Shown here: positions 1 to 64,000 of the stretch, one piece after another
How positions within the stretch are numbered: the stretch's first letter is position 1
Layout: each line of letters starts with the position of its first letter
Assembly (NCBI RefSeq): GCF_015841355.1
Contig: NZ_CP064908.1
Coordinates: 248,001-312,000, forward strand
Source: Synechococcus sp. CBW1107
GTDB lineage: Bacteria; Cyanobacteriota; Cyanobacteriia; PCC-6307; Cyanobiaceae
Reading direction: 5' to 3'
Length of the DNA stretch: 64,000 nucleotides
Notes under the pieces: model-generated
Told to the model about the DNA's origin: nothing
Seen by the model: the letters and a program-made list of their open reading frames with translations, nothing else
The model's database searches: none
Position numbers and translations under genes: made by a program

Positions 1-81
1 GTGCTGATCCAGGATCAGGGGATCAAAGCGCACCACGAACGATTGGCACAACGCCTTGAGCACCTCAGGAATTGGCAATAA
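1..81 (+). CDS. C-terminal end of an unidentified protein (partial at window edge)
   Basis: Frame 1 is open from the first base to a TAA at 79-81 and encodes 26 residues, ending LEHLRNWQ. It would converge with and overlap by 17 bases the end of the minus-strand methyltransferase-like gene. The fragment is too short to identify and could be a chance open frame at the edge. Confidence 0.25.
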   Translation: MLIQDQGIKAHHERLAQRLEHLRNWQ

Positions 82-693
82 AAAGCTTAGGGAGCAATAG
101 TCCTGAGCGAGCTTTGTAGGATTCAAAATCAGGGTAGCGCTCAAGCGACTTGTCTTTTTTGAGCATATTTGGGATGAAGATGCCGGCAGTGACCCCCCCC
201 CCAGAATGACGAAGGGAATCCAACTCGACGCTATCATCGCAAATGCTAAATAAATCAGAATTTCCCCTAGATAATTTGTATTCCGGCAGCGCGCGAAGAA
301 GCCTTCCGTAATCAGGCCAGACTTGTATTTAAGTGTATAATGTTTTTGAGCATCACTGCTGTAATGCAGGAAAATTCCTACGATGCATATCGCCACTGCC
401 GCCGCGATCAACGGCAAAGCTGGCTCAAGGCGACTGCTGATGAGGATGAATGGAGCAACCCAATATAAGCTTATCACTCCAAAGCCGAGCACACCTGTCG
501 ACCATGAGACCTCCTGCTCCCATTGTTTGTCAGGGTAAATTCTGTCTTTCAGTAGCCACAGTATTCCATAAGTACCGTGCAGAGAAAGATAGATCCAAGG
601 CCCAAAAGTAAAATTTTGATAGGCGATCATCAAGCCCAGGACAAACAAAAACGTAGCGCCCTTGTGCAGATTGATAAAGCGCTTGATCTTCAT
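65..693 (-). pseudogene. frameshifted DUF1295/isoprenylcysteine-methyltransferase-like membrane protein
   Basis: Read on the minus strand from the ATG at 693, the frame encodes a multi-pass membrane protein. It ends with the family hallmarks of DUF1295/ICMT-like proteins: an R-x-RNTNYLGEILIYL stretch, then, after a frame change, NMLKKDKSLERYP followed by SYKARSGLLLP. The two halves are in different frames, and the break falls exactly in a run of ten C (ten G in the gene) at 193-202. Eight or eleven would restore the frame. DNA here is clearly AT-richer than neighbouring genes, suggesting acquisition. The likely role is S-adenosylmethionine-dependent methylation or lipid reduction at the membrane, from family resemblance only. 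It could be a true pseudogene, a phase-variable gene or a sequencing error in the homopolymer. Confidence 0.7.
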
Positions 694-1181
694 GGCTACG
701 TCTCTCAGAATTCCCAATCACAGTCTAGCAACAGGGGCTACCTGAGCCCCGGGCATTGCTGGAAGATAGCCCGCAATAACCTACATTGAATCCCAAGCAA
801 TGACGAGCCTTCCGTTCGACGTTTCAAGGAAACTCTACATCCAAACCAGAGACATCAACAATTCCTTCGATTCGGTGCAGTCGCCGGAAACGAATGACAT
901 GTGGCGAAACCTGATCTGAACGAGCACCAACTGCCATTCCGCGACAACTCCAGAACTCATCATGTTCAGGAAAGGACCCTGGACAGGAGTCGACTGAGTG
1001 AGCACACAGCTCCGGGACATCGATCGCTCCGTAAAGGTATCCCCATGGCCATATCTCCTTGATGGAGAACTGACAGAAGCTGCCTCTTCGCTTGCTCCAC
1101 CACCAACCACGGCGCCGGTCTCGACTGCCGATTCCATCGGGCTGCGGTTCTCCTGCCTGGGACCCGGCCGCCGCGGGTTCC
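694..1181. other. 488-bp stretch without a recognisable gene
   Basis: Open frames here (for example 835-1137 minus) have no recognisable domain or plausible composition. No tRNA, repeat or clear promoter was seen. Confidence 0.5.
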
Positions 1182-2399
1182 TTACAACCGACTCAGCAGC
1201 TCCTTTTTCTTCTCGGTGAATTCCGCCTCGCTCAGCACCCCCTTGGCCATGAGCTCACCCAGACGTTCCAGGGCGCTGATCACATCCCCGCTGGAGGTGG
1301 GGGTTTGGACTACCGCTGGCGCCGGGGCCGGGGCAGCTGGAGATGCAACGGAAGGACCTTTCGGGGAAAAAGGTGGCAGGCTCGAAAGACTGACGGAGCC
1401 ATCCGGCGTGGAGAACATCACCTCGGCGCTGCTGCTGGCCTGGGCGATCCCGTTGATCGGATGGTCGCGGGCATCCAGCAGGCTGAGGGTGCCGTCGTGC
1501 TCCACGGCCAGGCAGCCCGATTCGGCGAACCAGGCGTAACGCAGATTGTTCTGGGCGCCGGTGGCGCTGGGGCTGCCCAGCTCCGCAGGCCACCAGTTCT
1601 CGAATCCGGCCATCGGCTGCATCGGCTGCATGGCCATTGGCTGCATCGGCTGCATCGCCATCGGGGCCATGGCGAAGGAGGCCGATGACTGTTGGTGCCC
1701 GCCGCCGGAGCTGCTCTGTTGCTGGCTGCCGCCATGGCCCGATTGCTGCTGGCTGCCGCCGCCCATCGAGGTGAGGCTGGAGAGGCTCACCGTGCCGCCC
1801 GGGGTGGCGAAAACCACGGTGCCGCCTGAGCCCTGCTGCTGGGACAGACCGGCGATCTGATGATGGCCCGTGTCGTACACCGACACCTGGCCGTTCGACT
1901 GAATGGCCAACCGGCCAGCGGACGGGAAGAAGGCGTAGCTCATGTCGTTCTGACTGCCCAGCGCCGCGGGGACGCCCAGCTCGGCGGGCCACCATGTATC
2001 CCGGGGATCCGGCACGAACAGGGGCGACCCGCCTCCTGCTGCAGCCATGGGCGCCATCGCCGGCAGCGACGACTGGGCGGCCCAGCCGCCGCTGCTCTGG
2101 GCCTGGAAGCTTCCTGCGCTGGCCGGTTGGGGCTGGTGGCCGCCAAGCTGAGCTGCGATCGCCTGGCAGAGCCCATCCACCCTCGCCTTGAGGGAGTGGT
2201 TGAACATGTCGCCGATCATCAGCATGCCCCCCCGCATCCACTGGCCGGAGCCGGCGAATTCAGGATGGTCGAACTGGGCCATGGCGCCTTTGCCACGCAG
2301 CATCGCCAGCATCATGTGGGTGACGGCGTCCTGGCTGAAGCCGTACTGACGAGCCAGGTCGCTGGCGACCTTCCGGCCTGCATCGGTGATCTGTTCCAT
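1182..2399 (-). CDS. SHOCT-domain protein with a duplicated WWPAELG module
   Basis: The product is 405 residues. The last ~35 residues form a SHOCT domain (DVISALERLGELMAKGVLSE then EFTEKKKELLSRL), a short helical-hairpin motif common at the C-termini of oligomerising or membrane-associated proteins. The middle carries two copies of a ~75-residue module, each opening with WWPAELG-P and containing a G-QN---YA-F pattern, GxLA and DxxxHxI. Both modules end in a FxTPxGxVSLSSL segment. Between them lies a low-complexity Gln/Ser/Gly stretch and a Met-Gln-Pro repeat (about residues 240-265). The N-terminal ~90 residues are helical without signal peptide. Function is unknown. The ATG at 2399 is the first good start in a long, GC-biased frame. 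Confidence 0.75.
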   Translation of the reverse strand: MEQITDAGRKVASDLARQYGFSQDAVTHMMLAMLRGKGAMAQFDHPEFAGSGQWMRGGMLMIGDMFNHSLKARVDGLCQAIAAQLGGHQPQPASAGSFQAQSSGGWAAQSSLPAMAPMAAAGGGSPLFVPDPRDTWWPAELGVPAALGSQNDMSYAFFPSAGRLAIQSNGQVSVYDTGHHQIAGLSQQQGSGGTVVFATPGGTVSLSSLTSMGGGSQQQSGHGGSQQQSSSGGGHQQSSASFAMAPMAMQPMQPMAMQPMQPMAGFENWWPAELGSPSATGAQNNLRYAWFAESGCLAVEHDGTLSLLDARDHPINGIAQASSSAEVMFSTPDGSVSLSSLPPFSPKGPSVASPAAPAPAPAVVQTPTSSGDVISALERLGELMAKGVLSEAEFTEKKKELLSRL

Positions 2400-2701
2400 G
2401 GCGTGGGCGGGTCTCTGGGCCGTGTCTGAAGGAATTCCGGAAACGCTGATTTCACCCCGACCCTGCCCTGCAATGGGGCCACGTCATTGCCGAAAGACCG
2501 ATCCGCCTGATCAATGGGCAGGAGGCGAACCGGCCGGGTCGATGCAGACGTGACGGGGTTTGGGTTCGGTTGCCTGTTCGGGAGATGGCGGCTGACGCTG
2601 CTCCCGCACCGAATCGATCGGCTCTGCCGAGACGAAGAATCAATCCTTTCCTGAACCGTCAAACTACCATTGGGTTGGCGTCCTCATCCTGCTTCGTGCC
2701 G

Positions 2702-2938
2702 ATGCCGGCGCAGCAGGCACAGGACCTCACCCCCCGGTTGCGGCTCAATCAGCTGGGCAGGGCCTGCTCCTCGGGGAATGGCATGGTCCTGAGCACTGCG
2801 CTGAGTCCGGGCCGGTCCCTCCACGTGGTGATGGGCTCCAGTGCGGGCAGCCCTGGAGGACTGCCGTGCCACTTCGACCTGAATCGTCAAGCGTGCCGCT
2901 ATGACCTCCAGCAGACGCAACGCCAGCGATGGTCCTGA
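2702..2938 (+). CDS. possible small hypothetical protein
   Basis: A 78-residue frame starts at ATG 2702, contains two cysteines spaced like a small exported protein, and overlaps the photolyase start at 2929 by 10 bases. No family is recognised. The frame extends upstream to 2570 without a better start. It may be a chance frame. Confidence 0.25.
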   Translation: MPAQQAQDLTPRLRLNQLGRACSSGNGMVLSTALSPGRSLHVVMGSSAGSPGGLPCHFDLNRQACRYDLQQTQRQRWS

Positions 2939-4443
2939 CCCTGATCCTGGGCGATCAGCTGCACCGCGAGTGGTTCACCCCCTCGCCGCTGCAGCTCATT
3001 CCCGGGAGCCGGGTGCTGATGATCGAAGACCTCGCTGTGGCCTCCACCTACCGGTACCACCAGCTGCGCCTGCTCCACACCTTCGTGGCGATGCGCAGCT
3101 TCCGCGACGCGCTGAACGAGCGGGGGCTGGCGGTGCACTATTTCGAGCTGCCGGCTTCGTCGGGTGTGTCGTTCTGGGAGCGGCTGGCGGCAGAGCTGGG
3201 TGCAGACCGGGAGCTGCAGGTGGCGGAGATCGCCGACCGCAGCTTCGGGCAGAGGCTGCAGCAGTTCTGCCGCGAGCACGGGGTACGGCTGACCGTGCTG
3301 CCCTCACCCGCGTTCCTCGAATCGGCCGCCGAGAGTCGGGCCTGGTTCGAAGGACGTCGCCGGCCCTTCATGAAGACGTTCTACGAGCGGCAGCGACGGC
3401 GCCTGGGGCTGCTGCTCGAAGACGACGGGAGCCCCAGCGGCGGCCGCTGGAGCTTCGATGTCGAGAACCGCCGCCGGCTGCCGAAGGGCTACCAGGAACC
3501 ACCGCTGCCGGCTGTGGCGACCAGTCCCCATGAACCGGTGGTGCGACAGCTGATCGCCACCCACTTCAGCAGCCATCCCGGGGTGCCGGGGGAGCTCTGG
3601 ATTCCCGTCGATCACGACGGCGCCGACGCCTGGCTGCAACGGTTCCTGCAGGACCGCCTCGACGGATTCGGCCCCTACGAGGACGCCCTGAGCGCGCGTC
3701 TGGGCACCCTGCACCATTCCCTGCTCTCTCCCCTGCTCAACATCGGCCTGCTCTCTCCGGCCATGGTGATCGCAGCCACCCTCGCCCATGTGAAGCAGCG
3801 GCAGGAGTGCGACCAACCGGCGCCGATCGCCTCGCTGGAGGGCTTCCTGAGACAGGTGATCGGCTGGCGGGAGTTCGTGCGCGGCATCGATCTCGTGCAT
3901 GGCGACACCCAGGCCGGCAGCAACTTCTGGAACCATCGACGCCGGCTGGCGCCCTGCTGGACCGACGGCAGCACCGGCCTGCCGCCACTGGATGCGGCGA
4001 TCCGGCGGCTGAATCGCACGGGCTACAACCATCACATCGAGCGGCTGATGGTGATCAGCAACCTGATGCTGCTCTGCGAGATCCAGCCGACGGAGGTGCA
4101 CAGGTGGTTCATGGAGCGTTATCTGGATTCCTATGAGTGGGTGATGGGCCCGAACGTCTACGGAATGGGCCTGATGAGCGATGGCGGCATCTTCGCCACC
4201 AAGCCCTACATCTGCGGCTCCAACTACATCCTCAAGATGGGAGATTTCAAGCGCGGCCCGTGGTGTGACATCTGGGACGGTCTCTACTGGCGCTTCATCG
4301 ATCATCACCGGGCCTTCTTCCAGGCCAACCCCCGCCTCTCGATGAATGTGCGCCTTCTGGATCGCATGGATCCCCTCCGGCGAAATGGCCTGTTCGTCGC
4401 GGCGGAGGCGTTCCTGGAGAGCGCCACGATGGATCGGCCTTGA
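2929..4443 (+). CDS. cryptochrome/photolyase family protein (FeS-BCP/(6-4)-like), Fe-S ligands apparently lost
   Basis: This 504-residue protein matches the deoxyribodipyrimidine-photolyase-related (FeS-BCP, prokaryotic (6-4)) family. An N-terminal Rossmann domain starts VLTLILGDQLHREW. The C-terminal FAD domain shows GWREFVRGID (~312-321), GYNHHIERLMVISN (~365-378) and an EWVMGPNVYGMGLMSDGG stretch (~403-420). Family members use blue light and FAD to repair UV lesions. In characterised members four Cys bind a 4Fe-4S cluster. Here the first position falls in GLPPLDAA (Pro instead of Cys) and the usual CxxC after KMGD reads FKRG. Only Cys446 before the LYW motif remains. The next gene follows without a gap, so the two are probably co-transcribed. 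Photoreceptor rather than repair function cannot be excluded. Confidence 0.88.
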   Translation: MVLTLILGDQLHREWFTPSPLQLIPGSRVLMIEDLAVASTYRYHQLRLLHTFVAMRSFRDALNERGLAVHYFELPASSGVSFWERLAAELGADRELQVAEIADRSFGQRLQQFCREHGVRLTVLPSPAFLESAAESRAWFEGRRRPFMKTFYERQRRRLGLLLEDDGSPSGGRWSFDVENRRRLPKGYQEPPLPAVATSPHEPVVRQLIATHFSSHPGVPGELWIPVDHDGADAWLQRFLQDRLDGFGPYEDALSARLGTLHHSLLSPLLNIGLLSPAMVIAATLAHVKQRQECDQPAPIASLEGFLRQVIGWREFVRGIDLVHGDTQAGSNFWNHRRRLAPCWTDGSTGLPPLDAAIRRLNRTGYNHHIERLMVISNLMLLCEIQPTEVHRWFMERYLDSYEWVMGPNVYGMGLMSDGGIFATKPYICGSNYILKMGDFKRGPWCDIWDGLYWRFIDHHRAFFQANPRLSMNVRLLDRMDPLRRNGLFVAAEAFLESATMDRP

Positions 4444-4475
4444 GCGTCGCGCTGCCTGTGCCCAGCTCCGATCCA

Positions 4476-5249
4476 ATGAACACCGATCCATCGGCCACCG
4501 ATCCAGCCGGCGGCAAGGCACAACCGCCTGCACCCGCTGCCCTGCTGGAGCGGCTGGCGGGAGTGTCCGGCATGGAGCGCGGCCAGCGCCGACTCGTGCT
4601 GCTGCTGAGCCAGCTGGGGGATTTCGACAGCCTCGAATACGCCCAGGCCCTGGCCCCGGTCCTGCCGCAGCTGGCGACTGCCGGCATCGCCGTGCTGGCG
4701 ATCGGCATCGGCAACGAGGCGGGCCGCCAGCGCTTCTGCGCCTTCACGGGGTTTCCACTTGAATGCCTCCAGGTGGACGACGAACCCCAGCTGCACCGGG
4801 CTCTGGGGCTCTACGAGGGCCTCCGGCAGATCGGCGGGCCATGGCCGACCCTGCTGCTGATGTGCGCCGGCATCGGGTCCCCCGGAACCCTGGCCGAGGT
4901 GTTGCGTGGCTACTCGGGCGATCGCAGCGCTCCCCAGCGGATCGCCGACGAGGAGACCATCCAGGCGGGCCCCCTGCCGCCGATCAAGGGGGCATTCTTC
5001 GCCAGAGCGGGCGGGACCGGGTTCCAGCGGCCCTTCGAGCTGGCCACGGTGCGACTGCGCAACATGACCGAAGTGCTGGGTCACTGGCGCACCTACGTGC
5101 CGCGCGACGACTTCCTCACCCAGCGGGGCGGCACCTTCCTGCTGGAAGCCGACGACACGCTGCTGTACAGCCACCGGGACCGTGGCATTCTCGGCTTCTC
5201 AGCGACCATGGCAAGGCCGCTCAGCTTCCTGGATTCCTTTCTGAGCTGA
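4476..5249 (+). CDS. peroxiredoxin-like (AhpC/TSA-like) family protein
   Basis: The protein resembles cyanobacterial peroxiredoxin-like/thioredoxin-fold proteins: LVLLLSQLGDFDSLEYAQAL near the start, AVLAIGIGNE in the second strand, and a FCAFTGFP segment with a Cys. The C-terminal part (DDTLLYSHRDRGILGFS) fits the usual end of the fold. It probably reduces peroxides or acts as a redox sensor, but a catalytic Cys cannot be assigned with certainty. The frame is open from a TTG at 4440 that overlaps the photolyase stop. The ATG at 4476 is preferred here, and the upstream starts (TTG 4440, GTG 4458) remain possible. Its position directly behind the photolyase suggests a light/oxidative stress operon. 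Confidence 0.65.
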   Translation: MNTDPSATDPAGGKAQPPAPAALLERLAGVSGMERGQRRLVLLLSQLGDFDSLEYAQALAPVLPQLATAGIAVLAIGIGNEAGRQRFCAFTGFPLECLQVDDEPQLHRALGLYEGLRQIGGPWPTLLLMCAGIGSPGTLAEVLRGYSGDRSAPQRIADEETIQAGPLPPIKGAFFARAGGTGFQRPFELATVRLRNMTEVLGHWRTYVPRDDFLTQRGGTFLLEADDTLLYSHRDRGILGFSATMARPLSFLDSFLS

Positions 5250-5320
5250 CGGTTCTGCTGATCGGTGGATGGTCACGTCAGACAACACATGAAGGTCCTG
5301 GATAAGGCACTTCATCAATC

Positions 5321-6035
5321 TTGATTCATTCATGCATCGTCCCCGTGTCCGGATTGCACTTGGCCTGTTCGTTGTTCGTGGCTCTGGTGCTCGGCCTGGT
5401 CAGTCATCCACAGCTGGCTGCTCAAAGCGCTGAGCCAGGGACGGTCTCGGCCGCTCCTGGGCGGGGTTCCGTGGCGATGATCATTGGAGAGGGCGGAAAT
5501 GTCGGGGTGCTCACCGGCTCAGAAGGCCCTTTGCTGGTGGATGCCAAGTTCGCCAGGTTGGCCCTGCCGGTGCTCACCTTCGAGAACACACTGCGGCTGC
5601 ATCTCGATGACGGGACCATCGACCTGTTGCACCTGCCTGCTGCTCACACGGACGGCAATACCATCGTGCACTTCAACACGGCCAACGTGATTCACAGAGG
5701 TGATGGGTGCTGGAACGGCATGTACCCATTCATCGACGCCTTCCATGGCGGCAGCCTCTGGGGCGATCGCTGGAGTGGACCGTGTTCTTGCCCTCGCGGG
5801 GCCAGAGACCCGCATCATCCCCGGGCATGGAGTCGTGGGGGGGGGAAAGGTTGAGTTGGGGAGCTATCGCACCATTCTGGCCAGCGCCCGCAAGCGTCTG
5901 TCGACTCGGAAACAGCAAGGATTGAGCGCCGAGCAGGCTGTAGCCGCTCAACCCCTGGCGGATCTGGAGGAGAGATGGGGGAAGGGTTTGTTCAAGGGCG
6001 ACCGCTGGATCGCAGTGATCCGGGAGGGCGAGTGA
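5321..6035 (+). pseudogene. decayed MBL-fold metallohydrolase
   Basis: The segments GNVGVLTGSEGPLLVDAKFA, HLPAAHTDGNTIVHF, WNGMYPFIDA, then ALAGPETRIIPGHGVV, are those of exported beta-lactamase-fold hydrolases. Two lesions are visible. First, the part that should carry the metal-binding HxHxDH motif, between DAKFA and LPVLTFENTL, is missing, about 50-60 residues. Second, the frame changes by +1 near 5758-5762, between GGSL and GAIAGVDRV. A hydrophobic signal-like start is present (TTG at 5321; an ATG at 5332 lies in another frame and may be the original start). The gene cannot make an active enzyme. It lies just upstream of the IS cluster. Confidence 0.75.
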
Positions 6036-6166
6036 GGTCATGCCTCAACCGGAGCCCAGCTGCACTCGCGAAACAGTTGCTCAGCAGAATCTCCTGATCG
6101 GGTCGCGTCCCTTTGAGTGGTGGAAAAGCCGAGGCCCGATTACCCTGATTTGAGAGTGAACAGAGT

Positions 6167-6256
6167 GGAATGACGGGCGGTCATTCCCGAGGCGATGAAT
6201 CGTCTCGTTTATACACACTGAACGGTCGTGAATGACGTGTCAAGTCATCCGTTCAG
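6167..6256. terminator. tandem hairpins downstream of the IS256-B transposase
   Basis: GGAATGAC (6167-6174) pairs with GTCATTCC (6180-6187) across a 5-nt loop. CTGAACGG (6218-6225) pairs with CCGTTCAG (6249-6256), with an inner ATGAC/GTCAT stem. They lie between the transposase stop and the element end, which suggests transcription-blocking structures. There is no U tract, so a terminator role is inferred only. Confidence 0.45.
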
Positions 6257-6365
6257 TAGGTTGCTCATCGTGGCGATCGTTGGAGCGCCGGCCCCGGACG
6301 CCAGCCGCTGCCGGCCCGCCCTGTGGAGGCGAGCCAGGCGACTGGCCGGGGCCTGAGCTGGAGCC

Positions 6366-7604
6366 TCAGGACGTAGTGGCGAGCTGCGGCTCCGCTGCCG
6401 GAAGCTCATCGGCGGCAGGAGGGATGGCGGCCATCGAATCGAGCGAGAACATGCGGCGGCCCTCCAGCTGCCAGTGCTCGTCCTGTTCCAGCAGCACCGC
6501 CCCCACCAGGCGGGTGATGGCGGCGTCGTTCGGGAAGATGCCGACCACCTTGGTGCGCCTCTTGATCTCCTCGTTGACGCGCTCCAGCAGGTTGGTGCTC
6601 CACAGCTTGCGCCAGTGGCTGGCTGGGAAGTGGCGGAACGCCAGCACGTCCTCCCGGGCCGAGGCCATCAGTTCAGCGGCCCTGGGGAACTTGAGCGAGA
6701 GCACGCCGGCCACCTGATCCCACTGCTACTCCACGCCAGTGCGGCTCTGCTGGGTGAACACCGACCGCAGTGCGGCGGCCACCATCTCCTGCTGCGCCCT
6801 GGGCACCGCCTGCAGAAGGTTGCGGGCAAAGTGCACGCTGCAGCGCTGCCAGCTGCAGCCCTGGAACATCCGGCCCACCGCCTTGGTGAGCCCGACGTGA
6901 GCGTCGGAGACGACAAGCCGAACACCAGTGAGGCCCCGCTGCCTCAGACCGCCCAGGAATTGCCGTCAGAAGGGCTCGCTCTCGCTGTCGCCCACCTGCA
7001 GACCCAGCAGCTCGCGGCGGCCGTCGGCATTGACCCCCATGGCCACGACGACGGCGCGGGAGCAAACCTGCAGGGTCTTGCCCAGCCGGCCGTGGAGGTA
7101 GGTGGCATCCAGATAGAGGTACGGATAGCGGCTGCCGTCGAGCGGCCGCTCCAGGAACGCCTGGATCTGGCCGTCGAGCCCCTGGCAGATTCGGCTCACC
7201 TCCGAGCGGGAGATGCCGGCCTGGGAGCCGATGGCGGCCACCAGGGGGTCCACCTTGCGGGTGGAGATGCCCTTGACCCAGGCCTCCATGATCAACGCAT
7301 AGAGCGCCTGATCGATCCGCCGGCGGGGCTCGAGGATGGTCGGGAAGAAGCTCCCCGCACGGAGTTTGGGGATGGCGAGCGGGATGTCGCCCACCTGGGT
7401 GGTGAGGGTGCGGGGTCGGCTGCCGTTGCGGTGGCCGAGCCGCTCGTCGGTGCGCTCATGGCGCTCCGCGCCGAGCACGGCCGCGACCTCGAGCTCGATC
7501 AGCTGCTGCAGGCCCTGGCGCACCAGCTCGGGGATCAGCTGCCCGGCGCTGCTGCCATTGAGGTGCGGCGCCAGGGGAGAGGCGCCAGAATCCGGTCTGG
7601 GCAT
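6366..7604 (-). pseudogene. IS256-family transposase with two nonsense mutations
   Basis: The frame from ATG 7604 to the stop at 6366 spans 413 codons and aligns along its whole length with the intact neighbour transposase. Shared segments include YLDATYLHGRLG (first Asp), VVSDAHVGL (second Asp) and LLERVNEEIKRRTKVVGIFP (Glu). Two in-frame stops break it: TGA at 6966-6968, where the relative has Trp in FWRQFL, and TAG at 6726-6728 just before QWDQVAGV. There is no frameshift, so the element died by point mutation. It is clearly diverged from the younger copies and was not their source. Confidence 0.9.
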
Positions 7605-7697
7605 GGTTCGTCCGGTTGAGGTGGTTCTCAAACCAGGGTCACGGACCTGCCCACCCCCTGAGCGGCGTCCCAGCAAGTGGTGTAACTCAGGAGGATC

Positions 7698-7718
7698 AGC
7701 CCCGGCGTAGCCGGGGCT
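7698..7718. terminator. hairpin inside the left end of IS256-A
   Basis: AGCCCCGGC, a GTA loop, then GCCGGGGCT form a perfect 9-bp stem between the left inverted repeat and the transposase. The related older element has AGCACCGGC/GCCGGTGCT at the matching place, a compensated pair change. It probably shields the transposase from outside transcription. Confidence 0.55.
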
Positions 7719-7810
7719 GACGGCTCACCTCCCTCAGATTTCAGCTGTGGCAATGGGTGGGCCGGTCTGTGACCCTGTTCGGAGAACTACCACCAAACCG
7801 AACACAGACC

Positions 7811-9067
7811 ATGACCCTCACCCATAGTGGCGCCTCCGAGCTGAGCCAGCTCATGGAGGGCACCACCGCTGGCGCCCTGATCCCAGAGATCGTGCGCCGG
7901 GGTTTCCAGGACCTGCTGGAAGCCGAGGTTTCTGCCCTCACGGGCGCTCAACTCCATGAGCGCTGCCCCGATCAGCGCTCCACCCATCGCAACGGCTACC
8001 GGGAGCGGCTGCTCACCACCCAGGTGGGCGACCTCAGCCTGGCCATTCCCAGGTTGCGGCAGGGCAGCTTCTTTCCCAGCTGGCTGGAGCCACGCCGCCG
8101 GGTGGACAAGGCGCTCTACGCCGTGGTGATGGAGGCCTACACCGGCGGGATCTCCACCCGCAAGGTCGACGCCCTGGTGGAGGCGCTGGGCGGGGCCAGC
8201 GGCATCTCCAAATCGGAGGTGAGCCGCATCTGCCAGGGGCTCGATGAGCAGGTGAAAGCCTTTCTGGGCCGGCCGCTTGACCATGCCCGCTTTCCCTACG
8301 TCTACCTCGACGCCACCTACCTCCACGGCCGCCTGGGCCGAAATATGCAGGTGGTGTCGCGGGCGGTGGTGGTGGCGATCGGCATCAATGCCCTCGGCTA
8401 CCGCGAAGTTCTCGGCATTGCCGTGGGCGACAGCGAGGCGGAGGGCTTCTGGCGTCAGTTCCTGGGCTCACTCAAGGAGCGTGGCCTCGACGGCACCCGC
8501 CTGGTGATCTCGGATGCCCACCTGGGCCTGACGGCAGCGATCAAGCGGATGTTCCAGGGCAGTAGCTGGCAGAGGTGCCGGGTGCACTTCCTGCGCAACC
8601 TGCTGAGCCATGTGCCCAAGGCCGGCCAGGACATGGTGGCCGCTGCCATGAAAGCGGTGTTCGTGATCCAGGCTCCAGATCAGGTGCGCGCCCACTGGCA
8701 GCGGGTCACCGAGATGCTGCGCAAGCAGTTCCCCGGCGCCGTGCCCGTGATGGAAGCCGCCCGGGACGACGTGCTGGCCTTCCTGCACTTCCCCCAGGAG
8801 CACTGGCGCAAGGTCTGGAGCACCAACCCGCTCGAGCGCCTCAACAAGGAGATCAAACGCCGCACCAACGTGGTCGGCATCTTCCCCAATGATCCAGCGA
8901 TCGTGCGCCTGGTGGGCAGCCAGCTGCTGGAGCAGCAGGAGGAATGGCAGCTGGAGCGTCGCCGCTTCTTCTCTGAGGCCACCATGGCCAAGATCCCAGA
9001 GCCAGAAGAGCCCTTGGAGCTCACCGATGCAGATCCGAACGCCCAGCCGGCTGCAACCATCAGCTGA
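7811..9067 (+). CDS. IS256-family transposase
   Basis: The enzyme catalyses movement of its element by a DDE mechanism. From the ATG at 7811 it has 418 residues. The acidic triad is visible as Asp167 (YLDATYLHGR), Asp235 (VISDAHLG) and Glu342 (NPLERLNKEIKRR), with the family's CRVHF segment at 256-260 between the second Asp and Glu. A GTG at 7757 would add 18 residues that look like untranslated leader, so the ATG in front of TLTHSGASEL is preferred. The full length and lack of lesions suggest an active enzyme. The second copy's protein is identical wherever compared. Confidence 0.95.
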   Translation: MTLTHSGASELSQLMEGTTAGALIPEIVRRGFQDLLEAEVSALTGAQLHERCPDQRSTHRNGYRERLLTTQVGDLSLAIPRLRQGSFFPSWLEPRRRVDKALYAVVMEAYTGGISTRKVDALVEALGGASGISKSEVSRICQGLDEQVKAFLGRPLDHARFPYVYLDATYLHGRLGRNMQVVSRAVVVAIGINALGYREVLGIAVGDSEAEGFWRQFLGSLKERGLDGTRLVISDAHLGLTAAIKRMFQGSSWQRCRVHFLRNLLSHVPKAGQDMVAAAMKAVFVIQAPDQVRAHWQRVTEMLRKQFPGAVPVMEAARDDVLAFLHFPQEHWRKVWSTNPLERLNKEIKRRTNVVGIFPNDPAIVRLVGSQLLEQQEEWQLERRRFFSEATMAKIPEPEEPLELTDADPNAQPAATIS

Positions 9068-9106
9068 AGCGCACCAGCTTCTACCTCGATCTACACAGAA
9101 CACATC

Positions 9107-9196
9107 GATCGCTGAGTTGCCAATTCAGCGATCAGGGTTCATAATGGATCAATGGAGCTGCGCAATCAGCTTCCAAGCAGTCATCCCCTGACTGCT
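9107..9196. terminator. two hairpins between transposase stop and right end of IS256-A
   Basis: GATCGCTGA (9107-9115) pairs with TCAGCGATC (9125-9133), and AGCAGTCA (9176-9183) pairs with TGACTGCT (9189-9196). Both also occur in copy 2. They are probable transcription stops or end-protecting structures. Confidence 0.5.
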
Positions 9197-9299
9197 CCTG
9201 TTCACCCTCCGGAGAGGGTCACAGGACCTCCTGAGTTACACCACTCGGAGGGGCGCTACCACCCCCTGCAACGACGGACGTCTGAGGCGGTGTTCAGGC

Positions 9300-9320
9300 A
9301 GCACCGGCTACGCCGGTGCT
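9300..9320. terminator. hairpin inside the transposase-proximal end of IS256-B
   Basis: AGCACCGGC, a TAC loop and GCCGGTGCT form a 9-bp stem equivalent to the 7698-7718 hairpin of the younger element, with one base pair exchanged on both sides. Confidence 0.5.
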
Positions 9321-9615
9321 ACTCCTCGGAATTTCCACCACTTGGCGGGACGCCCCCCCCTGATCGAGACAGGGGCTCTGTATGGCGTTTCTTCTGAGTG
9401 TGCTGTGGCTGTTCTTTTCCTCTGATCTGTATCTGACTGAGGGAGGCTCTGAAGGCACCTTGATGAACCTGCCATGATCAGGCCTGAAGAGTCGGAAGGT
9501 TGGCAGCTTGTTCGGGGTCAGGCCGTCACCCTCCCTGAAAGTGGGCAGGTGACCAAGAGAAGCAGCCATAGAAAAGCATATCCCTACAATCATTCGATTA
9601 ATTGTAATCAAATAA

Positions 9616-10141
9616 ATGGGACCATACACAACCCAGATCCTTGAGACAGTTACCGTCTTGCTTGCCTCCGCCGTGGCGAGACGAATCACACTTGCAGCGA
9701 TCAAAGCCGCTCAGCGAAAATACTCATACGGAAAGCCCAGAGTCACAGTGATCACAAAGACTCTGGACTTTTTACTCTTCTTTGTAATTGTTGGTGGATT
9801 TCTCTCAATCTGGGGGGGTTGAGCGATCCGAGCTAATCTTCTTTTTGTCATCAATGCTGACAATTCTTGGAATCGCTTTCTTTGCGCAATGGTCAATTTT
9901 GTCAAATATTACATCAACGATAATCATCTTCTTCAGTCATCCCGCAGGCATTGGCGATAAGGTGAAAATTCTTGATGTTGAATTTGCCGTAGAAGGCGAA
10001 ATCGTCGATATTGGGCTATTCTTTATCGTCCTGCAGGGCAGCGACGGATCTGTGCTGTCCATTCCAAACAACTTGTTCTTGCAAAAAGCAGTTGTCAGGC
10101 AAAGGAGACCGAGACCCAGGTCCAAGACAAAGGAGGATTGA
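9616..10141 (+). pseudogene. MscS-type mechanosensitive channel, frameshifted at a G run
   Basis: The first frame (9616-9822) carries a hydrophobic N-terminus ending GGFLSIWG. The second frame, ending at the TGA 10139-10141, continues with ERSELIFFLSSMLTILGIAF, AQWSILSNITSTIIIFF and IGDKVKILD, the MscS transmembrane-to-beta-domain signature. The frames differ by +1 and the switch falls in seven G at 9812-9818. Six G would give one continuous MscS-like protein. The C-terminus after PNNLFLQKAVV is short compared with full MscS. The DNA is AT-richer than its surroundings. Such channels release solutes on hypo-osmotic shock. The break may be mutation, phase switching or a sequence error. Confidence 0.8.
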
Positions 10142-10335
10142 GATAAAGAATGCCTCAATATCAGTTGATGATGGTTCGATATTTTTCCATGACGGGAACA
10201 GCGCAGCACTCCCTCAGCAAGCACCTGGTGCCTGGTCAGCTCCCGTCAAAAAAAGAATCGGCTTGAAGTGAACAACTTGCCCTTCCACCTTGCCAGTCCG
10301 GAGATCTGGTCCTAAAGCAAAGGTATCTGCTGTGG

Positions 10336-10722
10336 ATGTCCATGCAACTCCAAGCTAAAAACCTTTCCCGCCGCCTCGTTCTCGGGGGTTTCGCGGCCCT
10401 GTTGTGCACAACCCTGCCGATCCAGGCCCAGGACCGCATGCCGGCCGAAGCGGTACGCGCCATCAACACGGCCCGTACCCGTGCGGTGAAGATCAACGGA
10501 GGGCTCGAGGCCTACCGTCCCGCCAGCTGCATGTTCGCCACAGCTGACCCGGACAACCCCTGCCTGGTCAGCAACGACAGCGACGGCTTCATCTTCCGCT
10601 TCCTGGGTGGTCCCCCCACCTGGCAAGAGCGAGACCTGCCGCCCACTCTGGAAACAGAGATCCAGATCTCCCCGGACGGCCGTCAGGTCGAGAAGCTGAT
10701 CTACAACGGTCCGCCCCGCTGA
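10336..10722 (+). CDS. small exported protein of unknown function
   Basis: The protein has 128 residues starting at ATG 10336. It opens with a basic stretch, a twin-Arg-like SRRLVLGGF and a hydrophobic segment, with a probable cleavage after PIQAQ, so it is likely exported. The mature part contains two Cys (ASCMFA and NPCLVSN), which may form a disulphide, and ends EIQISPDGRQVEKLIYNG. No known family is recognised. Confidence 0.65.
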   Translation: MSMQLQAKNLSRRLVLGGFAALLCTTLPIQAQDRMPAEAVRAINTARTRAVKINGGLEAYRPASCMFATADPDNPCLVSNDSDGFIFRFLGGPPTWQERDLPPTLETEIQISPDGRQVEKLIYNGPPR

Positions 10723-11493
10723 TGAGCTGGTCCGCCTCGACCGGTGCGGCGATTCAGCGAACTGTCGAGCCACGCCGGCGTAGCCGATGGAGGAGTCCAT
10801 GAACCACCGCACTTGTCCTGGGTGGGGATCGGGTCGTACTGGCCTGCGGCACCGCTGAGGAAGCCCGCCAGGGATCCAATCCCCATCCCTGGGGCCTGTA
10901 GCGAAAGGAGCCGGGGCTCCCTGAACGTTGTCGGTGGGGAGATGCCATTGGCCGAAACCACCGCTCATGGAGCTGTTCTCCTGGAGAATGCGCGGGAGGT
11001 TGGCCGATGCGGGTTCCATCGCGGGGCAGGCCACCATCAGCAGGATGTTGGTGCCAGGTATCGGCCATGGCTCCCCTGGATTGATCTTTTCAGTGTCTGT
11101 AGGATTGAAGCCATCGAAACCGGGTCAGCACCATTCACAAGGAAGTTTCAATAGTCCCGACCGCGACCATATCACTGACGGCTGATACCATCTTCTGAAT
11201 TCTGAACTTCCCAAAGGAGAAGTGGTGCGACGAACTCTTGAAACCGGATTGAGATTTCAGATCGATGCAAGGCCTCTGGCCGGCCTGCGTTTCAGCATGG
11301 CCCATGCCGTCTGATCGGATTACAAATTTGAACCTCCCACAACCTGGATCAACCCAATCCCACCATTTTGGCGAGGGTTGCGCACGCACTGTTGCCAGAT
11401 GGGCCTGATGATCTGGAGCCCCAGACTTGATCTGCACCGCAGGTACGGCATGCAATGGCAGGATGGCGCCTCTGATAGACACGACTCCTGACC
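10723..11493. other. 771-bp stretch without a convincing gene
   Basis: Several medium open frames exist on both strands (10744-11154 plus, 10312-11037 minus), but none has a recognisable domain. The longest minus frame runs across the real gene at 10336. Part may be the wreck of a small exported protein gene. Confidence 0.4.
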
Positions 11494-12015
11494 ATGACCC
11501 AAGAGACAATGGTGGTGTCATCTCAGCTGTTTTCAGGCCGTCGGCTCGCAGGCCTTGGTCTGGCGGTCGCCAGCGGCCTGCTGCTGGGTTGGCCTGCCGC
11601 TGGCCTGGCCCAGGCCGAGCCCCGTTGCACCTTCCTCAACCCGATCGGCGGCAACGGCATGAGCCCGATCGTGGCCAAGTCGGTGGGGCGGGGCAAGCTG
11701 TTCGGCAAGTCGAACTGGAACACCGATTTCATCGTCGATCAACCCTTCACCAGCTTCAAGTTCTTCTTCACCGCCAACTCCTCAGATGCCGGAGCCAAGT
11801 ACCCCGTGGAGGCCTTCATGAAATTCAGCGATGGCAGCTCACTTCAGGTGGTGAATGAAACGATGAATCCTCCGATCGGCACCGGCCGCATGTTCGGCCC
11901 ATTCCAGGCCATCGAGGGCAAACAGGCCAGCCAGATGAACTTCAAGGTGGGAGCCAGCAGTGACCCCGGCGCCCTGGGGTTCAGCTACCGCATCTCCGTC
12001 CAGGGCTGCCTCTGA
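11494..12015 (+). CDS. exported protein of unknown function
   Basis: The protein has 173 residues. The N-terminus shows a signal peptide: RR, then a hydrophobic LAGLGLAVASGLLLGW and a cut near AGLAQA. The mature protein starts with a Cys (EPRCTFLNP) and ends with a second Cys in SVQGCL, suggesting a disulphide-closed beta domain. Strand-rich segments such as TDFIVDQPFTSFKFFFTANS are typical of extracytoplasmic beta sandwiches. No family is recognised. It lies just upstream of the PEBP gene in the same direction, 53 bases away. Confidence 0.7.
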   Translation: MTQETMVVSSQLFSGRRLAGLGLAVASGLLLGWPAAGLAQAEPRCTFLNPIGGNGMSPIVAKSVGRGKLFGKSNWNTDFIVDQPFTSFKFFFTANSSDAGAKYPVEAFMKFSDGSSLQVVNETMNPPIGTGRMFGPFQAIEGKQASQMNFKVGASSDPGALGFSYRISVQGCL

Positions 12016-12068
12016 TCCAGTCCCTGAGCATCAGCCTCATCCCCTCAGGCCAACAGCACACCCCCTTG

Positions 12069-12659
12069 ATGACATCGCCCTCGAGACGCTCCTTGCGGAT
12101 CAAAGGAGCCGCCACCGCCCTGCTGGCCGTCGTGGTCACCAACCTGGGGGCCATGGCCCGCTCGGAGGGCTTCAACCTGAGCAGTCCCCAGATCAAGGCC
12201 AACGGCACCATCGCCGCAAAGCACGTGTTCAACGGCTTCGGCTGCAGCGGGGAGAACATCTCCCCGGCCCTGAGCTGGAGTAAGGCCCCGCCCCAGACCC
12301 AGAGCTTCGCCCTGCTGGTGCACGACAGCGATGCCCCCACCGGCGGCAGCGGTTGGTGGAACTGGCTGGTGGTGGACATCCCCGCCGGCAGCTCCGGGCT
12401 GCCGGCGAACGCAGGCCGCGCTGACGGCATGGGTCTTCCACCGGGTGCCCGCCAGATCCGCACCGACTACGGCAGCCCCGGCTGGGGAGGCCCATGCCCG
12501 CCGGTGGGCAACGCACCCCATCGCTACACCTTCACCCTGCACGCCCTCAAGGTGAAGACTCTCGAGCTGCCGCCCGATCCTTCGGCGGCACTGGTGGGCT
12601 TCATGGTCAACAGCCAGAGTCTGGGCAAGGCCTCCTTCACCGCTCTCTACGGCCGGTAA
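12069..12659 (+). CDS. YbhB/YbcL family (PEBP-like) protein
   Basis: A signal-like N-terminus is followed by the PEBP fold: NISPALSWSKAPPQTQSFAL, HDSDAPTGG (DPDAP-like ligand motif), GWWNWLVVDIP and the C-terminal GNAPHRYTFTLHAL segment. PEBP proteins bind phosphate-type ligands; bacterial roles are poorly defined. An adjoining TTG at 12066 is also possible as start, but the ATG at 12069 is preferred. The length of 196 residues is normal for exported bacterial members. Confidence 0.92.
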   Translation: MTSPSRRSLRIKGAATALLAVVVTNLGAMARSEGFNLSSPQIKANGTIAAKHVFNGFGCSGENISPALSWSKAPPQTQSFALLVHDSDAPTGGSGWWNWLVVDIPAGSSGLPANAGRADGMGLPPGARQIRTDYGSPGWGGPCPPVGNAPHRYTFTLHALKVKTLELPPDPSAALVGFMVNSQSLGKASFTALYGR

Positions 12660-12875
12660 TCAGCCGAGATACCAGGCCAGCACAGCACCCAGCTGGCCGA
12701 CGATGCCCTTGCCGGTGAGCCATTCGCCCACGATGGCGGCGCTGAAGCCCAGCATCGCCACCCGGCCGTTGAGGAGTTCCACCCCGGCCAGGGCGTTGGT
12801 GTTCCAGGGGCGGCTGGTGGTGAGCCCTTCGCCGAATCTCTCCACCGGCTCGTAGTGGAAGTCCTTGCTGCTCAT
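12660..12875 (-). CDS. high-light-inducible protein (Hli/ELIP type)
   Basis: This 71-residue protein has one chlorophyll a/b-binding helix with the signature AGVELLNGRVAMLGF followed by VGEWLTGKG. Hli proteins sit in the thylakoid membrane, bind chlorophyll and carotenoid, and protect photosystems under excess light. The ATG at 12875 gives the usual soluble N-terminus. It converges with the PEBP gene, with no bases between the two stops. It is the clearest marker that the host is a cyanobacterium. Confidence 0.93.
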   Translation of the reverse strand: MSSKDFHYEPVERFGEGLTTSRPWNTNALAGVELLNGRVAMLGFSAAIVGEWLTGKGIVGQLGAVLAWYLG

Positions 12876-13031
12876 GGCTTGTGGCTCATCGTGTCCTGCT
12901 CCTGCTCCCAGGTGGTCGTTCATGCCATCGAAGGTTCTGGCCCGGCGCAGCCTATGGGGTCCGGAGCACAACCCGCCGGATCCGGCGGACCAGTGCCGGC
13001 AACATGGAGCCGCAGCGGCAGTGATTCGACC

Positions 13032-14096
13032 ATGGCCCCAACCCTCAGCCGACGTCAGGTTCTCGGTCTGGGGGGCCTGGCCCTGGGGGTGGCGGCCTCC
13101 GGCGGCTGGAGGCTGGCCCAGGGGACTCCAGCGGCCGCGGCGGGCACTGCCGACCTGAGGCTGCCGCCCCGCGGTGACCAGCGTCTGGTGCTGATCAGTG
13201 ATCTCAATGCCAGCTACGGATCCACCACCTACATCCCCGAGGTGAGCCAGGGGATCGCCCTGATCCCCTCCCTGCGCCCGGATCTGGTGGTCTGCGCCGG
13301 CGACATGGTGGCCGGCCAGAAGTCGAGCCTGAGCACCGAACAGCTGCAGGCCATGTGGGCCGGGTTCGATCGCCAGGTGCTCAGGCCCCTGAGGCGGGCG
13401 GGGCTGCCCTTCGTTCCGGCGATGGGCAACCACGACGCGTCCAGCAGCTGGGTGGACGGCCGCTACGTCTTTGAGCGGGAGCGGCGGGAGGCCAGCCGCT
13501 ACTGGCTCCGTCAGCAGGGGGACCTCGGCCTCAGCTTCGCCGACGGCTCAGGCTTCCCCTTCTTCTATTCCGTGGTCCAGAACGGGCTGTTCCTGCTGGT
13601 GCTCGACGCCTCCTCCGCCGCGATTCCATCCGAACAGCTGCGCTGGGCGGAGCGGAGCCTGGCGAGCGTGGGGGCCCGCGGGGCCAGGAGGCGGCTGGTG
13701 GTGGGACACCTGCCACTGCTGGGGGTCTCGCAAGGGCGCGACACGCCCGGCAATGTGCTGGCCCGGAGCCAGGAGCTCCGCCAGCTGCTCGAACGCCACC
13801 AGGTGGAGGCCTACATCAGCGGCCATCAGCACGCCTACTACCCCGGCCGGATCGGCCAGCTCGACCTGATCCAGCTCGGCGCCCTCGGCAGCGGTCCCCG
13901 GAAGCTGCTGGGGCAGAGCACGGCGCCGTTCCAGACCCTGACCGTTCTCGATGACGACTGGACCAGCGGCCGACGGCGGGAGAGCACGGTCAACATGCGC
14001 ACCCTGCAGCTGCTGAATCCGGAGCGGCTGCCGCCACGCCTGAGCGACAGTCGCGGACGCAGCCAGATCCGGCGCCCCCTCGTTACAGGAGGTTGA
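13032..14096 (+). CDS. exported calcineurin-like metallophosphoesterase
   Basis: The ATG at 13032 starts a Tat-like signal (SRRQVLGLGGLALGVAASGG). The phosphoesterase motifs follow in order: LISDLN, VVCAGDMVAG, AMGNHDASSS, VVGHLPLLG and ISGHQHAYY. These five blocks supply the two-metal site. The protein has 354 residues and is probably periplasmic. The frame stays open upstream to 12855, but that part overlaps the hli start and lacks a signal peptide. The substrate is unknown, and purple-acid-phosphatase-like activity is plausible. The last 14 bases overlap the convergent oxygenase gene. Confidence 0.88.
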   Translation: MAPTLSRRQVLGLGGLALGVAASGGWRLAQGTPAAAAGTADLRLPPRGDQRLVLISDLNASYGSTTYIPEVSQGIALIPSLRPDLVVCAGDMVAGQKSSLSTEQLQAMWAGFDRQVLRPLRRAGLPFVPAMGNHDASSSWVDGRYVFERERREASRYWLRQQGDLGLSFADGSGFPFFYSVVQNGLFLLVLDASSAAIPSEQLRWAERSLASVGARGARRRLVVGHLPLLGVSQGRDTPGNVLARSQELRQLLERHQVEAYISGHQHAYYPGRIGQLDLIQLGALGSGPRKLLGQSTAPFQTLTVLDDDWTSGRRRESTVNMRTLQLLNPERLPPRLSDSRGRSQIRRPLVTGG

Positions 14097-15033
14097 TCCG
14101 GTAGAGCACCTCTTCGAGAGCGTCGGCCGCCAGCACCCCGGCCTGGCGCTGGGGATTCTCCGCTGTGCAGCAACTGGCCAGAGGCGCCAGCAGGGTGGAG
14201 GGCCGGGCGTGACAGAACTGCACCACACTCATCCGCTCCCGAGCGGACCCGGGAGGTGCCACCACCCGGTGCAGGCCGGCGGGGATCAGGCCATTGCTGA
14301 GCCGCTCGAGCATCAGACCGCTGTTGATGATCACCCGCCCCTCGGGAGGCAGCGCCGGCACCCAGCCGCCGGCCACCTCCACCTCCAGGCCACCAGCGGT
14401 CGCTCGGGGCAGGGCGGTGATCAGGTTGATGTCGCCGTGGGCGGCGGCCCAGAGGTGACCGGGACCGGGAGCCGCCGCCATCGGCGGATAGCGGATGGCG
14501 CGGCTGAGGGTGGGGGCCTCGCTGACCATCTCCTCAAAGAAGGACTCGGCCGCACCCAGGCCCAGCGCGATCACCCGCAGGACCCGCCGCTGCAGATCGG
14601 CGAGCGCCCCGTGGAAGCGCAGCAGCACCTCAGTGATGCCGGGCACCACCGCTTCGGGCAGCACCGGCTCGGGATAAAGCAGCGGGTAGCGGCGGCGCAG
14701 GGGGTGCGAGGCCGGGATCGGCGCCGACCAGTTGAGCATCTCCTTCCAGTCAGCCCGCTCGCTGCCGGCGGCGGTCTCCACCAGCAGGCCCGTGTAGCCC
14801 GTCTGGCCTGAGGCCCCGGCAGCCGTGAAACGGTCCTTGATGGCGCCATCGAGGGCGAAGAAGCGGGCCAGCATCCCGTAAGCCGTGTCGAGCAGATCGC
14901 CGGACAGATCACTGCTGGTGTACAGAAAGCCGGTGGCCAGGCTGCGCCTCACCCCATCGACCACCGCCCGCCGGCGGCGGTCATCACCCCGCTCGAAGGC
15001 CAGCAGATCGACATCGAGGATGGTGGGATCCAT
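14083..15033 (-). CDS. isopenicillin N synthase-like 2-oxoglutarate/Fe(II) oxygenase
   Basis: The 316-residue protein matches the IPNS-like 2OG-Fe(II) family: an N-terminal DIOX region (VRRSLATGFLYTSS), the HxD iron ligands in WAAAHGDINLIT, the second His in PAGLHRVV and the cosubstrate Arg in RERMSVVQF. Such enzymes hydroxylate or cyclise small molecules, but the substrate cannot be inferred. The start lies 9 bases from the stop of the upstream MidA-like gene on the same strand, so the two may be co-transcribed. Confidence 0.9.
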   Translation of the reverse strand: MDPTILDVDLLAFERGDDRRRRAVVDGVRRSLATGFLYTSSDLSGDLLDTAYGMLARFFALDGAIKDRFTAAGASGQTGYTGLLVETAAGSERADWKEMLNWSAPIPASHPLRRRYPLLYPEPVLPEAVVPGITEVLLRFHGALADLQRRVLRVIALGLGAAESFFEEMVSEAPTLSRAIRYPPMAAAPGPGHLWAAAHGDINLITALPRATAGGLEVEVAGGWVPALPPEGRVIINSGLMLERLSNGLIPAGLHRVVAPPGSARERMSVVQFCHARPSTLLAPLASCCTAENPQRQAGVLAADALEEVLYRINLL

Positions 15034-15042
15034 CGGGGCAAA

Positions 15043-16239
15043 CTACGCGCCTTCGCCGGGCTCCTGCAGGAAGAGCTCGGCGACGGAGTCCAGCGCCGGC
15101 GAGCCCTCCCCGCGGCTGAAGGCCAGCCAGCGGAAATCGCCGAGAGCGGCGGGATCCACCAGGCGCAGCAGGGCTTCGCGCCGGGCCAGCAGGGCCGCCA
15201 GGCCTTCGCCGCCTGCTGCGCCGCAGTCCTGAGCGGCCGACAGCGAGGGCTGCTGCAGGCCGTGCAGGCGCTGGGCCAGACCAAGGGCCAGCAGGGCTTC
15301 CCCCTGGCGGCGCTGGCCCAGGACACTCCAGCCGGCCGCCTCGGCGGCCTCGAGCACGCTCTCGATGCAGAGATGGGCGGTGAGGTCCCAGTGGCCGGGC
15401 TCCAGCAGAGGATCGGAGCTGGCTCGCTGGGCGCGGTAGGCCATCAGGGTGCCGTTGCTGCGCTGGGGGGCGTAGTAACGCCAGGCCTCGAGGGCGTAGT
15501 CGATGACCAGCAGGCGGCCCCGGGCCAGGGCGGCGGCGCAGGCCGCCATCCATGGGGAGAGCCCGGGGTGAAGTTCGCTGCACCAGCCCTCGGGGCGCCT
15601 CGGATCGAGGGGCAGCAGTCCGAGGGGCTCCAGTCGGTCCTCATCCTCCGGCTCCAGGGGGTCACCGGGCTCCAGCCGCAACGTTCTTCCCTCCCGCAGC
15701 GTCACCTGCTGACGGCGCCATTGGCCGCCGCTGCGCTCGATCCGCTCCACCGCCAGGGCATCGAGCACCTCATGGGCCAGCACCACGCCGCTGAGCGGAG
15801 CGGCGGCCATCTCCTCAAAGCTGCTCCAGCGCACGGGCAACGGGCAGCCCTCGAGGCGCTGGCGCTGCCGGGCCGCCATCCCGGCGTTGGGCTCCACCAG
15901 CACCAGCTCCAGCCGACCGGCCAGCTGAGGCCAGCCGCTCACCAGCACCTCAGCCAGCTGAGCCGCCAGGCTGCCTTCGCCGGGACCGGTCTCCACCAGG
16001 CTCAGGCGCTCCTGGGGGAGATCCAGCAGCCAGCGGGCGATCTGAGGGGCCAGCAAAGCGGCGAACTCCGGGCCGAGCGACGGAGCTGTGGCGAAATCTC
16101 CTCCCGGGCCGATGCTGAGACGGCCGGCGCCGTAGGCGCCGTGCTCGGGGTCGTTGAGCACCCACTCCATGTAGGTGCGGAAGGGCACGCGGCCACCGGC
16201 CCGGAGCAGGCGCTCTTCCAGCCAGGCAGGCAGGGACAC
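15043..16239 (-). CDS. MidA/NDUFAF7-like SAM-dependent methyltransferase (DUF185)
   Basis: The 398-residue protein shows the family start PFRTYMEWVLNDPEHGAYG, then the GPGGDFATAPSLGPEF block, LVETGPGEGSLAAQLAEVL as SAM-binding loop and LLVIDYALEAW further down. Homologues methylate an arginine in a subunit of respiratory complex I in mitochondria. In cyanobacteria an equivalent role with NDH-1 is conceivable but untested. The gene is full length and directly upstream of the oxygenase. Confidence 0.9.
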   Translation of the reverse strand: MSLPAWLEERLLRAGGRVPFRTYMEWVLNDPEHGAYGAGRLSIGPGGDFATAPSLGPEFAALLAPQIARWLLDLPQERLSLVETGPGEGSLAAQLAEVLVSGWPQLAGRLELVLVEPNAGMAARQRQRLEGCPLPVRWSSFEEMAAAPLSGVVLAHEVLDALAVERIERSGGQWRRQQVTLREGRTLRLEPGDPLEPEDEDRLEPLGLLPLDPRRPEGWCSELHPGLSPWMAACAAALARGRLLVIDYALEAWRYYAPQRSNGTLMAYRAQRASSDPLLEPGHWDLTAHLCIESVLEAAEAAGWSVLGQRRQGEALLALGLAQRLHGLQQPSLSAAQDCGAAGGEGLAALLARREALLRLVDPAALGDFRWLAFSRGEGSPALDSVAELFLQEPGEGA

Positions 16240-16287
16240 GGGGGGTGAGTCGACTCAGAGAGAATGAAGGGCCACTGAAGCAGCCAC

Positions 16288-17130
16288 ATGGCCCCTGGCG
16301 CCAGATCTCTCCTCCTCTCCACCCTCGGTTGTCTGGCCGCCCTGGTGCTCCTCCTGGCGCCTCTGGGGGGGGCGGCGGGCGGGATGGCCCGGGCCGCCGA
16401 CAATCCCTCCCTCCTGCCGGATCACCCCACCCCCGTGATCGATCTGGCCCGGGCGCTCACCGATGGTCAGCGGGCCAGCCTGGAGGACCATCTCGAGGCC
16501 TTCGAGGCCAGCAGCGGCTGGAAACTGAGGGTCCTGACCCAGTACGAGCGCACGCCCGGCCTGGCGGTGAAGCAATTCTGGGGGCTGGATGAGCGCAGCC
16601 TGCTGCTGGTGGCCGATCCCCGAGGCGGAAACCTGCTCAATTTCAACGTGGGCGACGCCCTCTTCGCCCTGATGCCGCGCACCTTCTGGGTGGAGCTGCA
16701 GACGCGCTACGGCAATCAGTACTACGTGCGCGACCACGGCGAGGACGGCGCCATCGTGGATGCGCTCACGGCCGTGGAAACCTGTCTCGAGCGGGGCGGC
16801 TGCCAGGTGGTGCCGGGCCTGCCCCAGGAGCAATGGCTGCTGACGTTCTGCACCTCGCTGCTGGGGGGCCTGATCGTGGGCTTCGCCGGCTACCCGCGCA
16901 AACAGGGTGATGTGGTGGCGTGGAGCTGGGTGCTGCTGCTGTCACCACTGTGGGTGATGCTGTTCGTGGTCTTCGGGCTGGGGCCGGTGGTGACCCGAAC
17001 CTCCGACCTGCTGCCGGTGCTGCGCAACTCGCTGGGATTCCTGGGCGGAGCGGCAGCGGCCTACCTGATCGCCCAGAAGACGATGGGTGTACCGGGCGGA
17101 AACGAGGGATCGTCAGGCGGCGGCGACTGA
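16288..17130 (+). CDS. TPM-domain membrane protein (Psb32/TLP18.3-like)
   Basis: A signal peptide (residues 1-36) precedes a TPM domain of about 140 residues (VIDLARALTDGQRASLEDHL, LLLVADPRGGNLLNFNVGDA). Three hydrophobic segments follow (about 180-200, 208-230, 245-262), then a Gly/Ser tail. Relatives in cyanobacteria and plants act in the lumen in photosystem II repair. The extra C-terminal membrane helices are commoner in cyanobacterial paralogues of unknown role. It starts 48 bases after the divergent MidA-like gene start, so the pair shares an upstream region. Confidence 0.85.
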   Translation: MAPGARSLLLSTLGCLAALVLLLAPLGGAAGGMARAADNPSLLPDHPTPVIDLARALTDGQRASLEDHLEAFEASSGWKLRVLTQYERTPGLAVKQFWGLDERSLLLVADPRGGNLLNFNVGDALFALMPRTFWVELQTRYGNQYYVRDHGEDGAIVDALTAVETCLERGGCQVVPGLPQEQWLLTFCTSLLGGLIVGFAGYPRKQGDVVAWSWVLLLSPLWVMLFVVFGLGPVVTRTSDLLPVLRNSLGFLGGAAAAYLIAQKTMGVPGGNEGSSGGGD

Positions 17131-17150
17131 CGCCGGCCGCCAAGGGGGCA

Positions 17151-17903
17151 TCAGCGACCGGAGCTGGCTTCCTGGAGGGCACAGGTGAGGCTGTCGTCGC
17201 TGCAGGCGGGCTGCACCGGCGGAGCGGCCTGGGCGACGTCCGTGCGGACGTTGTCAATGGCCCGCAGGCTGGCCAGGTTGGCCTCATAGAAGGCCCTGAG
17301 CTGGCCGTAGCGCTTGACGGGCTGGCCGTAGAAGCTGCGGCCGGCCAGGGTGGGGAATGACGCCCATTCGGGCGCCAGCTTGGCGGCCAGTTCAGGAGTG
17401 AGGACGCCGCGGTCGGCCAGGGCCAGGGCCCCGCGCCGGTGGATCAGGAAAATGGCGGCCTGATCCTGGACCTGGGGGCCGAAACCGGTGATTCCCAGAG
17501 CCCGGGTGGCCATCGCCCAGGTGAAGGGCATGAACTGATAGGCACCAGCAGCGGCGCTGGCGTAGCCCACGGTGCGGTTGACCCGATCGGGATGGCGATC
17601 CAGGGACGCCATCAGGCTGCCGCCGAACATGATCCGGTAGCCCACGTCCTCGCCGTTGGCCCAGGTGCCTTCGGCATAGCGGATGGTGTTGAGCAGTGCC
17701 CTCCGCTCAGGGGTGATCTCAAAGATGGCGCGCGCGCCGGGCACGTCCTGGGGGGTGGCGATCGCCAGCGACTGGGGCTGAGTGGACGGTGCCGCTCCCG
17801 GCAGACGGATCTCCTCCCACGCCGTGGCATGGGCAGGGGCCCCCATGGCGACAATCAGAGCCGGGAGGCAGAGGCGACTGAAACGGGAAGCGGTGGCGAA
17901 CAA
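17151..17903 (-). CDS. exported lysozyme-like protein (GH104/lambda-endolysin-like)
   Basis: After a signal peptide (MFATASRFSRLCLPALIVAM) the domain starts ALLNTIRYAEGTWANGEDVG, the catalytic-Glu region of lambda-type lytic transglycosylases. It continues with SAAAGAYQFMPFTW and FGPQVQDQAAIFLIHRRGAL. The enzyme would cut peptidoglycan in the periplasm. A prophage origin is not needed, since no phage genes surround it and similar genes occur in picocyanobacterial chromosomes. The C-terminal 45 residues after AFYEANLASL are low in structure and contain two Cys. Confidence 0.85.
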   Translation of the reverse strand: MFATASRFSRLCLPALIVAMGAPAHATAWEEIRLPGAAPSTQPQSLAIATPQDVPGARAIFEITPERRALLNTIRYAEGTWANGEDVGYRIMFGGSLMASLDRHPDRVNRTVGYASAAAGAYQFMPFTWAMATRALGITGFGPQVQDQAAIFLIHRRGALALADRGVLTPELAAKLAPEWASFPTLAGRSFYGQPVKRYGQLRAFYEANLASLRAIDNVRTDVAQAAPPVQPACSDDSLTCALQEASSGR

Positions 17904-18405
17904 CGGATTTAAGGGAGAAAGGACAAAGGCAGCCGCGCTCTTTCATGGTTGATCCCATAAGGAATCGGCCAAGGTGAAACGCTGCTGTGGTGGAGAGGAA
18001 AACCGAAGAGAGTTCAAGTCCGTTCGTGACTACTGAACGGGGATGGAACTGCTTGAGAAAAAATGTCTTGTAAAACTGATCAGATACTCTGATGGATGCA
18101 ATCAGGTTCAGTAATCAGTGATGAACTCAGAGGAAACCGTCGAAGCGATCGAAGAATACATCTCGGCGGGCTTGGGTTGCACGTCAATGTGTCGAACAAG
18201 CACTAGGGCAGGGATCGCATCAGTGACAGTCGCACGACTGTCCACCGGCTATCAGAATTGATCGGGAGGTTCACATCACTGTTCAGCACAGGGTTTGTTG
18301 CAGCGAAATCATTCACCACACTGATCATCAGCTCTGCTGATTGCGACCCCAGTCGTGGTAGCGACGGACACCAGATCGCCTGCCCTGCAATGCTCCCCGG
18401 CGATT
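17904..18405. other. 502-bp stretch without a confident gene
   Basis: Only short frames occur here: 41 codons at 18121 plus, and 42 codons in minus direction ending at 18203. The sequence is AT-richer than flanking genes. No tRNA or repeat was seen. Confidence 0.45.
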
Positions 18406-19473
18406 TCAGCTGTAGGCGAGCGCCTGGTGCTCCAGCCAGCCGGCAGCTGTCTCGGCCCCGTCCAGCGGCAGGGGGCCCAGCGCGGCCGCCTGCAGGGGCT
18501 GATCCAGCTGCCACTCGCCGCAGCGCAGCTGCTCCTGGCTGAGCAACCGGTGGCGGCCATGCCGGCGCAGGGCCTCTTCCAGCACCGGCGCCTCGGCAAA
18601 GCCCTCCCGGTGCACCAGGTGGATGCCCACGTCGTGCGCCAGGGCTTCACAGAAGCTGCTGTAGCCAGGCTTGGTGATCAACCGCTCCACCAGCGGCATG
18701 ACCTCCATCAGGCGCAGGCCCTGGGGCAGCAGCCGCACATTGGCCGCCCCCGCCGCCGCGGGCTCGGTGCTCACGAACACAAACTCGGGCCAGCGGCGGA
18801 AGGGTTCCTCCCCCAGCTCGAAGCCAAGCCCGCCGAAGCTCACCAGCACGCAGCGGCCGCGCACCGGCAGCTCCAGCTGGTGGCGCAGAACCTCCGCCTG
18901 CTCCCGGGCCGGCGCCACGGTGAGCCCCACCCTGATCTCCGGCAGTCCCCAGGCCATCGGCATCGAGAAGGGACAGTGGATCAGTCCCTGGCCCATGCGG
19001 TAGAGCTCACGGCAGCGCTCGGCCCAGACCAGAAAGGGACCGCCCATCGGCGCATAGATGGCATCCCAGCCGAAATTGCCCACCCAGATCAGGGGCCAGT
19101 CGCCGGCCTGGGCCAGCCGCGCCAGCGCCGGCGGCACATCGCCCAGCAACAGCACCGGGCCGGCCTGGGCCTGGAGCCAGCGCGTCTCCGCGGCGATCTG
19201 AGCAGGCAGGTGCCGCTCCAGATCGTCGAGGGCCGCAAGGGTGGCGGCGGGGTCGGCGCCGAGGGCATCGGCCTGGACCACACCCACATCCCAGAGGCAG
19301 GGGCGCCGTTCAAAGGGCACCGGTCCAAACACCGTGCGCAGGAACGCGGCCGGCAGGGAGGTGGAGAGCACGAGCCGCCAGCCGGGCTGGCGCTGGGCCA
19401 GAGCCAGCAGGATGGCGCCGCTGCGGGAGCCGTGGCCGTAGCCATGGCCGCTGATGGCGGCGTAGATCAGCAC
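18406..19473 (-). CDS. GT-B-fold glycosyltransferase-like protein
   Basis: The 355-residue protein begins MLIYAAISGHGYGHGSRSGA, the glycine/His-rich loop typical of MurG-like GT-B enzymes. Its second half carries VLVSFGGLGFELG and LITKPGYSSFCEALAHDVG, the nucleotide-sugar binding region, then LVHREGFAEAPVLEEAL. Donor and acceptor are unknown. It overlaps the start-side neighbour, the phosphoesterase stop at 19467, by 7 bases, so the two are translationally linked. Confidence 0.8.
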   Translation of the reverse strand: MLIYAAISGHGYGHGSRSGAILLALAQRQPGWRLVLSTSLPAAFLRTVFGPVPFERRPCLWDVGVVQADALGADPAATLAALDDLERHLPAQIAAETRWLQAQAGPVLLLGDVPPALARLAQAGDWPLIWVGNFGWDAIYAPMGGPFLVWAERCRELYRMGQGLIHCPFSMPMAWGLPEIRVGLTVAPAREQAEVLRHQLELPVRGRCVLVSFGGLGFELGEEPFRRWPEFVFVSTEPAAAGAANVRLLPQGLRLMEVMPLVERLITKPGYSSFCEALAHDVGIHLVHREGFAEAPVLEEALRRHGRHRLLSQEQLRCGEWQLDQPLQAAALGPLPLDGAETAAGWLEHQALAYS

Positions 19474-20354
19474 GGCAGCGCCTCGGGTTGATCACCCAGC
19501 GGCTGATGGTCGCCCAGCGGCTGCCGGTGCAGAAGCTGCTCATAGAGCAACCGCCCTGATTCAGGGTCGTACCAGCGGTGGCTGGCATGGATCAGCTGAC
19601 CCTCGTCCAGCTCCACCCACGACAGATGGCACAGCTGTCGCCCGTCCCCATCGACGGCATGGCGCGGCACGAAGGCGGCGTTGAGGTAGGCGGTGCCGCG
19701 GCGATCGATCAGAAAGCTGCGCCGCTCCCCCCGCCCGCGCTTGAGGGCGTGATGCATGTGCCCGAAGACCACCAGGGGCAAGGGCCGCCGGGCGCGGATC
19801 TGCTCGATCGCCTGGGCCAGGTCCTGGTCACCCCAGTCGCAGGCGGGCGATTTCCAGTCGCGCCCGCAGGGATCGCTGGCCTCGCTGCCGAGGCCACTGG
19901 GACCACAGTGGGCCAGAAGCACCAGGGGCAGGCGCGGATCGGCGGAGAGGGCCGCCGCGGCGATCCGCTCGGCCGACTCGGCCAACCCGACGGGCCCCCA
20001 GAGGGCCTGCACCGCCTTGGAGAGGTGATGACCGCCACCGGCACTGCCTGGCCGGCCGCCCACCACGGACAGGCCGGGAGGGTCGAGCCGGCGGTGGGCC
20101 CAGCCGCAGTGTCTCTCGCCGAGCCGGTCGATCTGGCGCTGCAGTTTGCGACCGCTGTGGTCCTTGCCGGTGTCGTGGTTGCCGAGGATGCAGGCCACCG
20201 GCAGGGGCAGATCGGCGAGGCTGGCGGCGATGCGCTGGTGACCGTCGCTGAGATCGCCCACCACCAGCAGGGCATCGGGGGCGAGACGGGCCAGGAGGCC
20301 CACGTCACGCCGGTCCCATTGCCCGTGCAGATCCCCGGCAATGGCAAGGCGCAT
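19467..20354 (-). CDS. cyanobacterial-type metallophosphoesterase (TIGR04168-like)
   Basis: All calcineurin-like motifs are present: AIAGDLHGQWD, LLVVGDLSDG, CILGNHDTGKD, LLAHCGPSGLG and VVFGHMHHALKRG. There is no signal peptide, so the enzyme is cytoplasmic. The length of 295 residues fits a conserved cyanobacterial family. It precedes the glycosyltransferase with a 7-base overlap. The substrate is unknown. The divergent NadA gene starts about 60 bases away. Confidence 0.85.
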   Translation of the reverse strand: MRLAIAGDLHGQWDRRDVGLLARLAPDALLVVGDLSDGHQRIAASLADLPLPVACILGNHDTGKDHSGRKLQRQIDRLGERHCGWAHRRLDPPGLSVVGGRPGSAGGGHHLSKAVQALWGPVGLAESAERIAAAALSADPRLPLVLLAHCGPSGLGSEASDPCGRDWKSPACDWGDQDLAQAIEQIRARRPLPLVVFGHMHHALKRGRGERRSFLIDRRGTAYLNAAFVPRHAVDGDGRQLCHLSWVELDEGQLIHASHRWYDPESGRLLYEQLLHRQPLGDHQPLGDQPEALPC

Positions 20355-20417
20355 GTGGGCCGTGACGACTGCTCCCTTGCCTAGGCTGGTTTCATCCTGC
20401 CCCAGTTGAGGTCAAGG

Positions 20418-21374
20418 TTGGTTTTTGCCGCCCTTGAGGCCCCCACCACTTCCCGAGACCTGCCGGCCGCGATCGATGAGCTGCGCCTGGCGCGAAAGGC
20501 CGTGATCCTGGCTCACTACTACCAGAGCCCCGACATCCAGGATGTGGCCGATTTCATCGGCGACTCACTCGAGCTCTCGCGCAAGGCCGCCGCCACAGAC
20601 GCCGAGGTGATCGTGTTCTGCGGCGTTCATTTCATGGCCGAGACCGCCAAGATTCTCAGCCCCACGAAGACGGTGCTGCTGCCGGATCTCGAGGCCGGCT
20701 GCTCCCTGGCCGACGCCTGCCCGGCCGATGGCTTCGCCGCCTTCAGGGCCGAGCACCCCGAGCACATCGTGGTGAGCTACATCAACTGCTCGGCGGCGGT
20801 GAAGGCCCAGAGCGATCTGATCTGCACCAGCAGCAACGCGGTGGACCTGGTGAAGCAGCTGCCGGCCGACCGGCCGATCCTGTTCGCGCCGGATCAGAAC
20901 CTGGGCCGCTGGGTGCAGAACCAGAGCGGCCGCGAGCTCACGCTCTGGCCCGGCAGCTGCATGGTGCACGAAACCTTCAGTGAGCAGGCACTGCTGCAGC
21001 TCAGACTGCAGCACCCGGACGCCGAGGTGCTGGCCCACCCGGAATGCCAGCAGCACCTGCTCGATCTGGCCGACTTCATCGGCTCCACCAGCAAGTTGCT
21101 GGCCCGGGCTGCCGAGAGTGAGGCGCCGGCCTTCATCGTGCTCACCGAGCCGGGGATCCTGCACCAGATGCGCCAGCGGGTGCCGGGCAAGGCCTTTTAC
21201 GAGGTGCCGGGCGCCGACGGCTGCAGCTGCAATGCCTGCCCCTACATGCGGCTGAACACGCTGGAGAAACTGTGGCTGTGCCTGCGCGACATGACCCCGG
21301 CGATCGAGATGGACGAAGCGCTGCGGCAGCGGGCTCTGGCACCGATCCAGAGGATGCTGGAGATGAGCCGGTAG
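20418..21374 (+). CDS. nadA: quinolinate synthase
   Basis: NadA condenses iminoaspartate with dihydroxyacetone phosphate to quinolinate, the second step of de novo NAD synthesis, using a 4Fe-4S cluster. Visible family blocks are [82 protein letters not shown] and [18 protein letters not shown]. These contain the expected cluster Cys residues. The start is uncertain because no ATG is available: TTG at 20418 gives a normal N-terminus, and TTG at 20406 is also in frame. Confidence 0.95.
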
Positions 21375-21438
21375 GGGGAGATCGGCGCCCATCCCGGGCC
21401 GTGGCCTGGATTCAGGCTCCGGACAGGGGTTGGCTGAG

Positions 21439-22920
21439 TCAGGACGGGTGCAGAGAGCCCACGCGCCACACGCCGATTCCCTGGCGGGGAACGTAGACCG
21501 CCAGGGTGGATCCGTCGCCGCTCAGAGCGGTGAGACCCGATGGACCCTCAAGTGTGGCCTGGGGCATGGGCGCAGCCGACTGCAGCTGGAGAGTGTGCAG
21601 CACCTCTGCGCTCTGGGGGTTGAGGACCTTGAAGACCCCCTTGGACCTCAGCAGGAGACCTTTGTCGGTCCAGTAGAGCTGCTGCGCCCGCTGCACCGCC
21701 TCGAAGGTGCGGATCCGGCGCGCCGAGGCCAGATCCCAGATCGAAAGAGGTGGACCCTGGCCGAGAGCGACGGCCAGCTGCCTGCCGTCCGGAGACAACG
21801 CCAGGGAAAGAATGCCGGCCGGGCGATCCAGATCCAGGCTTCCGATCAGCTTGTTCTCTGGAACGTTCCACACCTGGATCTGATGGTCGTAGAGACGGCG
21901 GGGAAAGGCCAGAAGGCGTCGATCAGAGCTGACGGCGATCGGACGTTCCCTCCAGTCCAGGGTGGAGAGATCAGCGGGAATCACTCGCAGCAGCTGGCCC
22001 GTGGCAAGATCCCAGACCTTGAGACCCTGCGGCTCCGGACTGGGCGCCAGGGTCACGAGCCTGCGGCCGGCCATCGGATAGGCCACGGTGGCACCATCCA
22101 GTCGCAGCCGAATCGCTCCTTCGGGCAGCGTTCGCACCTGCACCTGCTCTATGGCCGCCGTGATCAGCTCCTGGCCATCGGCACTGAAGGCCACGGAGCT
22201 CAGAATGTCCTGGAGGGTTCGTTGACCGTCCGGTAGTCCATGGAGGTGGCGGATCCGGCGCCGCTTCCGCCTGGACAACTCCAGGATGTCCAGCTGTTGC
22301 GCGCTGTTGCGCACCTGCAGCACCGCCAGCTGATCGCCGGCCTCGTTGAGGGCCAGATCCAGCGGAGGGCTGGCATCGCCCGTGAGCCTGGCCACCAGCG
22401 GGAACGGCCCAGACGCTGGAGTTGTGTTGAAGCTGATGCTCGGCGGAGCCAGCAGAAGTGCCAGCACCAAGGTGCTGATCAGGTAGGCCAGCACAGTGCA
22501 GCCAGCCATCAGCCGGGGCAGGTTCGGGCGGGGGCGCCCAGCGCCGGCTGCCATCAGTCCAAGGACCGCACCCGTGGTGGCACCGGCCGGCACGAAGACC
22601 AGGAGCATGAAGCCGAACCAGAGGGCCCCGTAGGGCCCGCCGATCAGGGAAGCCGGGTTGGCCTCGATCGGCAGGAGGCCGATCAGAAAGGTGCCGAGAA
22701 ACGATCCCCAGAGGGACGCCCACAGCAGGCTTCCCCGTGCAAAGCCGTCCTGCTGAGGCTGCGATCCGGATCGCCTCAGCCGCCACCGCCGGATCAGATC
22801 GGCGATGGCGGAGACCACCGCTCCCACGACACTGCCCACCACGAAGCTGACGAGCGTCATGCGCAGCAGCTTCGGGACCACGACCTGCAGAAGCGTGTCA
22901 ACGCCGATCAACGGGGACAT
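21439..22920 (-). CDS. membrane-anchored WD40-repeat protein
   Basis: The N-terminal ~160 residues hold four hydrophobic segments (about 15-40, 65-85, 92-125, 138-160). They are followed by a beta-propeller with repeat ends such as LKVWDLATGQLLRV, IQVWNVPENKLIGSL and LSIWDLASARRIRTF. WD40 propellers act as protein-binding platforms. Here the propeller would face one side of the membrane. No partner is evident from the neighbours. The frame is full and starts at ATG 22920. Confidence 0.82.
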   Translation of the reverse strand: MSPLIGVDTLLQVVVPKLLRMTLVSFVVGSVVGAVVSAIADLIRRWRLRRSGSQPQQDGFARGSLLWASLWGSFLGTFLIGLLPIEANPASLIGGPYGALWFGFMLLVFVPAGATTGAVLGLMAAGAGRPRPNLPRLMAGCTVLAYLISTLVLALLLAPPSISFNTTPASGPFPLVARLTGDASPPLDLALNEAGDQLAVLQVRNSAQQLDILELSRRKRRRIRHLHGLPDGQRTLQDILSSVAFSADGQELITAAIEQVQVRTLPEGAIRLRLDGATVAYPMAGRRLVTLAPSPEPQGLKVWDLATGQLLRVIPADLSTLDWRERPIAVSSDRRLLAFPRRLYDHQIQVWNVPENKLIGSLDLDRPAGILSLALSPDGRQLAVALGQGPPLSIWDLASARRIRTFEAVQRAQQLYWTDKGLLLRSKGVFKVLNPQSAEVLHTLQLQSAAPMPQATLEGPSGLTALSGDGSTLAVYVPRQGIGVWRVGSLHPS

Positions 22921-23048
22921 CCCAGGGAAAGCCGCCTGACGCGCGGTGCGTCAATCCTGCTCAAACCTCGGGATCCATCTCCTCGCGCGCCGACAACTGC
23001 AACAGACACCGGCAACAGACGCTGAGGCGGAGGCCCGCTGAGATGGCG

Positions 23049-24803
23049 CTAGGGCTCCGGCCACAGGACATTGACGTCGAGGACAGGCTTGATCAGTCGC
23101 CTCAGAATCAACTTGGTGAGAGGCTTGCCGATGAACTGACGCAGCATCCACCGCCATGGGCCGGAGCGTCGTTGCGCATCCAGCCTGTCGAGATAGTCCT
23201 CATTGAAGAAGTCGACCAGGGAGTCGACACGAGACCTGATCTGCTCAGCGATGAGCTGACGACGCCTGGGGTCGACCCTGACCATGAGCTGTCGCAGTTC
23301 CTGCAGCTGATCCCGCCTCCGCTCACCATCCTCCTCGATCAGGCAGGGTTGAGCGAGACTGACCAGTTGATCACGTACCCGTTTCCAGGAGTCTGTTTCA
23401 TACTCCAGCACACCGTCCTGGATCTGCTCGTGGGCGAAGGGATTCGCAGCGCAGACGGAAGGGGAAGCCGATGAGGATTCAAGGGAGTCCGAGGATGTCG
23501 GCCAACCGGGCAACCAGTCGATCAACGGGATCTTCTGATCGATGCACTGAAAATCACCGATCAGGTCGGCAAATTTTCCTTCCCTCAGCCGCTGACGTGC
23601 ATTGCGCCTGCCGATGTTGTAATCATAAGCCCGGAACTCAAACTCCAGAAATCCTGCGAAAGCTGAGAACACATCCCCGATCAGCAAGGCATCGGAAGCG
23701 GTGACGGTGAGCAGCTTGCCTTCCAGGCCCTCTGTCACCCACTGCTGAAAACGGGACTGTCCGAAGACCGCGCTGGCGAGGCCAATCGCCATCGCCAACA
23801 GGTTGTCTTCGCGATTGAAGAAGGGATCAGCATCAATCGTGCGTTTACCGGGAGCAACGAACAGATAGTGGCGCTGCGAAGGGCCATCCTTGTCATCAAT
23901 TTCCCTCGCCAGACTGGCGGCCATGCCAACCGGCTCGTTCTCGAAGACACCACCATCGGTGTACAGGTAGTTACCGCCGTACAGCTGATCACCGGCGGTG
24001 GCCTTGCGACTGCTGTCTCTGGTGCGCATCAGACTGGCCGCAGAGCCGCCGGTGCGGACGATGCGACGGGCGCGGAACGCCAACGGAAACGCTCCTGAGG
24101 ACAGGGCCATCAATCGCAGGATCGGCCAGGAACAGGTGTTCAGCATCGGACGCCACACCACCTGTCGTCCCTTCCGACGAGGTTCCAGCTCAGACAGCTG
24201 AATGGTCGGCTCAACCTCCTCCCCTGAACTGGCTGACGGCCCCTCCTGAGGCAACACACGCCGCAGCAGGCAGACGAACTGATCCTTGTAGCGGGAATAG
24301 GCGAACGATTCCTTTTCCCCGACAATCTCCTGGGAGAAGCCATTGAGATTGGCCATGGCCAGGCCAATCCGCAGGGAATCCGAGGCTGCCGGATGGCCAT
24401 TCAGCACATCGCCGGGATCGTCTGGGATGTACTCCTCACCGATGTCATCAACGACTGCAGAGCTGAGCAGGGAATACTTATGATGCTTTCGCGGCACCTT
24501 CAGGAGGCTATCGATATTCACCTTCATCACCCAGGCATTGAAGAGGGGATTGTCGTAAGGATCCCTCAGTCGGTCGCCGCCGTAATAGAGCTGCTGGCTC
24601 AGGATTGCGGCCGTCATTGCTCCAGCAGAGGCGCCAGTTATCACATCGATGATCACTCGATCCTGCTCGTAGCGCTCCGGATGCTCCTCCTGGAGAAACT
24701 CATTGTGCAGGGCGATGGCTTCGAGCAGCTCATACATTACCCCGGCCTCATAACTGCCCAGTGAGACCGCTCCGCTGATCACGATCGCAAGTTTTCTGGC
24801 CAT
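23049..24803 (-). CDS. patatin-like phospholipase
   Basis: The 584-residue protein begins MARKLAIVISGAVSLGSYEA, the oxyanion-loop start of the patatin fold, with the nucleophile elbow VITGASAGAMTAAIL (GxSxG) and the catalytic Asp in YTDGGVFENEPVG. It hydrolyses acyl esters of lipids. The open frame extends 85 residues further upstream, but those residues lack any family match, so the ATG at 24803 is used. The protein is longer than simple bacterial patatins, with a C-terminal helical part after ~450. No immune-type cyclase gene is adjacent. Confidence 0.9.
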   Translation of the reverse strand: MARKLAIVISGAVSLGSYEAGVMYELLEAIALHNEFLQEEHPERYEQDRVIIDVITGASAGAMTAAILSQQLYYGGDRLRDPYDNPLFNAWVMKVNIDSLLKVPRKHHKYSLLSSAVVDDIGEEYIPDDPGDVLNGHPAASDSLRIGLAMANLNGFSQEIVGEKESFAYSRYKDQFVCLLRRVLPQEGPSASSGEEVEPTIQLSELEPRRKGRQVVWRPMLNTCSWPILRLMALSSGAFPLAFRARRIVRTGGSAASLMRTRDSSRKATAGDQLYGGNYLYTDGGVFENEPVGMAASLAREIDDKDGPSQRHYLFVAPGKRTIDADPFFNREDNLLAMAIGLASAVFGQSRFQQWVTEGLEGKLLTVTASDALLIGDVFSAFAGFLEFEFRAYDYNIGRRNARQRLREGKFADLIGDFQCIDQKIPLIDWLPGWPTSSDSLESSSASPSVCAANPFAHEQIQDGVLEYETDSWKRVRDQLVSLAQPCLIEEDGERRRDQLQELRQLMVRVDPRRRQLIAEQIRSRVDSLVDFFNEDYLDRLDAQRRSGPWRWMLRQFIGKPLTKLILRRLIKPVLDVNVLWPEP

Positions 24804-25262
24804 TGGAGACGTCCCATCACTCCCTTCATAGCCATGTCGACTTGATGTGGTCAAGGCATTGCCACGAGCCAGCTCTCTTCGATAAACGCTGCCTCTGAGT
24901 GGCAGGCAAGACGCTACCGCTTTTGAAAGCAGCTTGAGGGTGGCCTGTCCACTCCAGGGGTTTGTTCCAAGGCGTTGTATCTCCACGGGCGTCGCTTGCA
25001 GGCCCGCGCATCGCCAGCAGTGCTCAGAGCATATCCGCTTCGCCTCTCGCGCTAGCACTTGATTTTAGCCCAAAGACCAAGATCACCTTCTGATTTGTAC
25101 TATCATAGGATCCAAGGTTCCTGGTGTTGAGTGTCAAGTCCCTTATCTTCACCCGGCTGAAATTCTTCTATCCGAGAGTGTTCGCTTCTCTCTCATTGTG
25201 GCGCCCAAAAGCTGACGTTCCCCAAGCCTTGATGCTGTCAATATCAGCCGTCACGAAGAGGC
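24804..25262. other. 459-bp intergenic stretch
   Basis: The stretch separates the patatin start from the end of the DMT transporter gene. Only shadow frames are present. The middle (25060-25250) is AT-richer and contains no recognisable structure. Confidence 0.45.
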
Positions 25263-26366
25263 TCAAAGTCCATGTCGGTGACCATGCCTGTGATGGATAT
25301 CGCTGACGTGGGCGTGCTCGTGCGCAATCGGCTGGTGCAGGTGCTCATGGGCATGCCAGCAAGGGCCTTGAGGCATGTCGGCAGGCAACTCATCCCCTGA
25401 GTGATCATGCTGGTGGTGAGGGTCTCCGCCGGCCGGATCGTGGCGATGCCGGTGGGCATGGCGGAGGGGCTCGTGGCGGTGCCAGTGCCCATGATCTTCC
25501 TTCAGCAGAACGGTGATGCCGAGGACCATCAGGGCTGAGGCCATGGCCATGCCGCCTGTGAAGGCTTCCCGCAACACCAGGACGGAGAAGAGCAGGCCCA
25601 CGAACGGCGCCGTTGAAAACACCACCGATTCGCGCGCCGCACCCAGGTGGCGCAGGGCCAGTAAATCCAGCCAGATCGAGAGGCCATAGCCAACGGCGCC
25701 GATCGACAGCAATGCCAGCAGAGCGGGCCAGGCCGGCAGGGTCTGGCCGGCAGCGAGAGCCAGGATCAGCATCGGAACCGAGGCCCCGATCGCCTTCAGC
25801 AGGGCAATCTGCAAGGGATCACGCAGACTCAGGCGTTGGCTGAGGTTGTTGTCGATTCCCCAGGCCAGGCAGGCTCCAGCGATCAGCACGGTGCCCAGCA
25901 CCGTTGCGCCGTTCAAGGAGCCTTCGGTGAGCAGCACAGCACCGGTGAGGATCAGAACGGCCGCGATCAGACCCTTGCGGCTGAGGTGTTCACGGCCGAT
26001 CAGCACCGCGATCAGCAGGGTGAACACCGCTTCCAGGTTCAGCAGCAGCGAGGCTGAACCCGCCGACACCAGAGTGAGACCCTGCACCAGGCAGATCGGG
26101 CCAACCATCCCGCCCAGAATGGTGAGCCCCAGGAGCGGGGGAAAGTCACGGCGCTGAACCGGTGACTCCTCCTGCTGATGGCCCAGGACCCCCCGCACCA
26201 TCAGCAGCGCGATGGCGGCTCCGGCGTAGAGCAGCGCGGCGATCATCAGCGGTGAGCCTTCGCGGCTGATGACGCTGATCAACGGCGCGCTGAGACCGAA
26301 GAACACGGCGGCCAGCAGGCCGGCGATCAGGCCCCAGCGCTGCGGGTTGCCCCTCACTCTCGTCAC
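25263..26366 (-). CDS. EamA/DMT-family transporter with histidine-rich C-terminal tail
   Basis: Ten hydrophobic segments and two EamA repeats make up the first ~290 residues (LIAGLLAAVFFGLSAPLISV, SAGSASLLLNLEAVFTLLIA, second repeat from VLGTVLIAGACLAWGIDNNL). The last ~75 residues contain around 25 His in HxH-type patterns, a metal-binding tail. The gene starts with GTG at 26366, and the GTGA overlaps the stop of the RND pump, so translation is coupled. With the pump and regulator this indicates export or handling of a transition metal; nickel, cobalt, zinc or copper cannot be separated from sequence alone. Confidence 0.88.
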   Translation of the reverse strand: MTRVRGNPQRWGLIAGLLAAVFFGLSAPLISVISREGSPLMIAALLYAGAAIALLMVRGVLGHQQEESPVQRRDFPPLLGLTILGGMVGPICLVQGLTLVSAGSASLLLNLEAVFTLLIAVLIGREHLSRKGLIAAVLILTGAVLLTEGSLNGATVLGTVLIAGACLAWGIDNNLSQRLSLRDPLQIALLKAIGASVPMLILALAAGQTLPAWPALLALLSIGAVGYGLSIWLDLLALRHLGAARESVVFSTAPFVGLLFSVLVLREAFTGGMAMASALMVLGITVLLKEDHGHWHRHEPLRHAHRHRHDPAGGDPHHQHDHSGDELPADMPQGPCWHAHEHLHQPIAHEHAHVSDIHHRHGHRHGL

Positions 26367-29300
26367 TGGATCACCGCCAATGGCTTCAAGCCTCGCGCAG
26401 GCTTCCGGAGGCGGGGCAGCAACCAGCGTCCGAAACTGGCATAGAGGGCCGGGAGCACCAGCAGGGTGAGGCTGGTGGAGGTGATCAAGCCACCGAGCAC
26501 CACAATCGCCAGGGGTTGGAGGATCTCGTTGCCGGCCCCGAAGGCCAGGGCCAGCGGCAGCATGCCCAGGGCTGAGGTGAGTGCCGTCATCAGGATCGCG
26601 TTGAGGCGCTGAAGGCTGCCGGCGCGGATGACCTCTTTGAGCTCCATCCCTTCCGCGTGGCGGCGGTTGTAGTTGTCCACCAACAGCAGGCCGTTGCGAA
26701 CCGCCACCCCGAACAGGGTGATGAACCCGATCAGGGAGGCCACGGAAAGAACGCCGCCGGTGAGCAGGATGGCCACCAGCCCACCGACCAGGGCCAGGGG
26801 CAGGTTGATCAGAATGGCGATCGTGGCCGGGAGTGATTTCACGGCGATGAACATCAACACGCCGATCACCAAGGTGGCCAGCAGGCTGTAGAGCACCAGG
26901 TTGGCGGTGGCCCGCTCCTCGGATTCGAACTGCCCGCCATAACGGATCAGATAGCCGCTGGGAAGTTTGATCTTGGCGTCGATCACCTTCTGGATGTCAC
27001 CCACGACAGACCCCAGGGGCCGGCCACTGACATTGGAGGACACCACGATCAGCCTGGAGACATCCTCACGGTTGACCACATTGGCACCCAGTCCGTAGTC
27101 GATGCGGGCCAGGTTGCCCAGGGGCAGCATGGTGCCCGCAGGGGTGGCGATCGGAATGGCCCGCAGGGCATCAAGGCTGTTGCGGGAGTCCTCGCCGAGC
27201 ATCACCACCACATCCATGCGCTCGGTGCTGTTGTCCACCACCTGGCCCACGGTTTTGCCGTTGAGGGCGATCTCCACCGCCTCAGCGAGTTGCTGCATGG
27301 TCAGGCCTTGGGCTGTGGCCGCCTGACGATCGAAGGCAATCTGCACCTGCTGGATCGGCAACTGGGGTTCGAGCTGCAGATCCACCACCCCCTGGATCGG
27401 TTCGATGGCGTCACGCACCTGCTCGCCGATCCTGCGCAGCTCGCCCAGATCAGGTCCGTAGATCTTGATGGCGATCGCACTGCGGACCCCCGAAAGCACT
27501 TCATCCATGCGGTGGGAGATGAAGCCGCCGATGTTCGGGGCCACCCCGGGCAGCTTGAGGAAGGTTTCTCGTAGTTCGGCGATGGCGGCAGGGCGATCGT
27601 TCATCGCCTCATCGCTCAACTCCACATCCACATGGGCCAGGTTGACGCCTGCCCCATCGGCATCTCCCGGTGCTCGTCCGGTCCGCACCTGCACCCACTC
27701 AAAGAGGGGGCTGGATTGAAGGGTGTTGGACAAGGCCAAACCGGCGCGGTTGGTCATCTCCAGCGATACGCCGGGATAGAGCACCATCGAGTTCACCAGG
27801 GATTTCTCGCGGAACTCCGGCAGGAACACCCGCCCGAGGCTGGGCAGGATGGCGCAAGCCAGCACCGTGATCGCCAGGGCAGCGGCCAGCACGCGTTTGG
27901 GGGAGATCAGCGCCATCTCCAGCAGGGGCCGGTAGGCCCGCTCGGCCCAGGTGGCGATCCAGGTGCTCTCGGCGGGGAGCCGCGTGTTCGCCAGGAGAAT
28001 CCCGCAGAGCGCTGGCGAGAGGGTGAGCGCCACCAGGGTGGAGGCCGCGATCGACAGCAGGTAGGCCAGGCCCATCGGCGCGAAGATCCGCCCCTCCACT
28101 CCCGTAAGGCTGAAGATCGGCGCGAACACCACCACGATGATCACGGTGGAGAGGATCACCGGCTGGCGCACCTCCACCGAAGTTTCATAAACCACCTGCA
28201 GGGGGTTTTTGGGATTGACAGCGACCTGATTCTTGCGAAGCCCGCTGTAGCAGTTCTCCATGTCCACGATGGAGTCGTCGACCACCGAACCGATCGCCAC
28301 CACCAGACCACCGAGGGTCATGGTGTTGATCTCCAGCCCGAAGGCCCGCATCAGCATCAGGCCGATCAACAACGACAGGGGGATGGCACTGAGGGTGATG
28401 ACGGCGGTGCGCCAGTTCATCAGGAACAGCACCATCACCACCGAGACGATCACGATGCCTTCGATCAGGGAACTGCTGACGTTCTTGATCGCCGTGTCAA
28501 TGAAGCTGGCCTGCCGGAAGGTGCGCTGCACCTGAATGTCACCTGGCAGGGTCTTGCTGAGGGCGGCGATGCGCTCCTCCACCTGGCGGGTGACCCTGGG
28601 GGTGTCGATGTCGGGCTGCTTGTTGATCATCAGCACCACCGCCGGCTTGCCGTTGAAGCTGCCGTCCCCGCGCTTGAGGGCACCGGCCAGTCGAACCTCG
28701 GCGAGCTCGCCAAGCCGCAGCGGTTGGCCCTTGCCATCGAGCACCACCGCATTGGCGAGATCGTCGCTGCTTTGGGCCTGGCCGCTGGCGCGGATCAGCT
28801 TCTCCTGGCCGCCTGCGATCAGAAAGCCACCCGGTGCATGGGCGCTGGCGGCCGCCGCTCCTTCAGCCACGGCCTGCAGCGACACGTTGCGGGCCTGAAG
28901 CTGTTGAGGATCGATCAGAATCTGCTGGTGCCCCTCCTCGCCGCCGTAGAGCGTCACCTGGGAGACCCCGGGCACCGCCAGGATCTGATGGCTGAAGGTC
29001 GTGGAAACGATCCGGCGCAGCTCCATCAGCGTGGTGGAGCCGCCGTCCTTCACCGTGAAGGCGTACTGCAGGATCGTGCCCAGCGGTGACACCAGCGGCG
29101 AGATCGCTGGGGCACTGGCGTTGGCGGGCAGCACGGCTTCGATCTGCTGGAGGCGCTCCGCCACCGATTGACGGGCCCGGTTGATGTCGGCGTTCTGATC
29201 AAAGACCACCTGCACCATCGAGAGCCCCACCTTCGAGGAGGAGCGCACCGTTTCCACTCCAGGCAGCCCATTGACGGCCGATTCGATCGGCACGGTGATG

Positions 29301-29503
29301 CGTTGCTCCACCTCCTCGGGTGCCAGCCCATCCGCGGTGGTCTGCACATCCACCTGGGGCGGGGCGAACTGAGGGAAGACATCGAGGGGCATCCGGCTGA
29401 GGATGGAGAGGCCCCAGAGGGTGATCAGGATGGCGGCGACAACAACCAACCAGCGCCTGGCGATCGAGGTCCGCAGCGTCTGGTTGAGCAGGCGATTGAG
29501 CAT
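26363..29503 (-). CDS. RND-family heavy-metal efflux pump, CusA/CzcA-like
   Basis: The 1046-residue protein has the RND layout: TM1 (WLVVVAAILITLWGLSIL), a periplasmic loop, a central block of helices with proton-relay acids in VAIGSVVDDSIVDMEN, a second loop and terminal helices (FITLFGVAVRNGLLLVDNYN). It resembles metal-pumping HME-RND members (DVFPQFAPPQVDVQTTADGL near the start). Substrate Met or other metal sites cannot be fixed by eye. The ATG at 29503 precedes LNRLLNQTL; the frame extends 35 codons upstream without family match. It lies 43 bases downstream of the adaptor-like gene. Confidence 0.93.
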   Translation of the reverse strand: MLNRLLNQTLRTSIARRWLVVVAAILITLWGLSILSRMPLDVFPQFAPPQVDVQTTADGLAPEEVEQRITVPIESAVNGLPGVETVRSSSKVGLSMVQVVFDQNADINRARQSVAERLQQIEAVLPANASAPAISPLVSPLGTILQYAFTVKDGGSTTLMELRRIVSTTFSHQILAVPGVSQVTLYGGEEGHQQILIDPQQLQARNVSLQAVAEGAAAASAHAPGGFLIAGGQEKLIRASGQAQSSDDLANAVVLDGKGQPLRLGELAEVRLAGALKRGDGSFNGKPAVVLMINKQPDIDTPRVTRQVEERIAALSKTLPGDIQVQRTFRQASFIDTAIKNVSSSLIEGIVIVSVVMVLFLMNWRTAVITLSAIPLSLLIGLMLMRAFGLEINTMTLGGLVVAIGSVVDDSIVDMENCYSGLRKNQVAVNPKNPLQVVYETSVEVRQPVILSTVIIVVVFAPIFSLTGVEGRIFAPMGLAYLLSIAASTLVALTLSPALCGILLANTRLPAESTWIATWAERAYRPLLEMALISPKRVLAAALAITVLACAILPSLGRVFLPEFREKSLVNSMVLYPGVSLEMTNRAGLALSNTLQSSPLFEWVQVRTGRAPGDADGAGVNLAHVDVELSDEAMNDRPAAIAELRETFLKLPGVAPNIGGFISHRMDEVLSGVRSAIAIKIYGPDLGELRRIGEQVRDAIEPIQGVVDLQLEPQLPIQQVQIAFDRQAATAQGLTMQQLAEAVEIALNGKTVGQVVDNSTERMDVVVMLGEDSRNSLDALRAIPIATPAGTMLPLGNLARIDYGLGANVVNREDVSRLIVVSSNVSGRPLGSVVGDIQKVIDAKIKLPSGYLIRYGGQFESEERATANLVLYSLLATLVIGVLMFIAVKSLPATIAILINLPLALVGGLVAILLTGGVLSVASLIGFITLFGVAVRNGLLLVDNYNRRHAEGMELKEVIRAGSLQRLNAILMTALTSALGMLPLALAFGAGNEILQPLAIVVLGGLITSTSLTLLVLPALYASFGRWLLPRLRKPARGLKPLAVIQ

Positions 29504-29546
29504 GGAATGGGATGGGGCGGGAGGAGAGAACGAAGGGCTCGGCGGG

Positions 29547-30131
29547 TCAGTTCTTCTTGCCCAGGCGTGAGACCACGACCACCCCGCCCACCACCAGCAC
29601 CGCGGCACCAGCGCCGATCGCCAGAGGGTTGAGACCCCCTGCTGCTGTTTGGGTGGTGGCGTCTGGAGCTGCTGGTGCTGCTGCCGTTGTCGCCGGTGTG
29701 GAGCCCTCTGCGCTGGGGATGGCAGAGCTCTGGCTCTTCTTCGACTCGGCGTAGAGCGAGAGGGCCCCCTGAATCACCACGTCGTCTCCCGGCGAGATGC
29801 TGCCATCGGTGATTTCGATCTGATCACCCTGGCTGGCACCGGTCTGGAGAAACACCGGGTCGTAGGTGGTGCCGCTCTTGACGAACGCCAGGGGCTTGCC
29901 ATCCGCATCCACCACCGCCGCCACTGGAATGGTGACCACACCACCGGCTTCGACGGCGGGGGCGGTGGTGATACCCAGCAGGGAATCGATCTCCGCGCTG
30001 GCCTTCACCTGCCGCACATTGCCTGTTTGTTGAAACTCATCGCCATGGCCCACGTGGGCCATCGATGGGCTGAGGCCGCCGAGGGCCAGGGTTCCGAGGC
30101 TGAGGCTGCCGGCCAGAAGAAGAGCGCGCAT
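29547..30131 (-). CDS. reduced periplasmic adaptor-like protein of the RND locus
   Basis: A signal peptide (MRALLLAGSLSLGTLALGG) leads into a short His-containing segment (AHVGHGDEF). A domain resembling the C-terminal beta part of membrane-fusion proteins follows (VTIPVAAVVDADGKPLAFVK, then DQIEITDGSISPGDDVVIQG). The coiled hairpin and lipoyl halves of a normal adaptor are missing. An Ala/Thr-rich linker and one C-terminal helix (AIGAGAAVLVVGGVVVV) end the 194 residues. It probably works with the RND pump at the inner membrane. It could be a minimal adaptor or a remnant; the conserved frame suggests it is functional. Confidence 0.75.
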   Translation of the reverse strand: MRALLLAGSLSLGTLALGGLSPSMAHVGHGDEFQQTGNVRQVKASAEIDSLLGITTAPAVEAGGVVTIPVAAVVDADGKPLAFVKSGTTYDPVFLQTGASQGDQIEITDGSISPGDDVVIQGALSLYAESKKSQSSAIPSAEGSTPATTAAAPAAPDATTQTAAGGLNPLAIGAGAAVLVVGGVVVVSRLGKKN

Positions 30132-30251
30132 GCTGCTGCTGCCGCAAGGGCAGGACAAGGACCCGCAGAGGATGCCGCAGTGGCGATGAAAAACAGGTGA
30201 AACCGCCTGCGCTGCTTAGGATCAGCCGACGTCGCCCCCAGGCCCGGGCCC
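30132..30251. promoter_or_regulatory. divergent control region of the metal-efflux locus
   Basis: This 120-bp gap separates the pump operon (minus) from the response regulator gene (plus), so it must hold both promoters and probably the regulator's binding sites. A TAGGAT at 30217-30222 is a possible -10 element for the regulator gene. No clear repeat operator was recognised. Confidence 0.45.
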
Positions 30252-30962
30252 ATGCCGCTGCGCATCCTGCTGGTCGAGGACGAAGCCGAACTGGCTGTTG
30301 CAATCCAGACGGTGCTCCAGGCGGATCAGCATGTGGTCGACCATGTCGCCGAAGGGCTCGGCGCCTGGAGCCTGCTCCGCAGCGATCTGGCCACCTACAA
30401 CCTGGTGATCGTCGATTGGATGCTGCCGGGGCTGTCCGGGGTGGACCTCTGCCGGCGGATACGGAGGGCTGGCCTCACCCTGCCGGTGCTGATGCTCACG
30501 GCCCTGGCTGATACCAGCCACCGGGTGCAGGGCCTTGATGCCGGCGCCGACGACTACCTGAGCAAGCCCTTCGCCATGGAGGAACTGCTGGCGCGGATCC
30601 GGGCGCTGCAGCGGCGCCAGCCCAGCTACCGCGAGCCACTGGTCAGCTGCGGGCCTTATCTGCTGGATCCGGCCGAGGGCTGCCTCAGCGTTGAGCAGGG
30701 AGAGGACACCACCAGGATCACCCTGTCCGCCAAGGAACTCCAGCTGATGGCCTACTTCATGGAGCATCCGCAGGAGATCATCCCGGGTTCGCGGCTGCGC
30801 TCTCAGCTCTGGTCACTGGATGAGGATCCGATCAGCAATGTGGTCGCGGCCCAGGTGCGTCTGCTGCGGCGCAAGATCGCCAGCCACGGACTGGCCTCTC
30901 CGATCGAGACCGTGCCTTCTAAGGGCTATCGCTTTGATCCGGAGTCTGAGGACAAGCCATAG
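30252..30962 (+). CDS. OmpR-family response regulator (RppA/NrsR-like)
   Basis: The 236-residue protein has a receiver domain with Asp9/Asp11-type acidic pocket (LLVEDEAEL), phospho-acceptor Asp55 (VIVDWMLPG), Thr83 (MLTALAD) and Lys105 (YLSKPFA). A winged-helix DNA-binding domain follows (LSAKELQLMAYFMEHP, VVAAQVRLLRRKIA, VPSKGYRFDP). It would activate the divergent efflux genes when phosphorylated. Its kinase gene follows 11 bases downstream but is broken by insertions, so this regulator may now be orphaned. Confidence 0.93.
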   Translation: MPLRILLVEDEAELAVAIQTVLQADQHVVDHVAEGLGAWSLLRSDLATYNLVIVDWMLPGLSGVDLCRRIRRAGLTLPVLMLTALADTSHRVQGLDAGADDYLSKPFAMEELLARIRALQRRQPSYREPLVSCGPYLLDPAEGCLSVEQGEDTTRITLSAKELQLMAYFMEHPQEIIPGSRLRSQLWSLDEDPISNVVAAQVRLLRRKIASHGLASPIETVPSKGYRFDPESEDKP

Positions 30963-32998
30963 GACATCTCGCCATGGCCAGACCTGGACCCATGTCCCGC
31001 AGCCGCCTGCGGCTGGCGGCGATGTACCTGGCGGTGATCGGGGTGATTCTCTATGCCGCCGGCTACGGGATGTTCGGCCTGTTGATGCGCTCCAACTGGA
31101 AGGCCCTCGAGAGCGAAGTGGAAACCCTCGCCGGCACTTTGCATGACAGCCTCAAACCGTTGTTGCCGGAGGAGGCCAGACCCTCTCCGCAGCTGGCCTC
31201 CGTACTGCCTGGGCTTTGCCTCGCCGGTGATCCCTGTCCATCGCCGCCTTCTCTGATCTCGCGTCATGCCGTGAGTGTCACGGACCCGGAGCGCTTCTAC
31301 CTGCGCCTGCTGGATCCCCGTGGCGTTCTGATCGCCCATTCCCCGGGATCACCAGGTCTTTCGCCACAAACCAAGGTTGAAAGCTCCGGCTCCTCGTGGT
31401 CGGTGGTGGTGGGGCCAGGGAGCGATCGCTTTCTGCAGTATTCGATCCACCTGCACCATTCGCACACATCGGCGCATTCAGGCGCGAATGCGCAGGAGCT
31501 GGATTGGGGCTACCTGCAGATCGGGCGCAGCCTGCGCGCACTGGATGCGGAACGGGAACGGCTCTGGTGGGCAACACAGACGATTGTGCTACTCGCCCTG
31601 CTGGTGGCGGGCCTGGCCAGCTGGTGGCTGTCCGGTCTGGCGATGCGGCCGCTGCTGACGGCGTACCGGCAGCAGGAGCAGTTCACGGCCGATGCGGCCC
31701 ACGAACTGCGCGCCCCTCTGGCCAACCTGCTGGCCGTGGTGGAAGCCCACAGGGCGCAGCCGCCGGCTGACGCCATGGCCCGGGTAGCGCCCCTCCGAGT
31801 GGTGTAACTCAGGAGGTCCTGTGACCCTCTCCGGAGGGTGAACAGGAGCAGTCAGGGGATGACTGCTTGGAAGCTGATTGCGCAGCTCCATTGATCCATT
31901 ATGAACCCTGATCGCTGAATTGGCAACTCAGCGATCGATGTGTTCTGTGTAGATCGAGGTAGAAGCTGGTGCGCTTCAGCTGATGGTTGCAGCCGGCTGG
32001 GCGTTCGGATCTGCATCGGTGAGCTCCAAGGGCTCTTCTGGCTCTGGGATCTTGGCCATGGTGGCCTCAGAGAAGAAGCGGCGACGCTCCAGCTGCCATT
32101 CCTCCTGCTGCTCCAGCAGCTGGCTGCCCACCAGGCGCACGATCGCTGGATCATTGGGGAAGATGCCGACCACGTTGGTGCGGCGTTTGATCTCCTTGTT
32201 GAGGCGCTCGAGCGGGTTGGTGCTCCAGACCTTGCGCCAGTGCTCCTGGGGGAAGTGCAGGAAGGCCAGCACGTCGTCCCGGGCGGCTTCCATCACGGGC
32301 ACGGCGCCGGGGAACTGCTTGCGCAGCATCTCGGTGACCCGCTGCCAGTGGGCGCGCACCTGATCTGGAGCCTGGATCACGAACACCGCTTTCATGGCAG
32401 CGGCCACCATGTCCTGGCCGGCCTTGGGCACATGGCTCAGCAGGTTGCGCAGGAAGTGCACCCGGCACCTCTGCCAGCTACTGCCCTGGAACATCCGCTT
32501 GATCGCTGCCGTCAGGCCCAGGTGGGCATCCGAGATCACCAGGCGGGTGCCGTCGAGGCCACGCTCCTTGAGTGAGCCCAGGAACTGACGCCAGAAGCCC
32601 TCCGCCTCGCTGTCGCCCACGGCAATGCCGAGAACTTCGCGGTAGCCGAGGGCATTGATGCCGATCGCCACCACCACCGCCCGCGACACCACCTGCATAT
32701 TTCGGCCCAGGCGGCCGTGGAGGTAGGTGGCGTCGAGGTAGACGTAGGGAAAGCGGGCATGGTCAAGCGGCCGGCCCAGAAAGGCTTTCACCTGCTCATC
32801 GAGCCCCTGGCAGATGCGGCTCACCTCCGATTTGGAGATGCCGCTGGCCCCGCCCAGCGCCTCCACCAGGGCGTCGACCTTGCGGGTTGTCAGGCGACAG
32901 CGAAAACTGGTCCGGAGGCGACACGAAAACTGGTCCACCCCGTGGAGCGAGCCAGGCAGGACGACAAGGGCAGCGCAGGGGCGCCATCTCTGGAGCCG

Positions 32999-34294
32999 AT
33001 GGTTCTGGAGACAGCTGTGCAGACCCCTCAGGACGTGGAGGCGATGCGACGGCTATCGGCAGCAGGTTGGGGCCGGAGGCGGATTGCTAAAGAACTGGGC
33101 TGTTCACCGGAGACGGTGCGCAAGTACCTGCGGCAGGGTGGCTGGCAGCCCTACGGGAAGCCCTGCCGCAACACGGTTCTCGATGGCCAACGGGAGTGGC
33201 TGCGGCAGCGGTTTATGGCCCACCGCGGCAATGCCGATGTGGTGCGGCAGGAGCTGGCCAGTGAGAAGGGAATCGAGGTGAGCCTGCGGACAGTGGAGCG
33301 TGCCGTGGAGCCGTGGCGGCGGGAGCTGCGCAACGCGGCCCTGGCGACGGTGCGGTTTGAGACCCCGCCGGGCCGGCAACTGCAGGCAGACTTTGGCCAG
33401 TGCCTGGTGAGCATTGGCGGCGAGCGGGTGCGGGTGCACCTGGCGGTGCTCACCCTGGGGTACTCGCGCCGGCTGCTGGTGCGGGCATTCCGCAGCGAGA
33501 AGCAGGACCACTGGCTCCAGGCCCTGGAGGAGGGTTTCCGCCACTGGGGCGGGGTACCGCAGGAGGTGCTGGTGGATAACGCCCGTGCGCTGGTGAGCCA
33601 GCACGATCCCGAGCGCAACATCCTGGTTTTTGCCGAGCGGCTGGAGGAGTTCGCCCGTTACTGGGGGTTCAAGCCCCGTGCCTGTCGGCCGTACCGGGCC
33701 AGAACCAAAGGCAAGGACGAGCGTGGGGTGGCGTACGTCAAGAGGAACGCCATCGCTGGGCGGGAGTTCAGCAGCTGGGCGGAGTTTGAGGCCCATCTGG
33801 TGCGCTGGACCCGCGAGGTGGCCGACCTGCGGGTGCACGGCACCACCGGCGAGGCGCCGCTGGACCGGTTTGTGCGGGCAGAAGCCCAGGCGTTGCAGCC
33901 GCTGGAGGCCAAGCCGTCGTTCCTGGCGGAGCGGGAGCTGGTGCGGATCGTGCACAGCGACTGCTGCGTGGAGGTGGAGGCGAACTGGTACTCGGCGCCG
34001 CAGGCGCTGATCCGTCAGCGGGTGAGCGTGCTGGTGCGCGATCAACAGGTACTGATCCGCCACGGCGGCCGGATCGTCGCTGAGCACAGGCGCCAGCGGC
34101 CCGGTAGCCGCAGCCGCCAGGTGATCGACGGCCATTGGGAGGGCCTGCTGCCGCAACGGCAGCAGCGCGAGGCGGAGCGATCGCTGCGGGATGGCAACGC
34201 AAGACGTGATCAGGAGCAGCGCCCGGTCCGCAGCTCTGAACTGGCCCGGCCTCTGGCGGTTTATGCCGAGCTGATCGGGGAGGTGGCGGCATGA
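32999..34294 (+). CDS. istA: IS21-family transposase IstA
   Basis: IstA is the DDE transposase of IS21 elements. From the ATG at 32999 the protein has 431 residues: a helix-turn-helix at about 15-45 (RRIAKELGCSPETVRKYLR), catalytic Asp131 (LQADFGQ), Asp193 (VLVDNARAL) and Glu241 (KGKDERGV), and the C-terminal beta-barrel segment EANWYSAPQALI. The frame is open further upstream only because it runs into the interrupted IS256 copy. The stop overlaps the istB start (ATGA), so the two are translated together. Confidence 0.94.
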   Translation: MVLETAVQTPQDVEAMRRLSAAGWGRRRIAKELGCSPETVRKYLRQGGWQPYGKPCRNTVLDGQREWLRQRFMAHRGNADVVRQELASEKGIEVSLRTVERAVEPWRRELRNAALATVRFETPPGRQLQADFGQCLVSIGGERVRVHLAVLTLGYSRRLLVRAFRSEKQDHWLQALEEGFRHWGGVPQEVLVDNARALVSQHDPERNILVFAERLEEFARYWGFKPRACRPYRARTKGKDERGVAYVKRNAIAGREFSSWAEFEAHLVRWTREVADLRVHGTTGEAPLDRFVRAEAQALQPLEAKPSFLAERELVRIVHSDCCVEVEANWYSAPQALIRQRVSVLVRDQQVLIRHGGRIVAEHRRQRPGSRSRQVIDGHWEGLLPQRQQREAERSLRDGNARRDQEQRPVRSSELARPLAVYAELIGEVAA

Positions 34295-35157
34295 GTCCCA
34301 CCAACCCACGCAACCGATCCACAGCGGCGATACCACCGGTACCGACCGAGGAGCTGGAGGCAATGCTCACCCGCCTACGGCTCCCAGCAATCCGCGACCG
34401 CCTCGATGCGCTGCTGGAGGAAGCGGCAAGGCGGGAGATGAACCTGCGCGAGGCCCTGGCCTGGCTGTGCGCGGCCGAGGTGGCACGCAAAGACCAGCTG
34501 CGGATGGAGATGGCGCTGCGGCTGGCGCGCTTCCCCTATGTGCGCACGCTGGAAGCGTTCGATTTCGAGGCCCAGCCGTCGATCGACCCGGCCCAGATCC
34601 GTGAGTTGGCCACCTGCCGCTGGGTGGCCAACGGCGACACCCTGCTGCTGCTCGGGCCGCCGGGTGTGGGCAAGACCCACCTGGCGGTGGCGCTGGGCCG
34701 GGAGGCGGTGCGTCTCGGTCACAGCGTCCAGTACGTCGGTGCCATGGAGCTGATCAGCGCCCTGGCCAAGGCCCAGGCGCAGCACGCCCTGGAGGGCCGG
34801 CTGACGCAGTACGCCAAAACCCGGCTGCTGATCATCGATGAGCTGGGCTACCTGCCGCTGGAGCCGAACGCTGCGTACCTGTTCTTCCAGCTGATCTCCC
34901 GCTGCTACCAGCGCGGCAGCGTGCTGATCACCTCCAACCGCCCCGTCATGGAATGGGGCGAGGTGTTTGGCGATCAGGTGGTCGCCACAGCGATCCTCGA
35001 CCGGCTGCTGCACCACAGCCACGTGCTGACGATCCGGGGCGACAGCTACCGGCTCAGGGAGAAGCGGCGCAGCGGCCTGATCCGCCCGCAGGCGGGCGGT
35101 TCCTCCTCACCGGACAGCGCTGGCCTACGGCCACCACCGCCCGGTGAGAAGGCCTAA
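34291..35157 (+). CDS. istB: IS21-family helper ATPase IstB
   Basis: IstB is the AAA+ ATPase that assists IstA in target choice and strand transfer. The 288-residue protein has an N-terminal helical domain, Walker A at 122-129 (GPPGVGKT), Walker B at 179-185 (LLIIDEL) and sensor 1 region VLITSNRPVMEWGEVF. The end (SGLIRPQAGG then a Ser/Pro tail) is slightly extended compared with usual IstB. The start overlaps the end of istA by 4 bases. Confidence 0.95.
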   Translation: MSPTNPRNRSTAAIPPVPTEELEAMLTRLRLPAIRDRLDALLEEAARREMNLREALAWLCAAEVARKDQLRMEMALRLARFPYVRTLEAFDFEAQPSIDPAQIRELATCRWVANGDTLLLLGPPGVGKTHLAVALGREAVRLGHSVQYVGAMELISALAKAQAQHALEGRLTQYAKTRLLIIDELGYLPLEPNAAYLFFQLISRCYQRGSVLITSNRPVMEWGEVFGDQVVATAILDRLLHHSHVLTIRGDSYRLREKRRSGLIRPQAGGSSSPDSAGLRPPPPGEKA

Positions 35158-36397
35158 GGGGAACCCGGATCAAGCGGCACAGATGCCGCAGCCAACAACA
35201 ACGACACGACACCCACCGATGAAACACCGATCCAAGGGCAGCCGTAAGGCCCCCATCAGCAAGCCATCAGGTGGACCAGTTTTCGTGTCGCCGGAGGACC
35301 AAAAGCGGATGTCGCTTGACACGGGTGGAGATCCCGCCGGTGTAGGCCTCCATCACCACGGCGTAGAGCGCCTTGTCCACCCGGCGGCGTGGCTCCAGCC
35401 AGCTGGGAAAGAAGCTGCCCTGCCGCAACCTGGGAATGGCCAGGCTGAGGTCGCCCACCTGGGTGGTGAGCAGCCGCTCCCGGTAGCCGTTGCGATGGGT
35501 GGAGCGCTGATCGGGGCAGCGCTCATGGAGTTGAGCGCCCGTGAGGGCAGAAACCTCGGCTTCCAGCAGGTCCTGGAAACCCCGGCGCACGATCTCTGGG
35601 ATCAGGGCGCCAGCGGTGGTGCCCTCCATGAGCTGGCTCAGCTCGGAGGCGCCACTATGGGTGAGGGTCATGGTCTGTGTTCGGTTTGGTGGTAGTTCTC
35701 CGAACAGGGTCACAGACCGGCCCACCCATTGCCACAGCTGAAATCTGAGGGAGGTGAGCCGTCAGCCCCGGCTACGCCGGGGCTGATCCTCCTGAGTTAC
35801 ACCACTTGCTGGGACGCCGCTATGGCCCGGGAGCAGATGCTGGCGGCGGTCTACGGGCAAGGTCAACGGCTGAGCCGTTTGATCAGTGACCTGCTGCTGT
35901 TAGCCCGGCTCGATGGATCCGAGGCCGCAGCGGCTGTGCAGCCCTGCTCCTTGGCTGAGATCGCGCGCGATCTCCTGGAGGAGACCAGCGAGGCGGCGGC
36001 AGCAGCCGAAGTGCAACTGCGTCTGCTGGGTGGTGAAGACGATCTCACTGTGTTGGGGGTGGAGTCAGAGCTCTATCGGCTCGTGTCCAACCTGCTCCAG
36101 AACGCGATTCAATACACGGCCCCAGGCGGTGAGGTGGTGCTGAGCCTGAAGCGTGAGGGAAATCATGGGGTGCTGCAGGTGCAAGACAGCGGCATCGGCA
36201 TCACCCCGGCCGATCAACAACGCATCTTCGATCGCTTCTTCCGCAGTGATCCCGGTCGTTCCCGCCGTCAGGGCGGCACCGGCCTTGGCCTCTCGATCGT
36301 GGCCGCGATCGTGCGCCGCCATCACGGACAAATCTCTGTGGACTCCACGCCTGGATTCGGGAGTGTCTTCTCCGTGACGTTGCCCTTGGCTGGCTGA

Positions 36398-36893
36398 GGT
36401 CCGTGGATGGCTGGGATTACTCTTGATATCTCAAGGGGATGGAAATGCTTTCGCATGTAAATTGCCAAGGCCTCAATAAAGCTGTGCAACGACGAGAGTC
36501 TTCCCACGAGTGGCCGAGAACCATTGTCGGCCGAACATGATAGAGATTGATTTCGTGCGGGATCTTTCAATGCCTGCATCAATTTCCCAGAGCAGCAAAA
36601 AACCAGAGATGCTGCTCGAGTGAGATTGAACGCGCGTAGTGCAACCGATTGCATTCTCGATCCTGAAGATGCTAGGGGCAGTAGATCAATAAACATTGAG
36701 TATTTAGTTGGCCGCCTGGCCACTTGCTAACAGAGCAAGCTGCGGCGGATCTTATGGTGGAAAGGTTTACATTGTGACTCCCACTGCACATCTCGCATCC
36801 TTCGAACGCTCAAGATCAGCGGCGGGCGGAAGATCCATGCGATTGGGAAAGCATCACCGCTCCCGTCCGCTGGATCTTGATGTTAGCAACTCC
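36398..36893. other. 496-bp AT-richer intergenic stretch
   Basis: This gap between the kinase end and the DUF4041 gene holds only short frames. Base composition changes from GC-rich to AT-richer here, marking the left side of the 36.4-39.2 kb accessory patch. Confidence 0.45.
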
Positions 36894-38393
36894 CTACGTC
36901 TCTACTGGATCATCTTGTTCGAGCAGAGCGGGAGGTGGAGGTGGAGGCAAACGTGCAGGCTCATCGACAAGATAGGAACGCTCAAACTCCTTACGTTTTG
37001 CTTCACTGAGCCGGTACTGCTTTGCTTCGGCGACCAGCGTGAGACGCAGGTCTGCTTGAACGCCTTCTTCTTGATGGATTTTGTATAATTCATCTCGAAT
37101 CTCTTCGATTGAGACTCGGAAGAACTCCTTTCTCATGTTCTCAAAGTTAATTCTTCGTAAGTTGAATCGCTTGTGAAGGGTGTTCTCTAGTGAAGGTGCG
37201 TCCTCTGTGAATATAAGCGCATGAACGTCAAACGGGAACGGAACCGAAGCATCTCCAAGTTCTCGGACACGATCTAGCGGCTCAATCCTGCGAGTCATCC
37301 CTATCTTGTAGACATGTTCGCCAAAGCTGCCGACATTGCTAATCACATAGACATGCCCTGATCTTGTCATCTGCGCTCTACTAATGGCGCGTTGCCGATT
37401 GGCCTCTGCTTCGGCTAGTAATTCTTCAAGCTTATTAATCTTCTCATTTAGCCTATCCTTGTCTTGGTCAGTCGCTCGCTGCGCTTCTGCTTTGGCTTTT
37501 TCAAGCATATCTGCAAACTTTGCTTCGTCTTTCTCGGCTTGCTCTCGAGCCTTTTCAATCTCTCGAATCGCCCTTTCTTCTTCTCTCATCTGTTCGCGTA
37601 TCTGGGCCTGTTCCTCCTTTTCTTTTTGTTTCGCCTCTTCATAGGTAAAACTAAGCCTGAGTTCTTCGATCCGGTTGTCCAGATACTTGGTGCTAATGCT
37701 GCAGAACCACGACTCTCCTAGTCGGTTTATCTGCTCATGGCTGGTTTCAATGCGTTTTTCCATTGCTGAAATGTTTTTATAGGTAACTCTGGCTATGTAC
37801 GAATCGCACTCCCCGTTGAAAGCTCGTAGCATTAGTTTTAAAATCTTCTTGATCATTGAGCGCCCTTGAGAAACCGAATCGTTGAATCGAATTGTCTCAG
37901 AACAGAATGCAGCAGCACTTCTCTCTCCCTCGCTGCCATCCATGCGAAGCATTTGCTTCTGCTGTTCACGAATTCTTCGAAGAGCAGCCTCATAGGATGG
38001 AAGATCGTCAAAGTCATAGCCAGCCTCGAAGTATCCCACCTCCAGCAAATGAATGTCGTCGTTTTTCAGGGCGATGGCCTGATTGATAAAGTCCAGCTCA
38101 TTCTGCGCCTCCTCGCGCTTTGACTGGAGCGAGGATATTGACTCCCCAATACTCTCGGCCTCCCGCTCAAGATGTTCCAGCTTGGCTTGCCCCTTCGCAA
38201 CAATTGAATCTGCCGTCTTCTTGCTCTGTTCTTGAAGCACGGAAGACCGCTTTCTTATTCGCTCAGCTTCCTCTTCAGCATTGGTGATGGGTGCGTACTT
38301 GCTACGGAGCTTGGAGATTTTTCGCTGGGCTATAACTGCCCATATGAATAGACCGCCTGCGCCGCCCAACAACAATGCAATAACGCCTTCCAT
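36894..38393 (-). CDS. DUF4041 and T5orf172 (GIY-YIG-like) domain protein
   Basis: The 499-residue protein starts with one membrane helix (residues ~4-22). A long coiled coil with Glu/Lys/Gln repeats follows (~35-115 and again ~240-325), with a DUF4041-like core between (YEAALRRIREQQKQML, FNDSVSQGRSMIKKILKLML). The C-terminal T5orf172 domain starts SGHVYVISNVGSFG and continues VYKIGMTRRIEPLDRVRELG, EDAPSLENTLHKRF and RRINFENMRKEFFRVS, the arrangement of GIY-YIG-type nucleases. It ends with a poly-proline tail. Such proteins occur in phages and accessory regions; a DNA-targeting or defence role is inferred only. Codon use is clearly AT-richer than neighbours, pointing to transfer. Confidence 0.88.
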   Translation of the reverse strand: MEGVIALLLGGAGGLFIWAVIAQRKISKLRSKYAPITNAEEEAERIRKRSSVLQEQSKKTADSIVAKGQAKLEHLEREAESIGESISSLQSKREEAQNELDFINQAIALKNDDIHLLEVGYFEAGYDFDDLPSYEAALRRIREQQKQMLRMDGSEGERSAAAFCSETIRFNDSVSQGRSMIKKILKLMLRAFNGECDSYIARVTYKNISAMEKRIETSHEQINRLGESWFCSISTKYLDNRIEELRLSFTYEEAKQKEKEEQAQIREQMREEERAIREIEKAREQAEKDEAKFADMLEKAKAEAQRATDQDKDRLNEKINKLEELLAEAEANRQRAISRAQMTRSGHVYVISNVGSFGEHVYKIGMTRRIEPLDRVRELGDASVPFPFDVHALIFTEDAPSLENTLHKRFNLRRINFENMRKEFFRVSIEEIRDELYKIHQEEGVQADLRLTLVAEAKQYRLSEAKRKEFERSYLVDEPARLPPPPPPALLEQDDPVET

Positions 38394-39211
38394 AAGAACT
38401 CAGGAATAATTCCAATCATTGTGCCCTATTTCGGTGCCAGCTGGGTCAAGCCAGTTGAGTTTCAGCGCGTTGAGGAAACTCTTGTCTCGTTCTGGGATGC
38501 TGCTAACGCTAATTGGACGGACCCGCATAAAGTCCCTTTTCCTCTGCCACCGGCAGCATAAGAACCCTCGGTCCTAAGGGCAATAATACCGAACCCCTGT
38601 GATGGCATGGGTTCTTGGATGGACGCGTCCAAACCCCAGTGTCTTATGCGGATCCGCATAAGACTGTTCAGCAATTAATATAACTTGGGCTGACTTGGTG
38701 CCGCTTAGATGGGCACTGTCGCCGAACACTTTCACAAGATTCTTAATTGCCATAGCGCCGAAGTAGCAGCAAGATAGTGAGAACACAGCACTCTATCCAG
38801 TCAAGGCCTGCTAAACTGGATGGCGGACGACTCTTCTTCCTGACCATCGGATTTGACGTGCTCGAAGTTCTCGCCTTGGTTGAGGACGCAGCGCTGGGTG
38901 TCGATCATCGGCTCACCGGTGAGTTGTTCGGCACCCTGGTTCGCCAAGTTCTTTTCGGCTGGCTCGGCCGCGACGGCAAACACGGAATCATGCCGGACGC
39001 AAGACAGTCCTCTTTGTCAACCTTCCAGCTCACACTGCTGGCGCGCGGCCTGCAAGGCGAACAGACATTCTGCCCCAAAAGCCTTCGGTGCCTCTCTCGG
39101 GGCTGTGGAGGAAGGCAACTGTGAGTGAGTGAATCAGATCCGCTCATCTCTAGTTCCCAAGGCCTTGTGCAAGCCATGCTGGAACGAGAACACGGCCCCA
39201 AGTGGGCGCTC
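38394..39211. other. 818-bp AT-richer stretch with palindromes and possible gene remnants
   Basis: No confident gene is present. Minus-strand frames at 38801-38983 (60 residues, including LANQGAEQLTGEPMIDTQR) and 38574-38786 could be pieces of decayed genes, unrecognised. Two perfect palindromes lie at 38620-38631 and 38641-38664. Confidence 0.45.
38641..38664. repeat. 24-bp perfect palindrome
   Basis: The left half GTCTTATGCGGA is followed directly by its exact reverse complement. Eleven bases upstream lies a 12-bp perfect palindrome (38620-38631, TGGACGCGTCCA). Partial matches to the half-site (CCGCATAA) occur at about 38522. The form suggests a binding site for a dimeric protein or a recombination site. 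Confidence 0.6.
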
Positions 39212-40279
39212 TCAATAGCTGTAGTTGGCCTCGAACAGCGACTTGCCATCCGAAGGCTCCGATCCGGCGACATACACTCCCCGGGCCGACTGGCCATTGG
39301 CGCGGGCCCGCGCCAGCAGCGCCTGCTGTCCTGATACCACGTCGTGGCCGGCCCAGTGCTTCAGGCAGGACTGCTGCAGCGCGCGTCCATAGGAGAAGCC
39401 CAGGTGCCAGGGCGCAACACCAACAGCCTGGTGGATGGCATTGAGGTAGACGCTGGCCTCCTCCTCGCTCAGACCGCCCGAGAGGAACAGGATCGCCGGC
39501 ACGGCGGCGGGCACGCAGCGCTGCAGGGTGCGTAGCGTAAATTCCGCCGCCTGCTCCGGTGTGGGCCGCTGGAGGCATTCGGCGCCGGGAAGGGTCATCG
39601 ACGGCTTCAGCAGGCTGCCCTCAAGAAACACGCCGTTGATCGCCAGGGCCTCGTAGACAAGGCGCAGCACCCATTCCTGCACCGCAGCGGTGGTCTCGAT
39701 GTCGTGGTCGCCGTCCATCAGGATTTCGGGCTCCACGATCGGCACCAGTCCTTCCTCCTGCACGGTGCGGGCGTAACGGGCCAGGCCCCAGGCGTTCTCA
39801 CGTACGGCCAGCTCCGACGGGCAGTCATCGGCGGTGATACGCAGCACCGCCCGCCATTTGGCGAAACGGGCACCGCGCGCGTAGTAGCGGGCCGCCCGCT
39901 CCTGCAGTCCCTTGAGCCCGGTGCACCAGGTCTCGCCCGGCAGGCCCCCGGCGAGAGGCTCCAGCCCCTGATCCACCTTGATGCCCGGCACCAGACCCTG
40001 GGCCTTGAACAGATCAAGAATCGAGCCACCGTCCGCGGCGTCCTGAAACAGGGTTTCCTCGTAAAGGATCACGCCGCTGATCCACTCCCCCAGCCCGGGC
40101 GCCGTGGCCAGCAGGGTGCGGTAGGCGCGGCGGTGCTCCTCGCTGTTCTCGACCCCGATCGCCGCGAAGCGCTTGCCGATCGTGCCGGTGGATTCGTCGG
40201 CGGCCAGCAATCCGCTGCCGGGCCGGGCGAGGGCGGTAGCGGTGGCTGCCAGCTCCTCGCGGTGGGTGTCGAGTGCCAT
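39212..40279 (-). CDS. class I fructose-bisphosphate aldolase
   Basis: The enzyme splits fructose-1,6-bisphosphate (and, in the Calvin cycle, joins triose phosphates) through a Schiff base. The 355-residue protein has the class I blocks LLAADESTGTIGKRF, GIKVDQGLEPL, FAKWRAVLRI, IVEPEILMDGDHD, FLEGSLLKPSMTLPG (Schiff-base Lys) and the conserved C-terminal Tyr in EANYSY. The ATG at 40279 (ALDTHREEL) matches the usual start; an ATG at 40303 adds eight residues. It is full length and GC-rich like the host. Confidence 0.95.
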   Translation of the reverse strand: MALDTHREELAATATALARPGSGLLAADESTGTIGKRFAAIGVENSEEHRRAYRTLLATAPGLGEWISGVILYEETLFQDAADGGSILDLFKAQGLVPGIKVDQGLEPLAGGLPGETWCTGLKGLQERAARYYARGARFAKWRAVLRITADDCPSELAVRENAWGLARYARTVQEEGLVPIVEPEILMDGDHDIETTAAVQEWVLRLVYEALAINGVFLEGSLLKPSMTLPGAECLQRPTPEQAAEFTLRTLQRCVPAAVPAILFLSGGLSEEEASVYLNAIHQAVGVAPWHLGFSYGRALQQSCLKHWAGHDVVSGQQALLARARANGQSARGVYVAGSEPSDGKSLFEANYSY

Positions 40280-40371
40280 GGAATGCAGCGGTGCCTGCTC
40301 CATGGCTAAGGGCGCATCCTGCCGCCGTCAACGCGGTGGGGCCGCCACACCACCCGTCGAGCCGAAGTATT

Positions 40372-40929
40372 TCAGGGCCTTCCGGTAGGCCCCCGGGAGG
40401 GGGTAGCCAGCAGGTCGGCCAGGTAGGAGGAGAGACGGAAGCCCGGATCACCGGGATAGCGGATGTCGGCGACCCTCCAGTCGCCGTCTGGGGCAGGCCG
40501 CATCTGATACCCCAGCCGCACGGGCTGTTCACGGGCGCGGTTGAGCAGGCCCGCCTTCACGTCCACCAGGGCTTCGAGGGCCCCCTGTTTCCCCGGGACG
40601 CACCCCACCACCGTGGCTCCGAAGGTGGCTGCCTGGGTGCCGCTGAACACGTCAAAGTCCACGAAGCCACCATCGGCAGGGCTCATCCGATAAGCCTTGC
40701 TCAGCTGGTCATACAGCCCTGGCATGAAGCGGCTGCGCTGGCTCGAGAGATCGATCGGCCCCCGCTCGTTCTGGCGCGCGACCTGCCAGCGGTACAGACC
40801 GGCGATCTGGGCGGTCACAGGCGCGGGACAGGCCATCGGCCGGGCCTGCGCTGCGATCAGGGGAGCAGGCCCGACAAGCCCTGGCAACGCCATCAGTCCA
40901 GCCAGAAGTCCAGAACACCATGGGGCCAT
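40372..40929 (-). CDS. exported DUF3828-like protein
   Basis: A signal peptide (first ~27 residues, ending LIAAQA) precedes a 155-residue domain with VTAQIAGLYRWQVARQN, DLSSQRSRFMPGLYDQL, FDVFSGTQ and a C-terminal GDWRVADIRY. This arrangement resembles DUF3828, an NTF2-like exported fold of unknown role. It lies upstream of the aldolase on the same strand, 92 bases away. Confidence 0.7.
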   Translation of the reverse strand: MAPWCSGLLAGLMALPGLVGPAPLIAAQARPMACPAPVTAQIAGLYRWQVARQNERGPIDLSSQRSRFMPGLYDQLSKAYRMSPADGGFVDFDVFSGTQAATFGATVVGCVPGKQGALEALVDVKAGLLNRAREQPVRLGYQMRPAPDGDWRVADIRYPGDPGFRLSSYLADLLATPSRGPTGRP

Positions 40930-41008
40930 TGAGCTTCTGACCTGCCTGATTTCTGCCCTCCAGGCTATGGCCAGCAGCGAACGGAGATGTGAGCCTGGGC
41001 TCCTGCCT

Positions 41009-42245
41009 CTACCCCTGCTCGCCTGGGTCCAGCACGCGACCCAGAAAAAGCAGTGTGCCGGTGGGCTGATCGCGGATCATCAGAAGAAACGGGTGGTCGA
41101 CACGGAACGGCGTGATCGGATCTTCGCCCAGCCCACCGACCGGCATCATCATGATCGTGGCCGCAGCCGCCTCGGTTCCGGTTTCATCAACCCGCAGGGT
41201 GGCCTCCTGCAGCACGCTGGACAGGTAAAGATCAGGAAATGCACTGATCCCCGAGAGATCAGCACCGGGGCCGAATACTTCACCCAGACCCATCCGCTCG
41301 AGGCTTCCAATCAGATCGGGGCGGTCCCTCATCTTGAACCTTGGCGGCATCAAATCCACCCGCGTCTCCTTCATCACCTCGAGGGCCTTGTTCAGGCTCT
41401 GCGGGGTCAGCCGACGCTTCAAAGCCGCCAGACCATCGCGTTGGTCAGGGAGCAGGATCAGCAGCGTGTGATTGGGTGTGTCCCAGCTCGTCCCCTGATA
41501 GGGAATCTCCAGAATCCTGCCGCCCGGGATCGCCCCCAGCCGGTACCAGCCGGTTCTCTGCATGAGCGGCACGACCCTCGTGCCGCCACCCTGCAGAAAG
41601 AACGATCCCGTGTGGGTGGCTTCCGGGTCGAATTCATGCACCCACTGACCTTGAAACCAGATGGTGCTCAGCAACGACAGGCGCGTGTCCGGCGAGAATT
41701 GCGCGGCAGAGGCAAGCTCCTTGATCCTGCCGCGGGTGCGCTCGCTGACCCAGGCATTGATGCGCTGGGCGGCTCCCTGGGGATCGCCGGCATAGTCGAG
41801 GGGGGTGATGCTGGCTCCGAAACTGCTGGCCATGGTCTGGAGGAAGGCCGGCCGCAGCGTGAAGCGCTCCGCCGGCCAGATCGACTGCCCCATCACCAGC
41901 TGCGACCCGGCTCAACGCTGCGGCCGTGTCACCGCCGGCACCTCGGGCCACCATCATCAGCGCGGCATAGAGGCTGTAGGGAGACACCAGCAGATTGCCG
42001 GGCTGTTGCCAGAGCTGATCCAGAAGATCGAGCGAGAATGTGGTCGTGCCGGCGGCGATTCTCTCCCGCTCCGATTTAGGAAGGCTCGGTAACGGCTGGG
42101 ATCGAAGCGGGGAGCTCCAGGCCACCCAGAGAACCAGACAGGAGATCAGCAGACCGGGCCACCATGCGCAGGGCTTACCGGCGGCTGGGCTGACGATCTG
42201 ACGGGGTCTGACTAGCTTGCGGCCGATCCATCCGCCCATGGCCAT
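41009..42245 (-). pseudogene. serpin with internal deletion and frameshift
   Basis: The N-terminal part (from ATG 42245) has a membrane/signal segment and the serpin start LLDQLWQQPGNLLVSPYSLY, then GAGGDTAAALSRV. The rest, in another frame, starts near MGQSIWPAERF and continues to the stop at 41009 with LSLLSTIWFQGQW, the hinge DETGTEAAAATIMMM and the C-terminal HPFLLMIRDQPTGTLLFLGR. About 45-50 residues normally found between these parts are missing, and the join near 41920 shifts the frame. Serpins inhibit proteases through the reactive loop, which is still well preserved here, so the loss looks recent. Confidence 0.82.
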
Positions 42246-42279
42246 GGCAGTGGGAGTAATCAACAACTGACTACGGAGA

Positions 42280-42714
42280 TTGGTGGGTCCCTCCTTTCTG
42301 GTGCTGACGCTCACGGGAGGCTTCAACGCCAAGGCAGGACCGAGGCTGGAGCCCTTCCTCCTGAGCTGCCGGCTGAACGACGGGTCCCGGATGACCCTGC
42401 GCATCGATCCCAGGCATCAGCAGATCCAGAAGCTGGATCCCGGCACGGGGGAGGTGACGAGCACCATCACCACCGATGAACCGCCTGCCGAGCTTGGAGG
42501 AGGGATCGTCGAGGACAGCACCGTGAAGATCTCCGAGCGGGACATCTCCTGGAACAAACGGATGTACAGGCCCCAGTACGTGGCGGAACGCCATGTCATC
42601 CAGCGGCAGACCCTGGCCTATCAGGGTGAATGGACGATTCAACGCGACGATGGTCCAGACATCGATCAGCAGACAGTGACTGGAACCTGCCAACAGATCG
42701 ACAGGCTTCCTTAG
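42280..42714 (+). CDS. hypothetical protein
   Basis: The protein has 144 residues from a TTG at 42280, with a short hydrophobic start and then a polar, strand-rich body (CRLNDGSRMTLRIDPRHQQI, TLAYQGEWTIQRDD). Two Cys (LLSCRLN and VTGTCQQ) could pair in an exported protein. No family is recognised. It ends 13 bases before the exonuclease start, so both may share a transcript. Confidence 0.55.
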   Translation: MVGPSFLVLTLTGGFNAKAGPRLEPFLLSCRLNDGSRMTLRIDPRHQQIQKLDPGTGEVTSTITTDEPPAELGGGIVEDSTVKISERDISWNKRMYRPQYVAERHVIQRQTLAYQGEWTIQRDDGPDIDQQTVTGTCQQIDRLP

Positions 42715-42727
42715 GTTGATCGACACG

Positions 42728-43768
42728 ATGTCCCTGCCCGCCGACAGCCTGCTCCGGCTCACACCCCAGGGGCTGTACTGCCCGGCCGCCGAGGCCTGGA
42801 TTGATCCCTGGCGGCCGGTGGCACGGGCCCTGATCACCCATGCCCACGCCGATCACGCCCGGCCGGGTTGCGGCGAGTACTGGGCGATCGGCGCCAGTGA
42901 GGCGATCCTGCGTCAGCGCCTCGGCGCGGGCATCCGCCTGATCCCCGTCGACTACGGGCAACGGCACCGCATCGGCGCCGCCCGCGTGTCGTTCCATTCC
43001 GCCGGCCATGTGCTCGGCAGCGCTCAGATCCGCGTGGAGGCCGGCGGCGAGAGCTGGCTGGTGAGCGGCGACTACAAGCGCTGCACCGATCCCAGCTGCG
43101 CGCCGTTCGAGCCGGTGCCGGCTGATGTGTTCATCACCGAGGCCACCTTCGGCCTGCCGATCTACCGCTGGGCGAGCGGCGCGGCGGTGGCTGGCGCCAT
43201 TCGCGACTGGTGGCAGGGGGCCCAGGAGCGGCCATCGCTGCTGTTCGCCTACGCCTTCGGCAAGGCCCAGCGGCTGCTCGCCGAACTGGCCGCCATTGGT
43301 GTGCAGGAGGAGGTGCTGCTGCACGGGGCCGTGCAGGCGTTGATGCCCGCCTACCGGCAGCAGGGGGTCGCCATGGTGCCCACCCGGCCCGTGAGCGACC
43401 TGCCGCGCGGCGAAAGCCTGGCGGGGAAGCTGGTGATCGCCCCCCCCTCGGCGCACCGCTCGGTGTGGATGAAGCGCTTCCGAGATCCTCAGACCGCCTT
43501 CGTGAGCGGTTGGATGGCCGTCCGCGGCGCCAGGCGGCGGCGTGGCTTCGACCGCGGCTTCGTGCTGAGCGATCACGCCGACTGGGACGGCCTGCTGCGC
43601 ACCGTCAGGGAGACCGGCGCCCGCCAGGTGTATGTCACCCACGGCAACAGCGATGGCCTGGCCCGCTACCTGCGCGATGTGGAGGGACTCGCAGCGGAAC
43701 CCCTGGGACGCACTTTCGAAGCGGAACGCAGCGAGGATGGAGACGAAATCGATCCGAAGCCGGCATGA
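42728..43768 (+). CDS. ligase-associated DNA exonuclease (MBL/beta-CASP fold)
   Basis: The 346-residue protein shows the metallo-beta-lactamase motif THAHADHAR (37-45), a further His in SFHSAGHVLGSAQI, the metal Asp in LVSGDYKRC and beta-CASP-type ends FVLSDHADWDGL and VYVTHGNSDG. It belongs to the family annotated as ligase-associated exonuclease, which travels with an ATP-dependent DNA ligase and an Lhr-like helicase. Both partners are in this window, at 52.2 and 57.6 kb. The ATG at 42728 is preferred over a TTG 12 bases upstream. The stop overlaps the next gene by 4 bases. Confidence 0.9.
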   Translation: MSLPADSLLRLTPQGLYCPAAEAWIDPWRPVARALITHAHADHARPGCGEYWAIGASEAILRQRLGAGIRLIPVDYGQRHRIGAARVSFHSAGHVLGSAQIRVEAGGESWLVSGDYKRCTDPSCAPFEPVPADVFITEATFGLPIYRWASGAAVAGAIRDWWQGAQERPSLLFAYAFGKAQRLLAELAAIGVQEEVLLHGAVQALMPAYRQQGVAMVPTRPVSDLPRGESLAGKLVIAPPSAHRSVWMKRFRDPQTAFVSGWMAVRGARRRRGFDRGFVLSDHADWDGLLRTVRETGARQVYVTHGNSDGLARYLRDVEGLAAEPLGRTFEAERSEDGDEIDPKPA

Positions 43769-43953
43769 AGCGACTGGGACGAGGACTGCTGGGCGCTCTC
43801 GTGGGGTTTGTGCTGAGCACGCTGATCAGTCTCGTGCTGGTGGCGCACTACTCGCCACGGCAGGACCGGGAACTGGAAGCGGCGATGACCAGTGTCTTCT
43901 TCTATGGGCCGGTGGGAGCAGGTCTGGCGTTCCTGGTGGGATTGCTGTGGTGA
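43765..43953 (+). CDS. small two-helix membrane protein
   Basis: The ATG at 43765 overlaps the exonuclease stop (ATGA), which indicates translational coupling. The 62 residues form two hydrophobic segments (LLGALVGFVLSTLISLVLVA and SVFFYGPVGAGLAFLVGLLW) joined by a polar SPRQDRELEAAM loop. No family is recognised. Confidence 0.7.
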   Translation: MKRLGRGLLGALVGFVLSTLISLVLVAHYSPRQDRELEAAMTSVFFYGPVGAGLAFLVGLLW

Positions 43954-44173
43954 TGCTGTGGTGATGGACGGCATCCGAGCGCCTCAAACACTGCCGCACG
44001 GCCTTGCATCGACCAGCGCCCTGAAGAACCAGGCCAGTTGTGGTTGACGCGCGCCGCTGTTGCAGTTCAGGACAAAGGGATCGAGTGAGATGATGCCACA
44101 GGCAACCCAATCGCTCGTCGAATGACCGATTGCATCGACGTTCAGGGTTGTCAAAGCATGAACTCCCCCTGTT

Positions 44174-44839
44174 ATGGCCACTGTCCTGATCACCGGCGCC
44201 AATCGCGGCATCGGCTTCGAGTACTGCAGACAGCTCGCCTCCCGTGGCGATTCCGTGGTGGCCGTCTGCCGCCATCCTTCTCCTGATCTGCAGGATCTCG
44301 ATGTCAGGATCGAGGCTGGAGTGGAGGTCACCGATGCGGCATCGATCACTGCCCTGGTGGAACGGCTGCAGGGTCTGCCGATCGATGTGCTGATCAACAA
44401 TGCCGGCATCCTCGAGAGAACCACTCTGGAGGATCTCGATGTCGACAGCCTCCGCCGTCAGTTCGAGGTGAACGCGATCGCGCCCCTGTGCCTCACCCGT
44501 GCCTTGCTGAGCCAGCTGCAGCCAGGTTCGAAGGTGATCCTGATGACCAGTCGCATGGGGTCGATCGAAGACAACACCTCCGGCAACTCCTATGGCTACC
44601 GGATGTCGAAGGTGGCCCTCTGCATGGCGGGGAAATCCCTCTCGATCGACCTGAAGCCCCGCGGGGTTGCCGTTGGAATCCTCCATCCCGGCATGGTGAG
44701 CACAGGGATGACAGGGTTCACGTCCCAGGGGATCGCACCACGGGATTCCGTGCGAGGGCTGCTGAATCGGATCGACGAGCTCACCCTGGAGAACTCGGGA
44801 ACCTTCTGGCATGCCAACGGTGAGGTGTTGCCCTGGTAG
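44174..44839 (+). CDS. short-chain dehydrogenase/reductase
   Basis: The classical SDR motifs are present: TGANRGIG for cofactor binding at residues ~7-14, LINNAGIL, a Ser in LMTSRMGS and the catalytic YRMSK (Tyr-x-x-x-Lys pattern). The product has 221 residues, a normal cytoplasmic length. Residues after the second strand (VCRHPS) with Arg suggest NADP(H). Substrate unknown. Confidence 0.92.
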   Translation: MATVLITGANRGIGFEYCRQLASRGDSVVAVCRHPSPDLQDLDVRIEAGVEVTDAASITALVERLQGLPIDVLINNAGILERTTLEDLDVDSLRRQFEVNAIAPLCLTRALLSQLQPGSKVILMTSRMGSIEDNTSGNSYGYRMSKVALCMAGKSLSIDLKPRGVAVGILHPGMVSTGMTGFTSQGIAPRDSVRGLLNRIDELTLENSGTFWHANGEVLPW

Positions 44840-44859
44840 CCCATCCTGGAGCCGGGAAC

Positions 44860-45162
44860 TCAGGCCTGGCTGGCCGAAAGGGCCTGAAGCGCCATGGTCA
44901 CATGGGCCTGCAACGCACCGATCGCCATCAGTTGCCTGGGGCTGCGTCCCCTGGCCAGGGCTCCATTCCTCTGCTGCAGAGCCTGCAGCAGCCGTTGACT
45001 CACCTGTCCGTAGCTGCGCAGCAGCTCTTCGAGTTCATCATTGCGCTCCTCATCGGCATCACCTTCGATGATCGGGGCGTCGGGAGCGGCTGATTGCAAC
45101 AGCGTGATCAGTTGCCGGTGGCTGATGGCCTGGGGAACAGGATGATTGGCATCCATGAACAA
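44860..45162 (-). CDS. hypothetical protein, helical and acidic
   Basis: The protein has 100 residues with a central acidic helix (GDADEERNDELEELLRSYGQ) and a Gln/Leu-rich helix after it. There are no Cys and no membrane segment. An ATG at 45156 is an equal start candidate. No family is recognised. Confidence 0.55.
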   Translation of the reverse strand: MFMDANHPVPQAISHRQLITLLQSAAPDAPIIEGDADEERNDELEELLRSYGQVSQRLLQALQQRNGALARGRSPRQLMAIGALQAHVTMALQALSASQA

Positions 45163-45453
45163 GCAAAGGATGAAGACTTGTAAGCAGAGATTATGGGGAT
45201 TTCCTAAAACCTGGAATCACTCGGCATGTAGTGATCACCCAACCTGCCGCTGACGGTCTGCGCCTGAGGCCGAGGCCTCGCCCCATGGATCTACCGCAGC
45301 GCAGCGCCATGAAGAAACCACGTGCATCGGCATGGTCAGAGTTGTCCCGATCTCACTGCCCTCGAGACGATGGGCTGGGCAAGGCACTGGGCCTGGCACC
45401 AGACGTGGATCCGATCGCTGATTGCCGTGCACCGGGGACAGGAACGGGGCCAC

Positions 45454-45666
45454 TCAGTCGATGCGACCCGGAGGGGACTCGACCCCGGCTGCGCCCTCGA
45501 GTTCAGCCTCGGTCAGTTCCTTGAGTTCCTCCTCCTCGGCAACTCCCGCCGGCGAGGGTTCACCGGTGAGTTCCTCTCTCAGGTCCTGGAGTGTGCGATC
45601 GGCTGATTCGGAGGCGTCCAGCTCATCGTCGCGGGGTTGTGCGGGCGTCCAGGTCATGGCAGGCAC
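45454..45666 (-). CDS. small acidic protein with a leader-peptide-like C-terminal motif
   Basis: The 70-residue product is strongly acidic and ends EEELKELTEAELEGAAG followed by nine residues (VESPPGRID). The ELTEAELEGAAG part looks like the leader end of double-glycine/Nif11-type peptides of cyanobacteria, but the following piece has no Cys or Thr, so it is not a normal modified-peptide core. No modification enzyme is adjacent. Confidence 0.4.
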   Translation of the reverse strand: MPAMTWTPAQPRDDELDASESADRTLQDLREELTGEPSPAGVAEEEELKELTEAELEGAAGVESPPGRID

Positions 45667-45781
45667 CGGAAGGATGGGGGATCGGAGTGATCTTCCTGAA
45701 CCGTATCCACGATGGTCTTCGCCGGCCGCGGCCTCGGAAGGATCCTTGCAGCGCCCCCGCCCTCCCGTGGCTAGGACAAGG

Positions 45782-46471
45782 ATGACTCAGGGCCAGGCTG
45801 TGAGCCGTTCCACCGTCAGTGAACGAGAGGTCATCGTCCAGTCGGCGGGGGTGGAGCTGGCCGGCAGTCTGACGCTTCCGGATCCGTCAGCCGGGCTGGT
45901 GCTGTTCGCCCATGGCAGCGGCAGCAGTCGCTTCAGCCGCCGCAACCGCTACGTGGCGAGGGTGCTCGTGGAGGGCGGGCTGGCCACCCTGCTGTTCGAT
46001 CTGCTCACCACCGCCGAGGAGCGCATCGATGACCTGGACCGGTCGTTGCGCTTCGACATTCCCCTGCTCAGCCGGCGCCTGATCGGGGCGATCGACTGGG
46101 CAGGCCGCCAGCCGGAGCTGGGCGGCCTGCCGATCGGACTGTTCGGCGCCAGCACCGGCGCCGCCGCCGCCATCACCGCGGCGGCGGCACGCCCGGAGCC
46201 GGTGGCCGCCGTGGTGTCCCGCGGTGGCCGTCCGGACCTCGCTGCGGAGGCCCTTCCACGGGTGGGCAGCCCCACGTTGTTCATCGTCGGTGGATGGGAC
46301 GACGAGGTGCTCCAGCTCAATCGGCAGGCCGCCGCACGGCTGACCGCCCCCCATGCCCTCCAGGTGGTGCCGGGAGCCAGCCACCTGTTCGAGGAGCCCG
46401 GAACCCTGGAGCAGGCCGCTCACCTGGCCCGCACCTGGTTTCTCAGGCACCTGAGCGGGGGCAGGACCTGA
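45782..46471 (+). CDS. alpha/beta hydrolase (dienelactone-hydrolase-like)
   Basis: The 229-residue protein has the oxyanion segment LVLFAHGSGSSRFSRRN, the nucleophile elbow GLFGASTGAAAA (GxSxG), the acid in VGGWDDEVL and the catalytic His in GASHLFEEPG. Similar genes often sit directly before a phosphoribosyltransferase in bacteria, as here, and the two families are sometimes fused. The ATG at 45782 is chosen because the upstream frame to 45422 has no family match. Confidence 0.9.
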   Translation: MTQGQAVSRSTVSEREVIVQSAGVELAGSLTLPDPSAGLVLFAHGSGSSRFSRRNRYVARVLVEGGLATLLFDLLTTAEERIDDLDRSLRFDIPLLSRRLIGAIDWAGRQPELGGLPIGLFGASTGAAAAITAAAARPEPVAAVVSRGGRPDLAAEALPRVGSPTLFIVGGWDDEVLQLNRQAAARLTAPHALQVVPGASHLFEEPGTLEQAAHLARTWFLRHLSGGRT

Positions 46472-46503
46472 AGGCCTCCCGATTCCTCACGCCTCCTCAC
46501 GTC

Positions 46504-47232
46504 ATGGCTGTTCGACCTCCTCTCTGGACCGACCGCCACCAGGCGGGTCTCGCTCTGGTGGACGCCTTCGCTGATCGCCAGGGCCGCGCTCACGACACCA
46601 CCCTGCTGGCGCTGCCGAGGGGGGGTGTCCCGGTGGCGGCGGCGATGGCCTCTCGCCTGGGGCTCCCCCTGGCGACCTGGTCGGTGCGCAAGGTCGCCGA
46701 TCCGGCCTGGCCGGAGCTGGCGATCGGTGCGGTGGCCGCCGGAGGGGTGGTGGTCTGGCGCAACGGGGAGGGCGCACTCCTTCGGGCGACCACCGCGACC
46801 ATGCACGGCTGGCTGCGGGCTCAGGAGAAGGAACTGAGACGCCGGCAGGAGCTCTTCGGAGACCCGCCGGGCGAGCAGCTGCGGGGGCGTCATCTGATCG
46901 TGGTGGACGACGGCATCGCCACCGGCATGACCATGAAGGCCGCCCTGCTCTCCCTGCGCAAGCTGGAGCCAGCCTCGCTGGAGCTGGCGGTGCCGGTGGT
47001 CGATCGCGGCGTCGCCACCGAGCTGAGCCAGCTGGTGGATCACCTGATGGCCCTGGCCCCCGTGGACGATCTCCAGGCTGTGGGTCTGTGGTACGAGCAC
47101 TTCGATCAGCTTCGGGACGAGCAGGTTCTGGCCCTGTTGAACCAGACCCCCCCGGCACGGGGCCACGGCCATCAGGCGACGATGGCCAGAGACCCAGCCG
47201 AAGCCTTCCAGGACGACCTGGCGACCCACTGA
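46504..47232 (+). CDS. phosphoribosyltransferase
   Basis: The PRTase fold is visible as LLALPRGGVPVAAAMASRLG, the Arg-Lys of WSVRKVADP, and the PRPP-binding loop HLIVVDDGIATGMTM (acidic pair then GxAT). The protein has 242 residues. The family usually carries a flanking hydrolase; here the hydrolase is the separate upstream gene, 32 bases away. The base substrate is unknown. Confidence 0.92.
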   Translation: MAVRPPLWTDRHQAGLALVDAFADRQGRAHDTTLLALPRGGVPVAAAMASRLGLPLATWSVRKVADPAWPELAIGAVAAGGVVVWRNGEGALLRATTATMHGWLRAQEKELRRRQELFGDPPGEQLRGRHLIVVDDGIATGMTMKAALLSLRKLEPASLELAVPVVDRGVATELSQLVDHLMALAPVDDLQAVGLWYEHFDQLRDEQVLALLNQTPPARGHGHQATMARDPAEAFQDDLATH

Positions 47233-47242
47233 GCTCCGCCCG

Positions 47243-47968
47243 ATGCCCCGACAACCGATCGTGATCCTCGGTGGCTTCCTGATCAGCCCCGAGGCCTACG
47301 CCCCGATGGTGGCCCGGCTCGGGCAGCTGAGCGGACAGCCGGTGACGCTGGTGCCGGTGGGCAGGGCCGAATGGCTGCTCACCGTGTTCGCCTTCGCCTG
47401 GGCTCGGATCCTGGATCGGGTGGCCACGACCGTGGCCGAGCTGGCCGCGCACTCTCCCACCGGCCGGGTGACCCTGATCGGCCACAGCTCCGGCGGCATC
47501 ATGCTGCGGCTGTTCCTGGACGATGCGCCATTCCAGAACCGCCGCTACGACGGCAAGGCGCTGGCCGACACCCTGGTGATGCTCGGCAGCCCGCACACGG
47601 CGCTGAAGGCCACGGTGCTGCGCCGGATGGTGCAACGGCGGCTGCCGGGAACGCCCTTCGCCGATCGGGTGAGCTACGTGTCGGTGGTGGGCGATCTGGA
47701 TCTGGAGTGCGCCTCCCCCATGGCCCGGCGCCTGGCACCCACGGCCTACCGCAACAGCACCGGAGAGGCCAACGACCATGGCGACGGCCTGGTGCCTGTG
47801 GCCTCCGCCCTGCTGGAGGGCTCCACCCCGCTGGTGTTGCCGGGGGTGGCCCACGGCGGAGCCTTCGGGCCCTGCTGGTACGGCAGTCCGGAGGTGGTGG
47901 AGCGCTGGTGGACCCTGGCTCAGGAGGCCGTGGGCGGTGGCGGGCGTCTCCATCCAGCCCATCGGTGA
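47243..47968 (+). CDS. alpha/beta hydrolase (lipase-like)
   Basis: The 241-residue protein opens PIVILGGFLISPEAYAPM, with nucleophile elbow LIGHSSGGIMLRL, catalytic Asp likely in GDGLVPVAS and His in VAHGGAFG. It starts 10 bases after the phosphoribosyltransferase stop, so the hydrolase-PRTase-hydrolase trio is probably one operon. The arrangement resembles cyanobacterial lipase-like proteins of unknown substrate. Confidence 0.88.
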   Translation: MPRQPIVILGGFLISPEAYAPMVARLGQLSGQPVTLVPVGRAEWLLTVFAFAWARILDRVATTVAELAAHSPTGRVTLIGHSSGGIMLRLFLDDAPFQNRRYDGKALADTLVMLGSPHTALKATVLRRMVQRRLPGTPFADRVSYVSVVGDLDLECASPMARRLAPTAYRNSTGEANDHGDGLVPVASALLEGSTPLVLPGVAHGGAFGPCWYGSPEVVERWWTLAQEAVGGGGRLHPAHR

Positions 47969-48233
47969 TGACCGCGTCCCTTCTCCGCCGGAGAGGCCCC
48001 CTTCTGCAACGTGCTGGACAGCGAAAGCCCGGATTCCGGGATCAAAAAGCTGCTTGGCCTGCTGAATCCTGAGCAGAGGAGAGGCGAGCCATCACACTCC
48101 CTCTCAACTCAAGAATGTCAGCATGATGCGTTACAAACGCTTATCTCATTGCCAGCAGAATTCGTTTGGGATGATTTAAGGTTTGTTGGCCTGTAGATTC
48201 ATTGAACGACTACCTTCCCGGCTTCTCCTTTCC

Positions 48234-49346
48234 ATGCTGCACGTCGACATCCCCACCCGCGCCGAGATCGAAGCACTGATGCTCGATCACGGCGCAGCAC
48301 GCGTCAGCCTGGTTCTGCCGACCACGCCACTGACCCAGGAGGCCCATGCCGACCGCATCGCCCTGAAAAACCTTGCCGGCGAGGCCATCGAGCAGCTCGC
48401 CAGCCACGACAAGCGTGAGGTTCTGGCGATTGAGGAGCTGCTCCACGACCTCATCGATGATGATGATTTCTGGGACGTCCAGGCCAACAGTCTTGCCGTC
48501 TTTGTTTCGCCGGAAGGCCTGCGCAGCTTCCGCCTGCCCAACCACCTCAAGCCGGCCGTTCAGGTCAGCGACCGCTTCCACGTCCAGCCTCTGCTGCGGA
48601 CGGTCACTGTGCCCCAGTCCGCCTACGTCCTGGCCCTGGCGCAGAACAGTGTGCGCCTGGTGGCGGTCTCCGCCGACCTGCCGGCCGTCGAGATCAGGTT
48701 GAACGGCATGCCGAAGGATGTGGCCAGTTCGGCCAGGAAAGCGTCCATCAAGGACCGCTCGCCCAGCGGTCGCCTCCAGGGCTCCGAGGGCATGAAGGTG
48801 CGTCAGGCCCAGTACGCCCGCAAGATCGATCAGGCGCTGCGGCTGCTGCTGGTGGGCCGGGAGACGCCGCTGATCCTGGCGGCCAGCGAACCGATGCAGT
48901 CTATCTACCGCGAAGTTCAGTCGTATCCACACCTCGCACGGACTGCAATCCCGCAGAATCCAGAAACGCAGAGCGATGCCGATCTGGCCGCAAGTGCACG
49001 CGCCATCCTGGATGAGCTGTTCCGGGATGAACTGGCGGAGATCCGGTCCCTGTTCACCCTGCGCGCCAGTCAGGGTCGGACCACATCCGATCTGGCCCAG
49101 GCAGCCCGTGCGGCCACCTACGGCGCCATTCAACTGCTGCTGATCGACATCGACGATGTGACCCCGGGCACGATCGACGACGAGGGAACAGTGACCTTCG
49201 CCGATGGCCCCAGCGCCGAGAGCTATGGCATCGTCGATGAAATCGCCAGCCGTGCCCTGGTGATGGGTGCCAAAGTGATGGGTGTGCGCAAGGCCGACAT
49301 CCCTGGTGAGGCCAGCCTGGCGGCGATCATGCGCTATCAGTTCTGA
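48234..49346 (+). CDS. baeRF-type (release-factor-1-like) protein
   Basis: The 370-residue protein looks like the bacterial archaeo-eukaryotic release factor (baeRF) families: a first domain with LVLPTTPLTQEAHADRIALK, a middle domain starting YVLALAQNSVRLVAVS, and a C-terminal domain with GAIQLLLIDIDD and VMGVRKADIPGEASLAAIMR. baeRF proteins are predicted to act on ribosomes or in stress responses, without proven roles. The ATG at 48234 is preferred over the frame's upstream start at 48183. The stop overlaps a convergent gene by 20 bases. Confidence 0.75.
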   Translation: MLHVDIPTRAEIEALMLDHGAARVSLVLPTTPLTQEAHADRIALKNLAGEAIEQLASHDKREVLAIEELLHDLIDDDDFWDVQANSLAVFVSPEGLRSFRLPNHLKPAVQVSDRFHVQPLLRTVTVPQSAYVLALAQNSVRLVAVSADLPAVEIRLNGMPKDVASSARKASIKDRSPSGRLQGSEGMKVRQAQYARKIDQALRLLLVGRETPLILAASEPMQSIYREVQSYPHLARTAIPQNPETQSDADLAASARAILDELFRDELAEIRSLFTLRASQGRTTSDLAQAARAATYGAIQLLLIDIDDVTPGTIDDEGTVTFADGPSAESYGIVDEIASRALVMGAKVMGVRKADIPGEASLAAIMRYQF

Positions 49347-50136
49347 GTGTCGACGATCCATCCAGTCCGGATCCTGACGTGCTCGGCTGATTCAGCCGAG
49401 CCATCGCCTCATGGAGGGAACTGAGGCTGACATTCTCGCAAGAGAATGAATCACCGTGACCGAAGGGATTATCGAGATCCCAGATCATCAGCAAGACGAA
49501 CACCATCAGAAAAGCGATCACTCCGAGATAGAACACAATCTCCAGCAGGTCCTTCATGCGGATCAGCGCCAGCCCGGTGCACAGAAAGCTCGTGCTCAGC
49601 ACCGAGAGCAGGTACACCGTGGGGACGAAAGGAACGTTGCGGATCGTTTCCATGCGCAGCAGTTGCCCGCGCAGGCTGGCCACCTCCTGCAGCAACCGCG
49701 CCATCAACGGTGCTTCACACCATCGCCGCAGACCGGCAAGCTCCCGGTTCAGCCCATCCAGCCGTTCATGCAGATCGGCTGTGGTGACGGTGCCATGGAA
49801 CCACTCCAGGAAGGCACCCCCCACCTCTCTCAATCCACGCTGCAGCAGGGTGACGTCGGCCTCCGGCTGTGCCCAGCTCAACGACTGCAGCTCCGCATCC
49901 AGATTGAGCAGTGACAGGGACAGCAGGGCCGGACATTTTTCGCTCTCCTTGTAATCGGCGAGCACGCCATTGAAGAGGAAGCCGATCAGGAACACATTGG
50001 AGGTGACCAGACCGGCGAACAGGGGTGTCACCCGCAGCACCTCCCAACCCTGGGAGATGGCCAGCACCTTCAGGGCGGCCACGGGCAATAACAGCAGGAG
50101 CAGCCTCAACAGCATCCCGAGACGGCGCAGCAGCAT
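49327..50136 (-). CDS. membrane protein, DUF4239/bestrophin-like
   Basis: The 269-residue protein has two N-terminal helices (LLRLLLLLLPVAALKVLAIS and TPLFAGLVTSNVFLIGFLFN), a soluble helical middle and two C-terminal helices (VYLLSVLSTSFLCTGLALI and IVFYLGVIAFLMVFVLLMIW). A LDNPFG motif follows, as in bestrophin-like DUF4239 proteins. Channel function is possible. The ATG at 50136 precedes the first helix; an upstream extension lacks likeness. Confidence 0.65.
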   Translation of the reverse strand: MLLRRLGMLLRLLLLLLPVAALKVLAISQGWEVLRVTPLFAGLVTSNVFLIGFLFNGVLADYKESEKCPALLSLSLLNLDAELQSLSWAQPEADVTLLQRGLREVGGAFLEWFHGTVTTADLHERLDGLNRELAGLRRWCEAPLMARLLQEVASLRGQLLRMETIRNVPFVPTVYLLSVLSTSFLCTGLALIRMKDLLEIVFYLGVIAFLMVFVLLMIWDLDNPFGHGDSFSCENVSLSSLHEAMARLNQPSTSGSGLDGSSTLRTDSA

Positions 50137-50576
50137 GGCGGTGAGGGTCCTGCTCCCCCTCGAAGGGCTGGAGCCAGATCTACAGGCGGCCTGACTCCCC
50201 CGTGGCGTCGGCCTGAACCATTCCAGCCCAGCAGCAGCGCCAGGTCGATCGGCAGAGCCACATGGAGGAACCACAGACCCCGAAGCTCAGGCCGCCATGC
50301 TCAGCTGCCGAGTTGAGGCCGTCGGCGCTGTGGGAGGCGCTCGGGGTCAGGGCCGCCGTCAGCCCCAGGACGAGGACCCAGGGCATGGAGCGGTCACGGA
50401 AGTCCCCCACCTGCTCGAGGATCGTGCGGAAGCGCCACCAGACAGGTGACCGTGACGCCGTGGTGAGCCACCAGCGGCTCCGGGACAGAGCCCGACAGGG
50501 CTCGGTTGTGCAGCCCCAGGCCCAGACCACGATCGGCAACCAGGTGACGAGCGCACGGCGACCTGATGGCCAAGGG
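50137..50576. other. 440-bp stretch, possible remnant of a small membrane protein gene
   Basis: On the minus strand, hydrophobic pieces occur in different frames (MPWVLVLGLTAALTP and HVALPIDLALLLGW), so a frameshifted small gene is possible. No intact gene is supported. Confidence 0.35.
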
Positions 50577-50801
50577 TCAGTCGTTGAGCAGATCGAAGAT
50601 GGCCTTCTGCAGATCTTTCGACTGCTCCAGTTGATCGAACACCCAGGCCATCGCTGTGGCTGGTTCCTTGAATCCCAGCTCGGCGCAGAGCCGCTGGATG
50701 ATGGCCGAATGCTCCTCGTAGAGAGCGAGATCACTGACCCGATGCACGCTCAGGTGCCGGGTGATCAGCGATCCGGTGGTGGAGAGTTCTGAAGCCTCCA
50801 T
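50577..50801 (-). CDS. hypothetical protein
   Basis: The 74-residue product is helical and acidic (YEEHSAIIQRLCAELGFKEP, FDQLEQSKDLQKAIFDLLND). It lies 19 bases downstream of the CbpM-like gene on the same strand and may belong to that operon. No family is recognised. Confidence 0.55.
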   Translation of the reverse strand: MEASELSTTGSLITRHLSVHRVSDLALYEEHSAIIQRLCAELGFKEPATAMAWVFDQLEQSKDLQKAIFDLLND

Positions 50802-50820
50802 GGCTACGGCCGCCCAGGCC

Positions 50821-51129
50821 TCATCGGGGCAACAGACACTCTAGTTCCCGCAGCCGTCGCTCCAGAGCCTCGATCTTCTCCAGGTAGGTGAGGGCCAGGG
50901 CCATGCCGGGGGGGTTGAGTCCGAAGGTGTCCCGCAGCTTCACCGCCCGCCGCGCCTGGTGGACCGTCTGGGCCTGGAAGCTCCAGCCCGTGGCACCTTC
51001 CCTGGTTTCGAACACGCCGAACTCCACCAGCTCCACCAGCTCCTCGTGGGCCAGTCCCGAGGCCGCCAGCAGCTCGGCCGATCCCACAGGAGTGTCGGCG
51101 TCCACGGGGATCAGGAGATCGTCAGCCAT
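50821..51129 (-). CDS. cbpM: chaperone modulator CbpM-like protein
   Basis: CbpM binds the J-domain protein CbpA and blocks its activity. The 102-residue product has the MerR-like first half (SAELLAASGLAHEELVELVE, GVFETREGATGWSFQAQTVH) and a helical second half with GMALALTYLEKIEALERRLRELE. It directly follows the CbpA-like gene with an 8-base overlap, the standard arrangement. The ATG at 51129 is chosen; the frame runs 20 codons further upstream. Confidence 0.82.
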   Translation of the reverse strand: MADDLLIPVDADTPVGSAELLAASGLAHEELVELVEFGVFETREGATGWSFQAQTVHQARRAVKLRDTFGLNPPGMALALTYLEKIEALERRLRELECLLPR

Positions 51130-52036
51130 CGGTCGTCCCTCCGGTGAACTGTGGACGGGGCTGGAAGGAGGACGCCGTCGCCAGTTCACGATAGAGCTCC
51201 TGTTCGCGCTCGCTGATCTCCCTGGGCATCACGAGCTGCAGCACGCCATAAAGATCTCCGGCTCCTCCGCCCCGCTTCGGCAGCCCCTTGCCGGCCAGCC
51301 GGAGCTTCTGACCGGCCTGCGCGCCTGGCTTCACCGTCACCCGCACGCGGCCATCAAGGGTGGGCAGCTCGATCTCGGCGCCGAGAGCCGCCTCCCAGGG
51401 GGTCACCGGTAGCTCCAGGTAGAGGTCATGACCCACAGGCCGGAACAGCGGGTGCGGCAGCAGCTGGATGTGGAGGTACACATCCCCGTCAGGGCCCCCA
51501 CCGCGGCCGGGGCCGCCGCGTCCTGGAATGCGCAGCCGCTCGCCGTCGGTCACGCCCATCGGAACACGGATGCGCACGGTCCCGCCCGGCCCCTCCAGGG
51601 TCACCTGGGTGCCATGGGCAACCTCGTCGAGGCTCAGCCGGGCCACGGCCTCCACGTCCTGACCGCGGATCGGGAACTCCGCGCCTCCCGCCTGGCCTCG
51701 CCGCTGTGAGGTGCGGAATCCCATCTGCTCGAACAGCTCCGAGAGATCCACCTCCTGGTGGGCCTGGCCCTGCCAGAAACGGGTGTCCCACTCCGGTGGT
51801 GGCCGGAACTCCTCGCCGGGTCGATGGCGGCCCAGGCCGTCATAGGCCTGGCGCTTCTCCGGATCGGAGAGGGTCTCGTAGGCCTCGCTGATCTCCTTGA
51901 AGCGATCCTCGGCCCCCGGCTCCTTGGAAATGTCGGGGTGGTGCTGGCGGGCCAGGCGCCGGTAGGCCTTCTTGATCTCCTCGTCGCTCGCTCCCCGCTC
52001 GATGCCGAGGGTCTCGTAGTAGTCCTTGAACTTCAT
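51122..52036 (-). CDS. cbpA: J-domain co-chaperone, CbpA/DnaJ-like
   Basis: The 304-residue protein starts MKFKDYYETLGIERGASDEE with the HPD motif at 33-35. A Gly/Phe-rich linker follows, then DnaJ-type C-terminal substrate domains (ARLSLDEVAHGTQVTLEGPG, GDVYLHIQLLPHPLFRPVGH, GKGLPKRGGGAGDLYGVLQL). It has no zinc finger, which distinguishes CbpA-type from DnaJ. It stimulates DnaK. It is coupled to CbpM. Confidence 0.93.
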   Translation of the reverse strand: MKFKDYYETLGIERGASDEEIKKAYRRLARQHHPDISKEPGAEDRFKEISEAYETLSDPEKRQAYDGLGRHRPGEEFRPPPEWDTRFWQGQAHQEVDLSELFEQMGFRTSQRRGQAGGAEFPIRGQDVEAVARLSLDEVAHGTQVTLEGPGGTVRIRVPMGVTDGERLRIPGRGGPGRGGGPDGDVYLHIQLLPHPLFRPVGHDLYLELPVTPWEAALGAEIELPTLDGRVRVTVKPGAQAGQKLRLAGKGLPKRGGGAGDLYGVLQLVMPREISEREQELYRELATASSFQPRPQFTGGTTDG

Positions 52037-52197
52037 CGGGCCTTGGCACCGGAGGCTGCAGGGCGGGCGGAAGCGCCGGGTGGGTAGGCGCTTCAGCCGC
52101 AGGACCCCGATCGCCATCCTCCCGTGCGGCCGGCCAGGCCGGGCGATCGGTCACGGCACTCGCCAGGGTGGAGGCCGATCCGCCAGGGCCGCCCTCC

Positions 52198-53865
52198 ATG
52201 CGCGACTTCTGCGCCCTCTATGAGCAGCTCGATCGCAGCCCCGGCACGACGGCCCGGGTGTCGGCCCTGGAGGCCTATCTGCGCGCGGTCGATCCCGCCG
52301 ACGGGGCCTGGGCGCTCTCCCTGCTGCTGGGCAAGCGGCGCAGGCGGCTGATCACCGGCCGGCGGCTTCGGGAGATCGCCCTGGCCGCCTCGGCCCTGCC
52401 GGAATGGCTGTTCGATGACTGCCATGCCCAGGTGGGCGACAGCGCCGAAACGATCGCCCTGTTGCTGCCGCAGCTGACGCTGCCTGAGGCGGAGCTGATC
52501 GAGCGGCCCCTGGCGGAATGGATGGGTGAGCGGCTGCCGGCGATCGCGGCGCTGGAGCCTGCCGCCCAGGCCCGGGCCGTGCTGGAGGCCTGGGCCTCCC
52601 TTCCCGCAGGCCAGGCGTTCCTGTTCAACAAGCTGCTCACCGGGGGCCTGCGGGTGGGGGTCTCCACGGGGCTGGTCACCCGGGCCCTGGCGCGGGTGGC
52701 GGGGCTCGAGGAGGCCGAAATCGCCCAGCGGCTGATGGGGGGCTTCGAGCCGACGGCCGACGCCTTCCGCAACCTGCTCGCCCCTGCGGCGGCAGGGGCG
52801 GCGGCGCCGGCGAGCCGCCCCTTCCCGTTCTTCCTGGCCAGCCCTCTCGATCCGGCCCAGCTGGAGAGCTGGGATCCCAGCCACTGGCGGGCGGAGTGGA
52901 AGTGGGACGGCATCCGCGGCCAGCTGATCCGCCGCGCCGGCGGCAGCTTTCTCTGGAGCCGCGGCGAGGAGCTGGTGAACGAGAGTTTTCCCGAACTGGT
53001 GAGCCTGGGGGAGGCCCTGCCGGAGGGCACCGTCCTCGACGGCGAAGTGATCGTCTGGAACCCCGGCGAGAAGCGACCCGAGGGCTTCGCGGCCCTGCAG
53101 CGACGGCTGGGGCGCAGGAGCGTGGGAGCGGCCCTGCGCCGCCAGTGCCCGATGGCCTTCGTGGCCTACGACCTGCTCGAATCGGGTGGCGCCGACCGGC
53201 GCGACGAACCGCTGCGCCAGCGGCTGGAGCGCCTGGCGGAGCTGTGTGCTGTCGTGGCCGGGGGCGATCACCCCGAGCGGCAGCGCCTGCGCGGCTCGGC
53301 GGCCGTACCCATGACCAGCTGGGAGGAGCTGGAGCGGCAGCGCGGTCGCGCCCGCGAGGTGGGGGCCGAGGGACTGATGCTCAAACGGCTGGAGTCCCCC
53401 TACAGGGCCGGCCGCCGCCGGGGCGACTGGTGGAAGCACAAGCTCGAACCGCTCCACCTCGATGCGGTGCTGCTCTACGCCCAGGCCGGCAGCGGCCGCC
53501 GCGCCAACCTCCACACCGATTACACCTTCGGGATCTGGAGCCGCCCACCGGGATCAGCCGGCGCGGAACCCCAGCTGATGACCTTCGCCAAGGCCTACTC
53601 AGGACTCGATGATGCCGAGATCGCCGAGCTCGACCGCTGGATCCGCCGCCACACCACCGAGCGCTTCGGTCCGGTGCGGGCAGTGGAACCCCTGCAGGTG
53701 TTCGAGCTGGCCTTCGAAGGGCTGCAACCCTCGAAACGTCACAAGAGCGGCCTGGCGGTGCGCTTCCCGCGCATCGCCCGCTGGCGCCGCGACAAACCGG
53801 CGGCGGAAGCCGACAGCCTCGCCACGGCCCTCAGGCTGCTGGAGGGGATCAGCCCCCCGGGCTGA
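52198..53865 (+). CDS. ATP-dependent DNA ligase
   Basis: The enzyme seals DNA nicks using ATP; this is additional to the usual NAD-dependent ligase. The 555-residue protein has an N-terminal DNA-binding domain (FNKLLTGGLRVGVSTGLVTR), the nucleotidyl-transfer Lys in EWKWDGIRGQL (Lys235), TVLDGEVIVW, EGLMLKRLESPY and the WWKHKLEP motif. An OB domain follows. It is of the type that accompanies an MBL exonuclease and an Lhr-like helicase in DNA-damage sets. The ATG at 52198 is preferred over a GTG at 52168. The stop overlaps the convergent DUF4178 gene by 17 bases. Confidence 0.93.
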   Translation: MRDFCALYEQLDRSPGTTARVSALEAYLRAVDPADGAWALSLLLGKRRRRLITGRRLREIALAASALPEWLFDDCHAQVGDSAETIALLLPQLTLPEAELIERPLAEWMGERLPAIAALEPAAQARAVLEAWASLPAGQAFLFNKLLTGGLRVGVSTGLVTRALARVAGLEEAEIAQRLMGGFEPTADAFRNLLAPAAAGAAAPASRPFPFFLASPLDPAQLESWDPSHWRAEWKWDGIRGQLIRRAGGSFLWSRGEELVNESFPELVSLGEALPEGTVLDGEVIVWNPGEKRPEGFAALQRRLGRRSVGAALRRQCPMAFVAYDLLESGGADRRDEPLRQRLERLAELCAVVAGGDHPERQRLRGSAAVPMTSWEELERQRGRAREVGAEGLMLKRLESPYRAGRRRGDWWKHKLEPLHLDAVLLYAQAGSGRRANLHTDYTFGIWSRPPGSAGAEPQLMTFAKAYSGLDDAEIAELDRWIRRHTTERFGPVRAVEPLQVFELAFEGLQPSKRHKSGLAVRFPRIARWRRDKPAAEADSLATALRLLEGISPPG

Positions 53866-54514
53866 GGGTCCTGTACACCGAACGACCATCCCCCGGCAGC
53901 AGCACCAGGGACGCGGGATCCAGCTGACGGCCAAGGGTCACTTCCGCCTCCGCCTCCGCGGGCTCGAGCTCAGAGCCAGGGGCCGGGGGGCGGGATCCCG
54001 GGCTGCCCCCATCCCAGCGCTCCAGGGACAGCACCAGGCCCTCGGGTCCCTCGTAATCGCCGAAGCGGCAGCCGCTCAGCCGCCGGTTCATGGTGCGGGA
54101 GGTGGAGCTCACCGCCGCGCGGCCCTGTTCCCTGAGCCGGTAGGTGACCCCCTCCCAGGTGATCGTCGCCGGGAAGGGCAGGGGCTGACGATCCAGCTGG
54201 CGGGCCAGCTCATCCGGGCCCCGCTCCAGCCAGCTCACCTCCAGCCAGTCGTCTTCACAGACGCAGAGCCAGCGGCCCTCGCTGCCATCGCGCACCAGAT
54301 ACTCGAGCCACTGAAAACCCTCCTCGTCGTAGAGCAGGCGGTCTTCCACGACCCAGTCGCGGCCTTCGGCCTGGACGATGTCACCTGTGCGCAGGTCGAA
54401 GAGCGTGCGCTCCTGGGGCAGGGCCGCCGGGGGCCGGCGTCGCTTCTGCCGCTCGCGCAGGACCCACGCCGCCACCAGCAGCAGCACCAGCAGAACCCAG
54501 ACGCCCATGGGCAC
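53849..54514 (-). CDS. DUF4178-domain protein with N-terminal membrane helix
   Basis: The 221-residue protein starts with one helix (MGVWVLLVLLLVAAWVL). The DUF4178 pattern follows: FDLRTGDIVQAEGRDWVVED, EGFQWLEYLVRDG and WLCVCEDDWLEVSWLE. DUF4178 genes cluster with DUF350, aminopropyltransferase and PspA genes in many bacteria, all present here within 7 kb. It is 62 bases downstream of the aminopropyltransferase on the same strand. Confidence 0.85.
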   Translation of the reverse strand: MPMGVWVLLVLLLVAAWVLRERQKRRRPPAALPQERTLFDLRTGDIVQAEGRDWVVEDRLLYDEEGFQWLEYLVRDGSEGRWLCVCEDDWLEVSWLERGPDELARQLDRQPLPFPATITWEGVTYRLREQGRAAVSSTSRTMNRRLSGCRFGDYEGPEGLVLSLERWDGGSPGSRPPAPGSELEPAEAEAEVTLGRQLDPASLVLLPGDGRSVYRTLSPGG

Positions 54515-54576
54515 GGCTTCGGCCCGGAGCCCGTCGTCCGGAGAGGTTCAGCCTATCGAGCGGGGCCGGGCGGGAC

Positions 54577-56109
54577 TCAGTCCTGCCGCCAGAGGGACTG
54601 GCGCTGGTAGCCATCCAGCACCGGCCGCGACAGACGGTTGGGCAGCACGAGCGCATCGCGTGGCGGGCGCAGATCCCGGGGCAGCAGGAACAGCCGCTCC
54701 AGCTGGGCCCGATCGAACCAGCGGCCCTCGAAGGGCAGGGCACCGGCCTGGAGGCGCTGGCCCCGGCGGTGGGCCAGCACGAACCCCCAGGGCCCGAAAC
54801 TGGGCACATCGACGCTGTAGGGCCGCGCCACCAGGCCCAGTTCGGCCAGGGTGGCCTGGATCGAGGCCATCACCTTGGGGGTGAAGAACGGTGTTGAGGC
54901 CTGCGTCACCAGCAGGCCGCCGGGCGCCAGCCGCCCCAGCAGGCGCCCATAGAACGTGACGCTGTAGAGCCTTGCCAGAGCCGGGCTCTCAGGATCCGGG
55001 AAATCGGCGATCACCACGTCGTAGGGGCCCGGCAGACGACGCACCAGCTCGAAGGCATCCCCGACGTGCGTCCTGACCCGCGGGTCGTCAAGGCTGGCCT
55101 TGTTCAGGCGCCGCAGGACGGGATGGGCCCTGGCCAGCTGCAGCATCTGCAGATCCAGCTCCACCAGATCGAGACGGCGCACCCCCGGCCAGCGCAGGAT
55201 CTCCCGTGCCGCCAGGCCATCGCCCGCCCCCAGCAGCAGCACCCGCTCAGGCCGCCCGTGCAGGGCCAGGGCCGGATGCACCAGCGCCTCGTGGTAGCGG
55301 TATTCATCCAGGCTCGAGAACTGCAGGTTCCCATCGAGGAACAGCCGCAGATCGCCGCGGCGGCTGGTGAGCACGATGCGCTGATGGCGCGACTGCACCC
55401 GCCCCACCACCGGATCGTCGTAGAGGCCATCCTCGATCCGGTTGCCGAGGGGCACCAGCGCCCAGGCCGCCAGAGCGGCCAGGGGAAGGGCCGCGCTCAC
55501 CGGCCAGCGCCAGCGGCGGCAACCGGGAAACACCCAGCACAGCACCGCGCTGCTGATCAGGGGCATCATCGCCAGCAGACCAGCGGTGGGCAGCAGGCCG
55601 AACCACGGCAGCAGCAGCAGCGGAAACAGCAGGGACCCCAGCAGGGCTCCGAGGTAATCCAGGGCCAGCACCCGGGCCAGGGCTTGGCGCAGGTGCTGCT
55701 GGCTCTCCAGCAACCGGGTGAGCAGGGGCACCTCCATGCCCCCCAGCACCCCCACCAGCACGGTCACCACCACCAGGGCCAGCCAGAGCGGGCCATCGAC
55801 ACTGAACAGAGCGAACAGCGCCAGCGGCCCCAGCAGGCAGAGTGGAGAGAGGCAGAGCTCCACCAGCAGAAACGCGTTCAGGAGCCGCTGCTGGGGCCGC
55901 ACACCACCGCCGACGAACTGACTCAGCCAGGCCCCCAGCCCCATGGCCGCCAGGAAGGTGCCGATCACCATCCCCGTGGCCAGGGCCACATCGCCAAGCA
56001 GATAGCTCGCCTGGGTGACAAGCATCAGCTCCAGCACCAGCCCCACGCTTGAGGAGAGCGCGGCGGTGGCCAGCAGCACCCGCACCTGCAGCGGCGAGAG
56101 GGGCGGCAT
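54577..56109 (-). CDS. membrane-bound polyamine aminopropyltransferase (spermidine-synthase-like)
   Basis: The first ~220 of 510 residues hold about seven hydrophobic segments (VRVLLATAALSSSVGLVLEL onward). The rest is a spermidine-synthase-like domain with FSSLDEYRYHEALVHPA, LLLGAGDGLAAREILRW, VELDLQML and DVVIADFPDP. It would transfer aminopropyl groups from decarboxylated S-adenosylmethionine to a membrane-near acceptor. The membrane part and clustering with DUF350/DUF4178 separate it from housekeeping SpeE. It follows a small gene by 2 bases, so an operon is likely. Confidence 0.9.
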   Translation of the reverse strand: MPPLSPLQVRVLLATAALSSSVGLVLELMLVTQASYLLGDVALATGMVIGTFLAAMGLGAWLSQFVGGGVRPQQRLLNAFLLVELCLSPLCLLGPLALFALFSVDGPLWLALVVVTVLVGVLGGMEVPLLTRLLESQQHLRQALARVLALDYLGALLGSLLFPLLLLPWFGLLPTAGLLAMMPLISSAVLCWVFPGCRRWRWPVSAALPLAALAAWALVPLGNRIEDGLYDDPVVGRVQSRHQRIVLTSRRGDLRLFLDGNLQFSSLDEYRYHEALVHPALALHGRPERVLLLGAGDGLAAREILRWPGVRRLDLVELDLQMLQLARAHPVLRRLNKASLDDPRVRTHVGDAFELVRRLPGPYDVVIADFPDPESPALARLYSVTFYGRLLGRLAPGGLLVTQASTPFFTPKVMASIQATLAELGLVARPYSVDVPSFGPWGFVLAHRRGQRLQAGALPFEGRWFDRAQLERLFLLPRDLRPPRDALVLPNRLSRPVLDGYQRQSLWRQD

Positions 56110-56111
56110 GG

Positions 56112-56342
56112 CTACTTGGCCGTCCCGGGGCCCCGCCCCTGGAATCCAGGCCAGCTGGAGCGACCGCTTCGGGGCACCCAGACGCCGCCCCGGTAGCTGC
56201 CGCGGTAACTCACCCCACTGGATCCGGACGGCACCCCCTCCTGCCCCAGTCGGAACAGGAAGGGCCGGCTGACCGCGGTGACCGTGCCCACCGTCACCGC
56301 CGAGAGAGTGAGCACCAGGATCAACGTGCGCTCGAGGGCCAT
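56112..56342 (-). CDS. small exported or membrane protein of the DUF350/aminopropyltransferase cluster
   Basis: The 76-residue protein has one hydrophobic N-terminal segment (TLILVLTLSAVTVGTVTAV). A Gly/Ser/Arg-rich tail follows with a GSSGVSYRGSYRGGVW stretch. Its position between two cluster genes with 1-2 base gaps supports it. It may correspond to the small DUF4247-like component in related clusters, but similarity was not recognised directly. Confidence 0.6.
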   Translation of the reverse strand: MALERTLILVLTLSAVTVGTVTAVSRPFLFRLGQEGVPSGSSGVSYRGSYRGGVWVPRSGRSSWPGFQGRGPGTAK

Positions 56343-56343
56343 C

Positions 56344-57390
56344 TCAGGCCTCCAGCGTCAGCACAGCCACCGGGTGGGGACTGAGCACGCCGTCCTCCAG
56401 CACCAGCCGCATCCACTCGATCTCCCAGGGCTCACCACCATCGGCGATGGTTTCAGGCAGCGTCAGCCGCAACCCCAGGCTGGCGGGCTCCTCCACCCTG
56501 AGATGGAGCACCTCCTCCACCGTCAGCCAGTGGTCACCGTCGCTGGAGTGGGCCGCCACCGGCAAGACCCGCTTGAAGTCCAGGCGCGAGCGGCCGAGGG
56601 CATCGCTCACCTCCAGCTGCAGCTCCGCCTGCAACCGGGGGGAGTGGGGACCGGCGTCGCTGGAGGGACGCTCATAGCGGGCCCGCACCTCGACACGCAC
56701 CAGGCCAGCTCCTCCAAGACGGCAGCGCAGATGCACACGGTTGTCCTCCAGGCGCAGCACCTTGCGCAGGCGCCAGTTGCGATAGATGGAGCTCATGGCG
56801 ATCCCCGCCATCAGCAGCGTCACCAGGGCGGTGAACCAGAGCAGCGGGGCGTCGACGCTGTGGTTGCGCACCTCCAGCCGCAGCAGCAGGGGGCTCTCCA
56901 GGGGCCTGCCGGCCGTGTCGAGCAGATCCTCGAGCGTGAGCCGCAGCCGGTACAACCCCGAACCCGGCGGCCGCAGCGACAGCCGCAGCCCGTCGTCGCT
57001 CTCCTCCCAGCGGCCGCTCTCCCCCCCCTCCGACCAGGTGCCGGACTCGCGCCAGCCATCCTTCGCCAGCTCCAGCACGGTGGCGCCGCCGGCGTCGAGC
57101 AGCTCCACCCCCAGCCCCATCGAGCTGTTCACGGGCAGCTCGGCCCGCAGCTGGATCAGCGGGCTGCCGAACCAGCCCGAGTCCAGGCGCAGGGGTTCGC
57201 TGGTGCTCGACTCCTCCGGCACCACCGCGATCTGCTGGCGCTGGGGCCGCTCCAGCATAGAGATCAGCAGGACCAGCAGAGGGATGAGGGGCAACAGCCA
57301 GAGCAGCAGGGGCCAGCGCCGCACAGAGGCCGAAGCGGGCCCGGCACCGGACCGCTCCTTAGCCTGAAGGGCGCTTCGGGATGCCGCCAT
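56344..57390 (-). CDS. membrane protein with large beta-rich domain, aminopropyltransferase cluster
   Basis: From the ATG at 57390 the product has 348 residues. A first helix (LLLWLLPLIPLLVLLISML, ~27-46) is followed by a beta-rich domain (LRLDSGWFGSPLIQLRAELP to LRLEVRNHS), a second helix (WFTALVTLLMAGIAMSSIY) and a second beta domain ending HPVAVLTLEA. The predicted domain placement is outside the cytoplasm for the first beta part. The ATG overlaps the divergent DUF350 start in a CATG; a GTG at 57324 just before the first helix may be the real start. No family name is known to me. Confidence 0.7.
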   Translation of the reverse strand: MAASRSALQAKERSGAGPASASVRRWPLLLWLLPLIPLLVLLISMLERPQRQQIAVVPEESSTSEPLRLDSGWFGSPLIQLRAELPVNSSMGLGVELLDAGGATVLELAKDGWRESGTWSEGGESGRWEESDDGLRLSLRPPGSGLYRLRLTLEDLLDTAGRPLESPLLLRLEVRNHSVDAPLLWFTALVTLLMAGIAMSSIYRNWRLRKVLRLEDNRVHLRCRLGGAGLVRVEVRARYERPSSDAGPHSPRLQAELQLEVSDALGRSRLDFKRVLPVAAHSSDGDHWLTVEEVLHLRVEEPASLGLRLTLPETIADGGEPWEIEWMRLVLEDGVLSPHPVAVLTLEA

Positions 57391-57598
57391 GGTCAAACCC
57401 CTGCTCCAGCTCCTGCTGACGGTCGGGTGGACCGTCGTCGGGGTCATCCTCATCTATGCGGGCCTGCTGCTGTTCGACAAGCTCTCCCCGATCGACTACC
57501 GCTCCGAGATCCGCAAGGGCAACGTGGCGGCCGGCGTGGTGCTGGGGGCCGTGATCCTGGCCATCGCCGCGGTGGTGGTGGGCATCCTCACCACCTGA
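57389..57598 (+). CDS. DUF350 membrane protein
   Basis: The 69-residue product has two helices (LLQLLLTVGWTVVGVILIYA, AAGVVLGAVILAIAAVVVGI) separated by DKLSPIDYRSEIRKGNVA, the typical DUF350 half. DUF350 is linked to PspA and to polyamine/peptide ligase or aminopropyltransferase genes in published comparative surveys of PspA partners. It is divergent from the cluster on the left and 16 bases before the helicase. Confidence 0.85.
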   Translation: MVKPLLQLLLTVGWTVVGVILIYAGLLLFDKLSPIDYRSEIRKGNVAAGVVLGAVILAIAAVVVGILTT

Positions 57599-57614
57599 TC
57601 CGGACCCCCCTGCC

Positions 57615-60155
57615 TTGGCCACGCAGCCCGTTGCCCTCGAGCCGATCGAGGCCTGGTTCCGCCGCAAGGGCTGGCGGCCTCTTCCCTTTCAGCGCCAGTG
57701 CTGGAAGGCCTACCTGCGCGGGCGGAACGGGCTGATCCAGGTGCCCACCGGCGCCGGCAAGACCTATGCGGCGGTGATGGGACCGATCGCCGCGATGCTG
57801 GCGAATCCAGAACCGGGCCTGCGCCTGCTCTATCTCACACCCCTGCGTGCCCTCAGCCGCGATCTGGCCCTGGCAATCCGCGAGCCGATCGAGACCATGG
57901 GCTGGCCGCTGACGCTGGGCATCCGCAACGGCGACACCGCCAGCAGCGAACGCAGCCGTCAGCTCAGGCAGCCGCCCCAGATCCTGATCACCACGCCGGA
58001 ATCGCTCTCGGTGCTGCTGGCGAACCGGGCGGCTCCGCAGCTGTTCGCGGGCCTCGACGCGGTGGTGCTGGATGAATGGCACGAGCTGATGGGCAGCAAG
58101 CGCGGCAGCCAGACGGAGCTGGCCCTGAGCTGGCTGCGGGGCCATCGCCCCGGCCTGCGCACCTGGGCGATCAGCGCCACCATCGGCAATCTGGAGGAGG
58201 CCGCCCGGGCAGCGGTGGGGGTTGGGGCGACAGAGGACCCCCTGCTGGTGCGGGCGCGGGTGCGACGGGGCACGGAGATCCGCAGCCTGCTGCCGGAGTC
58301 GATCGATGGCTTTCCCTGGGGCGGTCACCTGGGCCTGCGCATGTACGAGGAGCTGGTGGCGGCCCTCGATCCAGCCATCTCCACGCTGATCTTCACCAAC
58401 ACGCGCAATCAGTCGGAGCGCTGGCATCAATGCCTCCGCTACGCCTGCCCGGAGATGGAGGGGGCCCTGGCCCTGCACCACGGCTCGATCGACAGGGCCG
58501 AGCGCGAGGCGATCGAGGCGGGCGTGAAGGCGGGTGACGTGCGCTGGGTGGTCTGCACCAGCGCCCTGGATCTGGGGGTCGACTTCCAGCCGGTGGAGCG
58601 GGTGGTGCAGATCGGCAGTGCCAAGAACCTGGCGCGGCTGCTGCAGCGGGCCGGCCGCTCAGCCCACACCCCCGGCGGTACCTCCCAGGTGCTGTTCATG
58701 CCCACCAATGCGCTGGAGCTGCTGGAGGTGTCGGCGATGCGGCGGGGGCTGGAGGAAGGGCTGGTGGAAACCCGCCGGCCGCCGGCGGCGCCACTGGACG
58801 TGCTGCTGCAGCACCTCACCAGCCTGGCCTGCGGCCCGGGTTTCGATCCGGATCTGGAGCTGGAGCGGGTGCGCAGCAGCTGGAGCTACCGCCACCTCGA
58901 TGGGGCCAGCTGGCAGTGGTGCCTGCGCTTCCTGGAGCACGGCGGCGACTGCCTCGGCGCCTACCCCCGCTTCCGCAAGCTGGAACGCGATCCGTGCGCG
59001 GCAGCAACATCCACGCCGAAGGCGTCTTTTCTCTACAAGGTCAGGGATCCCGCCATCGCCCGCCTGCACCGGCTGGGAATCGGCACGATCACCTCCAGCA
59101 GCTCCATCAGCGTCAAGGTGGTGCGCGGCGCCACCCTCGGCCATGTGGAGGAGGGGTTCGTGTCACGGCTGAGACCCGGTGATGTGTTCTTCTTCGCCGG
59201 GCGGCAGCTGGAGTTCGTGCGGCTGCGGGACATGACCGCCCTGGTGAAGGCCAGCACCCGCAAGAGCCGCATGGTGCCCGCCTGGGCCGGGGGTCAGATG
59301 GCCCTCTCCGATCTGCTCAGCGTGCATCTGCGCCGCGAGGTGCACCGCTGTGCCGGTGCGATCCAGGCCGGCGATCCGGCGGCAGCCGCGGCAGGCGGAG
59401 GCGCCGATCAGCAGCTCGACACGGCCGAACTGCGGGCTCTCGAGCCGCTGCTGCGCCGTCAGGCCCTCCTCTCGCGCCTGCCCCGGGAGGATCAGTTCCT
59501 GGTGGAGGTGACCCGCAGCCGCGAGGGCAGCCACCTGTTCGCCTACCCCTTCGAGGGACGCTTCGTGCACGAAGGGCTGGGCTTCCTCTGGGCCGGGCGG
59601 CTCACCCGGATTCAGTCGGCGACGATCACGGTGTCGGTGAACGATTACGGCTTCGAGCTGCTGGCCCCCCGCGGCTATCCCTTCGAAGCGCTCTACGAGG
59701 CCTGGAGCGAGGCGCTGCTCGACCAGACGGACCTCGAAGCGGACCTGGAGGCCTCGATCAACCTCTCCGAGCTCTGCCGCCGACGCTTCCGGTCGATCGC
59801 CCAGATTGCCGGCCTGGTGGTGAACGGCTTCCCGGGGCAGAAGAAGAGCGGCAGCCAGCTGCAGATCAGCGCCGCCCTGCTCTTCGATGTCTTCAGCCGC
59901 CATGAACCCGGCAACCGCCTGCTGGAGCAGGCCCGCCGCGAGGTGATGGATGAGCAGCTGGAACTGGGCCGCCTGCGCCAGGCCCTGGAGCGACTCAGCC
60001 GCGCCCAGCGCCTGCTGGAACGCACTCCACGACCGGGACCCTTCGCCTTCCCCCTGCTGGTGGAACGCCTCAACAACCGCATGAGCAGCGAGTCGGTGCT
60101 GGAGCGGGTGCAGCGGCTGGTGGCTGAGGCCAGAACAGCCGAAGACGACGGTTGA
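57615..60155 (+). CDS. ligase-associated DEXH-box helicase (Lhr-like)
   Basis: The 846-residue SF2 helicase has Walker A at 44-50 (PTGAGKT), motif Ia LYLTPLRALSRDL, DEWH at 153-156, SAT at 187-189, motif V CTSALDLGVDFQPVERV and motif VI LLQRAGRSAHTPGG. The C-terminal Lhr-type region includes VEVTRSREGSHLFAYPFEGR and NDYGFELLAPRGYPF. The family is known as the helicase partner of the ATP-dependent ligase and MBL exonuclease in DNA-damage response. The start is TTG at 57615, 16 bases after DUF350. Confidence 0.94.
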   Translation: MATQPVALEPIEAWFRRKGWRPLPFQRQCWKAYLRGRNGLIQVPTGAGKTYAAVMGPIAAMLANPEPGLRLLYLTPLRALSRDLALAIREPIETMGWPLTLGIRNGDTASSERSRQLRQPPQILITTPESLSVLLANRAAPQLFAGLDAVVLDEWHELMGSKRGSQTELALSWLRGHRPGLRTWAISATIGNLEEAARAAVGVGATEDPLLVRARVRRGTEIRSLLPESIDGFPWGGHLGLRMYEELVAALDPAISTLIFTNTRNQSERWHQCLRYACPEMEGALALHHGSIDRAEREAIEAGVKAGDVRWVVCTSALDLGVDFQPVERVVQIGSAKNLARLLQRAGRSAHTPGGTSQVLFMPTNALELLEVSAMRRGLEEGLVETRRPPAAPLDVLLQHLTSLACGPGFDPDLELERVRSSWSYRHLDGASWQWCLRFLEHGGDCLGAYPRFRKLERDPCAAATSTPKASFLYKVRDPAIARLHRLGIGTITSSSSISVKVVRGATLGHVEEGFVSRLRPGDVFFFAGRQLEFVRLRDMTALVKASTRKSRMVPAWAGGQMALSDLLSVHLRREVHRCAGAIQAGDPAAAAAGGGADQQLDTAELRALEPLLRRQALLSRLPREDQFLVEVTRSREGSHLFAYPFEGRFVHEGLGFLWAGRLTRIQSATITVSVNDYGFELLAPRGYPFEALYEAWSEALLDQTDLEADLEASINLSELCRRRFRSIAQIAGLVVNGFPGQKKSGSQLQISAALLFDVFSRHEPGNRLLEQARREVMDEQLELGRLRQALERLSRAQRLLERTPRPGPFAFPLLVERLNNRMSSESVLERVQRLVAEARTAEDDG

Positions 60156-60261
60156 CGGTCTCCGTTCAATGAACGCTGCTGACGTTCCCCCTGGGCAGCT
60201 GGAGAAGATCGGGCGCCATCCCTAGCCTGAGCGCGATCACTCCATCGCACACAGGCCTGCT

Positions 60262-60978
60262 GTGAAGTCATTCATCTACTGGTTGATGGGCGATCGGGCC
60301 GGACGGGTGGTGGTGGGGAGCTGGCGCTGGCTGTGGGGCCTGCCGGTGGAATCCGGCGGCAAGGTGGCCGTCGCGGTGGCCGAGGAATCGCTGCAGTCGA
60401 TGCAGGAATCGGTGCAGAAGCTGGCGAAGGCCGTGGCCATGCAGGTGGGCGCCTACGAGCGGGCCAAGAAGAAGTACCAGGAGAAGACCATCGAGCTGGG
60501 CAACTTCGAGCAGCAGGCCCTGCTGGCGCAGAAGACCGGTCAGGAGGACGGAGCGAAGCTGGCGATGGGTCGTGCCATTCAGATCGAGAAGCTGCTGCCG
60601 GCGCTGGAGCAGCAGGTGCAGCAGGCCGAGGCTTTCGTGACCGCGTCCAAGGACAAGCTGAACCGGGAGCGCCTCAAGCTCGAGCGCTACAAGAGCGACA
60701 TGCAGAACATGAAGGATCTGGCGGAGGTGAACGCAGCGCTCGAATCGATCGCCCAGGTCAACAACGAGTTCGACATCGGCTCGGCCCGCTCGTCCTTCGA
60801 GGCCGCCCGCAGTGCCGTGGAAGGCCGCCACCTGCGCAGCACCGCCCTGGCGGAACTCTCCGAGAACCCCCAGGAGAAGTTGACGGCGGATCTCGAGCAG
60901 CTCTCGCTCGATGCCGAGGTGGCCCAGCGACTCCAGGCCCTTGAAGCCGCGACTCAGCCGAAACCTCAGCAGCCATGA
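60262..60978 (+). CDS. PspA/IM30-family protein
   Basis: The 238-residue product is almost wholly helical coiled coil from about residue 35 to 180 (ESLQSMQESVQKLAKAVAMQ, KKYQEKTIELGNFEQQALLA, RAIQIEKLLPALEQQVQQAE). A short amphipathic N-terminal part (SFIYWLMGDRAGRVVVGSWR) fits membrane binding. The domain is PspA/IM30-like, an ESCRT-III relative that guards membranes, but a diverged member rather than Vipp1 itself. The gene starts with GTG and its stop overlaps the next gene by 4 bases. Confidence 0.8.
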   Translation: MKSFIYWLMGDRAGRVVVGSWRWLWGLPVESGGKVAVAVAEESLQSMQESVQKLAKAVAMQVGAYERAKKKYQEKTIELGNFEQQALLAQKTGQEDGAKLAMGRAIQIEKLLPALEQQVQQAEAFVTASKDKLNRERLKLERYKSDMQNMKDLAEVNAALESIAQVNNEFDIGSARSSFEAARSAVEGRHLRSTALAELSENPQEKLTADLEQLSLDAEVAQRLQALEAATQPKPQQP

Positions 60979-61928
60979 ACGTCCGGAACTCCACAGGCCA
61001 GCGCAGCGGCCCGCCGCCGATCGTGTTCATCCTGCTGGCCCTGGTCGGGGCCGGTGCCCTCTGGACCTGGAGGGACCAGGTCGGCGGCCTGCTGGGCACC
61101 AGCCCCAGGCTGCCCAGCCTCCCCCAGGCCCCGCCGGGCATCCCCGGACTTCCGGGCCAGGGGCCGACGGCGGCGGCTTTTCCACCGCCCGCGAACGTGG
61201 CCGCGGGCACCGCCATCAGCATCGACGGCTCCACCAGCATGGTCCTGATCAATGAGGCCCTCAAGCAGGGCTTCATGGCCGCCTTCCCCGGGACGGAGGT
61301 GAGCACAGCGGCGGTGGGCACCGACAACGGCATCCAGGCCCTGCTGGGGGGCAGCATCAGCCTCGCGGCGATCTCCCGACCACTCACCACTGAGGAGCAG
61401 GGCCTCGGCCTGGTGGCCGTACCCGTGGCCAGCGACCGGATCGCCCTGGTGGTGGGCCTCGACAACCCCTTCCGCCGCGGCCTTTCCCGCAGCCAGACGG
61501 TCCAGATCTTCAGGGGTGAGATCACCAGCTGGAGCACCCTGGGGGGCAGCGATCGTCCGATCCGGGTCCTCAACCGCCCCAGCGTCAGCGGCACCCATGC
61601 CGCGTTCCGCAAGATCGTGCTTGACGGCCAGCCCTTCGGCAGCAGCCCGAACATCACCACACTCGAGCGCGACGCCACCACGCCGATGCTGCGCCTGCTC
61701 GGCCGTGATGGGATCGGCTATGCCACCTACGCCCAGGTGGCCGACCAACAGACGGTGCGGGTGCTCGCCATCGATGGAGCCACCCCGGAAGCGGAGTCCT
61801 ACCCCTTCCAGCGCCAGTTGTTCTACGTCTATCGCGAGCCCGCCTCGGAGGCCGTGAAGGCCTTCCTCGGCTTCGCTCTCTCTCCGCAGGGAAGGGCCGT
61901 CATCCAGAACGCCGGCAAGGGCCCCTGA
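60975..61928 (+). CDS. PstS-like periplasmic substrate-binding protein
   Basis: The 317-residue product has a membrane anchor (PPIVFILLALVGAGALWTW), a Pro-rich linker (~40-75) and a PBP-like domain: ISIDGSTSMVLINEALKQGF, VGTDNGIQALLGGSISLAAI, IFRGEITSWSTLGG and RPSVSGTHAAFRKIVL. These are phosphate-binding-protein features, but no ABC transporter genes are nearby, and the protein stays anchored. The start overlaps the PspA stop (ATGA), so the two are co-translated and probably work together. Confidence 0.85.
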   Translation: MNVRNSTGQRSGPPPIVFILLALVGAGALWTWRDQVGGLLGTSPRLPSLPQAPPGIPGLPGQGPTAAAFPPPANVAAGTAISIDGSTSMVLINEALKQGFMAAFPGTEVSTAAVGTDNGIQALLGGSISLAAISRPLTTEEQGLGLVAVPVASDRIALVVGLDNPFRRGLSRSQTVQIFRGEITSWSTLGGSDRPIRVLNRPSVSGTHAAFRKIVLDGQPFGSSPNITTLERDATTPMLRLLGRDGIGYATYAQVADQQTVRVLAIDGATPEAESYPFQRQLFYVYREPASEAVKAFLGFALSPQGRAVIQNAGKGP

Positions 61929-61980
61929 TCCCAGCCGGCTCGGCCCCAGCGGCGAGAGTGGGCGCCCTGGGCTGGACCCG

Positions 61981-63237
61981 ATGACCATGGTGATCACCCT
62001 TCAGCTGCTCCAGGCGGCGGGTTGGCTGGCGGCCTTCGCTCTGCTGGTGCTGCTGCTGGCGCTGGAGTTCACCATGGGGCGTGCACCGCGCCTGGGGGCC
62101 ACGGAACTCACCCCCGCGAGCCCCTCCACGGGCGCCGCTGAGGCCGGCGGCGGCGATTTCCTCAGCGTGATCGTGCCGGCCTACAACGAGGCGACCAGGA
62201 TCAACGACTGCGTGGGCGCGTTGCTGGCGAGCGACCTGCAGGGTCTGAGCTGGCGCCTGATCGTGGCTGACGATGACTCCAGCGACGGCACCGCCGAGGG
62301 GTTGGACGCACTCATCGCGGCCGGAACGTTCCCATCGCCGCCCCTGGAGGTGATGCGCTGCGGGCCCCGTCCAGCGGGCGAGCGCTGGAATGGCAAGACC
62401 TGGCCGTGCAGTGAAGCGGTACGACGGCTGCCCCATCCCCCCACTCCCGAAGCGGGCCCACCCCCGACGGAGTGGCTGCTGTTCGTGGATGCCGATGTGA
62501 CCGTGGCGCCGGCGGCCCTCACCAGCGCCGTGGCCGAGGCCCGCCGCAGCGGGGCCGATCTGCTCACCCTCGCGCCACGGATCCGCTGCGGCTGCCTGGC
62601 CGAGTGGGTGGTGCAGCCGATCGTGGTGGCGCTGCTGGGTCTGGGCTTTCCGATCGCCCGCGCCAACGATCCCGGCGACCCCACCGCCTTCGCTGCAGGC
62701 CCGTTCATGCTGTTTCGTCGCTCCAGCTACGAGGCCATCGGCGGGCACCGGGCTCTGGCGGCGGAGGTGGTGGAGGATCTGGCCCTGGCGCGGGCGATCA
62801 AGCAGCGGGGATTCCGCCTGCGTTACCTGCTCGGCATCGACCTGCTGGAGCTGCGCATGTACCCCGATTTCAAGGCGCTCTGGGAGGGCTGGACCAAGAA
62901 CTGGCATCTGGGCCTGAACCGCAACCCTCTGCTCACCCTGGCCAGTGGTGCCGTGGTGTTCGGCCTGTTCAGCGGTCCCTGGCTGCTGCTGCCGCTGGCG
63001 TGTCTGCAGCTGATTCAGCAGCCGTCCGACTGGCCGTCACTGCTCACGCCGGCCCTGACGGGAGTGGCTCTGCAACTGGCGGTCAGGCTCTGGAGCCGCT
63101 GGCGTTTCGGACTGGGGCTGCGCCACTGGTGGCTGGCCTGGCTGGGTGGTGTGGTGATCGCCGCGATTGCTCCGGTGTCGATCTGGAAAACCAGCACCGG
63201 CCGGGGCTGGACCTGGCGGGGTCGCTCGCTGGCCTGA
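61981..63237 (+). CDS. family 2 glycosyltransferase, CruG/HpnB-like
   Basis: A first membrane helix (WLAAFALLVLLLALEF) precedes the GT2 domain: FLSVIVPAYNEATRINDCVG, LIVADDDSSDGTAEGL, the metal-binding FVDADVTVAPAAL and an acceptor-side EVVEDLALARAIKQRGFRLR. Three C-terminal helices follow (~315-400). The layout resembles hopanoid-linked HpnB and the cyanobacterial carotenoid glycosyltransferase CruG; the sugar acceptor is probably a lipid. The start lies 52 bases after the PstS-like gene. Confidence 0.85.
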   Translation: MTMVITLQLLQAAGWLAAFALLVLLLALEFTMGRAPRLGATELTPASPSTGAAEAGGGDFLSVIVPAYNEATRINDCVGALLASDLQGLSWRLIVADDDSSDGTAEGLDALIAAGTFPSPPLEVMRCGPRPAGERWNGKTWPCSEAVRRLPHPPTPEAGPPPTEWLLFVDADVTVAPAALTSAVAEARRSGADLLTLAPRIRCGCLAEWVVQPIVVALLGLGFPIARANDPGDPTAFAAGPFMLFRRSSYEAIGGHRALAAEVVEDLALARAIKQRGFRLRYLLGIDLLELRMYPDFKALWEGWTKNWHLGLNRNPLLTLASGAVVFGLFSGPWLLLPLACLQLIQQPSDWPSLLTPALTGVALQLAVRLWSRWRFGLGLRHWWLAWLGGVVIAAIAPVSIWKTSTGRGWTWRGRSLA

Positions 63238-63272
63238 GGCGGGAGTACCGGAGGGGTTGCTGCCGACCGGAC

Positions 63273-63353
63273 TCAGGCCTTGCTGAGCCTCTTGACGATC
63301 CAGTTCATCAGCACCAGGGAGCCCACCAGGGCAATCAGCAGGGCGATGGTCAT
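63273..63353 (-). CDS. 26-residue single-helix membrane peptide
   Basis: The frame ATG 63353 to TGA 63273-63275 encodes MTIALLIALVGSLVLMNWIV then KRLSKA, a clean membrane helix with a basic cytoplasmic tail. The size and form match small thylakoid subunits of cyanobacteria, but it is none of the photosystem or cytochrome b6f peptides I know. The composition argues against chance. Confidence 0.55.
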   Translation of the reverse strand: MTIALLIALVGSLVLMNWIVKRLSKA

Positions 63354-63375
63354 GGGGAGTTGCCTTCTGGCGTGA

Positions 63376-63612
63376 TTATGTCGGGTCGCTGAGCAGGGAA
63401 TCCGCCACCACCGTTCCATCCCGCAGCAGGCGCGCGACGGTGAGATTGCTCACCGGTTGATCGTGGCCACCCTCCAGCAGCCACTCGGCCATTTCCATGC
63501 GCAGGGCGTAGGCGTCCTCGAAGCGTTCACGGCTCTCGAGGGCGTGCAGGCGGCACTCGAGCCAGTGGCGTGTTTCGCCCGGAAGCTGGCGCTGGAGGCG
63601 TCGTCGAGTCAC
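63376..63612 (-). CDS. hypothetical protein
   Basis: From GTG 63612 the frame encodes 78 residues, helical and charged (HWLECRLHALESRERFEDAY, ALRMEMAEWLLEGG). The frame is open up to an ATG at 63699, but the extra part looks non-coding and overlaps the upstream region of the next gene. No family is recognised. Confidence 0.5.
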   Translation of the reverse strand: MTRRRLQRQLPGETRHWLECRLHALESRERFEDAYALRMEMAEWLLEGGHDQPVSNLTVARLLRDGTVVADSLLSDPT

Positions 63613-63716
63613 CAGAGCTCTCCATGCATATGGGAATCCTGGCGGAGCGCCTCGCCTTTGGTGTAGCAAGGGGAACACATCCGGTTGGAGACTGGACACC
63701 GCTGGATGTTGTCGCG

Positions 63717-63986
63717 ATGAGCCACCGCTGCCTTGGGCCTGCCCTGGTGATCACCGCACTTCTGGCCAGCCCGGGCGGGGTCCGGGCGTCCGACACCAGC
63801 CATGACACCCGCCACGACTGCCGCCTCTGGCGGAGCAGCCACGGCCTGGAGCGGGTGGAGATCGCCAACCGCCTCGGTGCCGCCAACCTGCTCACCAAAG
63901 TGCACAACTTCGCGGTGGCCACCCCGGGGGACACCCGAAGCCTCTACAGCAGTTCCGACATCCGGCGCCTCTGCGCGCTGCAGTGA
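63717..63986 (+). CDS. small exported protein
   Basis: The ATG at 63717 starts a signal peptide (LGPALVITALLASPGGVRAS) followed by about 65 residues with two Cys (HDCRLWRSSHGLERVEIANR and RRLCALQ). The protein is probably exported and disulphide-linked. Function unknown. Confidence 0.6.
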   Translation: MSHRCLGPALVITALLASPGGVRASDTSHDTRHDCRLWRSSHGLERVEIANRLGAANLLTKVHNFAVATPGDTRSLYSSSDIRRLCALQ

Positions 63987-64000
63987 AGGCGAGGCGGATC

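Follow-up and report, generated by a model that had tools for sequence, protein, structure and literature searches.

A SNIPE homologue gene alone in an integron cassette of the cyanobacterium Synechococcus sp. CBW1107

The window, a stretch of 64,000 nucleotides from Synechococcus sp. CBW1107 (contig NZ_CP064908.1, positions 248,001 to 312,000), carries on its minus strand an intact reading frame (36894-38393), full length and without stops, for a homologue of the phage defense protein SNIPE. Its surroundings are richer in AT, as described in an earlier sequence-only reading of the window, with a GC content of 0.466 at 37 to 38 kb versus 0.58 to 0.73 in most of the window. The gene occupies an integron cassette by itself, a feature which that reading overlooked. 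The features of the locus, all on the minus strand, are as follows.

36807..38506, minus strand: integron gene cassette of 1700 bp with one gene, between two G^TT crossover points (borders of shared DNA)
36802..36887, minus strand: attC recombination site, 6 bp after the SNIPE stop codon (covariance model R1, 65 bits, E=1.4e-14)
36894..38393, minus strand: SNIPE (PD-lambda-1) homologue gene, 499 aa, ATG start
38328..38384, minus strand: N-terminal membrane helix, residues 4-22 (hydrophobicity)
38040..38279, minus strand: first long helix or coiled coil, residues 39-118 (structure model)
37671..37838, minus strand: DUF4041, Pfam span, residues 186-241 (PF13250, E=1.9e-21)
37362..37691, minus strand: second long helix or coiled-coil linker, residues 235-344 (structure model)
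37089..37358, minus strand: GIY-YIG nuclease domain (T5orf172/MUG113), residues 346-435, with Y349, R368, R369, and E403 (Pfam)
38505..38523, minus strand: attI core GGTCCGTCCAATTAGCGTT, the cassette insertion point, with no integrase gene adjoining (identity with genome G225)
39212..40303, minus strand: class I fructose-bisphosphate aldolase gene, the attI-side flank that is conserved in congeners (family search)

The protein combines one membrane helix, long coiled coil, DUF4041, and a T5orf172 domain, an architecture proposed by the sequence-only reading and confirmed by Pfam, hydrophobicity, and the structure model. The single hydrophobic segment, residues 4 to 22, has a Kyte-Doolittle mean of 2.35, compared to 0.72 for the next best nonoverlapping segment. 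No lysine or arginine precedes this helix, and 5 are found within the following 15 residues. The positive-inside rule relates such flanking charges to membrane topology, and the pattern therefore indicates an N-out/C-in orientation. The nuclease domain is recognized as MUG113 (residues 362-435, E=1.1e-17) and T5orf172 (residues 346-435, E=2e-16), and these two matches and that of DUF4041 each exceed the curated Pfam cut-off. An AlphaFold2 model built from an alignment of 59 proteins (mean pLDDT, 86; pTM, 0.48) shows a long helix and a helical DUF4041, then another long helical stretch and an alpha/beta domain; DSSP splits the second long helix of the model into residues 235-306 and 309-344. 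For the folding alignment, 80 genome_contigs loci yielded 72 complete reading frames of 380 to 700 aa, of which 58 were used.

The catalytic Tyr, Arg, and Glu of the GIY-YIG fold, for which the sequence-only reading suggested an alignment, are intact as Y349, R368, R369, and E403. These four residues together with N416 and E423 are invariant in all 14 aligned proteins, and 80 further homologues retain Y349 in 79, R368 in 79, R369 in 80, and E403 in 79 cases. Residues 346 to 453 of the model resemble two chains of the GIY-YIG nuclease Slx1 in VIA-align comparisons (6seh_A, Z 8.3, rmsd 2.2, 89 aligned; 6sei_C, Z 8.4, rmsd 2.7, 97 aligned), as well as At-HIGLE (7wme, Z 7.8, rmsd 2.4, 91 aligned). 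A search of solved structures by sequence with the window protein returned no similar chain. Among viral models, the top structural match is a siphovirus protein called helicase (E=6e-18), followed by T5orf172 proteins, and this search gave no new function for the window protein.

The Slx1-like fold, as shown by the match to 6seh_A, would also suit a housekeeping or repair nuclease without a role in defense. The distribution of the gene is patchy, however, and does not fit a housekeeping function: it occurs in one of the nine genomes of the genus and, at E<=1e-20, in 16 of 400 genomes of the family. At E<=0.001, the family count rises to 35 of 400, the additional matches being mostly short and confined to the nuclease domain, and 35 of 388 genomes of the class have a match at E<=1e-20. 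Moreover, DUF4041 and the membrane anchor fit the PD-Lambda-1 profile along nearly the whole protein, and a housekeeping or repair function is barely conceivable. Neither missing catalytic residues nor a housekeeping-like distribution, whose combination the sequence-only reading named as speaking against a defense gene, is found.

The window protein is a SNIPE homologue and an ordinary member of a family with a published mechanism. Two PADLOC PD-Lambda-1 profiles match nearly the full length (E=3e-157 and 2.3e-150), the better one, PDLC03977, pairing residues 25-472 with profile positions 37-477 of 496. PHROG 1847, a family of unknown function, matches with an E value of 1.2e-136. The PD-lambda-1 protein annotated in Escherichia phage PhiR26_1 shows 43% identity and 66% positives over 421 aligned positions. 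PD-lambda-1 has been renamed SNIPE in a 2026 Nature paper (PMC13190303), which shows that the Escherichia coli protein is located in the inner membrane, binds the tape-measure protein of siphoviruses, and cuts phage DNA during injection. According to the same source, 59% of SNIPE homologues have one transmembrane segment, and defense against most siphoviruses of one collection is independent of ManYZ. The exchange W257R is reported there to raise defense against Bas14 and to be frequent among homologues. The PhiR26_1 protein carries the wild-type letters of that paper at E223, N250, L253, W257, E264, K305, I308, T319, and E414; since all nine positions fit, the E. coli numbering can be used, whereby E414 corresponds to E403 and W257 to R246 of the window protein. 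The sequence-only reading had proposed a single-gene defense acting on incoming DNA at the membrane, which holds at the level of the SNIPE family; the closest characterized relative of the window protein is the SNIPE of E. coli. Its candidate defense gene is likewise supported by this homology, although it belongs to an already known kind and is not a new system.

The extent of the mobile unit becomes apparent from comparison with other SNIPE-bearing loci. BLASTN of the window against these loci reveals a single common block, beginning at about 36797 to 36805 and ending at 38507 to 38524, with unrelated flanks on both sides. Identity within the block amounts to 94.9% in G225, 90.1% in G113, 90.6% in G165, and 85.3% in G187. 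G113 additionally shares a distant dehydrogenase gene with the window (76%). The borders of the block are formed by GTTAGC and by a hairpin TGCTAAC...GAGCGTT. The site at 36802-36887 has folding energies of -34.4 kcal/mol for one strand and -36.0 kcal/mol for the other.

Integron attC sites have a known anatomy, which guided the search; sites were found first with a simple arm-pairing script, and the covariance model R1 was then built from 13 aligned sites, none from SNIPE cassettes and none in the window. In this alignment, 90.6% of the cells are paired, 13 of 23 pairs are changed on both sides, and the covariation score is 0.526 versus 0.136 in shuffles, with 0 of 500 shuffles reaching 0.526. 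Three short or irregular sites from the arm test (L036:3146, L074:13317, and L035:14929) were omitted from training, and all three were later detected by R1. R1 detects the attC sites that end the SNIPE cassettes of G225, G113, and G165. In G225 and G113, attC sites occur both before and after the SNIPE cassette, making SNIPE one of several cassettes in a row, while the window cassette stands alone at an orphan attI. The attC ends of the relatives in G187 and G357 are decayed. The cassettes after SNIPE in G113 (L035, 12268-15841) code for an HNH nuclease (PADLOC HNH, 6e-10) and a uracil-DNA-glycosylase-like protein as well as for a nucleotidyltransferase/HepT pair (PADLOC PDC-S09, 3.5e-27), together a small defense-like array. 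A second attC in the window (24882-24969, minus strand; R1 46 bits, E=1.2e-9) adjoins a patatin-like phospholipase gene (PF01734) on the same strand, possibly another lone cassette.

The sequence-only reading took the gene for transferred DNA directly beside an IS-rich zone. The transfer is borne out and the IS zone is real, but it is the cassette that carries the gene, and IS elements do not bound it. In this zone, an IS256-type transposase is split by IS21 IstA/IstB (32.0 to 35.7 kb), and the IS256-type element in turn splits a two-component sensor kinase into HisKA and HATPase halves (30974-31807, 31979-35725, and 35729-36397). The adjacent response regulator gene (30252-30962) is intact. 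Movement of the gene by these elements instead of an integron would be in keeping with their position less than 2 kb away. The IS block, however, interrupts the sensor kinase gene and leaves about 1.1 kb between its end and the cassette, and the unit common to four other genomes ends at integron crossover points, not at IS ends, with unrelated flanks. IS-mediated transfer is rejected on this ground and is very improbable.

The insertion point is equally well defined. The cassette is preceded by the 22-base sequence GGGTCCGTCCAATTAGCGTTAG, which is found identically beside intI in G225, a member of another genus. A relaxed attI pattern is present in eight of the nine genomes of the genus, at 14 places, compared to 0 for the reversed control. 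Six of these places lie 159 to 197 bp past the 3' end of intI or an intI fragment (G000, the genome of the window, and G004, G005, G006, G007, and G008), distances derived by subtraction from the TIGR02249 match positions. In the congeners G006 and G008, the same aldolase-side flank runs unbroken into GCGTTCGAAGGATG, and an exact copy of the 11 bases past the crossover follows the SNIPE attC. The aldolase-side flank of these two genomes continues through AATTAGCGTTCGAAGGATG; in the window, AATTAGCGTTCGAAGGATG is interrupted after AATTAGCG by the cassette, and TTCGAAGGATG is exactly repeated past the SNIPE attC. Congeners without SNIPE share the other flank of the window; in two of the four compared, the shared part starts at 38497. 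In G008 (L048, 6475-7300), a toxin-antitoxin-like pair, whose toxin scores just under the PF05973 cut-off, and an attC match come after the orphan attI near the aldolase gene, so that a different cassette occupies this position. In G006 (L050), the aldolase-side attI is followed by sequence closely similar to the G008 cassette. The aldolase-side attI thus seems to exchange cassettes between species.

The integrase profile TIGR02249 exceeds its cut-off in 15 of the 21 genomes searched; G203 and G186 show neither an intI nor an attC match. The genome of the window has only two TIGR02249 places, an intact intI at 905398-906330 (461 bits versus a cut-off of 265) and a second one at 1,270 kb broken by two stops. 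No intI remnant was found in the window by tblastn with a 366-aa IntI, the best value being E=1.2, nor did this query match the aldolase-side loci L048, L049, and L050. In L051, a C-terminal IntI fragment (E=1e-11) is separated from the aldolase gene by some 6.5 kb. For the window cassette, integrase is available in trans only. R1 finds 11 attC sites in the window's genome, four of them in a row adjoining the intact integrase. The host's own integron (G000:C1, 901716-906330; L074) comprises the intact intI, an attI motif, and the four attC sites, and one of its cassettes encodes a toxin-like protein, just under the PF05973 cut-off, with an antitoxin (PF21716). In G165, the SNIPE cassette adjoins an intI fragment. 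The usual integron layout is divergent, but in the integrons of G000, G225, and G165, attI and the cassettes share the strand of intI and lie past its 3' end.

The missing integrase gene at the window attI, the decay of attC in two relatives, and the failure to find a promoter-like site upstream of the gene (a scan of the cassette gives two sites, neither of them in front of it, while shuffled sequences average 1.9) could also describe decayed or silent cargo, a SNIPE stranded and no longer expressed or useful. This has a small but real chance of being correct. Against it, the reading frame is full length, stop-free, and 94% identical to the copy of G225, the catalytic residues are intact, and dN/dS lies between 0.13 and 0.20 in all ten pairs of cassette SNIPEs and between 0.02 and 0.14 within the nuclease domain. 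Purifying selection is accompanied by horizontal spread. The cassette is present in three genera, and the fourfold-site identity of SNIPE to the window copy (0.897 in G225, 0.807 in G113, 0.818 in G165, and 0.698 in G187) is higher than that of rpoB (0.650, 0.592, 0.625, and 0.319, respectively). The GC content of SNIPE is 0.46 to 0.48 in all five copies versus 0.53 to 0.66 for rpoB. The dN/dS values and the higher synonymous identity of SNIPE compared to rpoB together indicate that the protein was kept while the cassette moved. G197 and G079 (L039 to L042), from two other genera, contain more distantly related SNIPE genes that have no adjacent attC and are about 20 kb away from the same class I aldolase gene, which may reflect chance or a shared hotspot.

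SNIPE homologues also travel with other replicons, as matches occur in 39 of 50,697 phage records and 186 of 72,556 plasmid records. The Synechococcus phages Yong-L1-251 (L030, 5206-6873) and Ssp-JY37 encode a SNIPE-like gene of their own, perhaps against rival phages. These homologues in plasmids and phages, the two Synechococcus phages among them, and the presence of PD-lambda-1 in PhiR26_1 would suit a gene recently acquired from a phage with another job, in competition between mobile elements or in superinfection exclusion by a prophage. By family search, however, the neighbors of the window gene are host and IS genes and not phage genes, and its relatives stand in arrays beside toxin-antitoxin, HNH, and uracil-DNA-glycosylase cassettes. 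The E. coli protein, moreover, does not block plasmid transformation, as stated in PMC13190303. Such another job is therefore quite unlikely, and no evidence was found for the interelement competition considered by the sequence-only reading.

Outside the family, R1 places attC sites directly after SNIPE homologues of other cyanobacterial families, in G405 (protein 46% identical) and G566 (49%). The site of G405 (1403-1487) has further sites on either side, in a contig with many attC matches in one direction, and this genome carries an above-cut-off integrase gene that contains one stop. In G572, the attC overlaps the SNIPE stop codon, and an interrupted intI lies about 0.5 kb upstream; G405 and G572 share 1,584 columns of DNA at 90.5%, ending at the GTT start. 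The sensitivity of R1 is incomplete, as the stop-codon attC of G572 is plain in the sequence, with an arm-test score of 38, yet is not listed by the model. The attC of G566 reaches 28.8 bits with R1 and fails the arm test because it begins with TGAC and not TAAC. In a FastTree phylogeny of 57 proteins, the two cassette groups stand apart (supports of 1.0 and 0.94), each within cyanobacterial SNIPEs without adjacent attC. The tree draws on 24 of the 80 loci, on 19 of 27 cyanobacterial loci at class level, and on 11 family loci and contains their proteins together with the window protein, PhiR26_1, and Yong-L1-251, those of L017, L019, and L020 entering with a shortened N terminus. The separate positions suggest two captures, a count which is tentative given the small tree and the sites that R1 can miss. 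By sequence, other cyanobacterial families thus appear to have turned a divergent SNIPE into a cassette on a separate occasion.

The cassette form is a minority within the SNIPE family. R1, run over 85 loci (the 80 from genome_contigs and 5 of the 18 viral ones), gives adjacent matches only in L088, 1 of the 80 genome_contigs loci, the match in L089 being nonadjacent. In a general attC search, 7 of 160 SNIPE flanks from other phyla score >=30, compared to 4 of 240 background windows. None of these flanks is attC-like except L088, and that of L167 reads as a terminator; for this reason, no cassette is claimed outside the cyanobacteria.

Taken together, the locus very probably represents an integron cassette whose single gene encodes an anti-phage nuclease of the SNIPE family. 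By analogy with the published E. coli protein, SNIPE would be held in the cytoplasmic membrane by its N-terminal helix, and both DUF4041 and the GIY-YIG nuclease would be located on the cytoplasmic side. During injection by a siphovirus, DUF4041 would attach to the tape-measure protein and to the DNA of the virus and so place the nuclease on the incoming genome, which would be cut at this stage, while membrane tethering would keep the nuclease off the chromosome. The EIID component (PF03613) of ManYZ was found in none of five genomes, the control being positive in E. coli, Bacillus subtilis, and Lactococcus lactis. Without ManYZ, the lambda-specific recruitment cannot apply, which makes the published ManYZ-independent tape-measure route likely, and the membrane helix may have a different host protein as its partner. 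The cassette itself would have arrived when an integron integrase recombined its attC with the orphan attI by the aldolase gene.

SNIPE distinguishes self from nonself by place, at the membrane during injection, and a one-gene system of this kind without a fixed host partner suits an integron cassette. Chances are about even for a broader proposal, in which cyanobacterial integrons shuttle entry-blocking nucleases. Here, SNIPE would have become a cassette at least twice from chromosomal cyanobacterial SNIPEs, in a Cyanobiaceae-type form (G000, G225, G113, G165, and G187) and in a form about 46 to 49% identical to the window protein (G405, G566, and G572), and strains would swap SNIPE with toxin-antitoxin cassettes at the same attI, thereby adjusting phage resistance. 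The window cassette itself illustrates how picocyanobacteria could gain and exchange phage resistance without a phage or plasmid carrier. The five related cassettes, the second independent set, and the empty or differently filled attI sites of congeners form a natural, sequence-defined test set. In one open-access library, no report of SNIPE or PD-lambda-1 within an integron was found, and nothing was found on SNIPE phage defense in cyanobacteria or on an integron integrase in picocyanobacteria.

Compared with known systems, the window protein shares with E. coli SNIPE, as portrayed in PMC13190303 and PMC9519451, the single N-terminal helix, coiled coil, DUF4041, and C-terminal GIY-YIG domain, the same catalytic Glu, the single-gene organization, and the PADLOC match over nearly the full length. 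It differs in showing only 43% identity, in naturally having Arg (R246) at the position of W257, in a host without the ManYZ-type EIID, and in its location in an integron cassette, the word "integron" being absent from the main texts of these two papers. Chromosomal integrons of cyanobacteria are named in PMC2426708, PMC9668308, PMC8618304, and PMC8352920, and the present clade resembles them in containing intI, attI, and attC; the relevant passages of these papers do not mention a SNIPE cassette. Defense genes in integron cassettes have already been published by Darracq (2025), Getz (2025), and Kieffer (2025), as cited in PMC12444791. Like these integron-borne anti-phage cassettes, the window cassette has a defense gene as its attC cargo, and its relatives are arrayed with toxin-antitoxin cassettes. 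Unlike those, which by their titles and the citing text belong to sedentary chromosomal Vibrio integrons and mobile integrons, it resides in a cyanobacterial host and carries a SNIPE cargo of 1.5 kb.

Follow-up and report, generated by a model that had tools for sequence, protein, structure and literature searches.

Five adjoining genes in the window, namely the 64,000-nucleotide stretch that was analysed, form a conserved unit which is best explained, at somewhat under even confidence, as an inner-membrane device for protein modification. In it, a spermidine synthase-like enzyme with seven transmembrane (TM) helices (membrane SpeE or 7TM-SpeE) would use decarboxylated AdoMet (dcAdoMet) to aminopropylate the C-terminal Lys of a 76-residue partner protein (p76). 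The unit is composed of DUF350, divergent from the remaining genes, a β-rich protein (B348), p76, 7TM-SpeE and DUF4178, and thus differs from that of the initial annotation, which had also counted a PspA protein and a PstS-like protein among its members.

The host genome is complete (3.2 Mb) and belongs to a Cyanobium/Synechococcus-type picocyanobacterium. The first core gene (57389–57598, + strand) encodes a DUF350 membrane protein of 69 residues (PF03994, 49.5 bits), and the other four lie on the − strand. According to its AlphaFold2 model (pLDDT 90.5), B348 (56344–57324) consists of a TM helix, an extracytoplasmic β-sandwich, a second TM helix and a cytoplasmic β-sandwich. Its reading frame had been extended to 57390, where it overlaps the ATG of DUF350 (CATG, read on both strands); this start is probably miscalled, because relatives align from approximately residue 20 and residues 1–19 are disordered in the model, and the GTG at 57324 is likelier. 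The p76 gene (56112–56342) encodes an N-terminal hydrophobic segment and a Gly-rich tail ending in GFQGRGPGTAK, the last residue being specified by the AAG codon at 56115–56117, just before the TAG stop at 56112–56114. No family match was obtained for B348 or p76 in the profile searches. Membrane SpeE (54577–56109) scored 116 bits with PF01564 (Spermine_synth) and 536 bits with NF002956, which describes membrane-fused polyamine aminopropyltransferases and has a curated cut-off of 472. In the DUF4178 protein (53849–54514; PF13785, 104.7 bits) the N-terminal TM helix is followed by RERQKRRR, so that the DUF4178 domain is probably cytoplasmic.

On one side of the five envelope genes is an ATP-dependent DNA ligase (52168–53865, + strand; TIGR04120, 567 bits) and on the other an 846-residue ligase-associated DEXH helicase (57615–60155, + strand; TIGR04121, 1030 bits), which places them within a ligase-associated DNA-repair cassette. 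Beyond the helicase are found a divergent member of the PspA/IM30 family (60262–60978, + strand; PF04012, 44.5 bits, gathering score 33.9) and an anchored PstS-like periplasmic-binding protein (60975–61928, + strand), which is recognized by PF12849 (PBP_like_2, 120 bits) while its 131.8 bits with TIGR02136 stay below the cut-off of 206.6. Thus, all the open reading frames named in the initial annotation are present in the translated window, the profile matches agree with its DUF4178, Spermine_synth, DUF350, PspA_IM30 and PstS-like assignments, and the 4-nt overlap of the PspA and PstS-like genes (60975/60978) is real; what had to be amended are the start of B348, the membership of the unit and the gene list, from which the ligase beside DUF4178 and the helicase separating DUF350 from PspA had been omitted.

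A neighbourhood survey of 121 Cyanobiaceae genomes detected B348 in 23; the same 23, and no others, have DUF4178, so that 98 have neither. The distribution is patchy (8 of 34 genera), and the core has therefore been repeatedly gained or lost. Gene order is kept in all 22 relatives examined, with DUF350 divergent from and adjoining B348, SpeE and DUF4178 after B348, and p76 between B348 and SpeE; the p76 of locus L048 is a divergent version that the first homology search missed. The initial annotation had stated that its proposal would fall if these genes did not co-occur beyond this genome, and the survey found instead that DUF350, DUF4178, the membrane aminopropyltransferase, the β-protein and the 76-residue protein recur as one conserved unit.

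The flanking genes behave differently. A close PspA orthologue was found in only eight of the 121 genomes, namely seven of the 23 with the core and one of the 98 without (Fisher p = 2.7e-5, ignoring kinship), so that 16 of the 23 lack it. Where present in core genomes, PspA always lies downstream of the helicase, and in genome G033 the ligase-helicase-PspA-PstS series is found with no core. The PstS-like gene then follows PspA in the window and in L029, L031, L035, L041, L042, L045 and L050. Among the 80 best-scoring named membrane-SpeE loci a PspA match was obtained in only six, in five of which it is upstream in the operon. PspA was therefore ruled out as a member of the core, and its proposed role as guard of the unit was not borne out: since in the seven core genomes PspA is always beyond the helicase, and G033 has the pair with no core, PspA-PstS shares the genomic site as an optional and separable neighbour outside the unit. 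A necessary functional link with the ligase-helicase cassette was likewise discarded, since many genomes have the helicase and no core, and in three loci (L033, L044 and L046) the core stands with neither ligase nor helicase close by. What joins the DNA-repair cassette to the core is its position alone.

Outside Cyanobiaceae, the family was explored by a phylum survey and through the 80 named loci, which were found with a SpeE alignment and are the best-scoring ones. Of these, 73 contain DUF4178, 60 DUF350 and 54 a B348-type ectodomain. In several phyla (e.g. L175, L170 and L164) a single protein joins DUF4178, a TM helix, a B348-type β domain and a second TM helix. From these fusions it follows that B348 corresponds to a widespread neighbour of DUF4178, in cyanobacteria split off as a protein of its own and extended by a cytoplasmic β domain. 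The idea of B348 as a protein restricted to cyanobacteria was rejected on the grounds of the same ectodomains and fusions, and the 348- and 76-residue proteins, initially considered as new parts, turned out to be cyanobacterial versions of widespread ones. Some of the DUF4178-B348 fusions carry an N-terminal, zinc-ribbon-like pair of CxxC motifs. A fold search with the B348 ectodomain returned TMED1 (GOLD domain; Z 10.1 over 99 residues) and other jelly-rolls (Z 8–9), that is generic jelly-roll/GOLD matches only, with no hint of function.

Judging from its primary structure and its AlphaFold2 model (pLDDT 88.5, seven TM helices), membrane SpeE has retained both the fold and the catalytic residues of aminopropyltransferases, and the corresponding activity is predicted. 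The catalytic domain matches aminopropyltransferases in the PDB with 24–32% identity, and Q263, DE, YHE, GxGDG, D369xPDP and Y382 are kept in 90–91 of 91 membrane SpeE proteins, taking into account that the invariance of RYHE and D[VLI]RLF[LI]DG[ND] partly reflects the scan patterns used to gather the loci. The AdoMet decarboxylase gene, speD, is in the same operon in the Novosphingobium and Alteromonas plasmid loci, and the window genome has SpeD as well as a separate soluble SpeE, located just upstream of an agmatinase-like open reading frame.

The feature that links this enzyme with its neighbours is a lysine. In the alignment of 18 p76 homologues, the only invariant columns are G48, G71 and K76, the last residue. 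A terminal Lys on an exported, anchored or DUF4178-fused protein was found at 74 of the 75 named loci in which membrane SpeE is accompanied by DUF4178 or DUF350 (61 by an automatic test and 13 read by eye), the exception being L123, which has DUF4178 and membrane SpeE and where no Lys tail was found, and at none of the five loci with neither DUF4178 nor DUF350. With the automatic criterion, a terminal-Lys reading frame was detected at 96 of 117 membrane-SpeE loci, as opposed to four of 117 on the opposite strand and one of 35 at soluble-SpeE loci. Of the 104 reading frames with an N-terminal TM segment in the 1.3 kb upstream of SpeE, 59 end in Lys, compared with 23 of 529 unrelated control frames of the same kind. 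Plasmid loci examined after the rule had been formed gave the same picture, with a terminal-Lys protein in 7/7 complete operons of membrane SpeE and DUF4178/DUF350 and in 0/4 soluble-SpeE loci. The carrier is a 510-residue lipoprotein on the Alteromonas plasmid; that of the Novosphingobium plasmid has 48 residues and was already annotated.

According to record titles, the loci with such a protein come from at least 13 bacterial phyla, with tails such as GGGPRVGK in Granulosicoccaceae, RYFGGK in Acidobacteria, SRFYHK in Spirosoma, RTLRGK in Gemmatimonas and GGGISFGK in Tepidibacter. The carriers, namely p76-like short TM proteins, DUF4247 lipoproteins, fusions with DUF4178 (Rhizobacter and Coriobacteriaceae) in which Lys is still the final residue, and the Alteromonas lipoprotein, are unrelated in sequence. 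The named loci are mutually related and p-values overstate their independence; the occurrence of the Lys on carriers of unrelated sequence does not depend on such values. Loci L097–L099 have a Lys-ending protein beside DUF4178, plus DUF350 in L098 and L099, with no membrane SpeE found adjacent, and no terminal-Lys partner was found for the Nostocales-type pair of DUF4178 and a SpeE-like gene lacking the 7TM region (e.g. L104). The window p76, which ends in TAK beside SpeE, DUF350 and DUF4178, conforms to the rule. That its relatives always end in Lys suggests that this residue is what membrane SpeE modifies.

With its aminobutyl group, the side chain of lysine resembles putrescine. By combining this likeness with the kept active site of SpeE and the presence of speD/SpeD, the simplest reading is the transfer of an aminopropyl group to the terminal Lys, and protein aminopropylation is favoured on these grounds together with the closest precedent, E. 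coli YgiC and YjfC, discussed below. In the proposed mechanism, p76 would be made as a small membrane-anchored protein exposing outside its Gly-rich tail and C-terminal Lys; 7TM-SpeE would place the 3-aminopropyl group of dcAdoMet on the amine of this Lys, yielding a C-terminal N6-(3-aminopropyl)lysine by a chemistry akin to that of hypusine; B348 and DUF4178 may together span the membrane as a scaffold or sensor for presenting or controlling the substrate, and DUF350 would be a small membrane subunit, possibly needed for donor delivery. The physiological role could be envelope stabilisation or stress sensing. Predicted topology fits in one respect: the K+R counts of SpeE alternate so as to place the N-terminus and loops 2, 4 and 6 inside and the catalytic domain outside, and the Lys tails are also predicted outside, so that enzyme and candidate acceptor agree in being on the same, outer, side. 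As far as is known, dcAdoMet is a cytosolic metabolite, with no known occurrence outside the cytoplasm, and its route to an apparently extracytoplasmic active site is the weak point of the aminopropylation reading. Either dcAdoMet is carried across by DUF350 or the 7TM domain, or the predicted topology is mistaken, or SpeE has another function. The full proposal, in which SpeE with an extracytoplasmic active site would aminopropylate the C-terminal Lys of dedicated exported or anchored proteins, with DUF4178, B348 and DUF350 as membrane-spanning partners in an assembly that carries dcAdoMet across, and in which the modification would be a previously unrecognised one, is rated as less likely than not.

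The canonical active-site residues, and the very name of the NF002956 family, would be in keeping with an enzyme whose product is a free polyamine, released at the membrane or across it; the Lys-ending protein would then be a regulatory subunit, its terminal residue occupying the polyamine pocket as pseudo-substrate or gate. This is considered unlikely, as the window genome already has the soluble SpeE next to the agmatinase-like frame, and the occurrence of the Lys on unrelated carriers is explained no worse by a reacting group than by a gate. The C-terminal Lys of Braun lipoprotein (Lpp) is linked to peptidoglycan by L,D-transpeptidases, and an analogous linkage of the terminal Lys, or its use as a sorting or binding signal while SpeE acts on something else, could be invoked for those carriers that are lipoproteins or bear a lipobox-like motif (L126, L103, Desulfoscipio L189 and Alteromonas). 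However, many carriers are TM-anchored, a scan of the 80 loci for L,D-transpeptidase motifs gave one, probably spurious, match, and the Lys tracks the SpeE/DUF4178/DUF350 loci and not those of soluble SpeE, all of which makes this alternative quite improbable. Still less probable is that the unit belongs to a PspA-centred membrane-dynamics system, in which polyamine levels or aminopropylation alter membrane structure, as modelled by Ravi et al. 2024 (PMC11237479): PspA-bearing operons (L103, L105, L112, L141, L159, L167 and L189) and the position of PspA-PstS just beyond the helicase in the window are consistent with it, but the scarcity of PspA in the named loci and in the Cyanobiaceae core genomes is not. 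Finally, of the polyamine modification of a membrane lipid or protein initially hypothesised, the protein branch is now favoured, with p76 as candidate acceptor, whereas aminopropylation of a lipid head group with p76 as a cofactor is very improbable: the enzyme is membrane-embedded, as this reading would need, but the terminal Lys is left unexplained, and the core has no lipid-handling domain apart from a generic β-sandwich.

The presence of a single terminal Lys in partner proteins of at least 13 phyla reduces the question of the role of membrane-fused SpeE and of an operon-borne AdoMet decarboxylase, independent of polyamine synthesis, to one mass-spectrometry experiment. If the Lys is modified, a new protein modification will have been found, and DUF4178, DUF350, DUF4247 and the B348 family will gain a function at once.

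This kind of operon has already been described by Ravi et al. 2024 (PMC11237479), who reported SpeE-7TM, DUF350, DUF4178 and the Ctha_1186 lipoprotein in PspA-CesT/Tir operons and also suggested aminopropylation of other substrates; the main text makes no mention of a lysine. What is new is a cyanobacterial form of the unit free of PspA, the fusion of DUF4178 with B348-type domains and, with its testable acceptor, the terminal-Lys rule. As in those operons, 7TM-SpeE, DUF350 and DUF4178 share one neighbourhood in the window. The unit differs in lacking CesT/Tir (no such reading frame is among the annotated core and flanking genes), in having PspA outside and optional, in its divergent, 69-residue DUF350 and in the second, cytoplasmic β domain of B348. 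Either p76 or B348 could be the counterpart of the Ctha_1186 lipoprotein. A full-text literature search retrieved no other paper on DUF4178 and nothing on lysine aminopropylation, and the terminal-Lys rule was not found in the literature searched.

In the DUF4247-DUF350-SpeE operons of Bacillota the Lys carrier is not p76 but a larger lipoprotein or secreted protein, the DUF4247 proteins of L189 and L173 ending in a Gly-rich tail with a terminal GK. Soluble spermidine synthase SpeE has the same catalytic-domain fold and active-site residues as membrane SpeE but neither the seven TM helices nor the terminal-Lys neighbour. E. coli YgiC and YjfC are reported to be peptide-spermidine ligases, according to a title cited in PMC12568646. 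The proteins encoded next to them, YgiB and YjfM, have Gly-Gly at the C-terminus, which would suit a ligation through the carboxylate. In YgiBC and YjfIJKLMC, much as is proposed for the present unit, an exported partner with a fixed C-terminus (there DUF1190, with Gly-Gly) stands beside a polyamine-attaching enzyme, and DUF350 and a PspA protein are encoded in the yjf operon too. The E. coli systems contain no DUF4178 and no 7TM-SpeE, and their enzyme is an ATP-grasp ligase, presumably acting on the C-terminal carboxylate, as opposed to a dcAdoMet-dependent transferase. Hypusination of eIF5A, in which deoxyhypusine synthase transfers the aminobutyl moiety of spermidine to one lysine, likewise places a polyamine-derived group on a lysine of one dedicated protein; in eIF5A this lysine is internal and cytosolic, whereas in the proposed device it would be the last residue of a membrane-anchored protein exposed outside.

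The envelope operon (DUF350, B348, p76, membrane SpeE and DUF4178) splits, in most Cyanobiaceae with this core, a ligase-associated DNA-repair cassette (TIGR04120/TIGR04121), which in the window is found at 52168-53865 (ligase) and 57615-60155 (helicase). On the PspA side, the PstS-like gene is immediately followed by that of an HpnB/CruG-like glycosyltransferase (61981-63237; HpnB and CruG scores both below cut-off), a position kept in several relatives. The window-type PspA fragment of genome G030 (L051), which contains a stop codon, is a pseudogene remnant. In gut-type Cyanobacteriota relatives, a J-domain protein encoded upstream of PspA (L103:6530-6916, L105:6283-6663) occupies the place of CesT/Tir, the PspA partner in the operons of Ravi et al. 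2024 (PMC11237479).

Small Lys-ending proteins adjoin DUF4178 in L097-L099, with DUF350 also present in L098 and L099, and no membrane SpeE was found adjoining them; the genome of L098 (G124) has a SpeE-like gene elsewhere (C35). One Solitalea locus (L177) encodes two Lys-ending proteins, and in it DUF350, DUF4178 and the beta domain are each present twice. The Nostocales-type DUF4178 operons (L101-L110, e.g. L104:6134-7597) encode a distant SpeE-like protein in which the 7TM domain is missing, and they have no terminal-Lys partner. At some of these loci a gene for a FemAB-like protein (L109) and one for an 8TM DUF350 come after the SpeE-like gene.

The E. coli DUF1190 proteins YgiB (L193:745-1416) and YjfM (L194:4888-5526), neighbours of the reported peptide-spermidine ligases YgiC/YjfC, both terminate in Gly-Gly, and this C-terminal end may be the ligation site.
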